DNA of 64,000 bases from Streptomyces sp. NBC_01317. GTDB lineage: Bacteria; Actinomycetota; Actinomycetes; Streptomycetales; Streptomycetaceae. The stretch is from positions 496,001-560,000 of the forward strand of contig NZ_CP108393.1 of NCBI RefSeq assembly GCF_035961655.1, in the 5' to 3' direction. The number at the start of each line of letters is the position of its first letter. Positions within the stretch are counted from its first letter, which is position 1. Under the pieces are notes generated by a model. It worked only from the letters and a program-made list of their open reading frames with translations. It ran no database searches and was not told where the DNA came from. Made by a program: the position numbers and the translations under genes. This document shows positions 1-64,000 of this stretch, in pieces.

Positions 1-2647
1 AGGCCGCGCCCTGGGCCGCGTCGACCCGCAGGGTGGGTAGGGCCGTCCGGTCGCCGTTGGGCGTCCAGCGGGTCCAGGCGTACATGTCGGAGGGGAAGAC
101 AAGCAGGAGTCCGGCGGCTCCGGCCTTCGCGGCCCGGGCGGGCAGGTCCAGTTCACCCGACGCGTCGTCCCGTACGACCGCGAGTTTGCCGCGTGCCTTG
201 CGGAAGTCGGGCGCGGCGGTGCTGCCCGCGTCCACCGCGGTGAGCCTGGCGCCCTTGTGGTCGAACAGCGCCGACACGTGGGTGTAGTAGGGGTCGAGGC
301 CGAGTGCGGTGCCCGGGACCTTCGCCGTGAGGAGCGGCGCCACGAGCTGCCAGCGTGAGGCGAACTCGAACGCGCCGTCGGTGACCCGCGCGGTGGGGCT
401 GACGTACAGCCGCTTGGCGATGTCGAAGTACATCATTCCCTGGATCAGCCCGTGGCCGTCGATCTGACGGTACGTCTGGAAGCTGATGACGCCGCGCTGT
501 TCGGCGGGTCGCGGGGTACGGATCTCCACCTGGGTGGTCCTGCGGGCGTCCAGGGTGACGGTCATGTCCTTGGTGACCTTCACCTCGGGCAGGACGAGTT
601 GGCGTAGTTCCTCGCCGTCGGCGGCGCCGTTCACCGAGGCCGAGCTGATCTGGTACGTGCCCTCCTCGACCTGGGCGACGGCGGGTTCGTAGCTGTCGTA
701 GCCGACAAATCCGTCGGGACCCCAGATGGTCGGCGCCCCGGGGACGCGCTTTCCGTCGCGGTCGACGCTGACGACGGTGAGGCGGTGGACCGGGCCGTGG
801 ACGCCCATGCTCACCGTGGTGTGCGCGACCGTTTTTCCGCCGGCGGTGGCGGTGACGTAGCCGTAGTAGTCGCCGCGCTCCGCTGCGGACGGTTCCGCGT
901 GCAGCGGGACCCCGACGGTGGCGCCGGCGGGGACGCGTACGGAACCCGAGCCCAACCGCACGGCTCCGGCGGGCAGTTCACGGCCGCCGGAGGTGGCGAG
1001 GCGGGCCGCGAGAGTGAGGGTGACGTCCGCCTTGGCGGTGTTGGTGTAGCGGATCGTGGCGTCCTGGGAGGGGCCGGAGGTGTCGCCCGCCCGGAAGGGG
1101 CCCAGCGCGAGGGTGCCGGTCGCCGTGACCGTGCCGAGCGCGGCGGCGGCGACGTCGATGCGGCCGCCGCCCTGCTCGGTGGCTTCCTGTCCCGGGACGG
1201 TACGGGCGGTGCTGATCAGGGCGTCCTTGAGGCGGCCCGCGTCCCAGTCGGGGTGCTCCTGGGCGAGGAGCGCGGCGGCGCCCGCGACGTGCGGGGTGGC
1301 CATCGAGGTGCCGGACGCGGCGACGTAGTACTGGTCGACGATGTCGCCCATGGTCGTCCCGGCCGCGCGGGCGGCGACGATGCCGACGCCGGGCGCGGTG
1401 ACGTCGGGCTTGACGGTCTTGTCACCAGGGCGGGGGCCCCGGCTGGAGAAGGGGGCGAGGGAGTCGTCGCGGTCGACGGCGCCCACGGTCAGGGCGGCGT
1501 CGGCCGCCCCGGGGGAACCGATGGTCTGGGCGCCCTGCTCGCCCGCGTTGCCCGCGGCGACCACGAACAGCGCGCCGCTGTCCTGGGTGAGGCTGTTGAC
1601 CGCGAGGCTCATCGGGTCGGTGCCGTCGCTGGGCGCGTCGGACCCGAGGCTCATGCTGACGATGCGGGCGCCCTCGGCGGTGGCCCACTCCATGCCCTCG
1701 ATGACGGCCGACTCGCTGCCGTAGCCGTCGTCGCCGAGCACCTTGCCGATCAGCAGGTCGGACCGGGGGGCGACACCTTTGCGGAGACCTGCGGAGGCCG
1801 CTCCCGTACCGCCGACGGTGGAGGCCACGTGGGTGCCGTGGCCGAAGACGTCGTTCGTCCCGCCGCTGCCGGAGAAGTCCTTGGTCTCCGTGGCCCGTCC
1901 CGCCAGGTCGGGGTGGGTGAGGTCGGCGCCGGTGTCCAGGACGGCGACCTTGACGCCCTGGCCCTGGTAGCCGGCCTGCCAGGCGGCCGGGGCGTTGATC
2001 TGGGCCGTACTGCGGTCGAGGGTGGGGCTGACCCGCCCGTCGAGCCACACGGTGGGGGCGGCTGCGGAGGTGGTGAAGCTCTCCCCGGCGGGGGTGAGTT
2101 GCTTCCAGAAGCGGCCGAGGTCGGCGTCGGGGACGCGCAGCGACCGGGCGTTGATGCTGCCCAGATGGTGCGAGGGGACGGTGGTGTCGTTGAAGGCGGT
2201 GAGCGCGTCCAGGGAGGAGACCCGCGCGCCGGGCGCGCCGGCGACGATCAGCGGGAGCGCGTCGGTGCGCGCGTCGTCGTATCCCTGCGCGAGCAGGGCC
2301 GTCACGTCGAACAGGCGGCGGTCGAGCCGGCCGGCGGCGAGCGCCGCCTCCGCGTCGGAGGGGATCACGCTCAGGGCGCCGTCCTGCTCCGCCGTACGGA
2401 AGAGGATGCCCTGGCGGCCGGGGCCGGGTGTCACCGACGCGACACGCTTGCCGTCCGTGCCCGCGCCGACCGTCACCCGGTCGCCGGTGACCAGGCGGAC
2501 GGTGGCGGCGGGTGCCGCGGGGTGGTCGGTGGCGGCCGGCGCCGCCGCGACCGCCGGTCCCGACCGCGCCGAGACCGGCGTCACGATCCCTCCGGTCACC
2601 AGCAAAGCAGTCGACACAGCCGCCGACAGGCGGATCCATCTCATCAT
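1..2647 (-). CDS. secreted subtilisin-like S8 serine peptidase (C-terminus outside window)
   Basis: Extracellular serine protease. Only about 882 N-terminal residues are in the window; the gene continues past base 1. The start at 2647 (ATGATG) gives a signal peptide (MMRWIRLSAAVSTALLVTGG) followed by an Ala-rich stretch and a propeptide-like region. The subtilase triad is complete: Asp238 in AVLDTGAD, His270 in GHGTHVAS and Ser448 in GTSMATP, with the oxyanion Asn in VVAAGNAG. The catalytic domain covers roughly residues 215-490. Beta-rich, Fn3/invasin-like sequence follows, and near the window edge a stretch (GKLAVVRDD, AKAGAAGLLLVF) resembles a protease-associated domain. Streptomyces secretes several such enzymes of about 1000-1250 residues. 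Substrate is unknown. The gene stands alone; a 32-bp palindrome lies about 100 bp upstream of the start. Confidence 0.93.
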   Translation of the reverse strand, partial: MMRWIRLSAAVSTALLVTGGIVTPVSARSGPAVAAAPAATDHPAAPAATVRLVTGDRVTVGAGTDGKRVASVTPGPGRQGILFRTAEQDGALSVIPSDAEAALAAGRLDRRLFDVTALLAQGYDDARTDALPLIVAGAPGARVSSLDALTAFNDTTVPSHHLGSINARSLRVPDADLGRFWKQLTPAGESFTTSAAAPTVWLDGRVSPTLDRSTAQINAPAAWQAGYQGQGVKVAVLDTGADLTHPDLAGRATETKDFSGSGGTNDVFGHGTHVASTVGGTGAASAGLRKGVAPRSDLLIGKVLGDDGYGSESAVIEGMEWATAEGARIVSMSLGSDAPSDGTDPMSLAVNSLTQDSGALFVVAAGNAGEQGAQTIGSPGAADAALTVGAVDRDDSLAPFSSRGPRPGDKTVKPDVTAPGVGIVAARAAGTTMGDIVDQYYVAASGTSMATPHVAGAAALLAQEHPDWDAGRLKDALISTARTVPGQEATEQGGGRIDVAAAALGTVTATGTLALGPFRAGDTSGPSQDATIRYTNTAKADVTLTLAARLATSGGRELPAGAVRLGSGSVRVPAGATVGVPLHAEPSAAERGDYYGYVTATAGGKTVAHTTVSMGVHGPVHRLTVVSVDRDGKRVPGAPTIWGPDGFVGYDSYEPAVAQVEEGTYQISSASVNGAADGEELRQLVLPEVKVTKDMTVTLDARRTTQVEIRTPRPAEQRGVISFQTYRQIDGHGLIQGMMYFDIAKRLYVSPTARVTDGAFEFASRWQLVAPLLTAKVPGTALGLDPYYTHVSALFDHKGARLTAVDAGSTAAPDFRKARGKLAVVRDDASGELDLPARAAKAGAAGLLLVFPSDMYAWTRWTPNGDRTALPTLRVDAAQGAA

Positions 2648-2748
2648 CAGGGCCCTTTCGTTCCAGTCGTTCCAGCTCGCCCGACTCCGCTGTCACGCGC
2701 TGAACGACAGACTCCGGTAGAGCGGAAAGGGCTGTCACTGCTTCCCGG

Positions 2749-2780
2749 TGTCGCTGTTGCGACATGTCTCAACAGCGACA
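2749..2780. promoter_or_regulatory. 32-bp near-perfect palindrome (operator candidate)
   Basis: The left arm tgtcgctgttg and right arm caacagcgaca pair over 11 bp, and the middle (gacatgtc) is itself palindromic. 15 of 16 symmetric base pairs match; the only mismatch is position 2760 against 2769. It lies in the 193-bp gap between the end of the ligase gene and the start of the peptidase gene, upstream of the latter. With no unpaired loop it looks more like a dimeric-repressor operator than a hairpin terminator, though it could also end ligase transcripts. The binding protein is not identifiable. Confidence 0.6.
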
Positions 2781-2840
2781 GGGAGGCGGCCTCCGGCCGT
2801 CCGCGCGCCGACGGGAGGGTGCGGGTGGCGTGGGGACGCG

Positions 2841-3803
2841 TCAGTCGGTGGTGTCCTCCGGCGCGAGATCGGGGCGCAGCCGGTGCCACGAGGGTTGGCG
2901 CAGGAGGCCGGCCCGGGTGCGGACGCTGTACGTGACCTCGCCGACGAGGCGCGGCAGGACCCAGCGCGCGCCGGCGACGCGGGGCTCCCGGTCGAAGGGG
3001 CAGTAATCGATCCGCGCGGCGTGCAACAGCTGGGCGAGGGTGGCCCGTTCACGGTCGCTCCACCCGGTGCCGACGCTCCCCATGTACCGCAGGGCGCCTT
3101 CCTCCCGGCGTCCCACGAGCACCGCTCCCGGGAGCCCGCCGAGCTGGCCGCGGCCCGGGACCCAGCCGCCGACGATCGCGTCCACGGTCCGCACGTTGCG
3201 GATCTTGATCCACGCGCGGGAGCGCACGCCGGGCTCGTACACGGAGGTGAGCCGCTTGCGGATGATGCCCTCCAGGCCGTGCTCACGGGTCGTTTCCAGC
3301 GCCTGGGCGCTGTGTCCGACGATCGCGGCGGGTGTCGACCAGGAAGGACCGAGGAGCCGTAGCCCTTCCAACTCCTGTCGCCGGTCGGCGTACGGGACGC
3401 GGGTGAGCGGACGCCCGCCGAGGTGGAGCGCGTCGAAGAGCATGAGATGGGCCGGGACGGTACGGGCCAGGGCCGCGGCCTTCGCGGGCGATCCGGCCAG
3501 TCCCATCCGGGCCTGGAGGCGTTCGAACTCCGGGCGCCCCTGGTCGTCCAGCGCCACGATCTCCCCGTCCAGCACCGCCGCCACGCCGGTGGGGAGGGCG
3601 GTGCCCAGCACCCCCAGCTCGGGGTAGGCGGGGGTGATGTCGGCGCCCGACCTGGAACGCAGCACCACGGAACCGTCGCCCGGCAGGTAGATCAGCGCGC
3701 GCTGGCCGTCGTGCTTGGTCTCCGCGGACCACAACCGTTCCTCGGCCGCCGGGGGCAGGCCGCCCGTCGTCGCGAGCATGGGGGCAAATCGGGGCAGGGT
3801 CAT
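2841..3803 (-). CDS. ATP-dependent DNA ligase (LigC-like)
   Basis: Joins nicked DNA through a lysyl-AMP intermediate. The start chosen is ATG 3803 (MTLPRFAPML), giving 320 residues; the open frame extends upstream but that part is low-complexity and lacks family resemblance. Motif I is K30-HDG (ETKHDGQRAL); motif III-like LMLFDALHL, motif IV EGIIRKR and motif V AWIKIRN are visible. A compact OB-fold follows from about residue 215. This two-domain organisation with no DNA-binding or polymerase/nuclease extension matches the small LigC/LigD-ligase-domain group of actinobacteria, linked to stationary-phase end joining or base-excision repair. No Ku or LigD polymerase gene is nearby, so a role in end joining is only inference. 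Confidence 0.85.
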   Translation of the reverse strand: MTLPRFAPMLATTGGLPPAAEERLWSAETKHDGQRALIYLPGDGSVVLRSRSGADITPAYPELGVLGTALPTGVAAVLDGEIVALDDQGRPEFERLQARMGLAGSPAKAAALARTVPAHLMLFDALHLGGRPLTRVPYADRRQELEGLRLLGPSWSTPAAIVGHSAQALETTREHGLEGIIRKRLTSVYEPGVRSRAWIKIRNVRTVDAIVGGWVPGRGQLGGLPGAVLVGRREEGALRYMGSVGTGWSDRERATLAQLLHAARIDYCPFDREPRVAGARWVLPRLVGEVTYSVRTRAGLLRQPSWHRLRPDLAPEDTTD

Positions 3804-3993
3804 GGCCCTACCCTCGACACGCCCCCGGGCGTCCACACGCGCGCCGCGGTGATCTCCCCCGAACGGTGGCGCCTCCGCCCCCGGCCTCACCGCCGGGCGG
3901 CCGTGCCGCCCCTCTTTCCGCTGGTCAGCGGCGTACGCCGCTTCCCCAGGCCCCTTCCGGCCCCCGGACTACACTGGAAAAACCGGAGGTCAC

Positions 3994-5679
3994 ATGGAAC
4001 ACGACAGGAACCCGACGCCGGGTCATACGTCGTCCGACGAACTCGAAGCCGACCTGCGGGCGGAATTGTCGATGGCGCTGGAATTGAACGGCATCGGCGG
4101 ATTCGCGTGGGACCTCGATTCCGGCCGTATCATTCTCGATTCCAGTGCGCTTTCCATATTCGGCCTGAAGGCGAATGACTTCGACGGACTCATGACCACC
4201 CTCTACGAACGGATCATGCCGGAGGAACTGGACGAGATAAGGGAGCGGGCGGCCGAGGTCTTCGCGGACTCGCGGTATTCCATGAGTTACGGCAGCTACT
4301 TCCGTGTCCGCCACTCGGACGGCACCGTCCGGTGGGTCCACACGCAGGCCGCCATCCGCCGCGACGACGCCGGGAAGGCGGTCCGCGCGGTCGGTGTGAT
4401 CCGTACCGAGCTGCAATACGCGGAGCGGAAGGCCATTCTGGAGTCCGACCGGCGCCACCAGGCCGGTGTGGTCCAGGCGACGACGGCCGCGCTGTCCCGG
4501 GCGCTCAGCGTGCAGGACGTGCTGGGGGCCCTGACGAGCAACGAGATCCTGGGTCCGGTGGGTGCCGTGGGGATATCACTCACGGTTCTCGAACAGAACA
4601 GGCTGCGGCGGCTCGCGGCCGCCGGAATGCCCCCCGATTACATCCGCGATCTGGAATTCGGCCGCCTCGACGACGAACGGCCCATCGCCGCGGTGTTCCA
4701 GCACCAGAATCCGCTGTTCATCACGCGGGCGGAGATCGAGGCCTCGTACCCGATGCTGTGGCCGTACATCAAGACCACGGATTTCACCGCCTCCGCGGTT
4801 CTCCCTCTCATGGCGCAGGCGAGACTCACCGGCGTACTGGCGATTCTGTACGAGGAAAAGGACGGTTTCTCCCCCGAGGAGCAATACCTTCTGCTGGCTC
4901 TCTCGGCCACCGTCGCCCAGTCGCTCCAGCGGGCCCTGCTCTACGACGAGGAGCACGCGATGGCGGTGGGCCTCCAGGAGGCGATGCTGCCCGCCAGGAT
5001 CGAGGACGTGCCGGGGCTGCGGGTCGCGGCGCGTTACCGCCCGGCGCGCGCCGGTCACCAGGTGGGGGGCGACTGGTACGACGTCCTGCCGCTCCCCGGC
5101 GGAAAGGTCGGGCTGGTGGTGGGTGACGTGCAGGGGCACGACATCCAGGCCGCCGCCGTCATGGGGCAGCTGCGGACGGTGTTCCGCGCCTACGCCGCCG
5201 AGGGGCACGCGCCGTCGGCGCTGATGTCCCGGACGTCCGCGTTCCTGCACGACCTCGACACCGAGCGCCTCGCCACGTGTCTGTACGTCAGCCTCGATCC
5301 GGCGACCGGGGAGGCGGAGGCCGTCCGCGCCGGGCACCCGTCCCCCCACCTCAGGACCGCCGGGGGGAGCGCCCGCCTGGATGTGGCGGGCGGCCTGCCC
5401 CTCGGGCTGTCGGACCTGGGCGACGGGCCGTACCCCACCGGCCGCTTCCGCCTCCGTCCCGAGGAGACGCTCCTGCTCTGCACCGACGGCCTGCTGGAGT
5501 TCCACGACACCGACATGGAGTCAGGGGAACGTCAGATCCAGGCACTTCTGGACACCGGGCCCCTCGATCTCGACGCCATGGCGGAGCACATCGTCGCGAG
5601 CATCGAGAACCGGCAGGGCCAGGAGGACGACGTCGCCCTCCTCCTGGCCACGCGGGCGGGCACGGGACCCGAGCGGTAG
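3994..5679 (+). CDS. PAS-GAF-SpoIIE (PP2C-type) protein phosphatase
   Basis: Cytoplasmic sensor phosphatase of 561 residues, of the RsbU/SpoIIE type that dephosphorylates anti-anti-sigma factors. Domain order: PAS fold (about 35-140, ending in RWVHTQAAIRRD), GAF-like domain (about 155-315) and SpoIIE/PP2C catalytic domain (about 335-555). Metal-binding motifs are intact: GGDWYDV near 357, GDVQGHD near 376, CTDGLLEF near 495 and QEDDVALLL near 542. No membrane segment. It is monocistronic, divergent from the ligase and convergent with the small peptide gene. Streptomyces has dozens of paralogues, so the specific partner cannot be named. The PAS domain shows no obvious heme or flavin signature. 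Confidence 0.93.
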   Translation: MEHDRNPTPGHTSSDELEADLRAELSMALELNGIGGFAWDLDSGRIILDSSALSIFGLKANDFDGLMTTLYERIMPEELDEIRERAAEVFADSRYSMSYGSYFRVRHSDGTVRWVHTQAAIRRDDAGKAVRAVGVIRTELQYAERKAILESDRRHQAGVVQATTAALSRALSVQDVLGALTSNEILGPVGAVGISLTVLEQNRLRRLAAAGMPPDYIRDLEFGRLDDERPIAAVFQHQNPLFITRAEIEASYPMLWPYIKTTDFTASAVLPLMAQARLTGVLAILYEEKDGFSPEEQYLLLALSATVAQSLQRALLYDEEHAMAVGLQEAMLPARIEDVPGLRVAARYRPARAGHQVGGDWYDVLPLPGGKVGLVVGDVQGHDIQAAAVMGQLRTVFRAYAAEGHAPSALMSRTSAFLHDLDTERLATCLYVSLDPATGEAEAVRAGHPSPHLRTAGGSARLDVAGGLPLGLSDLGDGPYPTGRFRLRPEETLLLCTDGLLEFHDTDMESGERQIQALLDTGPLDLDAMAEHIVASIENRQGQEDDVALLLATRAGTGPER

Positions 5680-5702
5680 TCGGTGGGGGGGCCGGAACCC
5701 GC

Positions 5703-5798
5703 TCAGTAGGGCAGCGGGCGGCCGGACGGAGTCCGCAGGTCGAGGGGCGGGGGCTGCTGAGGGCGCGGGGCACGGGGGGTGATTCTGATCCGCGTCAT
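5703..5798 (-). CDS. candidate 31-residue Pro/Arg-rich peptide
   Basis: Short frame starting ATG 5798 and ending TGA 5703. It is supported by a strong ribosome-binding site (GAGGAG, 7 nt before the ATG) and by G or C at nearly 90 percent of third codon positions. The peptide begins MTRIRITPRAP, carries a QQPPP run and ends LDLRTPSGRPLPY. It has no Cys, no signal peptide and no membrane segment. It lies 135 bp downstream of the Rv1733c-like gene on the same strand and converges on the phosphatase gene; an AT-rich patch near 5870 (TAATAA on the minus strand) could be a -10 element. I do not recognise the family. The C-terminal hydrophobic/Pro motif recalls RiPP precursors, but no modifying enzyme adjoins it. 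Confidence 0.45.
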   Translation of the reverse strand: MTRIRITPRAPRPQQPPPLDLRTPSGRPLPY

Positions 5799-5933
5799 CG
5801 GTCGTCTCCTCGTCCGGGGAAAGCCTGATGGCGTCCGCACCGCCGGGAGGCGAGGCGTGCCGGTCCACGCTTATTACCCAACGGGCGGACGGACAACCGT
5901 CGGAGAGTCCCGCAACAGAGCGTCCCGCGACCG

Positions 5934-6518
5934 TCAGAGCGTCCCGCGGCTCCACTCGGGGGCGATACGGTCCCACTCCCGCGACCATCGCAGCATGCGC
6001 CGCCGGTACAGCCGGTGCCGGGCCAGGGCCCCGAAACCCAGGACCGTACCGCCGCTCGCGAGGCCGGCCAGACCGCCGAGGATCACCGCGTGGAAGGCCG
6101 CCTCGTCGCGCGTGGCGGGCGGTGGCGCGGGCCTTCCCCCGGCGTCGACCCAGATCCGGACCGTGCTTCCGGCCGGCCGCCCGCCGGGCACGGAGATCCG
6201 GCCCGTACGCACGGCACCCCCAGGACTCTTCCACCGGACCGGAGCCAGGACCGCGCCGTTCGGCCGGCCCGCCGACGCGGGCGCGACGGGGGTGCCGGCG
6301 AGGAGGACGGCCGGGGTGTGGTGCCGCAGCGCCCGCTGCCCGTCGGCCGCGGACCGCACCCCCTGGGCGGCCAGCAGCCCGGCCACCACCGCCACGGTCA
6401 GGGCCAGTGCCCACACGGTCGGCAGCATCCACGCCTCCACGGCGTCACTGCGACGCCGGAGCGGATTGCGTCTCCAGCGCCACCACAGTCCCGGCCGGGG
6501 GCGAAGGACTCTCATCAT
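5934..6518 (-). CDS. Rv1733c-like two-TM membrane protein
   Basis: Membrane protein of 194 residues from ATG 6518 (MMRVLRPRPG). It has a basic N-terminus with the RRRSDAVEAWM stretch typical of the Rv1733c family, a first transmembrane segment (about 35-55), an extracytoplasmic domain of about 80 residues containing TVRIWVDAGG, and a second transmembrane segment (about 145-167) followed by an Arg-rich tail. The family is common and multicopy in Streptomyces and named after a mycobacterial dormancy-regulon protein of unknown biochemical function. The frame extends further upstream but the added residues are Pro/Gly-rich and atypical. A 219-bp gap separates it from the hydrolase gene. Confidence 0.75.
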   Translation of the reverse strand: MMRVLRPRPGLWWRWRRNPLRRRSDAVEAWMLPTVWALALTVAVVAGLLAAQGVRSAADGQRALRHHTPAVLLAGTPVAPASAGRPNGAVLAPVRWKSPGGAVRTGRISVPGGRPAGSTVRIWVDAGGRPAPPPATRDEAAFHAVILGGLAGLASGGTVLGFGALARHRLYRRRMLRWSREWDRIAPEWSRGTL

Positions 6519-6737
6519 CCGCGCGTACCCACCTCTCCCCATCCCATGACTCGGCCCGCCGGGGCGTGTTGCCCCGGCGGGCGGCGGACCGGGCGCATGC
6601 GGGCCGTGGGTCCCCCCTCCTTCGTAACACGCGAATGTTGCGCGCACGATCCACCGGGCGGGGGCTTAAAGCAATCTCAATGAACGGCCTCGGGTACGCC
6701 GGCGCTCAATCCGTGCCGGGGGGCGGTCGACGCGCGC

Positions 6738-7565
6738 TCAGCGCAGGAACGCCGCCGTGGTCGCGACAAACCCTTCGGCGTCGTCGAGCCACGGGTAGTG
6801 GCCCGCTCCCGGCTGTACGACGTAGGTGGCGTCGGGGAACAGTCCGGCGTACTCCGCCACCGCCGACGGGGGCGTGTTGAGGTCGAACTCCCCGGCGAGC
6901 AGCAGGACGGGGCCCCCGTGGGCGGCGAGCGCCGTGCGCGTGGCCTCCGGGGTGAACGCGCCCTCCGCGCCGAAGAGGGCGACGGCCTCCTGGTTGACCG
7001 GCCGACTCCCGGCCTGGTGCCGCCGCGCCTCGGCGTCCCACCGGCCGGCGAAGAAGGGAGCGACGGCGTCCCAGTCGCCGCCGGTGCCCTCGGTGATCGC
7101 CTCCAGCGCGGCGAACGCCGGCGGGAACCACGGTTCGTCCTGACGGAGCCGCGCGAGCGCCCGCCGCGTCTCAGCTGTGACGGTGATGCCGACAGCGGCG
7201 GGGCCGGGGGTGATCAGGGCCAGCCTGCCGGTGTTCTCCGGGTGGCGGGCCGCGTACTGCACCGCGACGTTCGCGCCCCCGGAGTGGCCGAGCAGGTCGG
7301 GCCCGACCAGTCCGAGGTGGTCGCGCAGGGCTTCGACGTCGTCCACGAGACGGTCGCAGCGGTACGAGGAGGTGTCCTCCGGAATCGCGGACCCGCCGGT
7401 GCCCCGGAGGTCCAGGAAGATCAGCCGGCGGTGTGCGGCCAGACCGCCGAGGTCGCCGAGGTAGGCGGAGTCCGCGGGGCCTCCCGGGACGCAGAGGACC
7501 GGGTCACCGTCTCCGATCGTGCGGTAGGCGAGCTGGGTTCCGTCGGGCGCGGAGAAGGTAGGCAT
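6738..7565 (-). CDS. alpha/beta hydrolase (prolyl-iminopeptidase-like)
   Basis: Cytoplasmic alpha/beta-fold hydrolase of 275 residues from ATG 7565 (MPTFSAPDG). The nucleophile is Ser95 in GHSGG. The oxyanion motif PGGP (27-30) and the following DLRGTGGS resemble proline iminopeptidases and haloperoxidase-like esterases. The acid is probably Asp in GEFDLNTP and the base His in GAGHYPW near the C-terminus, so the triad is complete. Substrate cannot be predicted; these proteins range from aminopeptidases to lactone hydrolases. It is followed by a 111-bp gap to the AAC(3)-like gene on the same strand. Confidence 0.85.
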   Translation of the reverse strand: MPTFSAPDGTQLAYRTIGDGDPVLCVPGGPADSAYLGDLGGLAAHRRLIFLDLRGTGGSAIPEDTSSYRCDRLVDDVEALRDHLGLVGPDLLGHSGGANVAVQYAARHPENTGRLALITPGPAAVGITVTAETRRALARLRQDEPWFPPAFAALEAITEGTGGDWDAVAPFFAGRWDAEARRHQAGSRPVNQEAVALFGAEGAFTPEATRTALAAHGGPVLLLAGEFDLNTPPSAVAEYAGLFPDATYVVQPGAGHYPWLDDAEGFVATTAAFLR

Positions 7566-7676
7566 GGCGGGGATCCTGTCAACGAAGCCCGGCCGGAACA
7601 ACCGGAAATAGGCGGGCCGGGCACGCACCGGCACGCCGCGTACGCCGCGTCACCCGGGGACGCGGCGTACGCGCCG

Positions 7677-8486
7677 TCACCTCGGGACGGACAGCGGGCG
7701 GTGCTCGCGCAGCCAGGTCACGGCGTAGGCGACCGCGTCCGCCAGCGGGAACAGCCGCGCCTGCGCCCCGCCCACCCTGCCCCGTACCACCGCGCAATCC
7801 TTCGCGAAGGCCGCTCCCAGCTCCGCGAAGCCGTCACTGGTGATCGCGACGTCGCGCACGGTGCTCCAGCGGCGGCCCTCGGGGGTCATGACCGCGAAGG
7901 AGTTGTCGACCCGCGCCGCGGGGACACGGTATTCGGCCAGGTGGAACGCCGTACAGGTGTCGAAGCCCGAGCCCAGCAGAAGGATCCGCGCCCCCGCTTC
8001 CTCCAGCCGCGCGAGCGGGCTGCGCTCGCCCAGCTGGCAGTCCAGGGCGTGGCCGTCCACGATCTCGGCGGCGCGCGGGCCCAGGGCCGCGAACGAGGTC
8101 TGCGGGTGGGCGCTGCGCAGGGCGCCCGGCCAGTTCCGTACGGTCTCCGGGATCACACCGACGCCCCGCGTGGGGGTGATGCGGGGGTCGTACGGCGGCA
8201 TGCACGCGCGGATCGCCGCCCACCAGGCCTCGGGCACCGGGGGGTTGTGCCAGTCGGCGGGTTCCGAGTTGCCGCCGGAGTGCGCCGGCACCACCAGGGT
8301 CCCGTCGTCGCCCAGGGTGTCCATCAGCGCCCGCACGACCGCCTCGGCGCCGCCGCAGACCCAGCCCAGCGAGCTGAGGGAGGAGTGGACGAGGACGGTC
8401 TCGCCGGGACGCAGGCCCAGGTCACGCAGGGCGGCGGTGATCGAGCCGCGCGTACACAGGGGACCGGCCTGAGGCGGTGGGGACAT
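7677..8486 (-). CDS. AAC(3)-family aminoglycoside N-acetyltransferase homologue
   Basis: Acetyl-CoA-dependent antibiotic N-acetyltransferase of 269 residues, starting at ATG 8486 (MSPPPQAGPL). Family hallmarks are VLVHSSLSSLGWV near 31-43, GDDGTLVVPAHSG, the RSAHPQTSFAALG region and the LLLGSGFDTCTAFHLAEY region with the conserved His. Length is close to the usual 260-285. Characterised members acetylate the 3-amino group of 2-deoxystreptamine aminoglycosides, but many Streptomyces homologues confer no resistance and their substrate is unknown. It is divergent from the aldo/keto reductase across 231 bp. The reading frame stays open well beyond the start, but that upstream part is antisense to the neighbours. 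Confidence 0.88.
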   Translation of the reverse strand: MSPPPQAGPLCTRGSITAALRDLGLRPGETVLVHSSLSSLGWVCGGAEAVVRALMDTLGDDGTLVVPAHSGGNSEPADWHNPPVPEAWWAAIRACMPPYDPRITPTRGVGVIPETVRNWPGALRSAHPQTSFAALGPRAAEIVDGHALDCQLGERSPLARLEEAGARILLLGSGFDTCTAFHLAEYRVPAARVDNSFAVMTPEGRRWSTVRDVAITSDGFAELGAAFAKDCAVVRGRVGGAQARLFPLADAVAYAVTWLREHRPLSVPR

Positions 8487-8717
8487 AACCCTGAGTGTGC
8501 CCCGGCCCACGATCCCGCACCACCTGTTTACCTCGGTGGACCCGCTGTCAGAAGGCGGTCGGCTTCGTCGGCTAACGGCTCCGTCGGCTACGGCTCCGCC
8601 GGAGGCACCCGGGCCGTCGCCCGGAGCGAGGCGGTCGCGCCGCTGCGCGAGAGCCGGGCACTGCGGTACCGGCGGGCCCCGCCGGGCACACGCGGGAGGC
8701 GCGGTTACGATGCGGCC

Positions 8718-9623
8718 GTGGCTGTCCTCGGACTGGGTTTGGCGGCGCTCGGCCGCCCGGAATACCTGACGGTCGGTCATGGCGCCTCCCTCGGCGCCGA
8801 CCGCTCGGTGGACGCGCTCCGCGCGCGCTGTGAGCAGGTGTGCGACGCGGCGTGGGCGGGCGGGATCCGGTGGTTCGACGCCGCCCGCTCGTACGGCCTG
8901 GCCGAGCAGTTCCTGTCCGGGTGGCTGACCGGGCGTGACGTGGCCGCCGACGCCGTCACCGTGTCGTCCAAGTGGGGTTACACCTACACCGCCGACTGGC
9001 AGGCGCACGCCGAGGTCCAGGAGGTCAAGGACCACTCCGCCGCCGCCCTGGCCCGTCAGTGGCCGCAGACGGAGGCGCTGCTCGGGCCCTGGCTGCGCCT
9101 CTACCAGGTCCACTCGGCGACGCTGGACTCGGGGATTCTCGACGACAAGACCGTCCTGCGGGACCTCGCCGCGCTGGGCGTACCCGTGGGCCTCAGCCTC
9201 AGCGGTCCCGGCCAGGCCGACACCCTGCGCCGGGCCCTGACGGTCCAGGTCGGCGGCGCGCCGCTGTTCTCCGCCGTACAGGCCACCTGGAACCTGCTGG
9301 AGCCCTCCGCCGGCGCCGCGCTCGGCGAGGCCAAGGCGGCGGGGTGGACCGTGATCGTCAAGGAGCCGCTGGCCAACGGCCTGCTCGCGGTGCCGGGGCC
9401 CGCGACACAGGCGCTCGGGGACCGCCCCGACGTCACCGCGCTGGCCGCCGCCCTGGACCGGCCCTGGGCCGACGTCGTCCTCTCCGGTGCCACCACGGTC
9501 GGCCAGTTGCGCTCGAACCTGACGGCGACCACCGCCCCGGTACCCGACCCGGACCGCCTCACCGCGCTCGCGGTCGACCCGGGGACGTACTGGAACCGGC
9601 GCTCGGCCCTGCGCTGGACGTAG
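8718..9623 (+). CDS. aldo/keto reductase family oxidoreductase
   Basis: NAD(P)H-dependent carbonyl reductase of the AKR superfamily, 301 residues from GTG 8718 (MAVLGLGLAALGRPEYL). Conserved features include the glycine-rich beginning, the catalytic Asp-Tyr pair in WFDAARSYGLAE, the Lys in SSKWGYTY and the LYQVHSATLD strand where most family members have His. The C-terminal NADP-binding region contains VLSGATTVGQLRSNL. No strong ribosome-binding site sits at the usual distance (a GGGAGG is about 20 nt upstream), and no better in-frame start is seen. The substrate is unknown. Confidence 0.85.
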   Translation: MAVLGLGLAALGRPEYLTVGHGASLGADRSVDALRARCEQVCDAAWAGGIRWFDAARSYGLAEQFLSGWLTGRDVAADAVTVSSKWGYTYTADWQAHAEVQEVKDHSAAALARQWPQTEALLGPWLRLYQVHSATLDSGILDDKTVLRDLAALGVPVGLSLSGPGQADTLRRALTVQVGGAPLFSAVQATWNLLEPSAGAALGEAKAAGWTVIVKEPLANGLLAVPGPATQALGDRPDVTALAAALDRPWADVVLSGATTVGQLRSNLTATTAPVPDPDRLTALAVDPGTYWNRRSALRWT

Positions 9624-9723
9624 GCACAACTCCGCTCCCCCACCGGTACGCACACGGACCACCTGCCACAATCGGCGCAGCGTTGGCGTGTGACAGAGCA
9701 TGCCGCGGACCTCGGAGGATCCT

Positions 9724-10764
9724 GTGCCGCTGACTTCGGAGCCGCTGCGGAAGCTGGGCTTCCTGACCATCGGGCTCTTCGAGGACGCCGATCCCCGCCG
9801 GGGCCACGAATCGACCCTGGAGATCATCGAACTGGGTGAGCGGCTCGGTTTCGACAGCGCGTGGATGCGGCACCGCCACCTCCAGTACGGCATCTCCTCC
9901 CCCGTCGCGGTCCTCGCGGCCGCCTCGCAGCGCACCAGCCGTATCGAACTGGGCACCGCCGTCATCCCCCTGGGCTGGGAGAACCCGCTGAGGCTGGCCG
10001 AGGACCTGGCGACGGTCGACATCCTGTCGGGGGGCCGCCTCAACCCGGGTATCAGTGTCGGGCCGCCGATGCACTACGACCAGGTGAAGGAGGCGCTCTA
10101 CCCGGACACCGCCGAGGTCGAGGACTTCAGCTACGCCCGGGTGGAACGGCTCCTGAGCTTCGTGCGGGGCGAACCGGCCACGAACTTCAGCGGCACGGAG
10201 GGCTTCGAGGTGTTCTCCGACCGCGTCCAGCCGCACGCCGCCGGTCTGGGCAGCCGCATGTGGTACGGCGGAGGGAGTCTGCGGTCCGCCCGGTGGGCCG
10301 GCGAGCACGGGATGAACTACCTGACCAGCAGCGTCGTGAAGGCGGAGGAGTCCGAGGACTTCGCGGAGATCCAGCTGTCGCACATCCGGACCTTCCGCGC
10401 CCACCACCCCGACGGCGACCGTGCCCGCGTCTCGCAGGGGCTCGTCGTGATCCCCACGGACAGCGCGTCGTCCGAACAGCGGGCGAGGTACGAGGAGTTC
10501 GTCGCGAAGCGGACACCGCGTACGACCACACCGCAGGGTCCCGCGCGCATGTTGTTCGCGCGCGACCTGGTCGGCACCTCGGCGGAGATCGCCGAACAGC
10601 TCTACGCCGACGTCGCGTTCCGGGAGATCGACGAGGTGGCGTTCGCGCTGCCGTTCACCTTCGACCACGAGGACTACGTCCAGATTCTCACCGACATCGC
10701 CACGAAGCTCGGCCCGGCGCTGGGCTGGCGGGCACCGGAGAGGGACCAGCCGGACGACGACTAG
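9724..10764 (+). CDS. LLM-class flavin-dependent monooxygenase
   Basis: Bacterial luciferase-like TIM-barrel enzyme using reduced FMN or F420, 346 residues. I choose GTG 9724 because GGAGG (9714-9718) sits 5 nt before it; an in-frame ATG at 9700 lies upstream of that site. Recognisable features are the RLGFDSAWMRHRH strand, IELGTAVIPLGWENPLRLAEDLATVDILSGGR spread over 95-130 and GPPMHYDQ. The terminal TFDHEDYVQILTDIA helix is usual. The gene ends 15 bp before the beta-lactamase start, so the two are probably cotranscribed. The substrate is unknown; family members oxidise aldehydes, alkanesulfonates or F420-dependent substrates. Confidence 0.88.
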   Translation: MPLTSEPLRKLGFLTIGLFEDADPRRGHESTLEIIELGERLGFDSAWMRHRHLQYGISSPVAVLAAASQRTSRIELGTAVIPLGWENPLRLAEDLATVDILSGGRLNPGISVGPPMHYDQVKEALYPDTAEVEDFSYARVERLLSFVRGEPATNFSGTEGFEVFSDRVQPHAAGLGSRMWYGGGSLRSARWAGEHGMNYLTSSVVKAEESEDFAEIQLSHIRTFRAHHPDGDRARVSQGLVVIPTDSASSEQRARYEEFVAKRTPRTTTPQGPARMLFARDLVGTSAEIAEQLYADVAFREIDEVAFALPFTFDHEDYVQILTDIATKLGPALGWRAPERDQPDDD

Positions 10765-10779
10765 AAGGGAAGCAGGATC

Positions 10780-11703
10780 TTGGGGTCGAAAGAATCAACA
10801 GCCCTGTCGCGCCGCCTGTTGCTGGCGGCGGGCTCCGGGACCGCGCTGGCGGGCATCGTGCCGCTGGGGACGACCGCGTACGCGTCGGGTCGGCGTGACA
10901 ACACGCCACTGGCGCGGCAGTTGCTCGACCTCGAAAAGGAACGGTCCACCCGGCTGGGGGTGTTCGCCCACGACGTGGCGACGGGCAGGACCGTCCTCCA
11001 CCGGGCGCACGAACGCTTCCCGATCTGCTCGGTGTTCAAGACGCTCGCCGTCGCGGCCGTGCTGCGGGACCGGGACAGGGACGGTGAGTACCTGTCCCGG
11101 CGCGTGCGGTACACCGAGCAGGATGTCGTACGGTCCGGGTACGCACCGGTCACCGGCCTGCCCGCCAACCTCGCCCAGGGCATGACGGTCGAGGCCCTGT
11201 GCGCCGCGAGCATCACCCACAGCGACAACACCGCCGCGAACCTCCTGCTCGGAAAGCTCGGCGGACCGGCGTCGGTCACCCTCTTCTGCCGCTCCACCGG
11301 GGACACCGTGACCCGGCTCGACCGGTGGGAGCCCGAGCTGAACTCGGCGGAACCGGAGCGGGCGACCGACACCACCGGCCCGTACGCCGTCGGCCGGACC
11401 TACGCCCGGCTGATCCTGGGCCACGCCCTCGACCCCGCGGACCGCGAACGGCTGACCGGCTGGCTGCTGGCCAACACCACGGGCGCCGCACGATTGCGCG
11501 CGGGCCTCCCCGACGACTGGACCGTCGCCGAGAAGACCGGGACGGGCGACTACGGCACCACGAACGACGTGGGAGTCGCCTGGCCCCCCGGCCGGGGGGC
11601 CGTCGTCCTGTCGGTCCTGTCCACCAAGCGAGACCCCGACGCCCCGGCCGACGACCAACTGATCGCCAGAACAGCCGCGTTGGTGACTGGAGCACTTTCC
11701 TGA
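10780..11703 (+). CDS. class A beta-lactamase
   Basis: Secreted serine beta-lactamase, 307 residues from TTG 10780. The N-terminus SRRLLLAAGSGTALAG is a twin-arginine-like signal, as in other Streptomyces beta-lactamases. All class A motifs are present: Ser84-x-x-Lys (SVFK), SDN beginning at 148, Glu184 in WEPELN (the Glu166 equivalent) and KTG at 252-254 (EKTGTGDYG). It should be catalytically active against penicillins. The TTG start follows a weak AGCAGGA site; no ATG or GTG alternative suits the signal peptide better. It is the second gene of a probable two-gene unit with the flavin monooxygenase. No BlaI/BlaR-type regulator is adjacent. Confidence 0.93.
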   Translation: MGSKESTALSRRLLLAAGSGTALAGIVPLGTTAYASGRRDNTPLARQLLDLEKERSTRLGVFAHDVATGRTVLHRAHERFPICSVFKTLAVAAVLRDRDRDGEYLSRRVRYTEQDVVRSGYAPVTGLPANLAQGMTVEALCAASITHSDNTAANLLLGKLGGPASVTLFCRSTGDTVTRLDRWEPELNSAEPERATDTTGPYAVGRTYARLILGHALDPADRERLTGWLLANTTGAARLRAGLPDDWTVAEKTGTGDYGTTNDVGVAWPPGRGAVVLSVLSTKRDPDAPADDQLIARTAALVTGALS

Positions 11704-11706
11704 CGG

Positions 11707-12048
11707 TCACCGCGACCGGCGAGCGTCACGTTCCGCGGCGGCGTGCCACCAACGCGGCGGGGACGGGGCGGTGACCTCCGAGGTCGGCTGGTCCGGGTGC
11801 AGTCCGAGCCGCCGCAGGTCGGCGGCTCGGACGCGGACGTCGAACCAGCCTCGCCAGTGCCCGTCAGGGCCGGGGCCGCAGGCGAGGTCCACCTGGATCT
11901 CGCCCTCGTCGAAGGGCATCCAGTCGATACCGCGGTCGCGCAGTCAAGCGCGCACGGCCGCCACGGGGTGCGGACAGCCCCGCACACTCTCGTAAGCCGC
12001 CACGGTGAGCCACTCGGCGCTGCCACCCGATGCGTTCATGGCGTCCAT
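11707..12048 (-). pseudogene. hypothetical protein gene interrupted by an in-frame TGA
   Basis: Reading from ATG 12048 gives 34 residues (MDAMNASGGSAEWLTVAAYE...), then TGA at 11946-11944, then the same frame continues as LRDRGIDWMPFDEGEIQVDL through PDGHWRGWFDVRVRAADL to a stop at 11707. Both halves have coding-like composition, and the sense of the break (VRA-stop-LRDRGIDW) suggests a TGG to TGA change. The downstream part could start at ATG 11919, but no ribosome-binding site precedes it. The product, about 112 residues if intact, is not a family I recognise. It neighbours another broken gene, which favours decay over a sequencing error. Confidence 0.6.
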
Positions 12049-12222
12049 GATGCACGAACCCCGACCGGTCACGAAGAGGCGGCCGGAATGCCGCTCATTC
12101 GGCACATGGTTTCCGTGGAGACATTTTTCTTTACTTGCAACTTGCCCCGCCCCGGGCTAATTTTACGCCGCGTCACCCGGGAGACGCCTCTCCCACCCCC
12201 ACATTCGATCGTCAAGGCTGGT

Positions 12223-12738
12223 ATGCGCAGCATGCTGTTTTTTTGCGAAGAACTCCGAGAAAACGGCGCCCCAACGGCCGCTACGCCACCGCGGCCATCG
12301 GCAGCGACGGCCCCCTCAACCCCGGCCACGCTCGGGCCGGCCGCCATCGGGCACCGCCACGACTGGGAGCACGTCGTGGTGTGGGTCAAGGACAACCAGG
12401 CCGAGTACGTCTCGGTGTCGCAGCACTCCAGCTACCAGGTGGCCGCCAGGTCGTCCATACGCTTCGACGGGAGCCACCCCAAGATCGTCTACCACAAGGA
12501 CGGCGCCTCCACCCACGCCTTCCGCTTCGCCGGCAACAACGACGAGCCGGCGGAGAACGCCACCGGCGGCTGGTTCTTCCCGCGCCTCGCCGGCTGGGAA
12601 GGCTACCCGCCGGGATTCCGCGACAAGCTCCTGAGTGCGAATTTCGGCTCCGCCTCGATCAAAATCAAGGACGGCGACTTCGACTACGCCCTTGAGCATT
12701 CCATGCCGGCCGGAATTCCCTTCAACCCCAACGCCTGA
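12223..12738 (+). pseudogene. NPP1/NLP necrosis-inducing protein, C-terminal remnant
   Basis: The last 140 codons encode an unmistakable NPP1 family C-terminus: the signature GHRHDWEHVVVWV, then WFFPRLAGWEGYPPGFRDKL and the closing NFGSASIKIKD and GIPFNPNA. Complete family members are secreted proteins of about 240-260 residues with a signal peptide and a conserved N-terminal half. Here the upstream sequence (12060-12330) has neither signal peptide nor N-terminal motifs, is unusually AT-rich for this genome in places, and the frame from ATG 12223 begins with unrelated residues. A short NGRYA-like match in another frame near 12270 may be residual. The gene is therefore 5'-truncated or frameshifted. 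NLPs lyse plant membranes; this copy should not. Confidence 0.75.
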
Positions 12739-12768
12739 CACAAAGGCGGAAATTGTACGTCGTGAGGG

Positions 12769-13263
12769 TCACGCCCCGGTGGTCGAGCCGGGGCGGACAA
12801 TCATCAGGATCGTGACCGTCGCCCAGAGCAGATTGAAGACGCCGGTCAGCATCGCCAGCCGGGCGGTCGTCGCGCGCTCGACCGCCACCTGTCCAGAGCC
12901 AGTGTCCGTGCCCGTGCCCGTGCCCGCGAGGGTGTCGAGGACGGCCTCCTGGGAGGGCAGGATCAGCAGGCCCAGGACGATCGCGGCCGCCGCCGTGAGC
13001 ACGATCGAGGTGATCAGCCAGGGGCTGCCCAGGACGTGCATGGAACGGGCCGTCGCGAGCCCGGCCAGCGGCACGGCCAGCCCCACTCCCGCGTAGACGC
13101 GGGACACGCGGTGCAGCACCCGTACCGTGGCGAGGTCCTCCCCGGTGTCCGGGGCGGCGGCCGCGCGCCGCGCCGCGGCGGGGAACATACTGGCCGCGAC
13201 GGTCACGGGACCGATGGCGATGATGGCGACCAGCACATGAACGGTGAGCAGGAACTTGGTCAT
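12769..13263 (-). CDS. DUF2269-like integral membrane protein
   Basis: Predicted membrane protein of 164 residues starting at ATG 13263 (MTKFLLTVHVLVAIIAIGP). Four transmembrane segments are visible: about 2-25, 62-80, 84-105 and 135-158. His8 in the first helix is typical of the DUF2269 group. A short repetitive segment (GTGTGTDTGSG) coded by a CCCGTG-type hexamer repeat joins helices 3 and 4 on the presumed cytoplasmic side. Function is unknown. It is transcribed away from the GlxA regulator gene across a 204-bp intergenic region and is plausibly its target, as such small membrane proteins are often regulated by their divergent neighbour. Confidence 0.75.
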   Translation of the reverse strand: MTKFLLTVHVLVAIIAIGPVTVAASMFPAAARRAAAAPDTGEDLATVRVLHRVSRVYAGVGLAVPLAGLATARSMHVLGSPWLITSIVLTAAAAIVLGLLILPSQEAVLDTLAGTGTGTDTGSGQVAVERATTARLAMLTGVFNLLWATVTILMIVRPGSTTGA

Positions 13264-13467
13264 CGGGAGAACGTCTCTTTCTGTGGTGCGGTCCGTGATC
13301 GTCAGGGCCACCGCGCTCACGCTAGGGCCGGCCGGTCACCTCTCTCCATGGGCTGGAACGACAGATGCCAACGGATTCTCGCCACACGTCCGAGCCGGGG
13401 TGATGAGGGGGTCGTGAAGAACACCCCAGGTACCAGGCACGGCGGGAACCCGTCTATCGTCTGTTTT

Positions 13468-14421
13468 GTGCATACGGTTGCGGTGCTGGCCCTGGACCAT
13501 GTGGTGGCCTTCGACATGGCCGTCCCGATCGACGTCTTCGGGCGCGTCCGCCTGCCCGACAGCCGCCGCCCGTACCGGGTGCGGGTGTGCGGGGTGACCC
13601 CGGAGGTGGCGGGCGACGCGTTCTCCCTCAGCGTGCCGTGGGGCCTGGAGGCGCTGGCCGACGCCGACACGATCATCGTGCCGGGCTGCTCCGAGCACGC
13701 GGGGCCGCCTCCCGAGGAGGCCTTGGAGGCACTGCGGACGGCGGCCGCGCGGGGCACCCGTATCGCCTCGATCTGTACCGGTACGTTCATCCTCGCCGCC
13801 GCCGGACTCCTGGACGGATTGGGCGCCACCACCCACTGGGTCGCCACCGAGGAGTTGGCACGCCTGTACCCGGAGGTGGACGTGCGCCCCGACGTGCTCT
13901 ACGTCGACAACGGGCAGCTGCTGACCTCGGCCGGGGCGGCGGCCGGGCTCGACCTGTGCCTGCATCTGATCCGCCGCGACCTCGGCTCCGCCGTGGCGGC
14001 CGACGCCGCGCGGCTGTCGGTGATGCCGCTGGAACGGGAGGGCGGCCAGGCGCAGTTCATCGTGCACGAGCAGCCGCCGGTGCCACGCGGGTCGGTGCTC
14101 GAACCGGTCCTGTCCTGGATCGAGGACAACCTCGGCCACGACCTCACGCTGGACACGATGGCCGCCCGGTGCGGGATGAGCGAGCGGACCTTCAGCCGGC
14201 GCTTCCGCGAGCAGACCGGCACCACCCCCCTGCAATGGCTGCTGCGCGCCCGCGTCCGCCGGGCGCAGTACCTGCTGGAGACCACCGGCCACTCCGTCGA
14301 ACGGGTCGCGGAACAGGCCGGGTTCGGCTCGCCCACCGCGTTCCGCGAGCGGTTCAAGCGGGTCGCGGGCACCACACCGCAGGCCTACCGCGCCTCCTTC
14401 CACAGCCCCGTACGGTCATGA
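13468..14421 (+). CDS. GlxA-family AraC-type transcriptional regulator
   Basis: DNA-binding regulator of 317 residues from GTG 13468 (MHTVAVLALDHVVAFDMAVP). The N-terminal DJ-1/PfpI-like amidotransferase-fold domain (1-190) has the nucleophile-elbow Cys in IASICTGTFILAAAGLLDG. The C-terminal double helix-turn-helix (about 215-315) contains CGMSERTFSRRF and VAEQAGFGSPTAFRERFKRV. Length and organisation are typical. These proteins sense small metabolites, but the ligand is unknown here. It is divergent from the DUF2269-like gene. The ApbE gene ends 11 bp beyond its stop on the other strand. Confidence 0.9.
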   Translation: MHTVAVLALDHVVAFDMAVPIDVFGRVRLPDSRRPYRVRVCGVTPEVAGDAFSLSVPWGLEALADADTIIVPGCSEHAGPPPEEALEALRTAAARGTRIASICTGTFILAAAGLLDGLGATTHWVATEELARLYPEVDVRPDVLYVDNGQLLTSAGAAAGLDLCLHLIRRDLGSAVAADAARLSVMPLEREGGQAQFIVHEQPPVPRGSVLEPVLSWIEDNLGHDLTLDTMAARCGMSERTFSRRFREQTGTTPLQWLLRARVRRAQYLLETTGHSVERVAEQAGFGSPTAFRERFKRVAGTTPQAYRASFHSPVRS

Positions 14422-14432
14422 GCCCCGTACGG

Positions 14433-15227
14433 TCATGAGCCGACGGACATGACCTGCGGCGGCAGCCCGACGACGTGGTGGTGGAACCCGCTGGTCGCCC
14501 AGGTGGTGCCGTCCGCGGTGACCGCGAAACCCTCCGTCTCCGGCAGGGCCTCCAGCCAGTCGCGGGCCCGCTCGCCCATGGCGTACGCGGCGGTCGCCCG
14601 TACATCCGCCGTGGTCAGCCCCGCCGGGCAGACCACCGTGATCGACGCGAGTCCGCCGGCCGGTGCCTCGCCCGTACGGGGGTCGATGATGTGGCAGCCG
14701 CGCTCGGCGGGACCCGAGGTGGCCACCCCCAGGTCGTCCCCGGCCTCGACGACCGTGGCGAGCGCGCCCGGCCGCAGCGGGTCGGCGATGCCCACCCGCC
14801 AGGGTCCGCCGAGGAGTTGGACGTCACCTCCGCCGTTGAGACAGACCGCGCCCGCGCCGGCCTCGGCGACCGTCCTCGCCGCCCGCTCCACCGCCCACCC
14901 CTTCACCAGCCCGGTCGGATCGAGCCCGCCCGCGTAGCCGGTCGTGAACCATCCCCCGCTCTCCCGCGCGGCCGCCGCGCACAGGGCCAGCACCTCGGGG
15001 ACGTCGGGGTCGCAGTCGGCCTCCGTCAGCTCGCCCCGGGCGAGACGGGTGATCTCGCTGTCCTGACGGTACGTCGAGAAGATCTCGTCGGCGCGGTGGA
15101 GCGAGGCGACGGCGGCGCGCAGCCCCGCGCGGACCCGGGCCCCGTCGCGCACGCCCCGGACGTCGAACGAGAAGACCGTCCCCATCGACTCCTCGACGTG
15201 GCGCAGGCGTTCGCTTTCGGCGGCCAT
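14433..15227 (-). CDS. apbE: FAD:protein FMN transferase (ApbE family)
   Basis: Transfers FMN from FAD to a Thr or Ser of target proteins through a phosphoester bond, outside the membrane. The 264 residues include the ESMGTVFSFDV start, DPTGLVKGWAVERA (103-116) and NGGGDVQLLGG (131-141), which form the flavin and Mg sites, and a C-terminal THR/SGPAERGCHIIDPRTG-type motif. There is no evident signal peptide, unlike many Gram-negative homologues. The start ATG overlaps the stop of the FMN-binding protein gene by one base (TGATG), so the two are translationally coupled. Its obvious substrate is the SGAS motif of that upstream protein. Confidence 0.93.
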   Translation of the reverse strand: MAAESERLRHVEESMGTVFSFDVRGVRDGARVRAGLRAAVASLHRADEIFSTYRQDSEITRLARGELTEADCDPDVPEVLALCAAAARESGGWFTTGYAGGLDPTGLVKGWAVERAARTVAEAGAGAVCLNGGGDVQLLGGPWRVGIADPLRPGALATVVEAGDDLGVATSGPAERGCHIIDPRTGEAPAGGLASITVVCPAGLTTADVRATAAYAMGERARDWLEALPETEGFAVTADGTTWATSGFHHHVVGLPPQVMSVGS

Positions 15228-15823
15228 CAGACCCCGGCCTTGTCGAGGGCGCTCTGGAGCGAGTCCTGGTAGCCCTTGCTGGTGTAACTGGCGCCCGAGA
15301 CGGCGTCGATCCCCGCGCTCTGCGCCGCGACGGCGGCCTGGTTGAGCTGGGGGACGGCGTTGGCGGTGACCGACTTGCTCTGCGCGTCGGAACCGGGCGC
15401 CTGGACGGCCGCCGCCTTGACGATCTTCGTGCCGCTGAGGGTCAACTGCACCTGGACGGGCCCGTACTGGGTGTCGACCGCGTCACCGAGCACCGTCCGC
15501 ACGCGCGGCGGCGCGGGCCGGGCCGGGGCCTTCGGAGCCGGTACGCCGGCGTCCTGGCCATCCGCGTCCTCGGCACCGGCGTCCCGGGCGCCCGCCGAAG
15601 GAGCACCGGCGGCCGGGGCGTCGGCGGCGGAGTCACCGGCCGAGGGGGCGTCGCCCGCCGCCTGCGGTGCCCCGGCCGGGGGCGCGGCCACGCCGCCCGG
15701 CGGCACGGTCGCCACCGCCACCGACGATCCGCCGGGCTGCTTCAGCGCGAGCAGCAGGACAACGCCCGACGCGGTCGCGGCGACACCGATCATGATCCGC
15801 CGCAGCGGATGTCTCCTCTTCAC
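15227..15823 (-). CDS. membrane-anchored FMN-binding (flavinylated) protein
   Basis: Extracytoplasmic electron carrier of 198 residues. A single N-terminal membrane anchor (about 8-27) is followed by a long Ala/Pro/Gly/Asp linker (about 35-100) and a C-terminal FMN-binding domain (about 110-198). The motif SGASYT (176-181, in DAVSGASYTSKGYQDSLQ) matches the (S/T)GA(S/T) sequence in which ApbE attaches FMN covalently. The linker should let the domain reach across the cell wall or between partners. It lies between the ferric-reductase-like gene (10-bp gap) and apbE (1-bp overlap), so the three form one operon moving electrons from cytoplasmic NAD(P)H to the outside. Confidence 0.9.
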   Translation of the reverse strand: MKRRHPLRRIMIGVAATASGVVLLLALKQPGGSSVAVATVPPGGVAAPPAGAPQAAGDAPSAGDSAADAPAAGAPSAGARDAGAEDADGQDAGVPAPKAPARPAPPRVRTVLGDAVDTQYGPVQVQLTLSGTKIVKAAAVQAPGSDAQSKSVTANAVPQLNQAAVAAQSAGIDAVSGASYTSKGYQDSLQSALDKAGV

Positions 15824-15833
15824 GGGGTGTGCC

Positions 15834-17207
15834 TCACATCTCGAAGGATTCGTGGTGGATGCGGCGGGCGGGCACGCCCGCCGCGCGCAGGGCCTCGTAG
15901 GACTGGCGGGCCAGCCCGGTGGGACCGCAGACGTAGACGTCGTGGTCGTCGATGTCCGGCAGCAGTTCGCGCAGCCGCTGCGGTGTGATCTCCGGTCTGA
16001 CGCCGTCGGGTCCGTTGACGGCGTACAGGAGTCGCGCGCCGCGTGCGGACGCGATCCGCCGCAACTCGCCCCAGAGCGCGAGGTCTTCGGTCTTGCTGGC
16101 CCGGTAGAGCAGGGTCAGGTCGCCGGGTTCGCCGGGCAGCGTCTCGAACAGCGCCCGCATCGGGGTGATCCCGGCGCCGCCCGCGATCATCAGCACTTTC
16201 TCCTGGCTGCGCCGGGCCGCCGTCATCGCCCCGTACGGACCCTCCGCCCAGACCCGGGTGCCGGGCCGCAGCCCGGCCACGGCCTCGCTGTGCTCGCCGT
16301 TCGCCTTGACGGTGATGCGCAGCAGGTCGGGGCGCGGGGGTGCGGACAGGGAGTACGGGTTGGAGCTCCAGCGCAGTCCGTCCGTGAGGAACCGCCAGCG
16401 GAAGAACTGTCCCGGCTGGGCGCCGAGCCGGTGCAGCCGGCGCCCGGTGATCAGGACGGAGACGACGCCGGGTGATTCGTAGACGGTCTTCTCGACCCGC
16501 ATGCGGTGGCGCCGGTTGAGCCGGATCGGTGCCAGGACGCGGTACCAGAGCAGCAGGACCCCGGCCGCGCCGTAGAGCGCGTACCAGGCGGTGCGGGCCA
16601 TCGGGTTCGCCACGAACTCGGCTCCGGCGGCCAGTTGGTGCCAGAAGGTCAGGTAGACCGCGACATAGGTGAGGAGGTGCAGGTAGTACCAGGTCTCGTA
16701 GCGCATCCTGCGCCGTACAGCCCGCGCCGAGACGAAGCCGATCAGCAGGAGGATCGCGGTGCCGATGGTCGCCTCGATCATGCGCGGGAAGTCGACGACG
16801 AGGATGACGGTCTGTTCCACGAAGCCGGTGTTGGCCTGGACGGAGTATCCGCCGATGGTCAGCAGGAGGTGGGCGAGGACCAGGCTGACCGCGTACCGGC
16901 CGCTCATCGCGTGCCAGCGGGTCACGCGGTCGGAGCCCACCCGCCGTTCCAGCGCGGGGACCCGGGCCATCAGCAGGATGACGATCGCGATCGTGTAGCC
17001 GCCGAGGAGTCCGGTGAGGCGGCCCCCTCCGATCAGCCACTCGGCCATGTCCACATGGACGACCGGGGTGTTCTGCCACCACAGCGCCATGACGGCCACG
17101 GCGCCGGCCCAGCACGCCACCAACAGGGTTCGCGCGCCCGACCGTTGAGGGCGTATCGCGCGCATGGTCTGCCGTCGCGCGGCCCGGCCGTTGTGCATCA
17201 TCGCCAA
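15834..17207 (-). CDS. ferric-reductase-like transmembrane NAD(P)H oxidoreductase
   Basis: Membrane flavo-heme reductase of about 457 residues. The N-terminal half has six or so transmembrane helices of the ferric-reductase type, with His pairs suited to two hemes (WHAMSGRYAVSLVLAHLLL and WYYLHLLTYVAVYLTFWH). The C-terminal half is a ferredoxin-NADP-reductase module: FAD motif RWSSNPYSLS, NAD motif IAGGAGITPMRALFE and the terminal VYVCGPTGLARQ. The start is uncertain: TTG 17207 has GAGGAG 7 nt upstream, while ATGATG at 17201 would be 13 nt away. It would pass electrons across the membrane to the FMN-binding protein encoded next. Confidence 0.9.
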   Translation of the reverse strand: MAMMHNGRAARRQTMRAIRPQRSGARTLLVACWAGAVAVMALWWQNTPVVHVDMAEWLIGGGRLTGLLGGYTIAIVILLMARVPALERRVGSDRVTRWHAMSGRYAVSLVLAHLLLTIGGYSVQANTGFVEQTVILVVDFPRMIEATIGTAILLLIGFVSARAVRRRMRYETWYYLHLLTYVAVYLTFWHQLAAGAEFVANPMARTAWYALYGAAGVLLLWYRVLAPIRLNRRHRMRVEKTVYESPGVVSVLITGRRLHRLGAQPGQFFRWRFLTDGLRWSSNPYSLSAPPRPDLLRITVKANGEHSEAVAGLRPGTRVWAEGPYGAMTAARRSQEKVLMIAGGAGITPMRALFETLPGEPGDLTLLYRASKTEDLALWGELRRIASARGARLLYAVNGPDGVRPEITPQRLRELLPDIDDHDVYVCGPTGLARQSYEALRAAGVPARRIHHESFEM

Positions 17208-17334
17208 GGGAATGCTCCTCGATTCGCCCACGTGCCAGCCCATACGGATTTCGGCGGCGGCGAGTTCAATCGGAGAGCGGCCCGGAGCGGGGACTTCGCA
17301 CTTCGGTGGTTCCTCCCGGACCACCTGTACGGAT

Positions 17335-17829
17335 TTACGGCCGTACGTCCCCACCCGGGCGGCGCGCCCCGGCGTCCAGCAACTTTCCGAGGAGGGAGGA
17401 CAGTTGGTCGCGCTCCGCGGCGGTGAGGCCGTCGAACGCCTCGTCCAGGAACGCGGGGGTCGCCTCCTCGGCCCGGGCGAGGAGCGCCCGGCCCGAGTCG
17501 GTGAGGGTGACGGCGTAGGCGCGCCGGTCGCCGGGGGCCGGTTCACGGCGTACGTGCCCGGCGCGCTCCAGGCTGTCGCAGATGCCGACCATCACGGAGC
17601 GGTCGATGCGCAGCTCCTCACCGAGGAGCCGCTGCGAGCTGGGGCCGACGGCCGCGAGCATCTTCAGCACCAGGTGCTGACCGACCCCGGTTCCCAGCTC
17701 GGCCGCGCGGGTGTCCGCGGCCCGCGCGACGGCCGCCGACGCCCGGCACAGCGCGATGTCGAGACGTTCCGCCGCGAGCTGCGGGAAGTAGGCCGCGCCG
17801 CGCCGGCTCGTGGGGATCCTGGCCGTCAT
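17335..17829 (-). CDS. MarR-family transcriptional regulator
   Basis: Winged-helix dimeric repressor of 164 residues. ATG 17829 is preceded by GGAGG at a 5-nt spacing. The helix-turn-helix lies around residues 60-95 (LLGEELRIDRSVMVGICDSL) and the wing is RREPAPGDRRAYAVTLT, both standard for MarR. It is divergent from the nitroreductase gene, and the 159-bp region between them contains two related inverted-repeat sites, so it probably represses both genes and responds to a phenolic or electrophilic ligand, as is usual in MarR/nitroreductase pairs. The ligand is not deducible. Confidence 0.92.
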   Translation of the reverse strand: MTARIPTSRRGAAYFPQLAAERLDIALCRASAAVARAADTRAAELGTGVGQHLVLKMLAAVGPSSQRLLGEELRIDRSVMVGICDSLERAGHVRREPAPGDRRAYAVTLTDSGRALLARAEEATPAFLDEAFDGLTAAERDQLSSLLGKLLDAGARRPGGDVRP

Positions 17830-17880
17830 GGGGCCTCCTTCGTCTCGCCACGACCGTACCAGAATCATCTTCGCCAAGAT

Positions 17881-17896
17881 TGTTTGACCGCAAACA
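17881..17896. promoter_or_regulatory. operator-like inverted repeat 1 (MarR site)
   Basis: TGTTTG-ACCG-CAAACA: 6-bp arms around ACCG, in the intergenic region between the MarR and nitroreductase genes. Its core TTTGACCGCAAA shares the pattern TnTGnCCGCAnA with a second site whose centre is exactly 40 bp away. Confidence 0.6.
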
Positions 17897-17922
17897 GAAG
17901 CTCATCGTACGCTCGCCAATAA

Positions 17923-17934
17923 TCTGTCCGCAGA
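17923..17934. promoter_or_regulatory. operator-like inverted repeat 2 (MarR site)
   Basis: TCTGTCCGCAGA, matching the TnTGnCCGCAnA pattern of site 1. It lies nearer the nitroreductase start. Two sites about four helical turns apart suit a MarR dimer binding the same face of the DNA to control both divergent promoters. Confidence 0.55.
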
Positions 17935-17988
17935 CTATCTGCGTATGCCCACCCGCCAGGAGAGCCCCATGACCCCGAGGACAGCACC

Positions 17989-18636
17989 GTGACCCTGCCC
18001 CTGACCCCGGACGAGCTGCTGTCCACGACCCGGGCGGTACGCAAACGCCTCGACCTGACCCGCCCTGTCCCCCGCGCCCTGATCGAGGAGTGCGTGGACC
18101 TGGCCACGCAGGCGCCGACCGGGCGCAACCGGCAGCGCTGGCACTTCCTCGTCGTCACCGAGCCGGCCCTCAGGGGGGCGGTGGCCGACGTCTACCGCCG
18201 GGTGGTGACGACCGGGGGCGGTCAGGGACCCACCGAGCGGGACATGCGGCGCATGTACGCCCACCCGGGCTCCATGGAACGTATCTCCGACGGCTTCCGG
18301 CACCTGTACGAGAACATCGACCGCGTGCCCGCCTTTGTCATCCCCGCCGTCGAGGGGCGTACGGACGGGGCCTCCGCGCTCGATCAGTCCATGACCTGGG
18401 GGTCGATCCTGCCTGCGGTGTGGAGTTTCATGCTCGCCGCCCGCGCCCGCGGGCTGGGGACGGTGTGGACCACGGCCCAGGGCCCCCTCGAACGCGAGCT
18501 GGCCGGCGTCCTGGGTGTGCCGTACGACGAGGTCATGCTCGCCGCGTTCCTGCCGCTCGCCTTCACCGTCGGCACGGACTTCAGGCCCGCCCGCCGGATC
18601 CCTCGCGAGGAAGTCCTCCACTGGGAAGGGTGGTAG
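17989..18636 (+). CDS. nitroreductase family protein
   Basis: FMN-dependent NAD(P)H oxidoreductase of 215 residues from GTG 17989. The N-terminal TTRAVRKRLDLTRPVP contains the Arg-rich FMN-phosphate-binding segment, QAPTGRNRQRWHFLVV continues the flavin site, and GLGTVWTT with LAAFLPLAFTVGTDF belongs to the C-terminal flavin contacts. Homologues reduce nitroaromatics, quinones or flavins, and some aromatise or desaturate natural products. It is controlled presumably by the divergent MarR protein. It converges with the tRNA gene, with a strong terminator between them. Confidence 0.92.
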   Translation: MTLPLTPDELLSTTRAVRKRLDLTRPVPRALIEECVDLATQAPTGRNRQRWHFLVVTEPALRGAVADVYRRVVTTGGGQGPTERDMRRMYAHPGSMERISDGFRHLYENIDRVPAFVIPAVEGRTDGASALDQSMTWGSILPAVWSFMLAARARGLGTVWTTAQGPLERELAGVLGVPYDEVMLAAFLPLAFTVGTDFRPARRIPREEVLHWEGW

Positions 18637-18689
18637 CGGGAAGGGGCGCAGCCCGGGCTCGGCGTCCGCGTCCCCCACTCCGGACAGCG

Positions 18690-18726
18690 GAAAGCCCCGG
18701 ACTCGGAGAACGAGTCCGGGGCTTTC
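18690..18726. terminator. 16-bp perfect stem, 5-nt loop terminator
   Basis: The arms gaaagccccggactcg (18690-18705) and cgagtccggggctttc (18711-18726) pair perfectly around gagaa. It starts 3 nt past the encoded CCA of the tRNA on the minus strand and about 53 bp beyond the nitroreductase stop on the plus strand, so it can end both transcripts. Confidence 0.85.
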
Positions 18727-18729
18727 CCA

Positions 18730-18802
18730 TGGAGCGCTGGGCAGGCCTTGCACCTGCATTTCCCCGCAGGAAGCGGGGCGTCTTTCCTTGGACCACCAAC
18801 GC
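18730..18802 (-). tRNA. unusual glycine-type tRNA, anticodon UCC, noncanonical T-loop
   Basis: The minus strand folds into a full 73-nt cloverleaf. Acceptor stem: GCGTTGG with CCAGCGC (7 pairs, one G-T), then discriminator T and an encoded CCA. T8 and G9 are followed by a 3-bp D-stem (GTC/GAC) with loop CAAGGAAA holding A14 and the G18-G19 pair. Anticodon arm: CCCCG/CGGGG with loop CTTCCTG, anticodon TCC. Variable loop: AAAT. T-arm: GCAGG/CCTGC with loop TGCAAGG. Glycine identity elements are present: G1-C72, C2-G71, G3-C70, C35, C36 and U73. Departures from elongator tRNAs: G at position 55 instead of U, U at 37 instead of a purine, and C32/G38 able to pair. A terminator follows. It is either a nonstandard glycyl-tRNA or a tRNA-derived RNA; it is not a usual proteinogenic tRNA-Gly. 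Confidence 0.75.
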
Positions 18803-18984
18803 GAGGCCCTGCCACCGGATTTCCGGCCGCGAGCACATGATCAATATTAGCGTACGAATCGAGTGCGCCGTGCCACGGCCGCACGGGCCGCTGGATACAG
18901 AACGGCGGACACGGGACACCGAGAAGGCCCGCCACCGGCGGTTCCGGAGTTGATGGCGGGACGTCGAAGCAGCACCCTGGGCGT

Positions 18985-21324
18985 ATGGACCATGCCGGCG
19001 CCGCTGCGATCATCGATCCCCAGGGCACCTTGACCGGGTGGAGCGAGGGAGCGCGGCTGCTCACGGGCCACACCGCCGAGGAGGCCGTGGGACGCCCCGC
19101 CCGGGAACTGCTCGCCGAGGACGCCCCGGCCGCCGCGGTGGCCGCGCTGGCCGGCCAGGTCGTGCTCCGCCACCGGGACGGTCACCCTCTGCGGCTGGCC
19201 CTCACCGCGTCCCCCGTGACGGACGCCGCCGGGGAGCCGCTGGGATACCTTGTCGGGGCCACGCCGACCGGCGCCCCCGAGTCCTCGCCGGCCGCGCGCG
19301 CCTTCCAGCAGGCTTCGGTCGCGATGTGTGTGTTCGACATGGACCAGCGGTTCCTCCTGGCGAACGGCAAGGCCTGCGAGATGCTGGGCGTCCCCGAGAG
19401 CGAGGTGCTGGGGCGCCTCTCCTCGGACGCCGTGCCGGTCGACGGGGGCGGCAGGGCGCTGCGGGACAACCTCGTCAAGGTCACTCGTACCGGAGTCTCC
19501 CTCCGTTACGATGTCGACGCCCCCGCGCCGTCCGACGGCCTGGACCGCGCCTGGAGCATCGACTTGTGGCCGGTCCTGGACCCGGCCGGTGACGTGTCGG
19601 CGGTGGCCATGGTGGCGTTCGACCGCACCGAGCAGCGCGGACTGCGCCGTCGGCTGGCCCTGCTGAACGAGGCGGCGACCCGGATCGGCACCACCCTGGA
19701 CGTGGTCCGCACCGCCGAGGAGCTGACCGCGCTGGTGGTGCCCCGCTTCGCGGACTTCGCCAGCGTCGACCTGCTCGACTGGGTGCTGGGGCCGGGCGAA
19801 CCGTCGGCCCCGACGGCAGAAGGCGTCCCACTGCGCCGTGCCGCGTACACCTCCCGTCTGAAGGAGGCGCCCCCGCCGGGCCTCAAACTGGGTGCGACAA
19901 GCGTCCATCCGTCCTTCTCCCCGACGGCCAGGGCGCTCGCGGAGGGACGGGGGATGCTGGTGAACGCGGGGGATCCGGGCTTCGTACGGTGGATGGAGTA
20001 CAACAACCGGCGTCATCCGGCCGGGCGCGCCCTCCGCGACAGGATCCGCTCCCTCCTGGTCGTGCCCCTGCGGGCCCGTGGCACGACGCTGGGCGTCGCG
20101 ATCTTCTCCCGCCTCGCCCACCCGGACGCGTACACCGCCGACGACATGGACCTGGCGGAGGAGCTGGCGAGCCGGGCGGCGGTGTGTGTGGACAACGCCC
20201 GCCGCTACACCCGCGAGCGCTCGACCGCGCTGACCCTCCAGCAGAGCCTGCTCCCCAAGGCCTCCGGCGGTCAGGCGGCGGTCACGGTCGCGCACCGCTA
20301 TCTCCCCTCCCGGTCGGCGGCCGGCATCGGCGGCGACTGGTTCGACGTCATCCCGCTCTCCGGCAGCCGCGTCGCCCTCGTCGTCGGTGACGTCGTGGGC
20401 CACGGCATCCAGTCCTCGGCCACCATGGGACGCCTGCGCACCGCCGTACGGACCCTCGCGGACGTCGATCTGCCGCCGGACGAACTGCTCACCCACCTCG
20501 ACGACCTCGTCACCCACCTGGCCGCCGACGAACACAGCGCCGAGATCGCCGAACTCGGCGCGACGTGCCTGTACGCCGTCTACGACCCCGTCGCCCGCCG
20601 TCTGACCCTGGCCTCGGCCGGGCATCCACCACCCGTTCTCGTACGGCCCGGCCGCGCCGGCCGCCTCGTCCAGGTCGCGACGGGGCCGCCCCTCGGCATC
20701 GGCGGCCTGCCCTTCGAGTCGACCGAGCTCCTCCTCCCCGAGGACTCGGTCCTCGCCCTGTACACGAACGGGCTCATCGAGGGCCCCGACCGTGACCTCG
20801 ACGACGCGACCGCCCAGCTGAGCGCGGCGCTGTCGGCCCCCGCCGCCGACCTCGACACCCTCTGCGACACGGTCCTGCGCGAGGTCCTGCCCGAGCAGCC
20901 CGGCGACGACGTGGTCCTGCTCCTCGCCAGGACCCAGGTACTCGGCACCGAACGGGTCGCCACCTGGGAGATCCCCGCCGACCCCGCCAGCGTGGCCACC
21001 GCCCGCCAGGCCGCGACGGACCAGCTGGCCGCGTGGGACCTGACGGCGGTCTCCTTCATCACCGAACTGGTCGTCAGCGAACTGGTCACCAACGCCATCC
21101 GCTACGGCGACCCCCCCATCCGGCTCCGCCTCATCCGGGACCACGCCCTCATCTGCGAGGTGTCCGACGCCAGTTCCACCTCGCCCCACCTGCGGCGCGC
21201 CCACGCCTACGACGAGGGTGGGCGCGGGCTGCTGCTCGTCGCGCAGCTGACGCGGCGCTGGGGCAGCCGGCAGACGGGTGGCGGCAAGACCATCTGGGCG
21301 GAGCAGACCCTGCCGCCCGACTGA
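18985..21324 (+). CDS. PAS-PAS-GAF-SpoIIE phosphatase fused to RsbW-like kinase domain
   Basis: Cytoplasmic regulatory protein of 779 residues. Domains: PAS (about 5-95), PAS (about 105-215, starting ARAFQQASVAMCVFDMDQRF), GAF (about 230-405, LLVVPLRARGTTLGVAIFSR), SpoIIE/PP2C phosphatase (about 425-650; GGDWFDV near 449, GDVVGHG near 469, YTNGLIEG, GDDVVLLL) and a C-terminal HATPase_c_2 anti-sigma-kinase-like domain (about 660-779; N-box ELVVSELVTNAIRYG and EGGRGLLLVAQL). The fusion puts the two opposing activities of a partner-switch system, phosphatase and kinase, in one chain. No anti-anti-sigma or sigma gene adjoins it. It lies downstream of and divergent from the tRNA gene. Confidence 0.93.
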   Translation: MDHAGAAAIIDPQGTLTGWSEGARLLTGHTAEEAVGRPARELLAEDAPAAAVAALAGQVVLRHRDGHPLRLALTASPVTDAAGEPLGYLVGATPTGAPESSPAARAFQQASVAMCVFDMDQRFLLANGKACEMLGVPESEVLGRLSSDAVPVDGGGRALRDNLVKVTRTGVSLRYDVDAPAPSDGLDRAWSIDLWPVLDPAGDVSAVAMVAFDRTEQRGLRRRLALLNEAATRIGTTLDVVRTAEELTALVVPRFADFASVDLLDWVLGPGEPSAPTAEGVPLRRAAYTSRLKEAPPPGLKLGATSVHPSFSPTARALAEGRGMLVNAGDPGFVRWMEYNNRRHPAGRALRDRIRSLLVVPLRARGTTLGVAIFSRLAHPDAYTADDMDLAEELASRAAVCVDNARRYTRERSTALTLQQSLLPKASGGQAAVTVAHRYLPSRSAAGIGGDWFDVIPLSGSRVALVVGDVVGHGIQSSATMGRLRTAVRTLADVDLPPDELLTHLDDLVTHLAADEHSAEIAELGATCLYAVYDPVARRLTLASAGHPPPVLVRPGRAGRLVQVATGPPLGIGGLPFESTELLLPEDSVLALYTNGLIEGPDRDLDDATAQLSAALSAPAADLDTLCDTVLREVLPEQPGDDVVLLLARTQVLGTERVATWEIPADPASVATARQAATDQLAAWDLTAVSFITELVVSELVTNAIRYGDPPIRLRLIRDHALICEVSDASSTSPHLRRAHAYDEGGRGLLLVAQLTRRWGSRQTGGGKTIWAEQTLPPD

Positions 21325-21377
21325 CCGGGTCACCCACCCGTCCGCCGGACGGCCTCACGCCACCGCTCTCAGGACCG

Positions 21378-22400
21378 TCAGCGGCCGAGCGGTTGCGTCG
21401 AGCCGCGTACCACCAGTTCCGGCTGGAGCACCACGGACCGGTGTGTGTGGTGCTCCCGGTCCGGTTCGGTCTCGTCCAGCAGCATCTCCGCCGCCGTACG
21501 GCCCATCCGCTCGGCCGGCTGCCGTACGGAGGTGAGCGGGACCACGGCCGCCGCCGCGAACTCGATGTCGTCGTATCCCACGATCGAGATGTCACCGGGG
21601 ACGTTCACACCGGCCCCGTACATCGCCTGGAGCACCCCCAGCGCCAGCAGGTCGTTGGCGCAGAACACGGCGGTCTGCCGCACGGCGAGCCCCAGCAGCC
21701 GCGCCCCCGCGTCGATCCCCGACGCCACGTCGAGCCGGGCCGTCTCCAGATGGCCCAGGGCGTCGTCGGGGAGGCCCGCCTCGCGCAGGGCGGCCAGGGC
21801 GCCGGTGCGGCGGTCCCGGCACTGCGGGAGGTCCATGGGTCCGCTGACGTACGTCACCGAGCGGTGTCCCGCCGCCAGCAGGTGGCGGACGGCGAGCGCC
21901 CCGCCGGTCACGTCGTCGACCGAGACGGAACAGCCGTCCGCCGTGGGCACGGCACGGTCGACGTGCACGAAGGGGATGTTCTGGCGGGCGAACTCACGCA
22001 CGTTGCGCCCGGTGGCGTCGGCCGGTGTCAACAGCACCCCGCGCACCCGCTGCTCGGCGAAGAGCGACAGGTACTCCGCCTCCTCGGAGGCGCTGCCCGC
22101 GCTGTTGCAGAGCATCACCCCGAGCCCCGCCTCGCGCGCGGCGCGCTCCGCGCCCCTGGCCATGGCGACGAAGAAGGGGTTGGTCATGTCGAGCACCAGA
22201 ATCGCCAGTATCCGGCTGGTGCCGACCCTGAGCTGCCGGGCGGACTCGCTGCGGACGAAGCCGAGTTCGTCGATGACGGCCCGTACCCGTACACGCGTCG
22301 GCTCCGACACCTTCTCGGGGCGGTTGAGGACGTTCGACACCGTACCGACCGAGACTCCGGCCCGCCGGGCCACGTCCTTGATACCTACGGTCTGGGCCAC
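21378..22400 (-). CDS. LacI-family regulator of the rhamnose locus
   Basis: DNA-binding repressor of 340 residues. The N-terminal helix-turn-helix is IKDVARRAGVSVGTVSNVLN, followed by the hinge and a periplasmic-binding-protein-like ligand domain (about 65-335; VGYDDIEFAAAAVVPLTSV). It is the last gene of the leftward rhaI-rhaD-rhaB run, 48 bp after rhaB. The inferred role is repression of both rhamnose arms through the TGAA(A/T)-N2-TTTCA sites at 27288 and 27455, with L-rhamnose or a catabolite as inducer. The operator assignment is inference based on its LacI-like form and position. Confidence 0.9.
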   Translation of the reverse strand: MAQTVGIKDVARRAGVSVGTVSNVLNRPEKVSEPTRVRVRAVIDELGFVRSESARQLRVGTSRILAILVLDMTNPFFVAMARGAERAAREAGLGVMLCNSAGSASEEAEYLSLFAEQRVRGVLLTPADATGRNVREFARQNIPFVHVDRAVPTADGCSVSVDDVTGGALAVRHLLAAGHRSVTYVSGPMDLPQCRDRRTGALAALREAGLPDDALGHLETARLDVASGIDAGARLLGLAVRQTAVFCANDLLALGVLQAMYGAGVNVPGDISIVGYDDIEFAAAAVVPLTSVRQPAERMGRTAAEMLLDETEPDREHHTHRSVVLQPELVVRGSTQPLGR

Positions 22401-22448
22401 GTGTCCTGTCCTGGGTGTCTCGTCGGAACCTCGGCGGGGCCTCGCATC

Positions 22449-23960
22449 CTATGTCGAGGGGATGTGCGGCGCCGTGGCGAGGAAGCGCCGTGCGGCGTGC
22501 TCCCAGTCCGCCCGGTCGCCGGACGGCTCGTACCGGCGCAGATCCAGGGTGCCGCGCAGCAGGGCGCGCAGGTCGGTGAGGTCGCCCCGTACGGCACCGG
22601 CGGCACGGGCCTGTACGAGTACGTTGCCGAGGGCGGCGGCCTCCGCCGGGCCCGCGACGACGGGCAGTCCGCAGGCGTCCGCGGTGAGTTGGCACAGCAG
22701 TGTGTTGTGCGCACCGCCGCCGACGAGGTGCGCCGTGTCCACCGTACGGCCCGAGAGCCGCTGGGCGTCGTCGAGGGCGCGCCGGTGGGCGTAGGCCAGG
22801 GAGTCGAGCACACAGCGGGTGGTCTCGGCCGGGGTCAGGGGCGCCGGCGCGCCCGCGCGGCGGCAGGCGTCGGCGATACGGCGGGGCATGTCACCGGGGG
22901 CGAGGAAGGCCGGGTCGCCGGCGTCCACGAGCGTGCGCAGGCCGGGCACGTCGGCCGCCTCGCCCAGGAGCCGGTCCAACCGTTGCGGCATTCCCCGCGC
23001 CTCCCACGTACGGAGACACTCCTGGAGCAGCCACAACCCCATGATGTTGCGGAGGTGGCGCACCGTACCGTCGACGCCCAACTCGTTGGTGAAGTTGGCC
23101 TGCCGGCTCTCCTCGGTGAGCACCGGGGCGCGCAGTTCCAGGCCCGCGAGCGACCAGGTGCCGGTGGCGAGATAGGCGAATCGTTCGCCGGACGCGGGGA
23201 CGGCGACGACGGCGGAGGCCGTGTCGTGCGAGCCGACGGCGGTCACCGGCACGGGCCCCGCCAGACCGGTCTCGGCCAGGACGTGGGGCAGCAACTCCCC
23301 GGCCGGGTCTCCGGGTTCGCGCAGGGGGGCGAAGAGCGTCAGGTCGATCCCGGCCGCGTCGGCGACCCGGCGGGACCAGTCCCGGGTGCGGGGGTCGACG
23401 AGCTGGGTGGTGGAGGCGTTGGTGAGTTCGGTGCCGGCCAGGCCGGTGAGCCAGTAGGCGATGAGGTCGGGGATCAGGAGCAGCCGGTGCGCGGCTTCGA
23501 GTGCGGAACTGCCACGGGCGGCGGTGAGTTGGTAGAGGGTGTTGAACGGCAGGTGTTGGAGGCCGGTGGCTCCGTACAGGTCACGGGGCGGGAGTACGGC
23601 CGCGAGCTTCGCCGCCTCACCTTCCGTACGGGAGTCGCGGTAGTGGACGGGATTGCCGAGCAGCGCGCCCGAAGCGTCGAGGAGCCCGTAGTCGACGGCC
23701 CACGAGTCGATGCCGACACTCGCGAGCGGGCCCGGTGTCCGCGCGCCGACGGACCGGAGCCCGTCCAGCACACCGCCGTACAGGGACAGGATGTCCCAGT
23801 GCAGTGTGTTCCCCGTCCGCACCGGGCGGTTGGGGAAGCGGTGGGTCTCCTGGAGGCGCAGGGTGCCCGCGCCGTGGTCGGAGACCTGGGCGGCCATGAC
23901 CCGGCCGCTGGAGGCGCCGAGGTCGACGGCCGCGAAGGTGGGCGGTTCGGGTACGGGCAC
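22449..23960 (-). CDS. rhaB: rhamnulokinase
   Basis: Phosphorylates L-rhamnulose to L-rhamnulose-1-phosphate with ATP. The 503 residues show the FGGY-kinase pattern with rhamnulokinase features: AAVDLGASSGRVMAA at the N-terminus (phosphate 1 loop), the HRFPNRPVR segment, DSWAVDYGLLD with the catalytic Asp, TAVGSHDTASAVVAVP and YLATGTWSLAGLE of the second domain, and VGGGAHNTLLCQL near the C-terminus. Length (about 480-500) is normal. It sits between the aldolase/dehydrogenase gene (21-bp gap) and the LacI gene. Confidence 0.95.
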   Translation of the reverse strand: MPVPEPPTFAAVDLGASSGRVMAAQVSDHGAGTLRLQETHRFPNRPVRTGNTLHWDILSLYGGVLDGLRSVGARTPGPLASVGIDSWAVDYGLLDASGALLGNPVHYRDSRTEGEAAKLAAVLPPRDLYGATGLQHLPFNTLYQLTAARGSSALEAAHRLLLIPDLIAYWLTGLAGTELTNASTTQLVDPRTRDWSRRVADAAGIDLTLFAPLREPGDPAGELLPHVLAETGLAGPVPVTAVGSHDTASAVVAVPASGERFAYLATGTWSLAGLELRAPVLTEESRQANFTNELGVDGTVRHLRNIMGLWLLQECLRTWEARGMPQRLDRLLGEAADVPGLRTLVDAGDPAFLAPGDMPRRIADACRRAGAPAPLTPAETTRCVLDSLAYAHRRALDDAQRLSGRTVDTAHLVGGGAHNTLLCQLTADACGLPVVAGPAEAAALGNVLVQARAAGAVRGDLTDLRALLRGTLDLRRYEPSGDRADWEHAARRFLATAPHIPST

Positions 23961-23981
23961 GGGCCGGCCTCTCCTGGTACG

Positions 23982-26033
23982 TCAGCGCAGGAAGGCCGCC
24001 GCGACCCCGGCGTCGACCGGGATGTGCAGCCCCGTGGTGTGGCTCAGGTCGCCGCCGGTCAGGGCGAAGACCGCGTTGGCCACGTGCTCGGGCAGGACTT
24101 CGCGTTTGAGCAGTGTGCGCTGGGCGTAGAACTCGCCGAGCTTGTCCTCCTCCACGCCGTAGACCGCGGCGCGTTGGGCGCCCCAGCCGCCCGCGAAGAT
24201 GCCGGAACCGCGCACGACCCCGTCGGGGTTGACGCCGTTGACGCGGATGCCAAGACCGCCCAGTTCGGCGGCGAGCAGCCGGACCTGGTGGGCCTGGTCG
24301 GCCTTGGTCGCGGAGTAGGCGATGTTGTTGGGTCCCGCGAACACCGCGTTCTTGGAGGTGATGTAGACGATGTCACCGCCGAGACCCTGGTCCGTCATCA
24401 TCCGCGCTGCCTCGCGGGAGACGAGGAAGGAGCCGCGGGCCATGACGGTGTGCTGGATGTCCCAGTCCCCGGCGGTGGTCTCCAGCAGTGGTTTGGAGAG
24501 GGAGATGCCGGCGTTGTTGACGACCAGGTCCACTCCGCCGAAGGCGAGCGCGGCGGCGGCGAAGGCCGCCTTGATCTGCTCCTCGTCGGTGACGTCGACC
24601 GTGACGGCGACGGCCTTGTCGGCGCCGCCCAACTCCTCCGCGACCGTGACGGCGCCCTCCGCGTCGATGTCGGCGACCACCACACAGGCCCCTTCCGCGA
24701 CCAGCCGGTGGGCGATGGCCCGGCCGATCCCCGACCCCGCGCCGGTGACCAGGGCGACCCGGGTGGCCAGCGGCTTCGGCGGGGGCATCCGGCGCAGCTT
24801 GGCCTCCTCCAACTCCCAGTATTCGATGCGGAACTTCTCGGACTCCTCGATGGGCGTGTACGAGGACACGGACTCGGCGCCGCGCATCACGTTGATGGCG
24901 TTGACGTAGAACTCCCCGGCGACCCGGGCGGTCTGCTTGTCCTTCCCGAAGGAGAACATGCCGACGCCGGGCACCAGGACGATCGCCGGGTCGGCGCCGC
25001 GCAGGGGCGGCGAGTCCGGGGTGGCGTGCCGTTCGTAGTACGCCCGGTACTCCTCGCGGTAGGCGGTGTGCAGGGTGGTCAGCCGCTCCTTGACCTGTTC
25101 CAGCGGTGTCGCGGCGGGGAGGTCGAGGACGAGCGGGCGGATCTTGGTCCGCAGGAAGTGGTCCGGGCAGGAGGTGCCCAGGGCCGCGAGCCGAGGGTGT
25201 CCGGCGCGGGCGAGGAATTCGAGGACGGTGTCCGTGGCCGTGTAGTGGGCGACCTGCGGCCGGTCGGTGGAGGCCAGTCCGCGCAGGTACGGGGCGAGTT
25301 CCGCCGCCCGCGCGCGCCGCGCCTCCTCATGCAGCGGCCCGTATCCCTCCTGTAGGGGTCCGAAGGGCTCGGGCGTGCCCTGCGCGTCGAGGAAGGCCTC
25401 GGCGGTACGGATGAGGTGGAGGGAGTTGTTCTCGCACTCCTCCGAGGTGTCGCCCCAGGCCGTGATGCCGTGGCCGCCGAGGATGCAGCCGATCGCCTGC
25501 GGGTTGGCCTCCTTGACCGCGGCGATGTCGAGGCCGAGCTGGAAGCCGGGGCGCCGCCAGGGGACCCAGACGACGGTGTCGCCGAAACACGCTGCGGTCA
25601 GCTTCTCGCCGTCGGCCGCGCAGGCGAGGGCGATCCCGGAGTCCGGGTGGAGGTGGTCCACGTGTGCGGCGCCGACCAGTCCGTGTATCGCGGTGTCGAT
25701 GGACGGGGCGGCCCCGCCCTTGCCGTACAGGCAGTGGTCGAAGGCGGCGACCATCTCGTCCTCGCGCTCCACCCCCGGGTAGGCGCCGGCCAGTTGGCGC
25801 AGGCGGTCGACCCGCAGCGCGGCGAGTCCCCCGGCGGTGAGGGTGCCCAGGTCGCCGCCGGACCCCTTGACCCACATCAGCTCGACGGCGTCGCCCGTCA
25901 CGGGATCGGGGGCGGAGCCCTTGGCCGAGGTGTTGCCGCCCGCGTAGTTGGTGTTCCTGGGGTCCGCACCGAGCCGGTGCGAGCGGGCGATCAACTCGGC
26001 TGCCACGGGGTGAAGTTGAGGCTGGTCGGTCAT
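23982..26033 (-). CDS. rhaD: bifunctional rhamnulose-1-phosphate aldolase / L-lactaldehyde dehydrogenase
   Basis: Fusion of 683 residues. The N-terminal class II aldolase domain (about 1-410) has GGNTSAKG and the zinc site HVDHLHPDSGIALAC plus a later His in CILGGHGITAWG; it cleaves L-rhamnulose-1-phosphate to DHAP and L-lactaldehyde. The C-terminal short-chain dehydrogenase domain (about 425-683) has VTGAGSGIGRA, NNAGIS and the YSATK catalytic pair, and should oxidise L-lactaldehyde to L-lactate. Of two adjacent ATGs (26036, 26033) the second is better placed behind GAGGG. The same fusion occurs in rhamnose loci of many actinobacteria and Bacillus. No separate mutarotase gene was found in the locus. 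Confidence 0.94.
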   Translation of the reverse strand: MTDQPQLHPVAAELIARSHRLGADPRNTNYAGGNTSAKGSAPDPVTGDAVELMWVKGSGGDLGTLTAGGLAALRVDRLRQLAGAYPGVEREDEMVAAFDHCLYGKGGAAPSIDTAIHGLVGAAHVDHLHPDSGIALACAADGEKLTAACFGDTVVWVPWRRPGFQLGLDIAAVKEANPQAIGCILGGHGITAWGDTSEECENNSLHLIRTAEAFLDAQGTPEPFGPLQEGYGPLHEEARRARAAELAPYLRGLASTDRPQVAHYTATDTVLEFLARAGHPRLAALGTSCPDHFLRTKIRPLVLDLPAATPLEQVKERLTTLHTAYREEYRAYYERHATPDSPPLRGADPAIVLVPGVGMFSFGKDKQTARVAGEFYVNAINVMRGAESVSSYTPIEESEKFRIEYWELEEAKLRRMPPPKPLATRVALVTGAGSGIGRAIAHRLVAEGACVVVADIDAEGAVTVAEELGGADKAVAVTVDVTDEEQIKAAFAAAALAFGGVDLVVNNAGISLSKPLLETTAGDWDIQHTVMARGSFLVSREAARMMTDQGLGGDIVYITSKNAVFAGPNNIAYSATKADQAHQVRLLAAELGGLGIRVNGVNPDGVVRGSGIFAGGWGAQRAAVYGVEEDKLGEFYAQRTLLKREVLPEHVANAVFALTGGDLSHTTGLHIPVDAGVAAAFLR

Positions 26034-26091
26034 CATGTCCCTCTGTGGGTGGGCCACTGCGGTGTACGGGGGTCGGGTGCGGCCGGGGTGG

Positions 26092-27261
26092 TCAGGCGCC
26101 CCAGCCGGCCGCCGTGCCGCCGACCCGCTCGGCGACGATCTTCTCTCCGTACCCGGACGCGTGGTAGGCGGCCACCGGGTCGGCGTCCGCGCCCAGTTCC
26201 GCGCGTACCTCGGCCACCAGCGGCCGTACGTCGGTGTTGAAGGCGTCCATGACCACGGCGTTCGCGGCCAGGACGTCACCGGCGCGCTGGGCCGCCGCCA
26301 GGGCCTCCGCGTCCACCAACAGCGCCTTGGCGGTGGCTTCCTGAACGTTCATCACCGAGCGGATGACCGCCGGGATCTTCTCCTCGATGTTGTGGCACTG
26401 GTCGAGCATGAACGCCGTGTCCGGGGTGAATCCGCCGCCGCGGATGACCTCGTACATGATCCGGAACAGCTGGAAGGGGTCGGCCGCCCCGGCCATCAGG
26501 TCGTCGTCCGCGTAGAAGCGGGAGTTGAAGTCGAAGCCGCCGAGCTTCTTCTCCCGCAGGAGGACGGCGACGATGAACTCGATGTTGGTGCCCGGCGCGT
26601 GGTGACCGGTGTCGACCACCACCTGCGCCCGGGGCCCCAGCCGCAGGCAGTGGGCGTACGCGGTGCCCCAGTCGGGGACGTCCATCGTGTAGAAGGAGGG
26701 CTCGAACAGCTTGTACTCCAGCAGCATCCGCTGGTGGCCGCCGAGCCGTTCGTACACCGCCGCCAGGGCCTCGGCGAGGCGCCCTTGGCGCGCCGAGATG
26801 TCGTCCTGGCCCGGGTAGTTGGTGCCGTCGGAGAACCAGAGCTTGAGGTCGCGCGAGCCGGTGGCGTCCATGACGTCCACGCACTCCAGCAGGTGCGCCA
26901 GCGCCTTGCGGCGCACCGCCGGGTCCGGGTGGGTGACGGATCCCAGCTTGTAGTCGTCGTCCTGGAAGACGTTCGAGTTGATCACGCCGATCCGGACGCC
27001 CAGGTCCCGCGCGTGCGCGCCGAGCGCCACGTAGTCGTCCACCCGGTCCCACGGGATGTGCAGCGCCACCGTCGGGGCCACGCCCGTGTGCGCGTGCACC
27101 CGGGCGGCGTCCGCGAGCTTCTCCCGCGGCGTACGCGGCACCCCCTTCTGCGCGAACACCTTGAACCGCGTGCCGGAGTTCCCGAAAGCCCAGGACGGCG
27201 TCTCGACGGCCTGCGACTTCAACGCCGCCTTCGCGGCGGACACGGCGGATCGACCCGTCAT
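26092..27261 (-). CDS. rhaI: L-rhamnose isomerase
   Basis: Interconverts L-rhamnose and L-rhamnulose; a metal-dependent TIM-barrel enzyme of 389 residues in the RhaI (xylose-isomerase-like) family rather than the E. coli RhaA family. Recognisable segments are TRFKVFAQKGVPRTPREKL, LKLWFSDGTNYPGQDD, RMLLEYKLFEPSFYTMDVPDWG with a metal-binding Glu, VDTGHHAPGTNIEFIVA and GFDFNSRFYADDDLM. It is the first gene of the leftward arm and carries the near-consensus promoter at 27336-27308. The 58-bp gap to rhaD is compatible with one transcript. Confidence 0.95.
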   Translation of the reverse strand: MTGRSAVSAAKAALKSQAVETPSWAFGNSGTRFKVFAQKGVPRTPREKLADAARVHAHTGVAPTVALHIPWDRVDDYVALGAHARDLGVRIGVINSNVFQDDDYKLGSVTHPDPAVRRKALAHLLECVDVMDATGSRDLKLWFSDGTNYPGQDDISARQGRLAEALAAVYERLGGHQRMLLEYKLFEPSFYTMDVPDWGTAYAHCLRLGPRAQVVVDTGHHAPGTNIEFIVAVLLREKKLGGFDFNSRFYADDDLMAGAADPFQLFRIMYEVIRGGGFTPDTAFMLDQCHNIEEKIPAVIRSVMNVQEATAKALLVDAEALAAAQRAGDVLAANAVVMDAFNTDVRPLVAEVRAELGADADPVAAYHASGYGEKIVAERVGGTAAGWGA

Positions 27262-27287
27262 CTCTCAGCGCTCCCGTGGTGCGGACA

Positions 27288-27299
27288 TGAATCGTTTCA
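27288..27299. promoter_or_regulatory. LacI-type operator, leftward rhamnose arm
   Basis: TGAATCGTTTCA, an imperfect 12-bp dyad centred on CG as in LacI-family operators. It begins about 8 nt downstream of the leftward -10 element, over the predicted transcription start, where a bound repressor would block rhaI. Confidence 0.7.
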
Positions 27300-27307
27300 T
27301 CGCGGCG

Positions 27308-27336
27308 AAGCTATGGGAGGGGTGACGGTGTGTCAA
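27308..27336 (-). promoter_or_regulatory. rhaI promoter (-35 TTGACA, -10 TAGCTT)
   Basis: On the minus strand TTGACA (27336-27331) and TAGCTT (27313-27308) are separated by 17 bp, a near-ideal housekeeping sigma promoter. The predicted start is near 27301, giving a leader of about 40 nt before the rhaI ATG. Confidence 0.75.
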
Positions 27337-27410
27337 CCCTCCGCGCGGCGGGTTGCCCACGCGGGGCGACGACCCGTCAGGAGGCGTGGAAATTGCCGTA
27401 CGCACGCCCA

Positions 27411-27440
27411 TTGACGCCGCTCCCCCGCGCCGTCTAGCTT
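27411..27440 (+). promoter_or_regulatory. rhamnose transporter promoter (-35 TTGACG, -10 TAGCTT)
   Basis: TTGACG (27411-27416) and TAGCTT (27435-27440) are spaced by 18 bp and share the -10 hexamer with the leftward promoter. The predicted start is near 27447, about 60 nt before the ATPase gene. Confidence 0.72.
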
Positions 27441-27454
27441 CCCAGCAACCTCGT

Positions 27455-27466
27455 TGAAACCTTTCA
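27455..27466. promoter_or_regulatory. LacI-type operator, rightward rhamnose arm
   Basis: TGAAA-CC-TTTCA, perfect 5-bp arms. It lies 14 nt past the rightward -10 element, mirroring the placement of the leftward operator. The two differ mainly at the centre. Confidence 0.68.
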
Positions 27467-27509
27467 TGGAGGGTGGCGCGCACCCGGTCCCCACCGCTGA
27501 GGAGCCCTC

Positions 27510-29045
27510 ATGAACGAGCCCGCCAAGGGCCCCGTCCCCGGCCCCGTCCCCGTGCTGGCGCTCAGGGATGTCAGCACGTCCTTCGGTGCCGTACGGGCCT
27601 TGCAGGACGTGTCCTTGCAGCTGTACGCCGGTGAGGCGCACGCGCTCGCCGGTGAGAACGGCGCGGGCAAGTCCACCCTCATCAAGACACTCACCGGGGT
27701 GCACCGCCCCCACCACGGCACGGTGCTCCTCGACGGCGAGCCGGTGACGTTCCGCGGTCCCGCCGACGCCCGGGACGCCGGGATCGCCGTCATCTACCAG
27801 GAACCCACGCTGTTCCCGGACCTGTCGATCGCCGAGAACATCTTCATGGGCCGTCAGCCGAAGCGGTCGCTGTCCCGGATCGACCGCAAGGCCGTACGGG
27901 AGTCGACGGCAGCCCTGATGCGGCGGCTCGACGTGGACCTCGACCCCGGCCGGCCGGCCCGCGGGCTGTCCCTCGCCGACCAGCAGATCGTGGAGATCGC
28001 CAAGGCGCTCTCCTTCGACGCGCGGGTGCTCGTCATGGACGAGCCCACGGCGGCCCTCACCGGCACCGAAACCGCGCGCCTGTTCGCGGTCGTACGGACC
28101 CTGCTGCGCGACGGGGCCGCGGTGCTGTTCGTCTCGCACCGGCTGGAGGAGATGTTCGAGCTGTGCGGGCGGGTCACCATCCTGCGCGACGGCCGCCGGA
28201 TCTCCTCGGCGCCGCTCGCCGGCCTCAGCGAGGAGGACCTGGTCAGGAGCATGGTCGGCCGGGATCTGGGTGACCTCTATCCCGAGCGGGCGGCAGAGGT
28301 GGGCGAGGTCGCCCTGTCGGTGCGCCGGCTCACGCGGGAGGGGGTGTTCCGGGACATCTCGTTCGACGTCCGGCGCGGCGAGATCGTGGCCCTGGCCGGC
28401 CTGGCCGGCGCGGGACGCAGCGAGGTGGCCCAAGCCGTCTTCGGGGTGGACCGGGCCGACGCGGGCCGGGTCGAGGTCAACGGCGTCGCCCTCAGGCCCG
28501 GATCACCGACCGCCGCCATGGACGCCGGACTGGCCCTCGTCCCCGAGGACCGGCGGCAGCGCGGACTGGTCATGGAGATGTCCGTCGAACGCAACATCGG
28601 CCTCACCGGACTCGGCGACCTCGGCAGGGGAGGCCTGGTGCGCCGGGCCCTCGAACGCGGCCGGGCCACCGACTGGGCCGTACGCCTCCAGCTCACGTAC
28701 CACCGGCTCACGGACTCCGCCGCCGTCCTGTCCGGCGGCAACCAGCAGAAGGTCGTGCTCGCCAAATGGCTCGCCACACGCCCTTCGGTACTGATCGTGG
28801 ACGAGCCGACCCGGGGCATCGACGTCGGTACGAAGGCCGAGGTGCACCGGCTGCTCTCCTCCCTCGCGGGCGAAGGGCTCGCGGTCCTGATGATCTCGTC
28901 CGACCTCCCCGAGGTCTTGGGCATGGCCGACCGGGTGCTCGTCCTGCACGAGGGGCGGCTCGCCGCCGAGATCCCCCGCGCGGAGGCCACCGAGGAACGG
29001 GTGATGGCGGCGGCGACCGGGCGCGCCTGGAAGGCGGCGGCATGA
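27510..29045 (+). CDS. rhaT: rhamnose ABC transporter, ATP-binding protein
   Basis: Duplicated ATPase of 511 residues, of the CUT2 (ribose-type) family, powering sugar import. The first nucleotide-binding domain (about 15-245) has Walker A GENGAGKST, signature RGLSLADQQ and Walker B VLVMDEPTAAL. The second (about 260-505) has the degenerate Walker A GLAGAGRSE, signature LSGGNQQKV and LIVDEPTRGID, as is normal for this family. GAGGAG precedes the ATG. Its last codon overlaps the next permease start (ATGA). Assignment to L-rhamnose rests on the divergent rhaI operon and shared operators. Confidence 0.93.
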   Translation: MNEPAKGPVPGPVPVLALRDVSTSFGAVRALQDVSLQLYAGEAHALAGENGAGKSTLIKTLTGVHRPHHGTVLLDGEPVTFRGPADARDAGIAVIYQEPTLFPDLSIAENIFMGRQPKRSLSRIDRKAVRESTAALMRRLDVDLDPGRPARGLSLADQQIVEIAKALSFDARVLVMDEPTAALTGTETARLFAVVRTLLRDGAAVLFVSHRLEEMFELCGRVTILRDGRRISSAPLAGLSEEDLVRSMVGRDLGDLYPERAAEVGEVALSVRRLTREGVFRDISFDVRRGEIVALAGLAGAGRSEVAQAVFGVDRADAGRVEVNGVALRPGSPTAAMDAGLALVPEDRRQRGLVMEMSVERNIGLTGLGDLGRGGLVRRALERGRATDWAVRLQLTYHRLTDSAAVLSGGNQQKVVLAKWLATRPSVLIVDEPTRGIDVGTKAEVHRLLSSLAGEGLAVLMISSDLPEVLGMADRVLVLHEGRLAAEIPRAEATEERVMAAATGRAWKAAA

Positions 29046-30091
29046 CCACCCTGACCGGCGGACCCACCACGACCCGCCCGGCGGACAGCTCCGCCCGCTC
29101 CTTGGCCGACGCTGTCTTCCGGGCCAGGGAGATCAGCATCGCCGGGGCCCTGGCCCTGCTGATCCTCGGTACGTGGCTCGCCAACCCGCGCTTCCTCGAC
29201 AGCCAGGGGGTCAAGGACCTCCTCCTCAACGCCTCGATCCTGGTCCTGCTCGCCGTCGGCCAGTCGGTGGTGGTCCTCACCCGCAACATCGACCTGTCGG
29301 TCGGCTCCGTCGTGGGGCTCTCCGCCTTCGCGTGCGGCACGTTCGTCTCCGGCACCGACCACGGTGTGCTGGTGGTCATGCTGCTGGGGAGCGCCATCGG
29401 CATGGTCTGCGGACTGGTCAGCGGCGCGCTCGTCAGCTTCGGCCGGGTCCCCGCGCTCGTGGTGACGCTCGGAATGCTCTACATCATCCAGGGGCTCGAC
29501 TACTGGTGGGCGCAGGGCGACCAGATCAGCGCCACCGACGTGCCGCGGCCGGTCCTCGACCTGGGCAGCGGCAGCGTCCTCGGCGTGCCGTACCTGCCGC
29601 TGATCACCGTGGTGCTGCTCGCGGGCACGGCGTACTTCCTGCGGAGCTACCGCTCGGGCCGGGAGCTGTACGCCATCGGCTCCAGCCCCGAGGCCGCCCG
29701 CCTCGCGGGGGTGCCGGTCCGGCGGCGGATCCTCGCCGCGTACGCCTTCTCCGGGGCGGTGGCGGGCTTCGCCGGCGCCCTCTGGCTGGCCCGCTTCGGC
29801 ACGGTTGTCGCGGACGACGCGCACGGGTGGGAGCTGACCGTGGTCAGCGCGGCCGTCGTCGGCGGGGTCGCCATCACCGGCGGGGTCGGCACGGTGTGGG
29901 GCGCCGCGCTCGGCGCGCTGCTCCTCACCACCATCGGGAGCGCCCTGGTCGTGCTGAAGGTCGACGCGTTCTGGCAGGGGGCCATCACCGGCGCGCTGCT
30001 GCTCGCCGCGATCAGTGTGGACCGGATCGTGAACCTGCGGATGACCGCCGCACTGAGGAAGAGGAGCGCCCGCCATGGCCATGGCGCCTGA
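29042..30091 (+). CDS. rhaP: rhamnose ABC transporter permease 1
   Basis: Membrane subunit of the CUT2 importer, 349 residues from ATG 29042, which overlaps the ATPase stop by four bases. About nine transmembrane helices are visible. The AraH/RbsC family signature ILVLLAVGQSVVVLTRNIDLSVGS lies near residues 63-86 and FGRVPALVVTLGMLYIIQGL near 130-150. The coupling-helix region reads YAIGSSPEAARLAGVPV. The next permease starts 17 bp before this gene ends, so the two are translationally coupled. Which permease is P or Q is assigned by order only. Confidence 0.9.
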   Translation: MTTLTGGPTTTRPADSSARSLADAVFRAREISIAGALALLILGTWLANPRFLDSQGVKDLLLNASILVLLAVGQSVVVLTRNIDLSVGSVVGLSAFACGTFVSGTDHGVLVVMLLGSAIGMVCGLVSGALVSFGRVPALVVTLGMLYIIQGLDYWWAQGDQISATDVPRPVLDLGSGSVLGVPYLPLITVVLLAGTAYFLRSYRSGRELYAIGSSPEAARLAGVPVRRRILAAYAFSGAVAGFAGALWLARFGTVVADDAHGWELTVVSAAVVGGVAITGGVGTVWGAALGALLLTTIGSALVVLKVDAFWQGAITGALLLAAISVDRIVNLRMTAALRKRSARHGHGA

Positions 30092-31163
30092 GACCGGCAC
30101 CGCCCCCGGCTCCTCCGCACGTGAACCCGCCGGCGCGTGGGTCAGGGCCGCCGGCCCGCGGTGGGACACGGCGGTCGGTGTGCTGCTGGTGGCGGTGTTC
30201 GTCGTCGGCCTGGCCGGCACGGACGGCTTCGCGTCCGGCGGCAATCTCGCCTTCGCGTTCAACGACATCGCCGAAGTGGCCCTGATCGCCCTGCCGATGA
30301 CCCTCCTCGTGGTGGCGGGCCAGGTCGATCTGTCCGTGGCCTCCATGCTCGGTCTGGGCAGCGCGCTGACCGGGGCGCTGTGGAACGCCGGGTGGGCCTT
30401 CGAGATGATCGTGCCCGTCGTGCTGCTGACGGGAATCGCGGGCGGGCTCCTCAACGGCTGGCTCGTCACCCGCGTGGGACTGCCCTCGCTCGCCGTGACG
30501 ATCGGGACGCTCGCCCTCTACCGGGGCCTCGCCTCCGTCGTGCTGGGCAGCGACGCCGTGACCGGCTTCCCGCACACGTACGCGAGTTGGGCCGTGGACA
30601 CCACGACGATCCCGGGCACCTTCGTCACGTACCCGATCGCGCTGTTCCTCGTCCTGGCCGTCGTCACGGGCGTGGTGCTGCACTCCACCGCCTTCGGCCG
30701 CTCCCTGTTCGCGATCGGCGCGCAGGAGGAGGCGGCGTACTTCGCGGGGATCCGCGTGAAGCGCTTCAAGCTGATCCTCTTTGTGGTCACCGGGCTGTTC
30801 GCGGCCTTCGCCGGCATCGTCTTCACCCTGCGGTACGGCAGTGCGCGCGCCGACAACGGGCTGGGGTTCGAGATGCTCGTGATCGCCTCGGTGCTGCTCG
30901 GCGGGATCGACTTCGACGGCGGCCGGGGCACGCTCTTCGGGGCGGTCGCCGGGGTGCTGCTCATCGGCGTCCTCAGGAACCTGCTCACGCTCAACGACGT
31001 GGCGAACGAGGTCCAGGTCATCGTGACCGGCCTGCTGCTCGTCGGGTCCGTCCTCACCCCGCGGGTGGTGGCCGCCGCGGTCGAGCGCCGGCACCGGCGT
31101 ACGGCCGGCGCGGGGACCGTACCGCCGGAGTCCGAAGCGTCCTCCCCCTCTTCCGCGTCCTGA
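30075..31163 (+). CDS. rhaQ: rhamnose ABC transporter permease 2
   Basis: Second CUT2 permease, 362 residues, starting at ATG 30075 inside the preceding gene. It has a hydrophilic N-terminus (1-30), about nine transmembrane helices, the family motif ALIALPMTLLVVAGQVDLSVAS and the coupling region FAIGAQEEAAYFAGIRV. A charged tail (ERRHRRTAGAG) follows the last helix. Together with permease 1 it would form a heterodimeric channel. The binding-protein gene follows after 43 bp. Confidence 0.9.
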   Translation: MAMAPETGTAPGSSAREPAGAWVRAAGPRWDTAVGVLLVAVFVVGLAGTDGFASGGNLAFAFNDIAEVALIALPMTLLVVAGQVDLSVASMLGLGSALTGALWNAGWAFEMIVPVVLLTGIAGGLLNGWLVTRVGLPSLAVTIGTLALYRGLASVVLGSDAVTGFPHTYASWAVDTTTIPGTFVTYPIALFLVLAVVTGVVLHSTAFGRSLFAIGAQEEAAYFAGIRVKRFKLILFVVTGLFAAFAGIVFTLRYGSARADNGLGFEMLVIASVLLGGIDFDGGRGTLFGAVAGVLLIGVLRNLLTLNDVANEVQVIVTGLLLVGSVLTPRVVAAAVERRHRRTAGAGTVPPESEASSPSSAS

Positions 31164-31206
31164 CCCCACCGGTTTCGCCGAACCCTCCGAAAGGGCCCCT
31201 CCCGCC

Positions 31207-32298
31207 ATGATGCTCCGTACCGCCGCCCGACGCCGCGCGGCCGCCACCGCCGCGGCGGCCTGCACGCTCGCCGTGGCCCTCACCGCCTGTTCCGGCACCA
31301 CCAAGGACAGCGCGGCGAAGGACAACAGCAACGCGGGAGGCGCCGCCACCGCGAAGGCCGACCCGGACGCGCCCCTCAAGAAGGGCCTCAAGCTGGCCTT
31401 CCTGCCCAAGCAGGTCAACAACCCGTACGAGAAGATCGTCGACGAGGCCGGGATCGCGGCGGCGGAGGAGTACGGCGGGACCGGCAAGGAGGTCGGCCCC
31501 TCGGACGCCAGCGCGTCCTCCCAGGTGTCGTACATCAACACGCTCATCCAGCAGCGCCAGGACGCGATCCTGATCGCGGCCAACGACCCCAACGCGGTGT
31601 GCGGCCCGCTCCGGCAGGCCATGGCCAAGGGCATCAAGGTCGTGGCGTACGACTCCGACACCGCGAAGGACTGCCGGCAGCTCTTCATCAACCAGGCCAG
31701 TTCCGAGCAGATCGGCCGCGGCCTGGTGCGGAACCTGGGCAAGCAGCTGGACCACCGGGGGAAGATCGCCATCCTCTCCGCGACCCAGAACGCCACGAAC
31801 CAAAACACCTGGATCAGCTTCATGAAGGAGGAGTTGAAGCTGCCGGAGTACCGGGACATGAAGCTGGTCAAGGTCGCCTACGGGGACGACGACGACCAGA
31901 AGTCCTTCCAGCAGACGCAGGGTCTGCTCCAGGCCTACCCGGACCTCAAGGGCATCATCTCGCCGACCACGGTCGGCATCGCGGCGGCCGCGCGCTACCT
32001 GAGCGACTCCTCGTACAAGGGCAAGGTGGTTCTCAACGGTCTGGGCACCCCGAACCAGATGCGCACGTACGTCAAGGACGGCACGGTCGCGCAGTTCTCG
32101 CTGTGGAACCCGGAGGAGCTGGGCTACCTCGGCTCGTACGCGGCCGCGGCGCTGGCCTCCGGGCAGATCACCGGCGCGGAGGGGGAGCGGTTCACGGCGG
32201 GCAGGCTCGGCGAGTACACCGTGGGCAAGGACGGCGAGGTCATCCTCGGCGAGCCGACGGTCTTCGACAAGAACAACATCGACACGTTCGACTTCTGA
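31207..32298 (+). CDS. rhaS: rhamnose-binding lipoprotein
   Basis: Substrate-binding lipoprotein of 363 residues. An Arg-rich signal peptide ends in the lipobox LTAC, so the mature protein is lipid-anchored at Cys28. A Ser/Ala/Lys linker precedes the type I periplasmic-binding-protein fold, which begins LKLAFLPKQVNNPYEKIVDEAG. Later segments ILIAANDPNAVCGPLRQAM and KVVLNGLGTPNQMRTYV are typical of RhaS/AI-2-like sugar binders. It delivers rhamnose to the two permeases encoded just upstream. A 93-bp gap with no obvious terminator leads to the isomerase-like gene. Confidence 0.92.
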   Translation: MMLRTAARRRAAATAAAACTLAVALTACSGTTKDSAAKDNSNAGGAATAKADPDAPLKKGLKLAFLPKQVNNPYEKIVDEAGIAAAEEYGGTGKEVGPSDASASSQVSYINTLIQQRQDAILIAANDPNAVCGPLRQAMAKGIKVVAYDSDTAKDCRQLFINQASSEQIGRGLVRNLGKQLDHRGKIAILSATQNATNQNTWISFMKEELKLPEYRDMKLVKVAYGDDDDQKSFQQTQGLLQAYPDLKGIISPTTVGIAAAARYLSDSSYKGKVVLNGLGTPNQMRTYVKDGTVAQFSLWNPEELGYLGSYAAAALASGQITGAEGERFTAGRLGEYTVGKDGEVILGEPTVFDKNNIDTFDF

Positions 32299-32391
32299 GA
32301 GGCGGGGGCGCGACGGCGTGTCGTACCGGCGGTGCGGTGCGTGGTCCCTGCCATCGTCGACCTTCCGGTCCGTCACGCCGAAGGAGCCGTC

Positions 32392-33816
32392 ATGACCGTC
32401 CGTACCCCCGCCGTATCCCGCACACCCCGGATCGGGCTGGTCGCGGGAGGGCTCGGCGCGTACTGGCCGCAGTTCCCCGACCTCCTCCCCCAGCTCCGCC
32501 GCTCCGCCGCCCGGGTCACCGAGCGCATGCGGGAGTTCGACGCCGAGGTCATCGATGTCGGCTTCATCTCCGACGCCCAGGACGGCGCGGAGGCCGCGGA
32601 GAAACTGCGCGCGGCCGGCTGCGACCTGATCGTCGGCTTCCTCACGACCTATATGACGGCGAGCATGCTCGTCCCCGTCGCCCGGCGCGCCGACGCGCCC
32701 GTGCTGCTCATCAACCTCCAGCCCACGCCGTCCATGGACCACGCCTCCTTCGACACCGGTCAGTGGCTGGCGTACTGCGGTGCCTGCCCCCTCCCGGAGA
32801 TGGCCAACGCCTTCGAACGGGTCGGTGTGCCGTTCCGCTCGGTCTCCGGGTATCTGGAGGACGAACGGGCGTGGCAACGCATCGGCCGGTGGATCCGGGC
32901 CGCGGGGGTACGGTCCGTCCTGCGCGACGGGCGGCACGGTCTGATGGGCCATCTGTACCCGGGGATGTACGACGTCTCCACCGACCTCACGATGGTCACC
33001 GGCAACCTCGGGGGCCATATGGAGGTCCTGGAGTTCGACGACCTGCGGGTGCGGGTGGAGCAGGTCGGCGACCGCGAGCTGGCGGCGAAGCTGGACGAGA
33101 CCCGCGCGGTGTTCGAGCTGGCCGACTCGGTGGTCGAGGAGGATCTGCGCTGGGCCGCGAAGGTGGCCGTCGGACTGGACCGGCTGGTCGCGGACTTCGA
33201 CCTCGACTCGCTCGCGTACTACCACCGCGGCCTGGACGCCGAGGTCCACGAACGGCTCGGCGCGGGCATGATCCTCGGTTCGTCGCTGCTGACGGCGCGC
33301 GGTGTCCCGGCGTGCGGTGAGTACGAACTCCGCACCTCGCTCGCCATGTTGATCGCCGACCGGCTGGGCGCGGGGGGCTCGTTCACCGAACTCCAGGCGC
33401 TCGACTTCACCGCGGGGGTGGTCGAGATGGGCCACGACGGCCCGGGGCATCTGGCGATCAGCGAGCACAAGCCGCTGCTGCGCGGGTTGGGGGTGTACCA
33501 CGGGAAGCGCGGCTGGGGCGTCTCGGTGGAATTCGACGTACGGCACGGGCCGGTCACCCTCGTGGGTCTCGGGCAGACGCGGGACGGCCGCTACCGGCTG
33601 GTCGCGGCCGAGGGCGAGGTGGTGCCAGGACCGCTGCTGGAGATCGGCAACACCACTTCCCGGGTCGACTTCGGTTGCGATCCGGGCGAGTGGACCGACA
33701 CGTGGAGCGCGAGCGGTGTCGGTCACCACTGGGCCCTGGCGACCGGCCAACTGCTCCCGGACCTGCGGTGTCTGGCCGGGCTGACGGGACTGGAGCTGGT
33801 GGAGGTCACCGTCTGA
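32392..33816 (+). CDS. L-fucose/L-arabinose isomerase family protein
   Basis: Sugar-isomerase-like protein of 474 residues. ATG 32392 follows AAGGAG at a 6-nt spacing. The N-terminal Rossmann-like part (RIGLVAGGLGAYWPQF, DLIVGFLTTYMTAS) and the C-terminal part with SEHKPLLRGLGVYHGKRGWG and VGHHWALATGQL match the L-fucose/arabinose isomerase superfamily; Glu and His residues there are candidate metal ligands. It probably acts on a sugar other than rhamnose, or on a rhamnose-related sugar entering by the same importer, because a dedicated RhaI is already present. It is the last gene of the rightward arm. Confidence 0.8.
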   Translation: MTVRTPAVSRTPRIGLVAGGLGAYWPQFPDLLPQLRRSAARVTERMREFDAEVIDVGFISDAQDGAEAAEKLRAAGCDLIVGFLTTYMTASMLVPVARRADAPVLLINLQPTPSMDHASFDTGQWLAYCGACPLPEMANAFERVGVPFRSVSGYLEDERAWQRIGRWIRAAGVRSVLRDGRHGLMGHLYPGMYDVSTDLTMVTGNLGGHMEVLEFDDLRVRVEQVGDRELAAKLDETRAVFELADSVVEEDLRWAAKVAVGLDRLVADFDLDSLAYYHRGLDAEVHERLGAGMILGSSLLTARGVPACGEYELRTSLAMLIADRLGAGGSFTELQALDFTAGVVEMGHDGPGHLAISEHKPLLRGLGVYHGKRGWGVSVEFDVRHGPVTLVGLGQTRDGRYRLVAAEGEVVPGPLLEIGNTTSRVDFGCDPGEWTDTWSASGVGHHWALATGQLLPDLRCLAGLTGLELVEVTV

Positions 33817-33835
33817 CGCCGCCGGAGCCGGGGGT

Positions 33836-33869
33836 CCGATTCCGATGACAACCCGATTCCGACGACAGC
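33836..33869. repeat. two tandem copies of a 17-bp unit
   Basis: The unit ccgattccgatgacaac is followed directly by ccgattccgacgacagc (14 of 17 identical). It lies between the convergent isomerase and AraC genes. Function unknown; probably a replication-slippage product. Confidence 0.6.
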
Positions 33870-33872
33870 CCG

Positions 33873-34778
33873 TCAGGGCAGTACGGCCGTGGCGGTACGG
33901 GCCGATCGGCGCAGGCGGGCGGCGTCCTGGCTGGGCGGGGCGCCGAACTGGCGCCGGTATTCCCGGCTGAACTGCGAGGAGTTGTCGTATCCCACGCGCT
34001 GGCCGACCCCGGTGACATCGCCGGGGTGGGTGGCCAGCAGGATGCGGGCCTCCTGGAGCCGGATCTGTTTCTGGAACTGGATGGGGCTCATCGCGGTCAC
34101 CACCTGGAAGTTGCGGTAGAAGGCGGAGACGCTCATCCCGGCCATCCGCGCCACGTCCTCGACGCGGAACGGCTGCGCGTAGTGCTCCCGGATCCACCGC
34201 ACCGCCCGCGCGACATGGCTGAGGCTGCTGTCGGCCAGGCCGAGTTGCCGGACGATACCGCCCTGCTCGCCGGTGATCAGCCGCCACAGGATCTCGCGTT
34301 TGACGAGCGGCGCGAGCACCGCCCGGTCGCGGGGCTCGTCGATCAGGCGCACCAGCCGGACGACGGCGTCGAGCAGCTGATCCGGAGCGTCGCTGACGGC
34401 GATGGCGGGCAGCGCGCTCCCGCCGCTCCGGGGGATGTCCCCCGGCCCCGCCCGCAACAGCAACTCGGCGACGGCGGCCGGCTCCAGCGTGAGCCCGAAG
34501 CCCACGGCCGGGTGCTCGGGGCTCGCGCCGACGAAGTGACCGGTGACCGGCAGGTCGACCGAGGTGACGAGGTACTGCCCGGCCCGGTAGTCGTAGACCC
34601 GCTCGCCCAGCGCGAGGCGTTTCTCGCCCTGCGCGATGACCGCCAGGACAGTGCCGGACATCGACAGCGCCGGCGGGTCCGACCGCTCGATCTTCGAGAT
34701 GAGTACGCCGTCGACGGGCGTGGTCCAGTCGGGCCGCGCGTGCCGGAGCAGCAGGGTACGGAGCTGGTCGAGGTACAT
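33873..34778 (-). CDS. AraC-family transcriptional regulator (AraC_N type)
   Basis: Regulator of about 301 residues. The N-terminal cupin-like domain (about 10-170) is of the AraC_N class (VLAVIAQGEKRLALGERVYDYRAGQYLVTSVDLPV). The C-terminal double helix-turn-helix (about 195-290) has VEDVARMAGMSVSAFYRNFQ and VGYDNSSQFSREYRRQFG. The start is ambiguous: ATG 34778 has GGAGG only one base upstream, while GTG 34796 has no clear site. It is divergent from the small monooxygenase and esterase genes, which are its likely targets. GAGGATC occurs twice in the 150-bp spacer and may mark the binding region. Confidence 0.88.
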   Translation of the reverse strand: MYLDQLRTLLLRHARPDWTTPVDGVLISKIERSDPPALSMSGTVLAVIAQGEKRLALGERVYDYRAGQYLVTSVDLPVTGHFVGASPEHPAVGFGLTLEPAAVAELLLRAGPGDIPRSGGSALPAIAVSDAPDQLLDAVVRLVRLIDEPRDRAVLAPLVKREILWRLITGEQGGIVRQLGLADSSLSHVARAVRWIREHYAQPFRVEDVARMAGMSVSAFYRNFQVVTAMSPIQFQKQIRLQEARILLATHPGDVTGVGQRVGYDNSSQFSREYRRQFGAPPSQDAARLRRSARTATAVLP

Positions 34779-34931
34779 GCCTCCATTGCAGCACACCGCC
34801 GGTCACCGGATCCGGCGGAGGAGAGGATCGTGCAAGTGCCTGGGAGGATCCCTCTATCGTTTGCGCAGGTCAGGGCGATTCAATGGAGACACGAACCTCC
34901 CCGCTCCTCCTCTCCGTGAAAGAAGGCCCCC

Positions 34932-35249
34932 GTGATCGCCGCCTACGGATTCACCGCCACCCTGACCGCCAGACCCGGAATGAGCGACGAGCTGGTCGAC
35001 GTACTGCTGACCGGCCTGGACGAGGGCAACCCCGGCGCGAGCGAGTACTGCGTCGTCTACCTCGTCTCCCGTTCGGCGTCCGACCCCGACGTCGTGCACG
35101 TCACCGAGGGGTGGACCAGCGAGGAGGACCACCACCGGATCTTCGCCGGCGAGGCCGCGCAGGCCATCGTCGCGCGGATCGCGGGAATGCTGGCCGAGGA
35201 GTCCGCGTACACGGACTACGTACCGGTACGCGGCAAAGCCGCTTTCTGA
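34932..35249 (+). CDS. antibiotic-biosynthesis-monooxygenase-fold (quinol monooxygenase-like) protein
   Basis: Small cytoplasmic protein of 105 residues from GTG 34932. It has the ferredoxin-like dimeric alpha/beta barrel of the ABM family: FTATLTARPGMSDELVDVLL at the N-terminus, an NPGASEYCVVYLVS strand and VHVTEGWTSEEDHHRIF in the second half. Members oxidise quinols or polyketides without cofactor, or degrade heme; many are uncharacterised. It is the first of two genes divergent from the AraC regulator, followed after 51 bp by the esterase gene. Confidence 0.8.
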   Translation: MIAAYGFTATLTARPGMSDELVDVLLTGLDEGNPGASEYCVVYLVSRSASDPDVVHVTEGWTSEEDHHRIFAGEAAQAIVARIAGMLAEESAYTDYVPVRGKAAF

Positions 35250-35300
35250 GCCCGCCGTCCCCCTCTCCCCCTCTCCCCACTCTTCGCCAAGGAACCCACC

Positions 35301-36281
35301 ATGACGCTCGCCCGTCCCGGCATCGACCCCGAACTGCGCACGCTGATGGCCGACATGCCGCTCATGTCCGAGCTCACCCCGGAACTGCTGGCGCGGCTGC
35401 GCCAGTTCCCGCCGACGCCGGTCGACACCCTCCTGGAGGGCCTGGCGGTGGAACGACGCGAGGTCACCGTGCCCGGCGGGGACGGCGCACGGATTCCCCT
35501 GTCGGTTTTCAGCCCCGCGAGCGCGAACGACTCCACGGCGACCGGTCCCTCCGCCGGGGCGCCGTGTGTCTACTGGGTGCACGGCGGCGGGATGGTCATG
35601 GGAGACCGCTTCTCCCAGCTCGACATCCCGCTGGAGTGGCTCGACCTGTTCGGCGCGGTTGTTGTCTCCGTGGACTACCGGCTGGCGCCGGAGGCCACCG
35701 GCACGACTCTCGTCGACGACTGTTACCAGGGTCTGCTCTGGATCGCCCAGCACGCCGACGAGCTGGGTGTGGACCCCGCCAGGATCGTCGTCGCGGGCGC
35801 CAGTGCCGGCGGGGGTCTCGCCGCCGGGCTCACGCTGATGGCCCGCGACCGGGGCGGCCCGGCGATCGCCGCCCAGATGCTGGTCTACCCGATGCTCGAC
35901 CACCGCAACGCCACCACGTCCAGCCGGCAGTACGCGGGCGGGCCCGGCGTCTGGACGCGCGAGATGAACGCGTTCGGATGGCGGTCCGTTCTCGCCGGCC
36001 TCCCCGACGAGGACGTGCCGGGTTACGTCTCCCCCGCGCGCGCCGACGACCTGTCGGGCCTGCCGACCACCTACATCGACGTGGGCTCGGCCGAGGTCTT
36101 CCGCGACGAGGACGTCGACTACGCCACCCGGATCTGGGCGGCGGGCGGCCAGGCGGAACTCCACGTCTGGGCGGGTGGCTTCCACGGATTCGACGCGCTG
36201 TACCCCGACGCCCAGGTCTCGACGGCGGCCCGCGGCTCGCGCACCGACTGGCTGGCCCGCGTCCTGAGGCGTGGGGCGTAG
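35301..36281 (+). CDS. alpha/beta hydrolase, hormone-sensitive-lipase-type esterase
   Basis: Carboxylesterase of 326 residues in the HSL family. The oxyanion motif HGGG is in YWVHGGGMVMGD (near 95), the nucleophile Ser in GASAGGG (near 165), the acid Asp probably in TTYIDVGSAEVFRDED and the base His in GGFHGFD. The N-terminal 50 residues form the family cap. A substrate such as a short acyl ester or lactone is likely. It is cotranscribed with the small monooxygenase and presumably controlled by the AraC regulator. Confidence 0.9.
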   Translation: MTLARPGIDPELRTLMADMPLMSELTPELLARLRQFPPTPVDTLLEGLAVERREVTVPGGDGARIPLSVFSPASANDSTATGPSAGAPCVYWVHGGGMVMGDRFSQLDIPLEWLDLFGAVVVSVDYRLAPEATGTTLVDDCYQGLLWIAQHADELGVDPARIVVAGASAGGGLAAGLTLMARDRGGPAIAAQMLVYPMLDHRNATTSSRQYAGGPGVWTREMNAFGWRSVLAGLPDEDVPGYVSPARADDLSGLPTTYIDVGSAEVFRDEDVDYATRIWAAGGQAELHVWAGGFHGFDALYPDAQVSTAARGSRTDWLARVLRRGA

Positions 36282-36640
36282 GGCCGCGCAGCGGAGGGGT
36301 GGATTCGCTTGCGTCGGGGTTGTCCCGAGCCGGCTGGACATCGGCGGCCTTGAACAAGAGCGCGCACGAGCGGACGGGCGTCGACCCCGCGATCGTCGAC
36401 ACCATGTACGGCGATACCGGGGTCGACCGGTCCCTCCAACGGGCCGTCGACATCCTCTCCTTGGCGGACAAGGGCTGACGAGGCAGCCAGGTCGCGGTAG
36501 GTCCGAGGATGCTGCCGGAGTGCGGCGAACGCGTCCGCTGAGCCGCCACGTACGGGCGGCTCACCGATCCTGTCCTGCGGCCATGCTCCGACCGGAAGGG
36601 TTCGCCGGATGGGTGGCTTCGCCTCGATAAGCTGCACGGC
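36282..36640. other. intergenic region with a possible gene remnant
   Basis: A 359-bp stretch without a complete gene. Plus-strand bases 36298-36478 read as an open frame ending in TGA, with coding-like third-position GC from about 36350 (ALNKSAHERTGVD, then MYGDTGVDRSLQRAVDILS). No start codon with a ribosome-binding site precedes it, so it may be the 3' end of a lost gene. I do not recognise the family. An inverted repeat follows at 36539-36563. The remainder up to the phosphatase-like gene shows nothing further. Confidence 0.35.
36539..36563. terminator. 9-bp inverted repeat, possible terminator
   Basis: tgagccgcc pairs with ggcggctca around a 7-nt loop (acgtacg). It lies 61 bp past the possible gene remnant and 258 bp past the esterase stop, and would end transcripts from either. 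Confidence 0.45.
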
Positions 36641-37486
36641 GTGATCAATTCGTATGTACGTTCCGGCGATGTCGATGTCGCGATAGCGGGCGCACGTGCC
36701 GGCGCGGACGTGGTCCGCGACCTGTACGGCCGGCGGCTGGCCCGCATCGACAAAGGCGACGGGGACTTCGCCACCACCGCCGATGTGAAGGCCGAGGAGG
36801 CGATCCTCGACGTCATCCGGGCCGCGCGGCCGGACGACGCGGTGCTCGGCGAGGAGGGCGGGCAACGGGGCGTCGCCGACGCTGAGCGCCAGTGGCTGGT
36901 GGACCCCCTGTGCGGCACGCTCAACTACGCCGTCGGCAATATGCTCGTGGCCGTCAACGTGGCGCTGCGCGAGGGGGCGGCGGCGGTGGCCGACCCGTTC
37001 AGCGGTGAGGTTTTCTTCACCGACGGGGAGACCGCCTGGGTACGGCACGACGGGGCCGGCGACGTACCGCTGACGCCCACGCCCGCCACCCGGCTGGTGG
37101 ACGTCAACCTGGATCCGCCGTTTCCGAGTGCGCCGGGATTCCGGGCCGTGGATCTCCTGGCCGACCCTGAGTTCGCCGTACGTTTCCGGCCGCGCGTCGT
37201 ATCCACGACCCTGGCACTGGCCTGGGTCGCCGCCGGCAAGCGTGCCGCGTACGTCACCGATGAAGGCGACCTCTCCCGGAACGTGCACTTCGCCGCGGGC
37301 ATCGCGTTGTGCCGGGCGGCCGGCTGTGTCGTGAGCGGGATCGACGGCGCCCCGATGGGCGAGGGCCGGGGGCTGGTGGCCGCCGCGGACGACGAGACCC
37401 ATGGGCTGCTGATGTCGATGATCCACGACGCACAATCCGCCACCGGGCGTGGAAATCGGTTGCGGTCCCGTGAGGTGGGCCGTTAG
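36641..37486 (+). CDS. inositol-monophosphatase-like protein with altered metal ligands
   Basis: Protein of 281 residues from GTG 36641 with the IMPase/FBPase fold: GDFATTADVKAEEAIL near 41-55, GEEGG at 70-74 and WLVDPLCGTLNYAVG at 85-99. In canonical enzymes the motif is DPxDGT; here the second Asp is Cys91. The C-terminal WDxAAG motif, whose Asp also binds metal, reads VHFAAG. Glu71 and Asp88 are kept. Two of the usual metal ligands are therefore missing, so activity on inositol phosphate is doubtful. It may bind a sugar phosphate, or use a different catalytic arrangement. It is preceded by the gene-poor stretch and stands alone. Confidence 0.75.
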   Translation: MINSYVRSGDVDVAIAGARAGADVVRDLYGRRLARIDKGDGDFATTADVKAEEAILDVIRAARPDDAVLGEEGGQRGVADAERQWLVDPLCGTLNYAVGNMLVAVNVALREGAAAVADPFSGEVFFTDGETAWVRHDGAGDVPLTPTPATRLVDVNLDPPFPSAPGFRAVDLLADPEFAVRFRPRVVSTTLALAWVAAGKRAAYVTDEGDLSRNVHFAAGIALCRAAGCVVSGIDGAPMGEGRGLVAAADDETHGLLMSMIHDAQSATGRGNRLRSREVGR

Positions 37487-37668
37487 CCGCGAGGGGAGTC
37501 GGGTGTGGAGACCGGGGACGTACGGACCGCTCGGCTGGGTCTGTTGCTCGGTCAGTTCGACAAGGGGCGACCCGGAGATCCCGGCGAACGAGTACGCCGA
37601 GGTGACCCGGCAGGCCGCGGCGCTGATCGACCGCCGGCGCGAGAGTCTCGCCGCGTTACTCTCGAAGA

Positions 37669-38018
37669 GTGAGTCGGGACGGCGAACCAACCAACCTGGG
37701 GGCACCCCGGGTCTGCTCCGTCGCGGACGCGCTGGAGATCGTCGGCGAGCGGTGGACCCTGCTGGTCCTGCGCGAGCTGGGTTTCGGTGTCCGCCGCTTC
37801 AAGGACATCCAGATCAACACCGCGCCCCCCGTGAAACCCTCACGCTGCGTCTGCGCAAGCTGGAGGAGGCGGGGCTCGTCGAGCGCCGTCAGTACTCGCA
37901 GCATCCGCCCCGCGACGAGTACCTCCTCACCGCCGCGCGCCACGACATCGCACCGGTTCTCGCCAGCCTGCGGCAGTGGGGAGAGCGTCACGCCACCCCA
38001 CTGTCACACCTCCGCTGA
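37669..38018 (+). pseudogene. HxlR-type regulator with a frameshift
   Basis: From GTG 37669 the frame gives VCSVADALEIVGERWTLLVL, then RELGFGVRRFKDIQINT, a typical HxlR winged-helix start. At about 37821 the family continuation (APRETLTLRLRKLEEAGLV, then YSQHPPRDEYLL and a C-terminal RQWGERH) moves to another frame, ending at 38018. The join reads aacaccgcgcccccc; one extra G (accggcgcccc) would restore the usual NTGAPRETL. So a single-base deletion in or next to a C-run has broken the gene, unless it is a sequencing error. The original product of about 116 residues would sense redox or aldehyde signals. It is the nearest regulator upstream of the ring-cleavage operon. Confidence 0.75.
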
Positions 38019-38071
38019 GCCGCACCGGCGGTACGTCCGGCTCCGCGCCGACCGCGATGCGACACCGCCGC

Positions 38072-38434
38072 CTACGCCGTGTCGGGACCGTCGAGGAAAC
38101 GGAGCAGCACCGCGGCCTCGGCCCTGAGCCGCGCCGCCCGGTCGGCGTGTGCGGGCGCGGTCAACTGCGTTGCCGCCTCCAGTCGTTCGGCCACCTCCGC
38201 ACGCACGATCTCCACCACACCGCGCTCGCTCAGCTCCTGCCGCGCCGCCTCGGTGGCGCCGGCGCCGGACGGGGACTCCTCCAGGGCGACACCTCGGAGG
38301 TGAGCCTCGTCCACCGGCACCGCCTCGGCGTTGTCCAGCGCGCCGAGTGTCGCGCGCAGCGCGCTCACCGCGGCCTTGTCGCGGGCGCGCATCGCTTCCG
38401 GCAGTGCTTGACGCATACGAAAACGTAGAGACAT
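38072..38434 (-). CDS. GatB/YqeY-like protein
   Basis: Helical protein of 120 residues from ATG 38434 (MSLRFRMRQALPEAMRARDK). The N-terminus LPEAMRARDKAAVSALRATLGALDNAEAV matches the YqeY family, whose C-terminal half resembles the tRNA-binding tail of GatB. This copy is shorter than the usual 145-155 residues and lacks most of the C-terminal bundle. Function of the family is unclear; a link to tRNA has been suggested. The ribosome-binding site is weak. It is divergent from the ring-cleavage operon across 159 bp that contain a perfect 14-bp palindrome. Confidence 0.75.
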   Translation of the reverse strand: MSLRFRMRQALPEAMRARDKAAVSALRATLGALDNAEAVPVDEAHLRGVALEESPSGAGATEAARQELSERGVVEIVRAEVAERLEAATQLTAPAHADRAARLRAEAAVLLRFLDGPDTA

Positions 38435-38497
38435 GCCGGTGACCCTATGGCGGCGCCCCTGGACTCACCAAACCTGCACGACACCCCAGCACACTTC

Positions 38498-38511
38498 TGA
38501 TCGATCGATCA
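38498..38511. promoter_or_regulatory. perfect 14-bp palindrome (operator candidate)
   Basis: TGATCGATCGATCA, fully self-complementary, 20 bp upstream of the -35 element of the ring-cleavage operon. The placement suits an activator or a repressor of the operon or of the divergent YqeY-like gene. The binding protein is unknown. Confidence 0.5.
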
Positions 38512-38530
38512 CATTCGCCATCCGCACCCC

Positions 38531-38559
38531 TTGACGTGGAAATCTTCAAAGTTGATAGT
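38531..38559 (+). promoter_or_regulatory. ring-cleavage operon promoter
   Basis: TTGACG (38531-38536), 17-bp spacer, GATAGT (38554-38559), within an AT-rich patch. Just downstream, TTGAT and ATCAA (38552-38570) form a spaced inverted repeat that could be an operator. The predicted leader to the first gene is about 28 nt. Confidence 0.55.
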
Positions 38560-38593
38560 TTCATCATCAAGGCAATGCTGCTCGGAGGTCGCG

Positions 38594-39733
38594 ATGTTCA
38601 GAACTCTCACCCACGGTCGCAGAACCGCCCACCAGGACCTCCACAGCGAGGAGGGCGCACTGCGCGGCGAGCACCAGGGGCGGGCCCGCAACCCCGTGAT
38701 CAAGGTCGCCGACCTGGCCTGGCTGGAATTCCAGAAGCCCGATCTGGACCGTGCCGAGGTCTTCGCCCGGGACTTCGGGTTCGCGATCGCGGCCCGTACG
38801 GAACAGGCCTTGTGGCTGCGCGGCACCTTCGCCGGCTCTCCCTGCATGGTGATCCGGCGCGGGCGCGCCTCGCGCTTCATCGGCCCGGTGTTCCGCGCCG
38901 CGGAACGCGCGGACCTGGACCGGCTCGCCCGCGTCACCGGCTCCGCCGTACGTGACTCCGACGCGCCGACCGGCGGGCAGTGTGTCGACCTGCTCGACCC
39001 CTCCGGCTTCCCGGTCCGGGTGGCGTACTCCGCCGAAACGCTGGCGGGCCTGCCCGGCCGGCGGGCGCTCACCCTCAACTTCGGTACGGATCACCGCCGC
39101 GTCAACGCCACCCAGCGCCCGCCACGCGAGCCGTCGCGCATCCAGCGCCTGGGGCACGTGGTCCTGGAGACGCGCGTGTTCGCGCGGGCCCTGACCTGGT
39201 ACCTCGACACCCTCGGCATGATCGTCAGCGACTTCCTCTTCCTCGACGGACAGCGCGAGCGGGGTCCGACGATGGCGTTCGTCCGCTGCGACCGGGGAAG
39301 CGAACCGGCCGACCACCACACACTGGCCATGCACCTCGGTCCCGGTACGGGGTATGTGCACTCCGCCTACCAGGTCACCGACCTGGACACGATCGCGGCC
39401 GGGGGCGAGTACCTGGCCGAGCGCGGGTACCGGCGCAGCTGGGGCATCGGGCGGCACGTCCAGGGCAGCCAGCTCTTCGACTACTGGCGCGATCCCGACC
39501 ACTTCATGCTCGAACACTTCGCCGACGGCGATCTGTTCTCCCGCGACGTCGAGCCGGGGTGGGCGCCGATGTCGGCGAGCGGGCTGGCCCAGTGGGGGCC
39601 GCCCGCCACCCGGGACTTCCTCGGAGCCACCCCGTCCCCGGCCCGGCTGCGCGACATCTTCGCCGCCCTGCGCGGCGACACCGAAATCGATCCCGCCCGT
39701 CTGACGGGTCTGCTGAAAGCGATGAACTCATGA
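38594..39733 (+). CDS. VOC-family extradiol-type dioxygenase
   Basis: Predicted Fe(II)-dependent ring-cleaving dioxygenase of 379 residues, two tandem VOC (glyoxalase-fold) domains. ATG 38594 follows GGAGG at a 5-nt spacing. The second domain carries the metal triad: His in LGHVVLETRVF, His in the HHTLAMHLG segment and Glu in DPDHFMLEHFADGD. This resembles catechol 2,3-dioxygenases and related enzymes. It is the first gene of a five-gene operon whose members overlap by four bases. It should open a dihydroxylated ring made by the FAD hydroxylase encoded two genes later. Confidence 0.85.
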   Translation: MFRTLTHGRRTAHQDLHSEEGALRGEHQGRARNPVIKVADLAWLEFQKPDLDRAEVFARDFGFAIAARTEQALWLRGTFAGSPCMVIRRGRASRFIGPVFRAAERADLDRLARVTGSAVRDSDAPTGGQCVDLLDPSGFPVRVAYSAETLAGLPGRRALTLNFGTDHRRVNATQRPPREPSRIQRLGHVVLETRVFARALTWYLDTLGMIVSDFLFLDGQRERGPTMAFVRCDRGSEPADHHTLAMHLGPGTGYVHSAYQVTDLDTIAAGGEYLAERGYRRSWGIGRHVQGSQLFDYWRDPDHFMLEHFADGDLFSRDVEPGWAPMSASGLAQWGPPATRDFLGATPSPARLRDIFAALRGDTEIDPARLTGLLKAMNS

Positions 39734-40668
39734 GCACCAACGTCCTGCGCACCGCCGAGGGTTGGTGGGTGGTACGAGGCGACCGCGCCGTACCCGTCGC
39801 CACCCGGGCCGTCACCACCGCCGAGCTGATCGCGGACCGCCCCGCCGTCACCGAGGCCGTCGTCTCTTCCGAGGCGGGCACGCCTCTCGGCGACCTGGCG
39901 GTGCTGCCGCCGGTCACCGTGCCCTGCCGGGTGGTCGCCCAGATGGTCAACTACCGCAGCCACGCGCGTGATTCGGGCTTCACCGGCGACATCCCGCCCG
40001 CCTTCTTCCGCAAGGCGTCGGGCTCCGTCAGCGGCCCCCACGACAGTGTCGTACGGCCCCCTCACGTGAGGCTGCTGGACTACGAGATCGAGCTCGGCCT
40101 GGTCATGGGGGCGCGGCTGCCGATCGGCGCCGTCGTGGGCGAGGAGGATCTGCCCTCGTACGTCGCGGGAGTTGTCCTCACCAACGACGTCAGCGCGCGT
40201 GATGTGCAGCTGAGCAAAACACAGTTCTACGAGAGCAAGTCGTATCCGACGTTCACCCCGACCGGCCCGTACCTGACCCTGCTCGACCCGGACGATTTCG
40301 CCCATCTCCTCGACCTGCGGCTGCGGTTGTCGGTCAACGGCGATCTGCGCCAGGACCGCACTCTGGCCGACATGATCGTCCGTCCCGCCGAGGCGCTGAC
40401 CCTGCTGGCGCGCTTCCAGACCCTGGCTCCGGGGGACCTGCTGCTGACCGGCACGCCCGGGGGCACGGCCCTCAAGGCCCCGCCGAAGGCGGTCGAGAAG
40501 ATCGGTGCGCTGCTGCCGCCCGCCATGAAGTGGAAGGCCTTCTTCAAGAGCCAGGCCGGCAATCCGCGCTATCTGAACGAGGGGGACCTGATCACGGCGA
40601 CCATCGCGACGCCGGACGGCAGGCTCGACCTCGGGGAGCAGCGCACCTCGGTTGTCGACGCGCGATGA
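39730..40668 (+). CDS. fumarylacetoacetate hydrolase family protein
   Basis: C-C bond hydrolase or decarboxylase/isomerase of 312 residues, starting at ATG 39730 (ATGA overlap with the dioxygenase). FAH-fold features: NYRSHARDSGF, the metal ligands in LLDYEIELGLVMG and the later Asp in VLTNDVSARDVQ, and LLLTGTPGGTALK near the C-terminus. In ring-cleavage pathways such enzymes split the acyl-pyruvate or acetoacetate side from the opened ring. With an acetoacetate-type CoA ligase in the operon, an acetoacetate-like product is plausible. The substrate is inferred from context only. Confidence 0.87.
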   Translation: MSTNVLRTAEGWWVVRGDRAVPVATRAVTTAELIADRPAVTEAVVSSEAGTPLGDLAVLPPVTVPCRVVAQMVNYRSHARDSGFTGDIPPAFFRKASGSVSGPHDSVVRPPHVRLLDYEIELGLVMGARLPIGAVVGEEDLPSYVAGVVLTNDVSARDVQLSKTQFYESKSYPTFTPTGPYLTLLDPDDFAHLLDLRLRLSVNGDLRQDRTLADMIVRPAEALTLLARFQTLAPGDLLLTGTPGGTALKAPPKAVEKIGALLPPAMKWKAFFKSQAGNPRYLNEGDLITATIATPDGRLDLGEQRTSVVDAR

Positions 40669-42341
40669 CCGTCAACAAGCCGCGCACGGCGGCCGAAGCG
40701 ACGGCTGATGTGACGGATGACGTGACGGGCGAGGTCCCCGTGGTCCCCGTGGTCACGGAGGAGGTCCCCGTGGTGATCGTCGGCGCCGGGCCCGTGGGCG
40801 TGACCGCCGCCCTCCTGCTCGCCCGCCACGGAGTCCGCAGCGTTCTCCTGGAGCGTCACACCGCCGTCTACCCCCTGCCGCGTGCCGTCGCCACGGACGA
40901 CGAGGTCCGCCGTATCCTCCAAGCCGCGGGCGTGGAAGCCGAGTTCGCCTCGATCGCCCGCCCGGCCGACGGGCTCAGGCTCCTGGACGCCCGCCATCGG
41001 GTGATCGCGGAGTTCCCCCGTACCGCAGAGGGGTCGCACGGATTCCCGGAGACCAGCATGTTCGACCAGCCGGAGCTGGAGGGCCTGTTGCGTGACGCCC
41101 TCGCCCGCCGCGCCGCATGCGAGCTGCGCCAGGGGGTGGAGGTGCTCGACGTGACGCAGGAGAGCGACGGTCCCGCCCAGGTGTCGTACCGGGCGGTCGA
41201 GGGCGACGGAGAGGTGCACTTCTTGCGGGCGAGAGCCGTCCTCGGTTGCGACGGTGCGAACAGTCTCACCCGTCAGGCCATGGGTGCGCGCTGGGAGGAT
41301 CTGCGCTTCGAGGAGGAGTGGACGGCGATCGACGTGCGCACCAGCGCGTCCGTACGTACCTGGGGTGGCGTGGACCAGGTCTGCGATCCGCGCCGGCCCG
41401 CCACCTTCATGCGGATCGGCGAGGACCGCTACCGGTGGGAGTTCCGCCTGGACAGGGACGAGGGTCTGGACGGCCAGCATGGCCGGGAACGGCTCCGGCG
41501 GCTGGTCGCCCCCTGGATCGACCTCGCCACGGCCGACGACTTCGAGATCCGCCGACAGGCGCGCTACACGTTCCGGGCCCGGATCGCGGACCGCTGGCGC
41601 CGGGGCCGTCTCTTCGTTCTCGGCGACGCCGCACACCTGACGCCTCCGTTTGTAGGCCAGGGCCTCTGCGCCGGTCTGCGTGACGCTCACAACCTCGCCT
41701 GGAAACTGGCGCGGGTGCTCAACGAGGGCGCGGACGACACCCTGCTGGACACCTACCAGCTCGAACGCAGACCACACGCGAAACACGTGATCCGCCTCGC
41801 CGTCGCCACGGGCTGGGCCATGACGGGAGGGCAGGACGCGGCGGCCGCCGCACGCCGTGCCCTGGTCGGCGCGGCCTGCCGTATCCCCGGCCTGACCAAG
41901 GCCGCGGGCCGCGACCTCAGCCCGGCCCTCACCACAGGGCCGCTGATACACCGGCGTACGCGGATGCCCGGCCGCCGGCGCGAGCTGGCGGGCACCCACT
42001 GCCCCCAGCCGTGGGTCCGGTACGAAGGCCGGCGCGCCCGCCTGGACGACGTCCTCGGAACCTCCTGTGTCGTCCTGACCGCCGCGCCGTTGCCGCCCGC
42101 CGTACAAGCCGTCGCGCGGGGGATGGGCGCCCGGGTCGTCCACGTCCAGGACACCGGTGACGAAGCGGGGGTCCTCGCCGCCTGGCTGCGCGGCGGCGGG
42201 GCGGACGCGGCGCTGGTCCGCCCCGACCGGGTGGTCCTGGACACCGTTCCGACCGGTGGCGACCGTTTCGCCCACTCCCACAACTGGGCACCCCTGTTCT
42301 GCACCACCCGCCGCCCCCTGATCAGGAAGACGACAGCATGA
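40665..42341 (+). CDS. FAD-dependent aromatic hydroxylase (MhpA-like)
   Basis: Class A flavoprotein monooxygenase of 558 residues from ATG 40665 (ATGA overlap). A nonconserved 33-residue N-terminal stretch rich in Thr/Val/Asp precedes the FAD motif VVIVGAGPVGVTAALLLARHG. The second FAD motif LFVLGDAAHLTPPFVGQGL lies near 324-342 and VLGCDGANSLTRQAMG, the DG motif, near 193-208. The closest families are 3-(3-hydroxyphenyl)propionate hydroxylase and related phenol hydroxylases, which add a ring hydroxyl using NAD(P)H and O2. A C-terminal thioredoxin-like region is present. It should prepare the substrate for the dioxygenase. Confidence 0.9.
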   Translation: MTVNKPRTAAEATADVTDDVTGEVPVVPVVTEEVPVVIVGAGPVGVTAALLLARHGVRSVLLERHTAVYPLPRAVATDDEVRRILQAAGVEAEFASIARPADGLRLLDARHRVIAEFPRTAEGSHGFPETSMFDQPELEGLLRDALARRAACELRQGVEVLDVTQESDGPAQVSYRAVEGDGEVHFLRARAVLGCDGANSLTRQAMGARWEDLRFEEEWTAIDVRTSASVRTWGGVDQVCDPRRPATFMRIGEDRYRWEFRLDRDEGLDGQHGRERLRRLVAPWIDLATADDFEIRRQARYTFRARIADRWRRGRLFVLGDAAHLTPPFVGQGLCAGLRDAHNLAWKLARVLNEGADDTLLDTYQLERRPHAKHVIRLAVATGWAMTGGQDAAAAARRALVGAACRIPGLTKAAGRDLSPALTTGPLIHRRTRMPGRRRELAGTHCPQPWVRYEGRRARLDDVLGTSCVVLTAAPLPPAVQAVARGMGARVVHVQDTGDEAGVLAAWLRGGGADAALVRPDRVVLDTVPTGGDRFAHSHNWAPLFCTTRRPLIRKTTA

Positions 42342-44371
42342 CGAACCCTGTCACTCCCCCACCGCCGGAGCCCTTCTGGACCCCGGACCCGGCGGACACC
42401 GCGGTCACCCGCATCGCCGACTTCGGCCGCTGGGCCGCCGCCCGCCACCCGGGCCTCGACCAGGCGGGCGACCCCACCGACTACGACGTGCTGTACCGCT
42501 GGTCCGTCACCGAACTCGAGGAGTTCTGGGGCGCGGTGTGGGAGTACTTCGCCGTCGACTCCTCGACCCCCTACGAGACCGTGCTGGCCGAGGAGTTGAT
42601 GCCCGGCGCGCGCTGGTTCCCCGGCGCGACCCTGAACTACGCGCACCACGCGCTCCGTCACGTGAGAGACGACGAGCCCGCGATCCTCGCGCTGGACGAG
42701 ACCGGCTCGGGGTACGAAGTCCTGGGCGGTGAACTCCGCGCCCAGGTCGCCGCGATCGCCGCCACCTTGCGGGACCTCGGTGTCGGCCCCGGGGACACGG
42801 TGGCGGGCTATCTGCCCCACACCCCTCACGCCGTGGTCGCGTTCCTGGCCACCGCGAGCCTCGGGGCCGTGTGGTCGGTCTGCGGTCAGGACTACGCCCC
42901 CGAGGCCGCCGCCGATCGTTTCGCCCAGCTCCGGCCCACCGTGCTCTTCGCGGCGGACGGCTACCTCTTCAACGGTACGGTCCACGACCGCCGCGACGCG
43001 GCCCTGGAGCTTGCCCGCCACCTGCCCACGCTCAACGCCGTGGTGCTGGTCGACCATGTGGGTCCGGGGTGGTCCGACGACCGGCGTTCCTTCCCCACGC
43101 TGCGGTGGGACGACGTGGTCACCCGCACCGAGGAACTGGTCTGCGCGCCGGTGCCCTTCGACCACCCCTTGTGGGTGGTGTTCTCCTCAGGAACGACGGG
43201 GCTTCCCAAGGGAATCGTCCACGGTCACGGCGGCGTCCTGCTCGAACACCTCAAGACCCTGGGCCTGCACTCCGACCTGGGACCGGCCGACCGTCTCCTG
43301 TGGTACACGACCACCCACTGGATGATGTGGAACCTCGTGGTCTCGACGCTGCTGACCGGCGCGACCGCCTGTACGTACGACGGTAGTCCCGCGCCCTTCG
43401 CCCGCCCGGACGTCCTGTGGGACCTCGCCGCCCGCCACCGCGTCACCGTGTTCGGCACCAGCCCCCAATACCTGCTCGGCATGGCCAAGTTCGGCATCGA
43501 CCCGTCGGTGCACGACCTGTCCGCGATCCGTGCCGTCGGCTGCACCGGATCCACCCTGCCGGCCTCCGCCTACCCGTGGGTCGGTGAGCATGTCGGCAAG
43601 AGGGTCCAACTCGCCTCCACCAGCGGCGGAACCGACGTGGTGTCGGGCTTCGCGGGGAGCGCCGCCACGACACCGGTCTGGGCCGGCGAACTGTCCGCGC
43701 CCCACCTCGGTGTCGCTCTTGCGGCCTACTCCCCCGACGGGGACCCGGTCGTGGACCAGGTGGGTGAACTGGTGGTGACCCGCCCGATGCCGTCCATGCC
43801 GCTGTACTTCTGGAACGACCCCGACGGCGCCCGCTACCAGGACGCGTACTTCTCCACCTATCCCGGCGTCTGGCGGCACGGCGACTGGATCACCCTCACC
43901 TCCCGCGGCTCGGTCGTCGTCCACGGCCGCTCCGATTCCACCCTGAACCGCAACGGTGTACGGCTCGGCAGCGCCGACATCCACGACGCGGTCGAACGAC
44001 TGCCCGAGATCGCGGAGTCCCTGGTGATCGGCGCGGAGGAGCCGGACGGCGGGTACTGGATGCCGCTGTTCGTGGTCCTCGCGGAGGGTGCCGTCCTCGA
44101 CGACGCCCTGCGCGACCGCCTGCGGGACGCCATCCGTACCAGCGCATCGCCCCGTCACGTCCCCGACGAGATCCTCGACGTCCCGGGGGTCCCGCACACC
44201 CGTACCGGCAAGAAACTCGAAGTGCCGGTGAAACGCCTGCTCCAGGGCGCTTCCGCCGGGGACGTGGTCAACCCGGCGGCCGTGGACAACCCCGGACTCA
44301 TCGCCTTCTACGCGCGGTTGGGGGCCGACCGCGCGCGTGCCCGAAGCGCCGGAGCAGGTGACGGCCGGTGA
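42338..44371 (+). CDS. acetoacetate--CoA ligase-like enzyme
   Basis: Adenylate-forming ligase of 677 residues from ATG 42338 (ATGA overlap). Hallmarks: the N-terminal linker WSVTELEEFWGAVWEYF, the AMP-binding loop VFSSGTTGLPKGIVHGHGG near 282-300, the TSPQYLLGMAKFGI region, HGDWITLTSRGSVVVHGRSD with the adenylation Asp, and the C-terminal catalytic Lys in HTRTGKKLEVPVKRLL. Overall pattern and length match acetoacetyl-CoA synthetases (about 640-660). It would activate acetoacetate, or a similar acid released by the FAH protein, for thiolysis into acetyl-CoA. Confidence 0.88.
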   Translation: MTNPVTPPPPEPFWTPDPADTAVTRIADFGRWAAARHPGLDQAGDPTDYDVLYRWSVTELEEFWGAVWEYFAVDSSTPYETVLAEELMPGARWFPGATLNYAHHALRHVRDDEPAILALDETGSGYEVLGGELRAQVAAIAATLRDLGVGPGDTVAGYLPHTPHAVVAFLATASLGAVWSVCGQDYAPEAAADRFAQLRPTVLFAADGYLFNGTVHDRRDAALELARHLPTLNAVVLVDHVGPGWSDDRRSFPTLRWDDVVTRTEELVCAPVPFDHPLWVVFSSGTTGLPKGIVHGHGGVLLEHLKTLGLHSDLGPADRLLWYTTTHWMMWNLVVSTLLTGATACTYDGSPAPFARPDVLWDLAARHRVTVFGTSPQYLLGMAKFGIDPSVHDLSAIRAVGCTGSTLPASAYPWVGEHVGKRVQLASTSGGTDVVSGFAGSAATTPVWAGELSAPHLGVALAAYSPDGDPVVDQVGELVVTRPMPSMPLYFWNDPDGARYQDAYFSTYPGVWRHGDWITLTSRGSVVVHGRSDSTLNRNGVRLGSADIHDAVERLPEIAESLVIGAEEPDGGYWMPLFVVLAEGAVLDDALRDRLRDAIRTSASPRHVPDEILDVPGVPHTRTGKKLEVPVKRLLQGASAGDVVNPAAVDNPGLIAFYARLGADRARARSAGAGDGR

Positions 44372-45357
44372 CACCGACACCTGGCGCCGCGCCCACCCCT
44401 CCGCCACTGAACGGCGCTGTCGACGTGCACGCACACTTCATCACCCCGCGGCTGAGGGCGGCGATGGAGACGGCCGGTCACGGACAGCCCGACGGGATGC
44501 CCGCCATCCCGGACTGGAGCCCCGAGTCGGCGCTCGCCATGATGGACAGCACCGGCATCGCGGCGGCCGTCCTGTCGGTCTCCTCACCAGGAGTCGACTT
44601 CGGCGACCCCACCGGGACCCGCGAGCTGGCGAGAACCGTCAACGAGGAAGGGGCGGTTGTCGTCCGTACGTACCCGGGCAGATTCGGACTGCTGGCTTCC
44701 CTGCCGCTGCCGGACATCTCCGACGCGCTACGGGAGACACATCACGCCTTCGACACCCTGGACGCCGACGGTGTCGTCCTGCAAACCCACTACGCGGGAC
44801 GCCATCTCGGCGATCCCGTGTACGAGCCGCTGATGGCCGAACTGGACCGGCGGGCGGCCGTGGTCCTCCTGCACCCGACGTCACCGCCGCACGCCGAGGC
44901 GACCGGCCTGGGATGGCCCCGGCCGATGCTGGAGTTCCCGTTCGAGACCACGCGCGCCGTGACCAACCTGATCCTGCGCGGCGTACGGGACCGTTTCCCC
45001 GGCATCCGGTTCATCGTCCCGCACGCCGGCGCCGTACTGCCCTCGGTCGCGGACCGTCTCTCCGTCTTCGCCCTGGGGGCCGGAGCCGAGTCGGCCGACG
45101 TCCTCGGAGCCCTGAGGGGGTTCTACTACGACCTCGCGGGCTTCGCTCTCCCCCGGTTGCTCCCCTCCCTGCTCACCCTGGCGGACGCCGACCGTCTCCT
45201 CTACGGCAGTGACTACCCCTTCACTCCCGACTGGGTGGCGGAGGGCCTGGCGGCCACCCTCGCCGGCAGCGACGTCCTCACGCCGGAGCAGCAGGCCCTG
45301 ATGCAGCGGGAGACGGCGGCCACGCTCTTCCCCCGCTTGGCTTCCTCGGGGGCCTGA
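44368..45357 (+). CDS. amidohydrolase-family decarboxylase (ACMSD-like)
   Basis: Metal-dependent TIM-barrel enzyme of 329 residues from GTG 44368 (GTGA overlap). The N-terminal metal motif is H21-A-H23 in VDVHAHF, with His in LLHPTSPP, His in VPHAGAVLP and Asp in LYGSDYPFTP, as in ACMSD, gamma-resorcylate and 6-methylsalicylate decarboxylases. As the last gene of the operon it could decarboxylate a benzoic-acid-type entry substrate or a ring-cleavage product. Which of these cannot be decided from the sequence. A 190-bp gap follows before the PRC-barrel gene. Confidence 0.85.
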   Translation: MTPTPGAAPTPPPLNGAVDVHAHFITPRLRAAMETAGHGQPDGMPAIPDWSPESALAMMDSTGIAAAVLSVSSPGVDFGDPTGTRELARTVNEEGAVVVRTYPGRFGLLASLPLPDISDALRETHHAFDTLDADGVVLQTHYAGRHLGDPVYEPLMAELDRRAAVVLLHPTSPPHAEATGLGWPRPMLEFPFETTRAVTNLILRGVRDRFPGIRFIVPHAGAVLPSVADRLSVFALGAGAESADVLGALRGFYYDLAGFALPRLLPSLLTLADADRLLYGSDYPFTPDWVAEGLAATLAGSDVLTPEQQALMQRETAATLFPRLASSGA

Positions 45358-45547
45358 CGCGAGCGAGGGCCTGACACGGGGCAATGCCGGCCGCATTCTG
45401 CCCGCCTTTCCCCCATAAAAACCTCCTCCTTTTCGAGGCGTTCCCAGGTGTGGGATCGACAGGCCCGGGCACTCGCCTTTCTGAGGGGCGGTCAACGAAC
45501 ACGATGACCCTCTTGCAAGGTATATGCCGTCGAATAAGGAGCCTATT

Positions 45548-45901
45548 ATGAGCGACAACATGTGGGGATACCAGCCGACGGCCGGTCACACCGCGGGGAA
45601 CACCCTGACCGGTTACAAGGTCGAGGCGAGCGACGGAAGCATCGGCAAGGTCGACAAGCACTCCGACGAGGTCGGCTCGTCGTACCTGGTGGTCGACACC
45701 GGTGTCTGGATCTTCGGCAAGCACGTCCTGCTGCCGGCCAGCACCGTCACGCGGGTCGACACCGCGGAGGAGACCATCTACGTCGACCGGACGAAGGCGG
45801 AGATCAAGGACGCCCCCGAGTTCGACAAGGACAAGCACCTCGGTGATTCCGATTACCACGAGCAGGTGGGCGGGCACTACGGAAAGCACCGCCGCATCTG
45901 A
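45548..45901 (+). CDS. PRC-barrel domain protein
   Basis: Small cytoplasmic protein of 117 residues. ATG 45548 follows AAGGAG. The PRC-barrel/DUF2171-like core covers about 18-85 (LTGYKVEASDGSIGKVDKHS, SYLVVDTGVWIFGKHVLLPA). The tail is rich in Asp, Lys and His (DKDKHLGDSDYHEQVGGHYGKHRR). Similar proteins in Streptomyces and Deinococcus are often general-stress-induced, with unknown role. Upstream is an AT-rich region (GGTATATG near 45520) that could hold its promoter. A very strong hairpin follows, so it is monocistronic. Confidence 0.8.
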   Translation: MSDNMWGYQPTAGHTAGNTLTGYKVEASDGSIGKVDKHSDEVGSSYLVVDTGVWIFGKHVLLPASTVTRVDTAEETIYVDRTKAEIKDAPEFDKDKHLGDSDYHEQVGGHYGKHRRI

Positions 45902-45913
45902 CCACAACAGCTC

Positions 45914-45961
45914 CCGACGGGGGCCGACCGGAGCGAATACGCTCCGGTCGGCCCCCGTCGG
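45914..45961. terminator. 22-bp perfect stem, 4-nt loop terminator
   Basis: The arm at 45914-45935 (starting ccgacggggg) and its exact complement at 45940-45961 flank aata. It lies 12 bp after the PRC-barrel stop, with no T-run, as is common in actinobacteria. Confidence 0.88.
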
Positions 45962-46104
45962 CGTTCACGGCAAAGAATTCGTTCAAGAATTCAGTCGGGC
46001 GTAATGGCGGCCGGCAAGGTCGCACGAAGTGCGCTTCCGCGCAGTCAAGACCACACGGATGAACTGCACAGGCAAGACTGTACAACCCAACCTGCATGTT
46101 CTAG

Positions 46105-46115
46105 TGTAGACTACA
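46105..46115. promoter_or_regulatory. operator-like palindrome overlapping the MarR start codon
   Basis: TGTAG-A-CTACA, perfect 5-bp arms, the last A being the A of the ATG at 46115. TAGTGT (46102-46107) could be the -10 with TSS at or next to the ATG, so the MarR-MFS mRNA would be leaderless and the protein would repress its own operon by covering this site. Confidence 0.55.
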
Positions 46116-46561
46116 TGAATGAGAGCCCACGCCTGTCCCCCTCGGCGGTTCAGGCCTCGCGAGAGGTCCGTACGGTCATCAGCCGCCTGCGGCGCCGCAT
46201 CCTCAACGCCGCCGAGGCCGAGGACATCACCTTCGGGCAGGCGTCCGTCCTGAGCCGCCTGTCCGGCCAGCAGGGCGTCACGGCCAGCGAGCTCGCCGCG
46301 GCCGAGGGCGTACGCCACCAGTCGATGACCTCGACGGTCGCGTCCCTGGCCACTCTGGGACTGGTGGTACGGCGGCCCGACCCCGACGACGGGCGCCGGC
46401 TGCTCATCGCGCTGACCACGGAGGGGCACCGGCGGGTGGAGGAGGGGCGGCAGGCCCGGCAGGAGTGGCTCGCCACGGAGTTGCAGGGGAGGTGTACGGA
46501 GGAGGAGCGGCGGGCGGTGATCGCCGCCATGGCCGTACTGGAGCGACTGACCCATGACTGA
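46115..46561 (+). CDS. MarR-family transcriptional regulator
   Basis: Winged-helix repressor of 148 residues from ATG 46115 (MNESPRLSPSAVQASREVRT). The recognition region is VTASELAAAEGVRHQSMTSTVASL and the wing RRPDPDDGRRLLIALT. The upstream in-frame residues up to 46004 lack family resemblance and would run through the promoter, so they are excluded. The gene overlaps the MFS transporter by 8 bp, a usual arrangement in which the regulator responds to the transporter's substrate. Confidence 0.92.
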   Translation: MNESPRLSPSAVQASREVRTVISRLRRRILNAAEAEDITFGQASVLSRLSGQQGVTASELAAAEGVRHQSMTSTVASLATLGLVVRRPDPDDGRRLLIALTTEGHRRVEEGRQARQEWLATELQGRCTEEERRAVIAAMAVLERLTHD

Positions 46562-48041
46562 CCAGAAAACGGCGGGGCGCGGCAGGACGGCGTCGGCGGG
46601 CTTCGACCGGCGGCTGCTGCCGCCGATGATGCTGGGGTCGGTCCTCAACCCGATCAACTCGACGATCATCGCCGTCACCCTCATACCCATCGGCGACGCC
46701 CTGGGCGCGCCGCCCGCGCAGACGGCGTGGCTGGTCTCGGCCCTCTACCTGGCCACCGCCCTCGGACAGCCCGTCGTGGGCCGGCTCATCGACATCTTCG
46801 GGCCGCGCAGGCTCTTCCTCGTCAGTACGAGCCTGGTCGGGGTCGCCGGTGTGGTCGGCACCCTGGCGCCGGACCTGGGGGTGCTGATCGCCTCGCGGGT
46901 CCTGCTCGGCTTCGGCACCTGCGCCGGGTATCCCGCCGCGATGGCGCTGCTGCGCAGCGAGGCCCGGCGCACCGGGCAGGACAGTCCGGGCGGGGTACTG
47001 ACCGCCCTGGCCGTCGCCAACCAGACCATCGCCGTGATCGGCCCTCTGCTGGGCGGCCTGCTGGTGGGGCTGGGCGGCTGGCGCGCCACTTTCGCGCTGA
47101 ACGTGCCGCTGGCCGTCGCGGCCGTACTGCTGGGACTGCTCCGGCTGCCCAAGGAAGCCGGAACGGGAGGCTCCCCCGAAGCCGGTACGGCGGCCGGCAC
47201 CGAAGGATCCCCGGCGGCCGGCACCACAGGGCCCCCGGGTCGAGCCGGGCGCCTCGCCACGCGGCTCGACCTGCCCGGCATGGCGCTGTTCGCCGCGATG
47301 CTCGTCTCGTTGCTGCTGTTCCTGATGAACCTGCACCTGCGCGACTGGTACCTGCTGGCGATCGCCGCCGCCGCGAGCGCCGCGTTCGGCGCCCGGGAGC
47401 TGCGCGCTTCCACCCCGTTCATCGATCTGCGGGTGCTGGGCGGCAACACGCCCCTGCTGATCACGTACGGGCGCGCGCTGGTCGCGTACGTCGTCTCCTA
47501 CTCGTTCCTCTACGGGTTCACGCAGTGGACGGAGGAGGGCTTCGGGCTCCCGCCGTTCCACGCGGGGCTGGTACAGATCCCCATGTTCCTGGTGGCCATC
47601 GGTGTCTCGATCGTCTCGGGACGGCGCGAGGGCGTGCGCGGCAAGCTGCTCGCCGGCGGGCTCGGGCAGGTGGTCGCCTGCCTGGTGATGCTGACGCTCA
47701 CCGGGGCGAGCCCCGTGTGGATGCTGATACTCGTGGCCCTGATCTTCGGCCTCCCCCAGGGGCTGAACAACCTGGCCCTCCAGAACTCCGTCTACTTCCA
47801 GGCCGATCCGGAGCGCACCGCCTCCTCGGCCGGCCTGTTGCGTACCTTCGCGTACGTCGGTTCGATGGTCGCCTCCTCCACCACAGCCGCCTCCTTCGGG
47901 CAGCGCGCGGACACCGGCGGCATGCACCACCTCGCCTGGATCATGCTCGGCGCGGCGGTCCTCTACCTCCTCCTGACCGTCTCCGACCGCGCGCTGGGAC
48001 GCACTCCGGACGGCGCTGCGGCGCACTCCCCGAAGGAGTGA
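46554..48041 (+). CDS. MFS drug exporter (DHA2-like)
   Basis: Membrane transporter of 495 residues with about 14 transmembrane helices. The N-terminal half carries the motif A-like GRLIDIFGPRRLFLVS and the motif C-like region AVIGPLLGGLLVGLGGWRATFALNVPL. A Gly/Ala/Thr/Pro-rich cytoplasmic loop (about 200-235, EAGTGGSPEAGTAAGTEG) with degenerate internal repeats separates helices 6 and 7. Proton-driven export of a toxic compound is likely, under the MarR protein with which it overlaps. The substrate is unknown. Confidence 0.92.
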   Translation: MTDQKTAGRGRTASAGFDRRLLPPMMLGSVLNPINSTIIAVTLIPIGDALGAPPAQTAWLVSALYLATALGQPVVGRLIDIFGPRRLFLVSTSLVGVAGVVGTLAPDLGVLIASRVLLGFGTCAGYPAAMALLRSEARRTGQDSPGGVLTALAVANQTIAVIGPLLGGLLVGLGGWRATFALNVPLAVAAVLLGLLRLPKEAGTGGSPEAGTAAGTEGSPAAGTTGPPGRAGRLATRLDLPGMALFAAMLVSLLLFLMNLHLRDWYLLAIAAAASAAFGARELRASTPFIDLRVLGGNTPLLITYGRALVAYVVSYSFLYGFTQWTEEGFGLPPFHAGLVQIPMFLVAIGVSIVSGRREGVRGKLLAGGLGQVVACLVMLTLTGASPVWMLILVALIFGLPQGLNNLALQNSVYFQADPERTASSAGLLRTFAYVGSMVASSTTAASFGQRADTGGMHHLAWIMLGAAVLYLLLTVSDRALGRTPDGAAAHSPKE

Positions 48042-48217
48042 ATGAACCTCATCGAACGAGTTTGAGCGGCAACGGCCCAGAGCCCGCACGCTCCCTCCTC
48101 CGTATGGGAACTGACGTCCACAAAATGCCCACGACGGGCCCGTGACGGCACCGGATCCGGCGCGTTTCTAGAGCACCAGTGCCACACCGACGCCCAGACG
48201 GAGGACACGCCGGCGGC

Positions 48218-48928
48218 ATGACCGAGCCCAACGAGACACCCAACCACACCGTTCCAGGTCCACGCACCGCCCCACTGCACGCCCCCACGGTCGACCCTCC
48301 GGGCGCGCCCGGGCCGCCGGCCGTTCGGGTGGCCGGGCCCTCCGATGCCGACGGGCCCGCGCTGATGCGGATGACGCGTCTCGAAAGGCCGACCGCTCCG
48401 AGCCCGCGGGAGGGCGGGGAAGGGCGCCCCGGCTGGCTGCCGCCCGAGCAGTACGCCGAGACGGTTCTCAAGGCGACCGCCTTCGCGTGTTTCTACTTCA
48501 CCGACGAGGACGACCGGCCTCTCCAGTTGCACTCCGTCTACTCCCCCGCGCACCCCTGGCAGCTGGTCGGCGGCACGATGGACCCGGGTGAGCGCCCGTG
48601 GCAGACCGCCGTTCGTGAGTGCGAGGAGGAAACGGGCATCACGCCGGCCGGGCCGCCCCGGCTCCTGGCGACGGTGTACGGGCTGCCCGGCGCCGAGTGG
48701 CCGTACAGCACGATCGGCTGCGTCTTCGACGGCGGCCGGCTCACCGCGGCGCAGATCCGTGGCATCGCCGTACAGCCGGAGGAGCACGACGAGGTCCGCG
48801 TCCTGCCCCTGGCCGCGTGGGAGGCGCTGATGCCCCGCCGGGACTTCGCGCGTCTGAGCGCCCTGGCTGAGGCGCGCCGTACGGGCACCGCCGCCTACGT
48901 CGACAACTGGGGCTGGGGGGACGAATGA
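48218..48928 (+). CDS. NUDIX hydrolase
   Basis: Hydrolase of nucleoside diphosphate-X compounds, 236 residues from ATG 48218 (an in-frame GTG at 48179 is also possible). A Pro/Thr-rich N-terminal stretch of 50-60 residues precedes the fold. The NUDIX box is complete: GTMDPGERPWQTAVRECEEETGI, written here as G-x5-E-x7-REC-x-EETG. The substrate-side helix and strands (WPYSTIGCVFDGG, HDEVRVLPLAAWEAL) are standard. The ribosome-binding site is poorly placed (GGAGG 14 nt upstream). Its stop overlaps the start of the 102-residue gene. Confidence 0.87.
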   Translation: MTEPNETPNHTVPGPRTAPLHAPTVDPPGAPGPPAVRVAGPSDADGPALMRMTRLERPTAPSPREGGEGRPGWLPPEQYAETVLKATAFACFYFTDEDDRPLQLHSVYSPAHPWQLVGGTMDPGERPWQTAVRECEEETGITPAGPPRLLATVYGLPGAEWPYSTIGCVFDGGRLTAAQIRGIAVQPEEHDEVRVLPLAAWEALMPRRDFARLSALAEARRTGTAAYVDNWGWGDE

Positions 48929-49233
48929 GCAGCGGGGTCCGGAGGCGGGGGCGTGCGGTCGGTGACCTGGGGCCGCTCCTGGCCGGGGTCGGCAAGGCCG
49001 TGCTCAGCGTTCCGGACGCGTACGTCACCGCGACCGTCGACGTGACGGCGTGGGCCGACCGGAAGTGGCGCGCGATCCTGGCGCATCGCAGTGAGGCGGC
49101 GAGGGAACGATCCCTGCCCGGGCTTCTGTCGCGGGCCGGGGAGAAGGCGCGGGACCGGGTTCTCGGCACCGAGTACTACTCCCGCCTCAGCCTCGTGCCG
49201 TCGCCGGGCGGTCCGAGGCGGCCGGCCACCTGA
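48925..49233 (+). CDS. small hypothetical protein coupled to the NUDIX gene
   Basis: Basic 102-residue protein starting in the ATGA overlap with the NUDIX gene. It has no signal peptide. It contains a short amphipathic segment (GDLGPLLAGVGKAVLSVPDA) and an Arg-rich C-terminal half. I do not recognise the family. Translational coupling and coding-like composition support it as real. A bidirectional terminator follows at 49238. Confidence 0.6.
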   Translation: MSSGVRRRGRAVGDLGPLLAGVGKAVLSVPDAYVTATVDVTAWADRKWRAILAHRSEAARERSLPGLLSRAGEKARDRVLGTEYYSRLSLVPSPGGPRRPAT

Positions 49234-49237
49234 CGGG

Positions 49238-49269
49238 TTGGGCCCGCCGGCACAGCGCGGCGGGCCCAA
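49238..49269. terminator. 12-bp stem bidirectional terminator
   Basis: ttgggcccgccg (49238-49249) pairs exactly with cggcgggcccaa (49258-49269) around an 8-nt loop. It lies between convergent genes and can serve both. Confidence 0.85.
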
Positions 49270-49296
49270 TCTGGAGTGCGGTCAAAGGTCAGACGA

Positions 49297-50799
49297 CTAG
49301 CGCACCTTCACGAAGACCGGGTTCGAGTAGAACCAGAGGTCGTCCCACGGGCTCTCCTTGCCGTCCGCGAGCGGCTCGGCCTCGTCGGTGCTCGTGCCGC
49401 GTACGCGGGCGTAGAGGTCGCCCTCCACATCGCGCAGCGTGTGGCGGACGACGTACTCCTTGCCCTCCCGGCGCCAGTCGCGCGGGCCGAACCGGGCCAC
49501 CACCTTGGTGGTCGGGTTGGTGTCGGTGTCGAGGCTGGCGCTCGGGCCCGTGATCCGGCCCGTGATCAGGTCGACGCGCCGTACCTCCGGGCGGTCGCCG
49601 TTGGCGTTCTTGCCCTCCAGGGGCCGGAACCTGATCTCGATCTCGACGTCGGTACGGTTGCGACGGCTCACCGTGAGCGTCTCCCCCACGGAGGCCTCGC
49701 TGCCGCGGTTGCTCGCGCTGAGGTCGAGGCTGGTGATCAGGTCCCCGGTGCCCACCCAGATCCGCCCGTTGCGCAGGCCGTCCATGATGTCGGCGTAGTC
49801 CTGCCGCGCCAGCACGTGCGTCTTGCTGTACTCGCCCGGCCAGAAGTCGGAGCCGCCGCGGGTCCAGTGGACGTGCGAGTCGGAGGTCGCGGTGATCCAC
49901 CAGCGCCGGCCCTCGCCGAGCAGCGCGTCCCAGAGTCCGCCGACGCGCGCCGTCATCTGGTCGAAGCCGCCGTGGGTGGGGTAGTTGCTGTAGCCGCCGC
50001 GCGCGCCGCCGTTGAGCGGGCCCGCCTGGTGGCCGGGGGCGCCCTCGAAGCCGACGTAGATGTCCGGCGCGGCGTTGTTGCCGTTACGGAACTCGCGCGG
50101 CGTGTCCTGGCCGTAGACGCCGAGGCCCGTGGCCGACCGCGAGGCGTGGTGGGCGATCACCAGCGGCTTGCGCGGCATGCCCTTCGCGGCCTTCAGGAAC
50201 TCGACCATCTTGGCCTCGGTGTCGCGGCTCGGGTCGGCGGGGAAGGGGTCGTTCTTCGCGAAGCGGCTCTCCAGCTCGAAGAGCTGCTTCGCCTCGTCGG
50301 CGTGGTGAGGGATCATCAGCGTGTGGTGGTCCAGCGCGGGAGCGTCGAACTCCATGCCCCAGAACTGGAGAACGCCGGGTACCAGCGTGCGGGAGCGGAG
50401 AAGGTCGGGGTACGCCTGCTCCAGGTTCACCTTCGAGTGCGTCGGGCCGCCGTGGTCGGTGCACATCACCCAGCTGAGACCGAAGTGCTTCGCCATGATC
50501 GCGTTGGTCACGATCGGGTAGACGGCGTCGCCGCCCTTGATGAACTTCGGCGGATTGGTCGACGTGTCGAACGAGCCGCTGTACTCCGAGTGCACGTGGT
50601 GGTCGCCGGCGCGCCACGTCCGGCCGCGCGAGTCGCCGTGCTTCCCCTGGTCGCGGTCGTCATCGTCGTGGGCCGCGGCCGGGCCGGCCACCGCCAGCGG
50701 GCCGGCCGCCGCCAGCGTCGCCCCGACACCCGCGTACTTGACCAACCGGCGCCGCGAGATCGCCGAGTACTCCGGGTCTTCGCTGTTCTTGTTCTTCAC
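49297..50799 (-). CDS. Tat-exported PHP-domain (CehA/McbA-like) metallohydrolase
   Basis: Secreted protein of 500 residues. The twin-arginine signal is SRRRLVKYAGVGATLAAAGP near residues 15-34, ending in an AHDDDD stretch. The PHP fold begins with the metal motif DHHVHSEYSG; further ligands are probably in MCTDHGG, TLMIPHHAD, VIAHHASRS and ITATSDSHVHW. The C-terminal 150 residues are beta-rich. Related proteins include carbamate hydrolases and phosphoesterases, and many are annotated only as CehA/McbA family. Substrate unknown. It is monocistronic and converges with the NUDIX pair. Confidence 0.88.
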   Translation of the reverse strand: MKNKNSEDPEYSAISRRRLVKYAGVGATLAAAGPLAVAGPAAAHDDDDRDQGKHGDSRGRTWRAGDHHVHSEYSGSFDTSTNPPKFIKGGDAVYPIVTNAIMAKHFGLSWVMCTDHGGPTHSKVNLEQAYPDLLRSRTLVPGVLQFWGMEFDAPALDHHTLMIPHHADEAKQLFELESRFAKNDPFPADPSRDTEAKMVEFLKAAKGMPRKPLVIAHHASRSATGLGVYGQDTPREFRNGNNAAPDIYVGFEGAPGHQAGPLNGGARGGYSNYPTHGGFDQMTARVGGLWDALLGEGRRWWITATSDSHVHWTRGGSDFWPGEYSKTHVLARQDYADIMDGLRNGRIWVGTGDLITSLDLSASNRGSEASVGETLTVSRRNRTDVEIEIRFRPLEGKNANGDRPEVRRVDLITGRITGPSASLDTDTNPTTKVVARFGPRDWRREGKEYVVRHTLRDVEGDLYARVRGTSTDEAEPLADGKESPWDDLWFYSNPVFVKVR

Positions 50800-50995
50800 G
50801 ATGAAGCCTCTCGTTCAACCGCTGGGGGGCAACGAGGAGTCTCGGGTGGCAAACCGAACGGAACATGAACAGCGCTCACGACGATCGAGAACAACACATC
50901 CCGGTCCGCGCTTGGCGCGCCGTTGAACTGCGCTTTACCCCCGGGGAAGGCCACGGGCACGCCTGCCGCCCGCACGGTCGGCGACACAAGGTAAC

Positions 50996-51397
50996 GTGAG
51001 CGTCACTGTGCGAAGTCGGTCGGGACATTTCCGTGAGTACGGCAGCTGGGTGGTCGCCCTGGTGCTGGCGGCTCTGACTGCCCTGCTGCTGGGTGCGTGC
51101 GACAGCGGCGGGCATCACCGGCTGCTCGACGCGCCCGCCGGCCGTACATCTCTCTCGGTGTCCGCCTCTGACTTCACGTCAGGGTGTGCCGACCCGGATC
51201 CGTCCTGCGCGCCGGTGGTGGAGCAGCATCTCGCCACCCAGCTGGACCAGTACCAGCCCCTTCCGGCGCTCCCGTCGGCGGTCGGCGGGCGGCGGCCCAA
51301 GGCAAAGACACCCCTCTGCGGCGGCACCTCACGGCGCGGGCCCCCCGCCGGCGCAGGACGTGACGTGCTCGGCCGGGTGTGCGTGTCGAGGACGTGA
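50996..51397 (+). CDS. putative lipoprotein
   Basis: Frame of 133 residues from GTG 50996 with an N-terminal hydrophobic segment and the lipobox LLLGAC, cleaving before CDSGG. The following 70 residues have coding-like composition and four Cys. The last 40 or so residues are Arg/Gly/Pro-rich and less convincing. No ribosome-binding site is seen at the usual place. It is divergent from the PHP gene across 196 bp in which I see no clear promoter. No family recognised. Confidence 0.4.
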
Positions 51398-51552
51398 CCG
51401 GGCCGGACCGCTCTGTCGTACGGCGGCCTCCCGCCGCCCGGCGCGTGGTCCGACCGCCCCGATCGCTCCTTCTCCGGGTCCCCCGGTGCGCTCCTCCGGC
51501 AACAGGTGAGCCACCGCGGTGTGCCCCGGCCCGCACGAAAGACATCCGTACG

Positions 51553-52686
51553 ATGACTGAACTGTCCCTGCCCCTGCCTCTGCCCCTGCCCCTGAACGCG
51601 CTCAGTGTCGAGGGCGCCGTCGGCAACACGCCGGTGCTGTGGGTCGACGAGCCCTTCGCGACCGCCCCCAACGGGTTCTGGGCGAAGCTCGAAGGATTCA
51701 ACCCCGGCGGCATCAAGGACCGCGCCGCCCTGTACATGGTCAACCGGTCCAGGGAGCGCGGAGATCTGCTCCCCGGTGCCCCGATCGTGGAGTCGACCTC
51801 CGGGACGCTCGGCCTCGGCCTGGCGCTGGCCGGGGTCCTCCTCGGGCATCCGGTGCACCTGGTCACCGACCCGGGCATGGAACCGATCATGGAGCGGATG
51901 CTCACCGCCCACGGTGCCACTCTGTACGTCGTCGACCGGCCGCATCCCGACGGCGGATGGCAGGAGGCGCGTCGCCGGAAGGTCGCCGCGCTCCTGGCCG
52001 CGTACCCCGGCGCGTGGTGCCCGGACCAGTACCACAACCCCGACAACGTGGCCGCGTACGGCGGACTCGCCGACGAACTCGCCGGCCAGCTGCGCCACAT
52101 CGACGTGCTCGTGTGCGCGGTCGGCACCGGCGGCCACTCCGCCGGGGTCGCCCGTGGCCTGCGTGCGCGCATGCCCGCGCTGCGGCTGGTCGGGGTCGAC
52201 ACCATCGGGTCCACGATCTTCGGCCAGCCGGCCAGGACCCGGCTGATGCGCGGGCTCGGCTCGTCCATCTACCCCCGTAACGTCGACTACGGCGCCTTCA
52301 GCGAGGTCCACTGGGTCGCCCCGGCCGAGGCGGTCTGGTGCGCCCGGCGCCTGGCCGCGCGGCAGTTCGCCACCGGTGGCTGGAGCGTGGGCGCGGTCGC
52401 GCTCGTGGCCGGCTGGCTGGCCCGTACGCAGCCGGAGGGGACCCGTATCGCCGCGGTCTTCCCGGACGGGCCGCACCGCTACTTCGACACCGTCTTCAAC
52501 GACGACTACTGCCGCGCCCACGGGCTCCTCCTCACGGAGGAACCCACCGGCCCGGAGACGCTGGTCAGCTCCGGCGCGGCCGAGGTGTCGCGATGGACGC
52601 GCTGCACCACGGTCACCGATCCGCTGTCCGCCCCCACCGACGAGGACCCGGGCGCGAGCACGGATGTGACGGAGGTTCAGCTGTGA
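51553..52686 (+). CDS. PLP-dependent cysteine-synthase-like enzyme
   Basis: Fold-type II pyridoxal-phosphate enzyme of 377 residues from ATG 51553. After an N-terminal LPLPLPLP repeat (coded by CTGCCC units), VGNTPVLWV and [12 protein letters not shown] give the PLP Lys55. The substrate loop is [13 protein letters not shown] and the phosphate loop [17 protein letters not shown]. It resembles cysteine synthase and SbnA-like enzymes, which make cysteine or unusual diamino acids by beta-replacement. Its GTGA overlap with an MFS transporter and the absence of other sulfur genes argue against a housekeeping cysteine synthase. The product is unknown. Confidence 0.87.
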
Positions 52687-53957
52687 ACTCTCCCTGGAAG
52701 CAGACGCGTTCCTTCGACGCCACCGTGCGACTGCTGCTGGTCAACCAGCTCACCATCAACCTCGGCTTCTACATGCTCATGCCCTATCTGGCCGTCCACC
52801 TGTCCACCACGCTCGCTCTGGGCGCCTGGGCGGTCGGTCTGGTCCTGGGCATGCGCAACCTCTCCCAGCAGGGCATGTTCCTCCTCGGCGGCATGCTCGC
52901 CGACCGGCTCGGCCACCGCCCGCTGATCATCGCGGGGTGTGCGCTGCGTACGGTCGGCTTCGCCGCGCTCGCCGTGGTCGACACCTTGCCCGGCCTCCTG
53001 GCGGCCTCGGCCGCCACCGGTCTGGCGGGCGCCTTGTTCAACCCCGCCGTGCGCGCCTGCCTCGCCGCCGAGGCCGGGGAGCGACGGGTGGAGGCGTTCG
53101 CGCTCTTCAACGTCTTCTACCAGACCGGAATCCTGCTCGGTCCCGTCGTCGGACTGGCCCTGACCGCCGTGTCGTTCCCCGTCACCTGTGGGGTCGCGGC
53201 GGTGCTGTTCGCCCTGCTGACCCTGCTGCAACTGCGGCGGCTGCCCGCGCGGAAGGGGGCGGCGGGCGCGCCCGACGCCACATGGCGGGAACAGGCGGGT
53301 ACGGTCCTGCGCAACCGCCCCTTCTGGCTGTTCGCCGCCGCGATGACCGGCTCGTACGTCCTGTCCTTCCAGATCTACCTCGCGCTGCCCCTGGAGACGA
53401 CGCGGCTGGTGGGCGACGGCCCGTACGGCACCGCGGCGACCAGTGCGCTGTTCGTCGTGTCCGGCCTGGTCGCGCTCACCGGACAGATGCGTATCACCGC
53501 CTGGTGCAGGCGTACGTGGACGCCTCATCGGTGTCTGGTCGCCGGGCTGACCCTCATGGCGACGGCGTTCCTGCCCCCGGCGTTCACGGCGAACGCGGCT
53601 CCGGCACACGGCAGTTGGAGCGCCGCGCTCGCCATGGTGCCGCTCCTGGCGTGCGCGGGCCTGCTGTCGGTGGCGACGGCGGTTTTGTACCCGTTCGAGA
53701 TGGACACCATCGTCGCCCTGTCCGGCGGCCGGTGGGTCGCCACCCACTACGGCCTCTACAACACGGTCTGCGGCGTGGGCATCACCGCGGGCAATCTGGC
53801 CACGGGCGCCGTCCTCGACGCGGGACGCGCCGCCGGCACGGCGGCTCTGCCCTGGCTGGTGCTGGCTCTTCTCGGGGCGGGATGCGCGACCGCGGTGGCG
53901 GCTCTGTCCCGCAGGGGAAACCTCGGCGTGCCGGCGGAGGTGCCGGTACGGGTGTAA
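52683..53957 (+). CDS. MFS transporter coupled to the PLP enzyme
   Basis: Membrane transporter of 424 residues with 12 predicted helices, starting at GTG 52683 inside the stop of the PLP enzyme gene. The motif A-like loop is [18 protein letters not shown]. Helices 4-5 contain [17 protein letters not shown] and helix 5 [12 protein letters not shown]. The tight coupling suggests it exports the amino acid or derivative made by the upstream enzyme. A 16-bp-stem terminator follows 20 bp later. Confidence 0.9.
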
Positions 53958-53977
53958 CGACGGCCTGCGCGTAAAGG

Positions 53978-54016
53978 GGGTGTTGGTACGCGACAGCCCG
54001 TCGCGTACCAACACCC
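53978..54016. terminator. 16-bp perfect stem, 7-nt loop terminator
   Basis: gggtgttggtacgcga (53978-53993) and tcgcgtaccaacaccc (54001-54016) pair perfectly. It sits between the convergent MFS and YcnI genes and serves both. Confidence 0.88.
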
Positions 54017-54022
54017 GTGCTT

Positions 54023-54775
54023 CTAGGCCTGGTTACGGCCGCGTCGTGACCACCACACTCCCGCGCCGGCGACCAGGACGACCACCACCGCGACGATCGC
54101 GATGATCACCGTGGTGTTGCTGTCGGAGTCGTCCGAGACGGCCGCCTCGGCGGGTTCGGTCGACGCGGCTGCGGGAGTGGACTGAGCCGGGGCCGGGGAG
54201 GAAGAAGTGACGCTCGGTTCCGGCGTCGGACTGGGGCTCGGGCTCGGGGCAAGGGGGGTGGCTCCGGGTGCCGCGGCCTTCAACTCCAGTACGGGCGCCG
54301 GGTTCTCCACCTTCTTGCCGCCGCTCGGCACCTCGATCCAGCGGGAGATCTCGCCGTTCCCGTATGTCTCGACGGTCTTGAACGCCAGCGACTTGGCGTC
54401 CGGCAACTGACGCACCGTCACGCTGTGTTCCGCGTCCGTGCCGACCCCGAGTGCGGCGCCGCCGACGGTGTACCCGTCGGCGGTGGCGGTCAGCTTCCAC
54501 CCCTTGGGGGCGTCCTTGAGTGCCACCGCGTCCGGCGCGATGCCCTCCGGCAGGACAACCCTCAGCTTCTTGATTCCGGCGTCGCCGCTCTCGGCCTCGG
54601 AGGTGAAGCTCAGCGTGACGTTCTCGGCCAGGGCCCGCGCGTCGGAAGCGGTGACCTCGGCATGCGCGGCGGCGGGGCCCGCCCCGGCCGCCACGACGAC
54701 GGCGGCAGCGGCGACCGCCACCGCGTACCGGCGCAGGACACGACCGGTGGATGATGTGTTCACGAAGATCGGCAT
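54023..54775 (-). CDS. YcnI-family (DUF1775) secreted, C-terminally anchored protein
   Basis: Exported protein of 250 residues. The signal peptide ends PAAAHAEV, leaving an N-terminal His, the copper-binding residue in characterised YcnI proteins. The domain covers about 38-165 (KKLRVVLPEGIAPDAVALKD, WKLTATADGYTVGG). A Pro/Ser-rich spacer (PSPSPSPTPEPS) leads to a C-terminal transmembrane helix (about 218-240) and a basic tail, so the domain is displayed outside the membrane. It lies 3 bp downstream of the membrane protein gene, indicating one operon. A role in copper handling is inferred from the family. Confidence 0.88.
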   Translation of the reverse strand: MPIFVNTSSTGRVLRRYAVAVAAAAVVVAAGAGPAAAHAEVTASDARALAENVTLSFTSEAESGDAGIKKLRVVLPEGIAPDAVALKDAPKGWKLTATADGYTVGGAALGVGTDAEHSVTVRQLPDAKSLAFKTVETYGNGEISRWIEVPSGGKKVENPAPVLELKAAAPGATPLAPSPSPSPTPEPSVTSSSPAPAQSTPAAASTEPAEAAVSDDSDSNTTVIIAIVAVVVVLVAGAGVWWSRRGRNQA

Positions 54776-54778
54776 CTC

Positions 54779-55477
54779 TCAGTACGGGCGGACTCGTCCC
54801 GCGTACGGGCGGCCCGCCAGGGTCAGGGGAAGTGCGTCTCCTGCCCGGCCCGGTGGAGGGCCCCTCCGCTCGACCACGTGCGACAGCATCGTCTCCGTGG
54901 CCGGCCGCACCGCGGCATCCCGGGGATGCCGGCGTACGGACGCCGTCACCCGCACGGGAACGAGCCATCGCCCCAACGCCGCCGCGACGAGCGCGAACCC
55001 CGTCCTCGCCCAGCGCCCGACCGTACGGGGCAGCCCGCTCAACGCCCTGTCCGCGCGATACATCAGCAGCGCCACGGCGACAGCCGCCGTGCCGTGCGCC
55101 AGCGTCATCACCATCGGTCCGTAGTGCGCCTCGTAGCCCATGCTCGCGCCCGGATGCGCCCGCGTGTGATCGTGGGCCGACGCGGCGGACGCGGCGGACG
55201 CGGACAGCGCCGTATGCAGAACGAACTGCGCCCCGCATGTGGCCATGGTCACGGTCCCCCACGAACGGGCCCTGCCCGTCCCGGCGGCGGACACCGTCCC
55301 CATCACGAGCGCGACGGTGGCCAGCCGCGACCAGGGGACCGGTTCCTCCGACGCCAGATGGTGCCCGACGGCGGCCAGCACGGCGCTGATCAGCGTGAAT
55401 ACGGCAGCTCTGACCCATCGGCCGTCCGGCCCGAGCCGTGGCGGCCGACCGGACGCAGGTCCACTCGGCGAGTTCAT
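54779..55477 (-). CDS. multi-pass membrane protein, His-rich loop
   Basis: Membrane protein of 232 residues from ATG 55477. Helices are predicted at about 22-42, 50-66, 72-92, 118-138 and 148-172. The segment between helices 3 and 4 (SAHDHTRAHPGASMGYEAHYGP) contains four His and a Met, a plausible metal-binding loop facing outward. The C-terminal 60 residues are Arg-rich and hydrophilic. I do not recognise a named family; similar proteins stand beside ycnI in Streptomyces. Its stop is 3 bp from the YcnI start, suggesting joint function in copper delivery. Confidence 0.75.
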   Translation of the reverse strand: MNSPSGPASGRPPRLGPDGRWVRAAVFTLISAVLAAVGHHLASEEPVPWSRLATVALVMGTVSAAGTGRARSWGTVTMATCGAQFVLHTALSASAASAASAHDHTRAHPGASMGYEAHYGPMVMTLAHGTAAVAVALLMYRADRALSGLPRTVGRWARTGFALVAAALGRWLVPVRVTASVRRHPRDAAVRPATETMLSHVVERRGPPPGRAGDALPLTLAGRPYAGRVRPY

Positions 55478-55582
55478 GACGCGCTCATCATCCACGGCCG
55501 CCCGAGCCGCTGAACACGCGCCCGGCGGCATCCGTATCCCTTTACGCGCCACGACTCCGCCGCTCTTGTGAAGGGACGCCCG

Positions 55583-56047
55583 GTGACCGCCCACCGTCCG
55601 CATACCGCCCGCAGCACCCTGCTCCTGGCCGTACTCGCTCTCACCTCGCTGGCCATGACCACCGCCTGCTCGGCCGACGAGAAGGGCGCACGGCCCAGCG
55701 CGCCGCGGACGAGCAAGGTGCCGGCCGCCCCCGCGAACATCGAGAAGATCGCGGCGCTGACCGGCTGCGAGGCCGCTATCCGTACCGACGCGGACGAACT
55801 CCGGGAAGGCGTCTGCGTCACAGCGCGGGGCAGCTGGACCGTGACGACCTTCCCCGCCGAGAAGTTCAAGCAAACATGGCTGGAGGCGGCCGCCATGTAC
55901 GGCGGCACCTACCTCGTCGGACCCCGCTGGGCCATCGGCGGCAAACCGGAGCTGCTCGCACAGCTCCGTACCAAGGTCGGCGGAAACCTCCAGAAGCTGC
56001 GCGACATGAACGCCCCACTCGTCACGTCCCCGAGCCCCGCCCCCTGA
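55583..56047 (+). CDS. putative lipoprotein
   Basis: Exported protein of about 154 residues. GTG 55583 has AAGGGA 7 nt upstream and is preferred over GTG 55568. The signal peptide ends with the lipobox MTTAC before CSADEKG. After a Ser/Ala/Pro linker the mature domain (about 55-140) includes GCEAAIRTDADELREGVCVT and WTVTTFPAEKFKQTWLEAAAMYGGTYLVGPRW; two Cys there may form a disulfide. No named family recognised. It is divergent from the YcnI operon and converges with the receiver gene. Confidence 0.78.
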   Translation: MTAHRPHTARSTLLLAVLALTSLAMTTACSADEKGARPSAPRTSKVPAAPANIEKIAALTGCEAAIRTDADELREGVCVTARGSWTVTTFPAEKFKQTWLEAAAMYGGTYLVGPRWAIGGKPELLAQLRTKVGGNLQKLRDMNAPLVTSPSPAP

Positions 56048-56093
56048 GCCCTCTGCGCTGCTTCAGGCGCGACGGGCGCGCCGGGACCGCAAT

Positions 56094-56942
56094 CTACGAG
56101 CGCGGCAGGGTCGCCGTGTCCAGGAAGAAGGAGTCGATGCCCTGGACCGCGGTGATGAACTCGTCCAGGTTGACCGGCTTGGCGACGTACGCGTTGGCGT
56201 GCTGGCGGTACGCGCCCTCGATGTCGTCGGGCGCGGCGGACGTGGTGAGGACCACCACCGGGATGGCGCCCAGGGCCGGGTCGTCCTTGAGGACCGCGAG
56301 GAGTTCCCTGCCGTTCATCCGCGGCATGTTCAGGTCGAGGACGATCAGGTCGGGCCGCTCCTTGTCCGGGTCGCGCAGGTGCTCCAGGGCCGCGATGCCG
56401 TCGGTGACCTGAGCGATCGTACGAGCCATGCCGCGCGCGACAAGGGCCTCCTCGATGAGCAGCGCGTCGGCGAGGTCGTCCTCGACGAGGAGCACGCTGT
56501 AGGGGCGGTCGATCGAGAAAGGGTTCACGGCTGAGCTCCTGTGCTGGGTGGAGGGAAGGGGGCGTGAGGGGGGCTGGGCGGTGAAGAGGAGTCCGGGCCA
56601 GCGTCGGCGGGCGCCCTGCCGGGTGATGCCCCACGCGTCGCCGAGCTGCGGATAGTTCGCACCGGCCTGCGCCGCCACGGCTGCCTGTTCGCGCGCGCAC
56701 CGCTCCACGGCCCGGCTCAGATACGAGAGGGCGCGCAGCCGGTCCAGCTCCGTCGACGCGTCGTGGCCGGGTTCATGGGTCGCCGTCGGCGTCAGGTCGC
56801 TGTCTCCCTCTCCTTGCGGGGCCCGTCCTTCCGGGGTCCCCCGGGCCTGTGTCGCCAGCTGGTGTGCCAACGCCATGACCGCCTCTTCGGCGAGGCTGGT
56901 CAACACATGGTCGTCGGACACGGGGGCAACGTGGGGGACCAT
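56094..56942 (-). CDS. response regulator receiver with N-terminal HTH-like extension
   Basis: The frame from ATG 56942 gives 282 residues. The N-terminal part (about 1-118) ends with the helix-turn-helix-like YPQLGDAWGITRQGARRRWPGL. The C-terminal part (about 140-282) is an Rcp1-like receiver: acidic pair in LLVEDDLADALL, phosphoacceptor Asp203 in LDLNMPRMNG and Lys in AYVAKPVN. There is no stop between them. However GTG 56528 has its own AGGAG 7 nt upstream and would give a stand-alone 144-residue receiver, so both forms may be made. It is divergent from the histidine kinase, its probable partner. Confidence is high for the receiver and moderate for the fusion. Confidence 0.85.
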   Translation of the reverse strand: MVPHVAPVSDDHVLTSLAEEAVMALAHQLATQARGTPEGRAPQGEGDSDLTPTATHEPGHDASTELDRLRALSYLSRAVERCAREQAAVAAQAGANYPQLGDAWGITRQGARRRWPGLLFTAQPPSRPLPSTQHRSSAVNPFSIDRPYSVLLVEDDLADALLIEEALVARGMARTIAQVTDGIAALEHLRDPDKERPDLIVLDLNMPRMNGRELLAVLKDDPALGAIPVVVLTTSAAPDDIEGAYRQHANAYVAKPVNLDEFITAVQGIDSFFLDTATLPRS

Positions 56943-57050
56943 GGGAGAACCTTAACCAGGCGCCGCCCTCGACAACAGTTGTTGTCAGGCAACGGTACGC
57001 TGACCGCGCCGTCGTCAGCCGCCGGGGGTGACTGTGAGGAAAGCGTGGAC

Positions 57051-58709
57051 ATGAAGATTACGGGCAAGGGCCACGCCACCGTGGGCCGTGCGGTGTCGGG
57101 ATGGACCACACGGCGCTGGCTGGTCACCGGCACCTCGCTGGCCCTGGTGGTGCTGCTCGGGCTCTCGCTCTGCGGTGCCTGGGTCTTCGCGCGCTCCACC
57201 GCCATCAACAACCGGCTGGTCGACCGTTCCAGTCCGGCTCTGATCGCCTCCGTACAGCTGGAAAGCGCCCTGATCAACCAGGAGACCGGGATACGGGGGT
57301 ACGGAATCACCGGACAGGCCGACTTCCTTGCTCCGTACCGGGACGGTCTGGCACGTCAGAAATCATCCGTACGGCAGCTCCGCCTCCTCACCGGCGAGGA
57401 CAAGGTCGCCGCGCGCGATCTCGCCGAGGTGGACGGCCGGGCCCGGCAGTGGCAGGCGCGGATCGCGAGGCCGGTCGCCGAGTCCTCCGCCCCCGTACCG
57501 CTGGCCCGGGAACGCGCCGAGGAGGGACGACGGCTCTTCGATTCCCTGCGTACGGCGATGTCGGCACAGCAGAACCATCTCCAGGTGGCGCGGGCCGAGG
57601 CACGCGCCGATCTCCAGGGCGCGAGGACGTTCCGCAACTGGACCTTCACGGCGATGGCCCTGGTCATCCTGGCGCTCGCGGGTCTGGTCTTCGTCGGACT
57701 GCGCCGGGGGGTCACCTCTCACCTCGACCGGCTCTCGCTCGACGTGCGGAAGGTGGCGGGCGGGGACTTCGCCCACTCGGTGGCGGGATCGGGCCCGGCG
57801 GACCTGCGGCTGCTGGCGGCGGATGTCGAATCCATGCGGACCAGGCTCGCCGCGGAGCTGTCCTTCAGCGAGACCGCGCAGGCCAGTCTCGCGACGCAGG
57901 CCGAGGAGCTGCGGCGTTCCAACTCCGAACTGGAGCAGTTCGCGTACGTCGCCTCGCACGACCTCCAGGAACCCCTACGGAAGGTGGCGAGTTTCTGCCA
58001 GCTCCTGGAGCGCCGCTACGCGGAGAACCTGGACGACCGGGGGCGGCAGTACATCGCGTTCGCGGTGGACGGGGCCAACCGGATGCAGGGGCTCATCAGC
58101 GATCTGCTGGGCTTCTCCCGCATCGGCCGCCTGCTGACCGAGCACGTGGACGTCGACCTGGACGAACTCTTCGACCGGACCGTCGATTCTCTCGGTCTGG
58201 CCATCGAGGAATCGGGCTCGGTGGTCACGCACGACCCCCTGCCGGTCCTGCAAGGGGAGAAGACCCAGCTCGGGATGCTCCTCCAGAACCTGATCGGCAA
58301 CGCCGTCAAGTTCCGGTCGGCCGACCGTCCGCCGGTCATCCACCTCGGGGCCCGGCGGGTGGACGCGGGATGGGAGTTCGCCATCACGGACAACGGCATC
58401 GGCATCGCGCCCGAGTTCGCCGAGCGCGTCTTTGTGGTGTTCCAGCGTCTCCACACGCGCGAGCAGTACTCCGGGAACGGCATCGGCCTGGCCTTGTGCC
58501 GCAAGATCGTGGAGTACCACGGCGGGAGCATCGGCATCGACCACACGCACAGCCCCGGCACGCGGATCGTGTTCACCCTCGCGGACACCATGGACGCGGG
58601 AGCGCCCCGCCCCGCCCAGGGCCAGGGCGTCCTGCCGCCGCCGGCCCGGGGCGGCGGGGCGGCGGTCGACCAGGCAGCTCCGTCCGGGCAGCTCGGTCCC
58701 GTCGGCTGA
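57051..58709 (+). CDS. CHASE3-type sensor histidine kinase
   Basis: Membrane kinase of 552 residues from ATG 57051 (GTG 57045 is also possible). TM1 (about 24-47), CHASE3-like extracellular helical sensor (about 50-190; ALINQETGIRGYGITGQADFL), TM2 (about 197-218), HAMP (about 220-275), a coiled segment, HisKA with His near 302 in YVASHDLQEPLRKV, and HATPase (about 400-520) with LIGNAVKF, DNGIGIAPEF and GNGIGLALCRKI. The DLQEPLRKV type is that of phytochrome-like kinases that pair with small Rcp1-type receivers, fitting the divergent receiver gene. A Pro/Gly-rich tail ends it. Signal unknown. Confidence 0.92.
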   Translation: MKITGKGHATVGRAVSGWTTRRWLVTGTSLALVVLLGLSLCGAWVFARSTAINNRLVDRSSPALIASVQLESALINQETGIRGYGITGQADFLAPYRDGLARQKSSVRQLRLLTGEDKVAARDLAEVDGRARQWQARIARPVAESSAPVPLARERAEEGRRLFDSLRTAMSAQQNHLQVARAEARADLQGARTFRNWTFTAMALVILALAGLVFVGLRRGVTSHLDRLSLDVRKVAGGDFAHSVAGSGPADLRLLAADVESMRTRLAAELSFSETAQASLATQAEELRRSNSELEQFAYVASHDLQEPLRKVASFCQLLERRYAENLDDRGRQYIAFAVDGANRMQGLISDLLGFSRIGRLLTEHVDVDLDELFDRTVDSLGLAIEESGSVVTHDPLPVLQGEKTQLGMLLQNLIGNAVKFRSADRPPVIHLGARRVDAGWEFAITDNGIGIAPEFAERVFVVFQRLHTREQYSGNGIGLALCRKIVEYHGGSIGIDHTHSPGTRIVFTLADTMDAGAPRPAQGQGVLPPPARGGGAAVDQAAPSGQLGPVG

Positions 58710-58724
58710 CACCCCGGGGGCGTA

Positions 58725-59882
58725 TCAGAGCGCGACGATGCCTTCGCCGCCGACTCCGTCGGGCACCTCGGTGCTGCCGATCTTGGTGAGCGCGCCGTCC
58801 CGGCCGATACGGAAGGCGTCCACGACGCCCGCGCCGCCGGTCTGTACGTAGAGGTAGCGGCCGTCGGGGGTGACGGACGCGTCGACCGTGCCGGCGTCGG
58901 TGGGGGTGTTCCCCAGGGGTTCGAGGCCGGCGTGGCGGGTCCGGCGGAAGCGCGAGACGGTGTCGCTGCCCGCGTTGGAGACGTAGAAATGGTCACCGGC
59001 GCGGACGACCCAGCAGCTCGCCTGCTGGCCGGTCGGGGTGTCGTCGACGAGGACGGCGTCGCCGTCCTCCCGCAGACGGAAGGTCAGCACGCTGTTCTCC
59101 GCCCCGTCGGCGACGACGAGACGGTGGTGGGCGTCGAAGGTCAGCCCGAACGGCTGGGAGCCTTCCTTGCTGTTCACGACGGGCTCGGCGGACGGGGCGC
59201 CCGACGGATCGAGGGGGAAGACCTCGATGCTGTTGCCGCCCAGCTTGGTGGTGACGACCAGCCGCGATCCGTCAGGGGTGAACGCCACCTGGCCCGGGGT
59301 GTGGGTGAACTCGGGTGCGGTGGCGGTGTCCAGATCCAGCTCCCGGTGCCAGGCCGCGACCGGGTGCAGCCGTCCGTCCGCCAGCCGGTAGCCCTGGATC
59401 GAGCCGCCCTCGCGCCCGTTGAGTACGTACACCCGGTCCTGGTGCGCGGCGACGCTGACCGGGAACACCCCGCCGGAGGTGATGACCTGCTCACGGTGGA
59501 GCCGGTCGCCCTGGACGGAGAACACGGTGACCGTATTGCTGCCGGCGTTGACCGCGTACAGCAGCTTGTGGCCGGGGTCGTACGTCAGCGAGCCCTGCGA
59601 GGCGAGGTGGTCGACGACGGAGCCCGCCAGGACACCGCCCTTCCCGCCCGTACCGTAGACCGTACGCCCGTGCAGCGACCCGTCGTCGTGGCGGCGGTAC
59701 GCGATCACCTGGTTTCCCGCGACACGGTCGTTCTGGACGAACACCGCCCTCCCGTGGTCAGGGGCGGACGGAGCGGACAGGGCGGGCGTCGCGGTCGCGG
59801 GCACGGCGAACGCGGCGGTCGAGAGGACCACGGTCACGGCGGCCTTGAGGGTCCTGGCGAATCTGCGGGTGGTGGTCGGCAT
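58725..59882 (-). CDS. secreted beta-propeller (lactonase-family-like) protein
   Basis: Exported protein of 385 residues. The signal peptide is followed by a seven-bladed propeller built from repeated LxYAVNAGSNTVTVF, VYVLNGREGGSIQGY, FYVSNAGSDTVSRFR and LYVQTGGAGVVDAFR strands. It resembles the YkgB/6-phosphogluconolactonase-like lactonase family, but exported members are usually of unknown function and may bind or hydrolyse extracellular ligands. It is monocistronic and converges with the kinase gene 15 bp away. No substrate can be named. Confidence 0.82.
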   Translation of the reverse strand: MPTTTRRFARTLKAAVTVVLSTAAFAVPATATPALSAPSAPDHGRAVFVQNDRVAGNQVIAYRRHDDGSLHGRTVYGTGGKGGVLAGSVVDHLASQGSLTYDPGHKLLYAVNAGSNTVTVFSVQGDRLHREQVITSGGVFPVSVAAHQDRVYVLNGREGGSIQGYRLADGRLHPVAAWHRELDLDTATAPEFTHTPGQVAFTPDGSRLVVTTKLGGNSIEVFPLDPSGAPSAEPVVNSKEGSQPFGLTFDAHHRLVVADGAENSVLTFRLREDGDAVLVDDTPTGQQASCWVVRAGDHFYVSNAGSDTVSRFRRTRHAGLEPLGNTPTDAGTVDASVTPDGRYLYVQTGGAGVVDAFRIGRDGALTKIGSTEVPDGVGGEGIVAL

Positions 59883-60092
59883 CTGCCTTCTCCTGAGTCC
59901 GGCCGGCCGGGCGGCTCCTCACCCCTGCGGAAAGGCACGCACGCGGCCGGCAGAGAGCGTCGTTCCGCCGTCATCCTCAGGCGGGGGCGGCCGGGATCGA
60001 GGCACCCCGCCCCCCGGGTACCTCAATAGGATGATCAGACAGCGGCGAACGGTCGCACGCCGGCGGTCCCGGCCGGCCGGCGCGTCGACGGC

Positions 60093-60926
60093 TCACCGGA
60101 AGGCCGTGACGTTCTCGGCGGCCCACTGCCGGAACGGCCGGGCCGGGGTTCCTGTGACACGGGAAACCGTGTTACGCACCGTCAGCAGCACGTCGTTGAC
60201 GTCACCGCCCGTGACGTCGAGCACCGCGTCAGCGGCCTCGGCCCCGAAAACGGCGACCGTCCGGGCGTAGGCCTGCTCACGGCTGATCTCCACGAAGGGG
60301 ACCTCCCGCCCCAGCGCTGCCGCGATGGACTCGACCTGCTGCCGGGCGCTCACCGGCTCCGGACCGGTCAAGGCGTACGCACGCTCCCGGTGGCCGGGCT
60401 CGGTCAGCGCCACCCGTGCCACCGAGGCGATGTCCGCGGGGTGGACGGTGGGCAGCGCGACGTCCGCGTACGGCGCGCGGACCGTCTCGTACGCACGGAT
60501 GGCATCCGCCCACATCAAGGCGTTCGAGGCGAACTGTGTCGGACGCAGGACCGTCCAGGCCATGCCGCTTTCCTTGAGCAGCCGCTCCACGGCCAGGTTC
60601 TCGCGGGCGGGGCCGAGGTGCGGGTGGGTCTCGACGGTGATCGACGACACCAGGACGACGTGCTCCACACCCGCGTGCCGGGCGGCTGCGAGGATGCCGG
60701 CCTCCGGGCCCGCGCCCGACAGCAGAAACAGCGAACGCGCCCCGCCCAGCGCGGACTTCAACGACGCCGGCTCGGCGAGGTCGCCCGCCATGGCCTCGAC
60801 CCCTTCGGGGAACGTGGCCCGCACGGCGTCACGGGTGAGGCCTCTCAGGGGCCCGGCACCGCGTGCGCGCAGTTCCTTCAGCAGCGCGCTGCCTATGTTT
60901 CCGGTGGCTCCGGTCACGAGGATCAT
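60093..60926 (-). CDS. NmrA-like NAD(P)-binding oxidoreductase
   Basis: Atypical short-chain dehydrogenase of 277 residues. ATG 60926 follows GGGAGA at about 9 nt. The Rossmann motif is VTGATGNIGSALL. VVLVSSITVETH and WTVLRPTQFASNALMW are typical of NmrA/QOR2-like proteins, which sense NADPH or reduce quinones. The C-terminal part (ARQQVESIAAALGREVPFVEI) is standard. It lies 67 bp downstream of the TetR gene on the same strand and is probably cotranscribed with it. Confidence 0.88.
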   Translation of the reverse strand: MILVTGATGNIGSALLKELRARGAGPLRGLTRDAVRATFPEGVEAMAGDLAEPASLKSALGGARSLFLLSGAGPEAGILAAARHAGVEHVVLVSSITVETHPHLGPARENLAVERLLKESGMAWTVLRPTQFASNALMWADAIRAYETVRAPYADVALPTVHPADIASVARVALTEPGHRERAYALTGPEPVSARQQVESIAAALGREVPFVEISREQAYARTVAVFGAEAADAVLDVTGGDVNDVLLTVRNTVSRVTGTPARPFRQWAAENVTAFR

Positions 60927-60993
60927 CTGCGTGTTTCTCCCGTCGTCGGACAATCGACCGACGGACACGCTAGAAACCCAACCGGACTTCAGG

Positions 60994-61683
60994 TCAAGAA
61001 GAGGACCCCGGCCCCTCTACCGCCCGCTCCGCCGGCTCCGGCGTACGGGCGAGGCCGGTCGCCGTCGCTTCGAGCAGGTGGCGGAGCTTCGGGGTGAAGT
61101 CGAGGGCGACGTGGGCCCAGCGTGGTTCCTGTTCGTACAGGGCCGCGAGGGTCGGAGTCGGGTGGGACACCTGCCAGAAGCCGGCCGCCAGGGTGAGTGC
61201 CGTGGCCAGCAGGCCATCGATCTGCTGGAGGGTCATGCTGCCCGCGCGATCCAGCGCGCTCGCGATCTCGTCGTACGCCGCGAAGGAGTTGGTCTTGTAG
61301 CGGCGGGCCCGTTCGATGTCGACGTCGCCTTCGAGCGACAACGGGACGTGGGTCAGCAGGTCGCAGAAGACCGGCAGCGACGCGAGGGTCTCGGTGAGCA
61401 CCGTCGCGATCTGCGGGGGCCCCAGGTCGGTCCGGTCGCCGACCGCGTCCTTGATCGCGTCGCGCCACCGGCCCCACCCGCGCTCGGCCAGTTCGAGGAG
61501 CAGCTCCTCCTTGCTGGCGTAGTAGCGCCGCACCCCTGTGCGGTGCAGGCCCGCGCGTTCGGTGACCGGCGCCAGCGTGAGGTGCCGGACGCCGCCCAGC
61601 TCCAGGGCGAGCGCCTCGGCCGCCGCGAGCAGGTCTTCGGAGCGGCGTGTCTTGTCCTCGGTCGATCGGGCTCTGCGGTGCAT
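60994..61683 (-). CDS. TetR-family transcriptional regulator
   Basis: Repressor of 229 residues. The N-terminal helix-turn-helix lies at about 20-70 (LTLAPVTERAGLHRTGVRRYYASKEELL). The helical ligand domain follows, with a Ser-rich tail. A TATAGT -10-like element (61696-61691, minus strand) ends 7 nt before the ATG, suggesting a leaderless mRNA. It is divergent from the dehydrogenase gene; TAACGC half-sites in the spacer are its likely targets. Ligand unknown, possibly an electrophile or quinone given its neighbours. Confidence 0.9.
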   Translation of the reverse strand: MHRRARSTEDKTRRSEDLLAAAEALALELGGVRHLTLAPVTERAGLHRTGVRRYYASKEELLLELAERGWGRWRDAIKDAVGDRTDLGPPQIATVLTETLASLPVFCDLLTHVPLSLEGDVDIERARRYKTNSFAAYDEIASALDRAGSMTLQQIDGLLATALTLAAGFWQVSHPTPTLAALYEQEPRWAHVALDFTPKLRHLLEATATGLARTPEPAERAVEGPGSSS

Positions 61684-61692
61684 ACGGGAACT

Positions 61693-61763
61693 ATAACGCT
61701 CGCCGGGTGCGCTAATCCGGGCCCTGTGTTACGTTCGACTTAACGCATCACCAAGAGCGTTAT
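61693..61763. promoter_or_regulatory. TetR/dehydrogenase intergenic inverted repeats
   Basis: ATAACGCTC (61693-61701) is matched by its exact complement GAGCGTTAT (61755-61763), the pair flanking both promoters, with a further TTAACGC at 61739-61745 between. The TetR protein probably binds these to control both genes. No single tight dyad is seen. Confidence 0.5.
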
Positions 61764-61781
61764 GGCGGAAGAGGGACAACC

Positions 61782-62762
61782 ATGAAAGCCGTTCACGTCA
61801 CACGATTCGGCGACCCCGCGGTGCTGGAAACCGTCGAGCTGCCCGATCCTCGGCCGGGTCCCGGGCAGGTGGCGATCGACGTCACCCACGCGGCCGTCGG
61901 GCTCATCGACGCCTTCTTCCGCCAGGGGCTGTTCAAGGACCAGGAGGGCCTGCCCCGGCCGCCGTTCGTCCCCGGCCTGGAGGTCGCGGGCACCGTCCGT
62001 GCGCTCGGCGACGCGGTGACCGGACTCGCGGTGGGCGAGAAGGTGGTGACCCTCTCCGCCACCGGCACGGGAGGTTATGCGTCGGTGCTCGTCAGCGACC
62101 AGGCTTTTGTCGTGTCCACCGAGGGGTACGACATCGATCCCGCCCTCGCCGTCGCAGCCGTCCCCAACGCGGCGATGGCCCACCTCGCGCTGACCGGCGT
62201 CGCCCGCCTGGCCCCGGGGGAGAGCGTCCTCGTCCACGGCGCCCTGGGCGGTTTCGCCTCCGCTTTCCCCGGGGTCGCACGACAGCTCGGCGCCTCACGG
62301 GTGGTCGGTTCGGTCCGTACGAGCAAGCTCGGGGTGGCCGCCACGACCAGGCTGCCGTACGACACGATCGTCGACTCCGCCGAGCTGCCCGAGGCTCTCG
62401 ACGGCCGGCTCTTCGACGTCGTCATCGACCCCGTGGGCGGTGCGGTCCGTGCCCGGAGCCTCGATCTGCTGGCGCCGTCCGGCCGCCTCCTGCTGGTCGG
62501 CAACGCGAGCGGCGACTGGGGCCATCTCCTCGACAGCAACCGGCTCTGGCTGGGGGGTCTCACCGTGTCCGGATTCTCGGCGGGCACGTACATTCCGACG
62601 CATCCGGAGGAGCTGCGGCCCGCGGCCGAGGCCGCGCTGAGGGCGGTCGCGGACGGCCTGGCCCACACCGAGGTGGACGTCCTCCCGCTGGCCGACGCCG
62701 CGACCGCGCACGAGCGGATGGAGAGCCGGTCGGTCGACGGCCGCATCGTCCTGACACCGTGA
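61782..62762 (+). CDS. zinc-binding-dehydrogenase-family quinone oxidoreductase
   Basis: Medium-chain dehydrogenase/reductase of 326 residues. The N-terminal catalytic domain begins MKAVHVTRFGDPAVLETVELPDP, typical of quinone oxidoreductases (QOR/NADPH type); the structural zinc Cys cluster is absent. The NADP-binding domain has SVLVHGALGGFASAFPGVARQLGA and VVIDPVGG. It would reduce quinones or alpha,beta-unsaturated carbonyls with NADPH. It is divergent from the TetR/NmrA genes and probably repressed by the TetR protein. Confidence 0.9.
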   Translation: MKAVHVTRFGDPAVLETVELPDPRPGPGQVAIDVTHAAVGLIDAFFRQGLFKDQEGLPRPPFVPGLEVAGTVRALGDAVTGLAVGEKVVTLSATGTGGYASVLVSDQAFVVSTEGYDIDPALAVAAVPNAAMAHLALTGVARLAPGESVLVHGALGGFASAFPGVARQLGASRVVGSVRTSKLGVAATTRLPYDTIVDSAELPEALDGRLFDVVIDPVGGAVRARSLDLLAPSGRLLLVGNASGDWGHLLDSNRLWLGGLTVSGFSAGTYIPTHPEELRPAAEAALRAVADGLAHTEVDVLPLADAATAHERMESRSVDGRIVLTP

Positions 62763-62876
62763 GCGACCGCTCCGCTCACCGGCGATCCGGCCCACGCCCG
62801 GGATTCCGGTTGCGCGGAGAGCGGTGACCTTCGTCTCGCGGGGTAGTCGATGCCCGACGACGAAGGGAGGTCGCAC

Positions 62877-63305
62877 ATGCCGGACGACATGTCGTTGAGA
62901 GCGGTGGGGTGGGCCCAGTCCTTTCCCGTGTCGGGCGGAGTACGGGCCGGGCGCAACTGGGCACGGAAACACCTGGAGGCGCTCGGATGGGCCACCGAGG
63001 CACCGGACACCGTGGACTCGGTGCTGCTCACCGTCTCGGAGCTGATCACCAACGCCCACATCCACGCCCGGAGCACCGCACAACTGATCCTGACCTGGGA
63101 CAGCCACTGTCTGCACGTCAGCGTGCACGATTCCGGGGCCGGGCAGCCCGTGGTCCGCAAGGCCGGTGATTCCGAGCCCTCGGGACGCGGCCTCGCCATC
63201 GTGCACGCCCTGGCCGACAGCTACGAGACGCGGACCCGGCCCGACGGGAAGACCGTCATCGCCTGTTTCTACCCCCCTGACCGGCCCGTACGGCATGAGG
63301 CATGA
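62877..63305 (+). CDS. RsbW-like ATP-binding anti-sigma kinase homologue
   Basis: Cytoplasmic protein of 142 residues. ATG 62877 follows GGGAGG at a 6-nt spacing; the upstream ATG at 62850 has none. HATPase_c_2 motifs: N-box LLTVSELITNAHIHA, G1 VSVHDSGAG and G2 GRGLAIVHALAD. Such proteins either phosphorylate anti-anti-sigma factors or act through binding. No sigma or STAS gene adjoins it. The SpoIIE-type phosphatases in the window are possible counterparts, but nothing here links them directly. Confidence 0.87.
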   Translation: MPDDMSLRAVGWAQSFPVSGGVRAGRNWARKHLEALGWATEAPDTVDSVLLTVSELITNAHIHARSTAQLILTWDSHCLHVSVHDSGAGQPVVRKAGDSEPSGRGLAIVHALADSYETRTRPDGKTVIACFYPPDRPVRHEA

Positions 63306-63464
63306 CCGTGCAACGTGGCCGCGAGAGCTGACACGGCCGTCGCGGGCCGGCTGAACCGCCCCCGGCGAAGGGCCCGCTGACCCCGACAAGGGGCCCACGG
63401 AACAAAGCCGCCGGACCAGGCGGCCGAGCACGAGGTGTCGGAGAAGCGAGAAGAGGCATTCCCT

Positions 63465-64000
63465 GTGTTGGTGGCCGGGCGGTACCGGACGAGCGATCAG
63501 CTCGGCCGCGGCGGGATGGGCGAGGTCTGGCGAGCGCGGGACGAGGTGCTGGGCCGCCCCGTGGCGGTCAAGCTGCTCAGACAGCGGGACGCCGACGCCG
63601 CCGCGCTCGCCCGCTTCGAGCTGGAGGGGCGGACCGCGGCGCGGCTGAGCCATCCCAACGTGGTGACGGTGTACGACAGCGGCACCGAGGCCGACCGGGG
63701 ATACCTGGTGATGGAACTGGTCGAGGGGCACAGCCTGGCGGAGGAGTTGCGCGTCAACGGGCCGACTCCTCCCACGACGGCGGCCCGGATCGGGAGCCAG
63801 GTCGCCGCCGGTCTGGCCGCCGCGCACCACGAAGGAGTGGTCCACCGGGACGTCAAACCGGCGAATCTGCTGCTGGCGCCCGACGGCACCGTCAAGATCG
63901 GCGACTTCGGCATAGCCCGCTTCGCCGATCACTCCACCACGGAGCTGACGATGAACGGCCAGGTCATCGGCACCAGCGCCTATCTGGCACCGGAGCGTGC
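63465..64000 (+). CDS. Ser/Thr protein kinase (N-terminal part; continues past the window)
   Basis: Hanks-type kinase; the first 178 residues are in the window. GTG 63465 has GAGG about 9 nt upstream; a GTG at 63471 is also possible. Present are the glycine loop GRGGMGEVW, the ATP Lys in VAVKLL, the catalytic HRDVKPANLL, the DFG in IGDFGIARF and GTSAYLAPE at the edge. The extracellular part, which would reveal the sensed ligand, is not visible. PASTA or other domains cannot be assessed. Confidence 0.93.
   Translation, partial: MLVAGRYRTSDQLGRGGMGEVWRARDEVLGRPVAVKLLRQRDADAAALARFELEGRTAARLSHPNVVTVYDSGTEADRGYLVMELVEGHSLAEELRVNGPTPPTTAARIGSQVAAGLAAAHHEGVVHRDVKPANLLLAPDGTVKIGDFGIARFADHSTTELTMNGQVIGTSAYLAPER

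Follow-up and report, generated by a model that had tools for sequence, protein, structure and literature searches.

A conserved family of tRNA-Gly-like RNAs in Streptomyces with glycine identity at the acceptor end and no conserved decoding

The closest described counterparts of the RNA reported here are the non-proteinogenic tRNA-Gly species of Staphylococcus aureus, in which A49-U65 and A51-U63 replace G49-U65 and G51-C63, and UU or CU replaces G18G19 (PMC4052509). Like these species, which are linked to FemXAB pentaglycine synthesis, the streptomycete element is an extra species beside the canonical set, with an A-U pair at 51-63 and an altered elbow (PMC4052509). It differs from them in keeping G18G19, in having G-C at 49-65 and G at position 55, and in an anticodon loop that is sometimes only 6 nt long; it is also plasmid-borne and patchily distributed, with no ligase assigned to it.

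Other systems share single features with the element. The tRNA-ProX/ProRSx systems of Streptomyces and Kitasatospora likewise provide accessory extra tRNAs with a role of their own, but tRNA-ProX decodes and often adjoins an unusual synthetase (PMC10365949). The element shows neither an adjoining ProRSx nor a decoding anticodon, no neighbour recurring among 99 copies and no synthetase appearing among the plasmid neighbours listed. The tRNA-Asp-AUC of a desert Streptomyces is again an extra functional streptomycete tRNA but, unlike the element, decodes GAU codons (PMC9262613). The pseudo-tRNA tRNAOther of Bacillus cereus is tRNA-like, has no translation function and gives a cell-wall phenotype on deletion; unlike the element it flanks a pathogenicity island (PMC3399842). 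Giant linear plasmids of Mycobacterium avium also place tRNA genes on actinobacterial linear plasmids, as array units, but these are tRNA gene clusters considered a putative antidefence system (PMC12803027). We found no description of the element itself in the open-access literature searched, including the available text of the ncRNA papers PMC11678152 and PMC11109978 without their supplements; most subscription papers lie outside this search.

Structure and presumed transcription unit of the element

The window, a stretch of 64,000 nt from the genome of Streptomyces sp. NBC_01317, contains a single tRNA detectable by ARAGORN, a tRNA-Gly(tcc) at 18730-18802 (-). This call agrees with the fold of lowest energy for the 70-nt core, a cloverleaf (-35.5 kcal/mol) with C32-G38 paired, and so bears out the glycine-type cloverleaf claimed in an earlier note on this DNA. 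The acceptor stem, GCGUUGG/CCAGCGC, reads G1-C72, C2-G71 and G3-C70 and is followed by U73 and an encoded CCA. The anticodon loop, CUUCCUG, carries UCC and U37, with C32 and G38 able to pair; the T-loop, UGCAAGG, has G at position 55; and the D-stem has three pairs with a C13/A22 mismatch. Each of the identity and loop positions named in the earlier note is thus present in the sequence. A second copy in the host genome (G000:7355743-7355815) is identical at 73 of 73 nt, and homology between the two copies covers 18687-18855, from terminator to promoter (Table 1).

Table 1. Features of the element and its presumed transcription unit in the window
Feature	Position	Strand	Basis or remark
tRNA-Gly-like RNA	core (70 nt) 18733-18802; CCA 18730-18732	-	ARAGORN, fold, 219 aligned copies
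-10 hexamer TAATAT	18844..18849	-	family extended -10 TGnGn-TAnnnT; window extension reads TACGC
GATC at presumed transcript start (GATCAT, fits GATCWT)	18839..18842	-	family motif count
Leader, GATC to tRNA 5' end, hairpin fold	18803..18842	-	206 leaders folded; presumed transcript start
17-bp hairpin, probable U-less terminator	18689..18727	-	fold; adjoins 3' end of element

The general tRNA model passes the element over. When the host genome was searched with Rfam RF00005, neither copy was among the 71 matches at E<=10; 66 host tRNAs pass the cut-off and the element lies below it, and a search of the window at the gathering threshold gave no match. ARAGORN labels 26 of 30 element loci tested as tRNA-Gly, so that Streptomyces tRNA counts made with this program may be inflated. 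The element is an addition to the canonical set, since the tRNAs fetched from the host already include tRNA-Gly genes for UCC, CCC and, twice, GCC. Its best alignment to the host tRNAs, a weak one, is to tRNA-Arg(cct), and no origin from a host tRNA is evident.

Upstream, a TAnnnT motif lies between -70 and -40 in 215 of 219 copies, most often at -47 or -46. It is preceded by an extended -10 sequence TGnGn (T in 81%, G in 72% and G in 86% of 214 aligned promoters); TAnnnT is itself invariant in this alignment because the promoters were aligned on it. Of the 219 copies, 199 have GATC somewhere from -65 to -31 and 147 have GATCWT, these motif counts, like those for TAnnnT, being without a shuffle control; the invariance of GATC in the leader alignment reflects the choice of leaders that contain it. 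The nucleoid protein Gbn recognises GATCWT (PMC9239103). The 206 leaders fold better, one by one, than their shuffles (mean z -1.85), and an alignment fold of 62 leaders gave a consensus of 0 pairs.

Downstream, the 60 nt 3' of the core have a mean folding energy of -36.5 kcal/mol across the family, and a U-run follows the hairpin in 14 of 218 copies. For the window copy, where the earlier note had claimed a strong terminator, a strong 17-bp hairpin does adjoin the 3' side, but there is no U-run. A consensus scan of the minus strand at the locus found neither a sigma-70-type promoter nor a T-run terminator. With no good -35 to accompany the -10 and no T-run after the hairpin, the case for both promoter and terminator is a comparative one.

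Conservation and spread of the family

From 225 distinct contexts, 219 full copies with 64 distinct cores were aligned, leaving out three odd and three partial copies. One further irregular copy, L071, was kept but is misaligned, because its missing base falls in the D-loop, and is counted as having a 7-nt anticodon loop. In all 219 copies G1-C72, C2-G71, G3-C70, G53-C61, U73 and C74 are invariant, as is G10, and the anticodon loop holds NCC, read as UCC, GCC or ACC, each a glycine anticodon. Elsewhere the stems vary with pairing retained, at pairs 4-69, 5-68 and 6-67 and in the anticodon stem; pairing is broken only by a lone U-U at 5-68 and, at each of the two innermost pairs of the anticodon stem, in a single cell, these two pairs otherwise taking three and five standard types. 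RNAalifold recovers the cloverleaf unaided from the 64 cores, with 18 pairs, four of them with double changes. Drift without compensatory change, named beforehand as the outcome that would count against the element, is not what the stems display.

The loops fall into two kinds. Those of the D- and T-arms, AAGGAAA and UGCAAGG, hardly vary although both are abnormal, G55 having a frequency of 1.00 (to two decimals) where a proteinogenic tRNA-Gly would have U54-U55; we take the UGCAA of the T-loop to be an instance of the T-loop motif known from other RNAs, in its UGNRA form. The anticodon loop is far more variable (CUUCCUG, CUUCCCG, CUUCCGG, CUCCAA, AUCCAA, CAGCCG, CAACCG, CAUCCG and CUGCCG are among its forms) and is 6 nt long in 24 of 219 copies. 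Position 37 of the 7-nt loops is U or C in 194 of 195 and a purine, G, in one. Since the loop varies beyond NCC, decoding geometry is not under selection: with the identity positions invariant and loop length and position 37 variable, the positions that serve a synthetase are fixed and those that serve decoding are free. Pairing between the D-loop and the anticodon loop (AGGAA with UUCCU) was considered and dropped, because loops with AGCC or AACC break it. The encoded CCA, which the earlier note reported, holds for the window copy but not as a family feature, as only 90 of 219 copies encode it in full and C75 is missing from 95 of the 218 in which it can be read.

We conclude that the element belongs to a conserved, structured and dispersed RNA family with glycine identity at the acceptor end and no conserved decoding. 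Of 293 genomes from the order, 151 contain matches to a core pattern, up to six per genome; all 151 are among the 273 genomes of the genus Streptomyces and none among the 20 others, and the same pattern read backwards, as a control, gave no match in any row listed. By BLAST (E<=0.01), 64 of 199 genomes match, the host included, all of them Streptomyces; two of the 64 (G035 and G044) match over 22 nt only and were counted as chance. This recurrence is far above chance. Among GTDB genomes there are at least 120 matching stretches, those listed comprising 119 from Streptomyces (one a MAG) and one from Actinacidiphila. BLAST of plasmids places the element at 136 sites in 70 records, 68 from Streptomyces and two from Streptantibioticus, records that are not independent, since 13 of the 60 listed are of S. 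clavuligerus. Besides S. clavuligerus, the carriers include S. lavendulae CCM 3239 and S. griseofuscus DSM 40191. RNA genes are absent from the plasmid gene table, so that a blank there is not proof that NCBI leaves the element unannotated.

A phage origin finds no support, with no match in 50,697 phage records. A class-wide covariance model search of 394 genomes, with stricter filters that lose weak matches, found 29 genomes, nine of them outside Streptomyces. These nine were rejected as the element: three are tRNA-Arg, one is tRNA-Leu and five are weak (E 8.8e-4 to 0.0052) without an ARAGORN gene. Neither among the matches listed from the GTDB scan nor in the class-wide model search was a homologue found outside the Streptomycetaceae.

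Glycine identity and candidate functions

The glycyl-tRNA synthetase (GlyRS) of Thermus is a dimeric enzyme, and the host genome has one gene matching the dimeric GlyRS family. Identity for the Thermus enzyme lies in G1-C72, C2-G71, C50-G64, G10, U16, C35 and C36 (PMC9976931). The element has every one of these determinants but U16, although the 6-nt loops leave the register of C35-C36 in doubt; C50-G64 is present in 207 of 219 copies and is U-G in the other 12. The staphylococcal-type set (G1-C72, C2-G71, U73, C35 and C36) is found in all 219, if NCC is accepted where the loop is shifted to 6 nt. The host comparison covered 52 distinct tRNA sequences, from part of the 66 genes and including one apparent false ARAGORN call; G1-C72, C2-G71, G3-C70, U73 and C50-G64 occur together in none of them but the three tRNA-Gly. 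A CC 3' end is encoded by 51 of the 52, the exception looking like a false call.

In the T-stem, the pairs that go with weak EF-Tu binding in the staphylococcal type are A49-U65 and A51-U63. The host's three distinct tRNA-Gly have G49-U65 in each case and G51-C63 in two of three, compared with A-U at 51-63 in 215 and G-C at 49-65 in 218 of the 219 element copies, in which G18G19 is also kept (frequency 1.00 to two decimals). A host tRNA-Arg shares the A-U at 51-63 and has the same T-stem as the element. Because of this, and because only one of three staphylococcal features is shared, weak binding to EF-Tu is no more than an inference.

What might such an RNA do? Our preferred reading, a tentative one put at a little under an even chance, is that it is a non-proteinogenic glycyl-tRNA, stand-alone and multi-copy, which is analogous rather than demonstrably homologous to the staphylococcal species. 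It would be transcribed from its own promoter, its leader would be cut off by RNase P and its CCA completed, and glycine would be loaded by the host's dimeric-type GlyRS, as the invariant identity elements suggest. The RNA would be unfit to decode, having either a 6-nt loop or a 7-nt loop closable by C32-G38, with a purine at 37 in one copy only; its binding to EF-Tu would probably be weak, given the altered T-stem and elbow; and its glycine could be handed to a putative tRNA-dependent acceptor reaction not encoded beside it.

Several features would favour such a glycyl-tRNA: the invariant acceptor-end positions, G10 and NCC, the C50-G64 that is mostly kept, a combination of features otherwise specific to the host's tRNA-Gly, the free loop, A51-U63 as in S. 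aureus, the covariation and the unaided cloverleaf. Set against it are the absence of U16, the uncertain register of the 6-nt loops, the frequent lack of C75, the lack of a recurring ligase or synthetase, the failure of FemAB and LanB to track the element, the identity of the T-stem with that of a host tRNA-Arg, and the retained G18G19. The earlier note's idea of a non-proteinogenic tRNA-Gly therefore stands in part: fixed identity positions, drifting decoding positions and A-U at 51-63 agree with it, but G18G19 and G-C at 49-65 do not.

The link to peptidoglycan that the earlier note had drawn gains nothing from co-occurrence, as FemAB matches are present in 73 of 73 Streptomyces genomes checked and the element in 34. 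The element goes with larger genomes (9.21 Mb, vs 8.00 Mb where it is absent) and with a greater number of FemAB matches (3.79 vs 2.82), an excess that is not significant when adjusted for size (p 0.12). LanB was rejected as a partner, its N-terminal/PEARL domain having no match in several element-bearing genomes (for example G007, G009, G016, G017 and G049). With FemAB universal and LanB dispensable, neither explains the patchy spread of the element.

A bolder form of the glycyl-tRNA reading, which we consider possible but somewhat less probable, is that these are dedicated, genus-wide glycyl carriers wholly outside translation, found on chromosome arms and linear plasmids alike. The housekeeping GlyRS would charge them, and they would serve in trans a putative glycine-transfer enzyme that recognises them by the T-loop/D-loop elbow. 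To our knowledge the staphylococci are the only other lineage in which a tRNA-Gly has been removed from translation. Were the reading true, Streptomyces would be a second such lineage, here with plasmid locations too; the main antibiotic-producing genus would have an unrecognised step that consumes glycyl-tRNA; and the family would be a natural experiment for telling the tRNA positions that the synthetase needs from those that the ribosome needs, selection having parted the two.

Conservation of the identity positions would be equally expected of a decoy, bound and perhaps charged, that ties up GlyRS, or else an enzyme specific for Gly-tRNA (a TacT-like acetyltransferase toxin, for instance), and donates no glycine. 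TacT reads U73 and G71 of Gly-tRNA (PMC9976931), both of which are invariant in the element, and a decoy would suit the location on plasmids and chromosome arms, the lack of a ligase recurring nearby and the unconserved CCA. We nevertheless think it unlikely: a decoy would need high RNA abundance, no toxin gene recurs beside the element, and one acting through the acceptor stem has no need of invariant D- and T-loops. The near-invariance of those loops, AAGGAAA and UGCAAGG, together with the variable 3' end, speaks for a tRNA-shaped regulatory sRNA that is never charged and whose CC-containing loop or elbow binds another RNA or a protein; UUCCU, moreover, is complementary to a Shine-Dalgarno-like AGGAA. 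But the loop is fixed for NCC only, its AGCC, AACC and AUCC variants mismatching AGGAA, and the acceptor end through U73 is among the most fixed parts, so that we rate this sRNA no higher than the decoy. A translating tRNA-Gly with unusual loops, as the ARAGORN annotation and UCC anticodon would have it, is very improbable in view of the 24 six-nt loops, the pyrimidine at 37 in nearly all the others, the host's existing UCC, CCC and two GCC genes, and the absence from RF00005 matches. Least probable of all are decaying repeats derived from a tRNA gene, which could account for truncated or decayed copies (L085, L218), the D-loop base lost from L071 and the location in arms and plasmids, but which are contradicted by the compensatory changes, by the fixed identity positions and by the presence of a promoter motif in nearly every copy.

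Genomic placement and neighbouring genes

Grouping 99 copies by their shared flanking proteins, a few of these copies being partial or doubtful, gives about 71 site groups, around which no recurrent partner gene was found. Only generic sensor/phosphatase genes are shared, near 18 of the roughly 71 groups, possibly just because such genes are common. Nor does a ligase or synthetase recur in the annotated plasmid flanks, for which the gene table is incomplete and two records are nearly unannotated. An empty insertion site was looked for and not found. At 22 of the 99 sites a simple ORF caller runs an ORF through the core, but coding is unlikely because single-base length changes occur in the core.

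Among the 40 places on long chromosome contigs, 18 fall within the terminal 10% at one end or the other, where 20% would be expected (p 3e-4); terminal-repeat duplicates were removed from the count, and the places are not fully independent. Multi-copy genomes account for the excess, with 15 of 22 places so located, compared with three of 18 in single-copy genomes. Copies within a genome differ by 1.35 mismatches, compared with 6.0 between genomes (p 0.0005 by label shuffles), and their leaders, too, show some of this likeness. Clade types that are inherited vertically and duplicated locally would give such a pattern, in which gene conversion may also play a part.

Some individual sites are of interest in their own right. 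Two copies, L218 (around 7171, minus strand) and L085 (around 9060, minus strand), are 5'-truncated or decayed and have no usable acceptor stem. In one site group (L035, L041, L062, L064, L102 and L104) the element lies downstream of two genes that we take to be tsaE and tsaD, of a t6A tRNA-modification operon. On the plasmids L345 and L349 it follows prim-pol, P4-type primase and DUF6009 genes. In the window it is divergent from a PAS-GAF-SpoIIE-HATPase gene (18985-21321, plus strand). The window also encodes, at 14433-17546, a ferric-reductase-like membrane protein with an NAD-binding domain, near an ApbE-family gene, which suggests a flavinylated redox protein system, and, at 23985-26279 on the minus strand, a fusion of a class II aldolase with a short-chain dehydrogenase, presumably resembling the bifunctional rhamnulose-phosphate aldolase/dehydrogenase.
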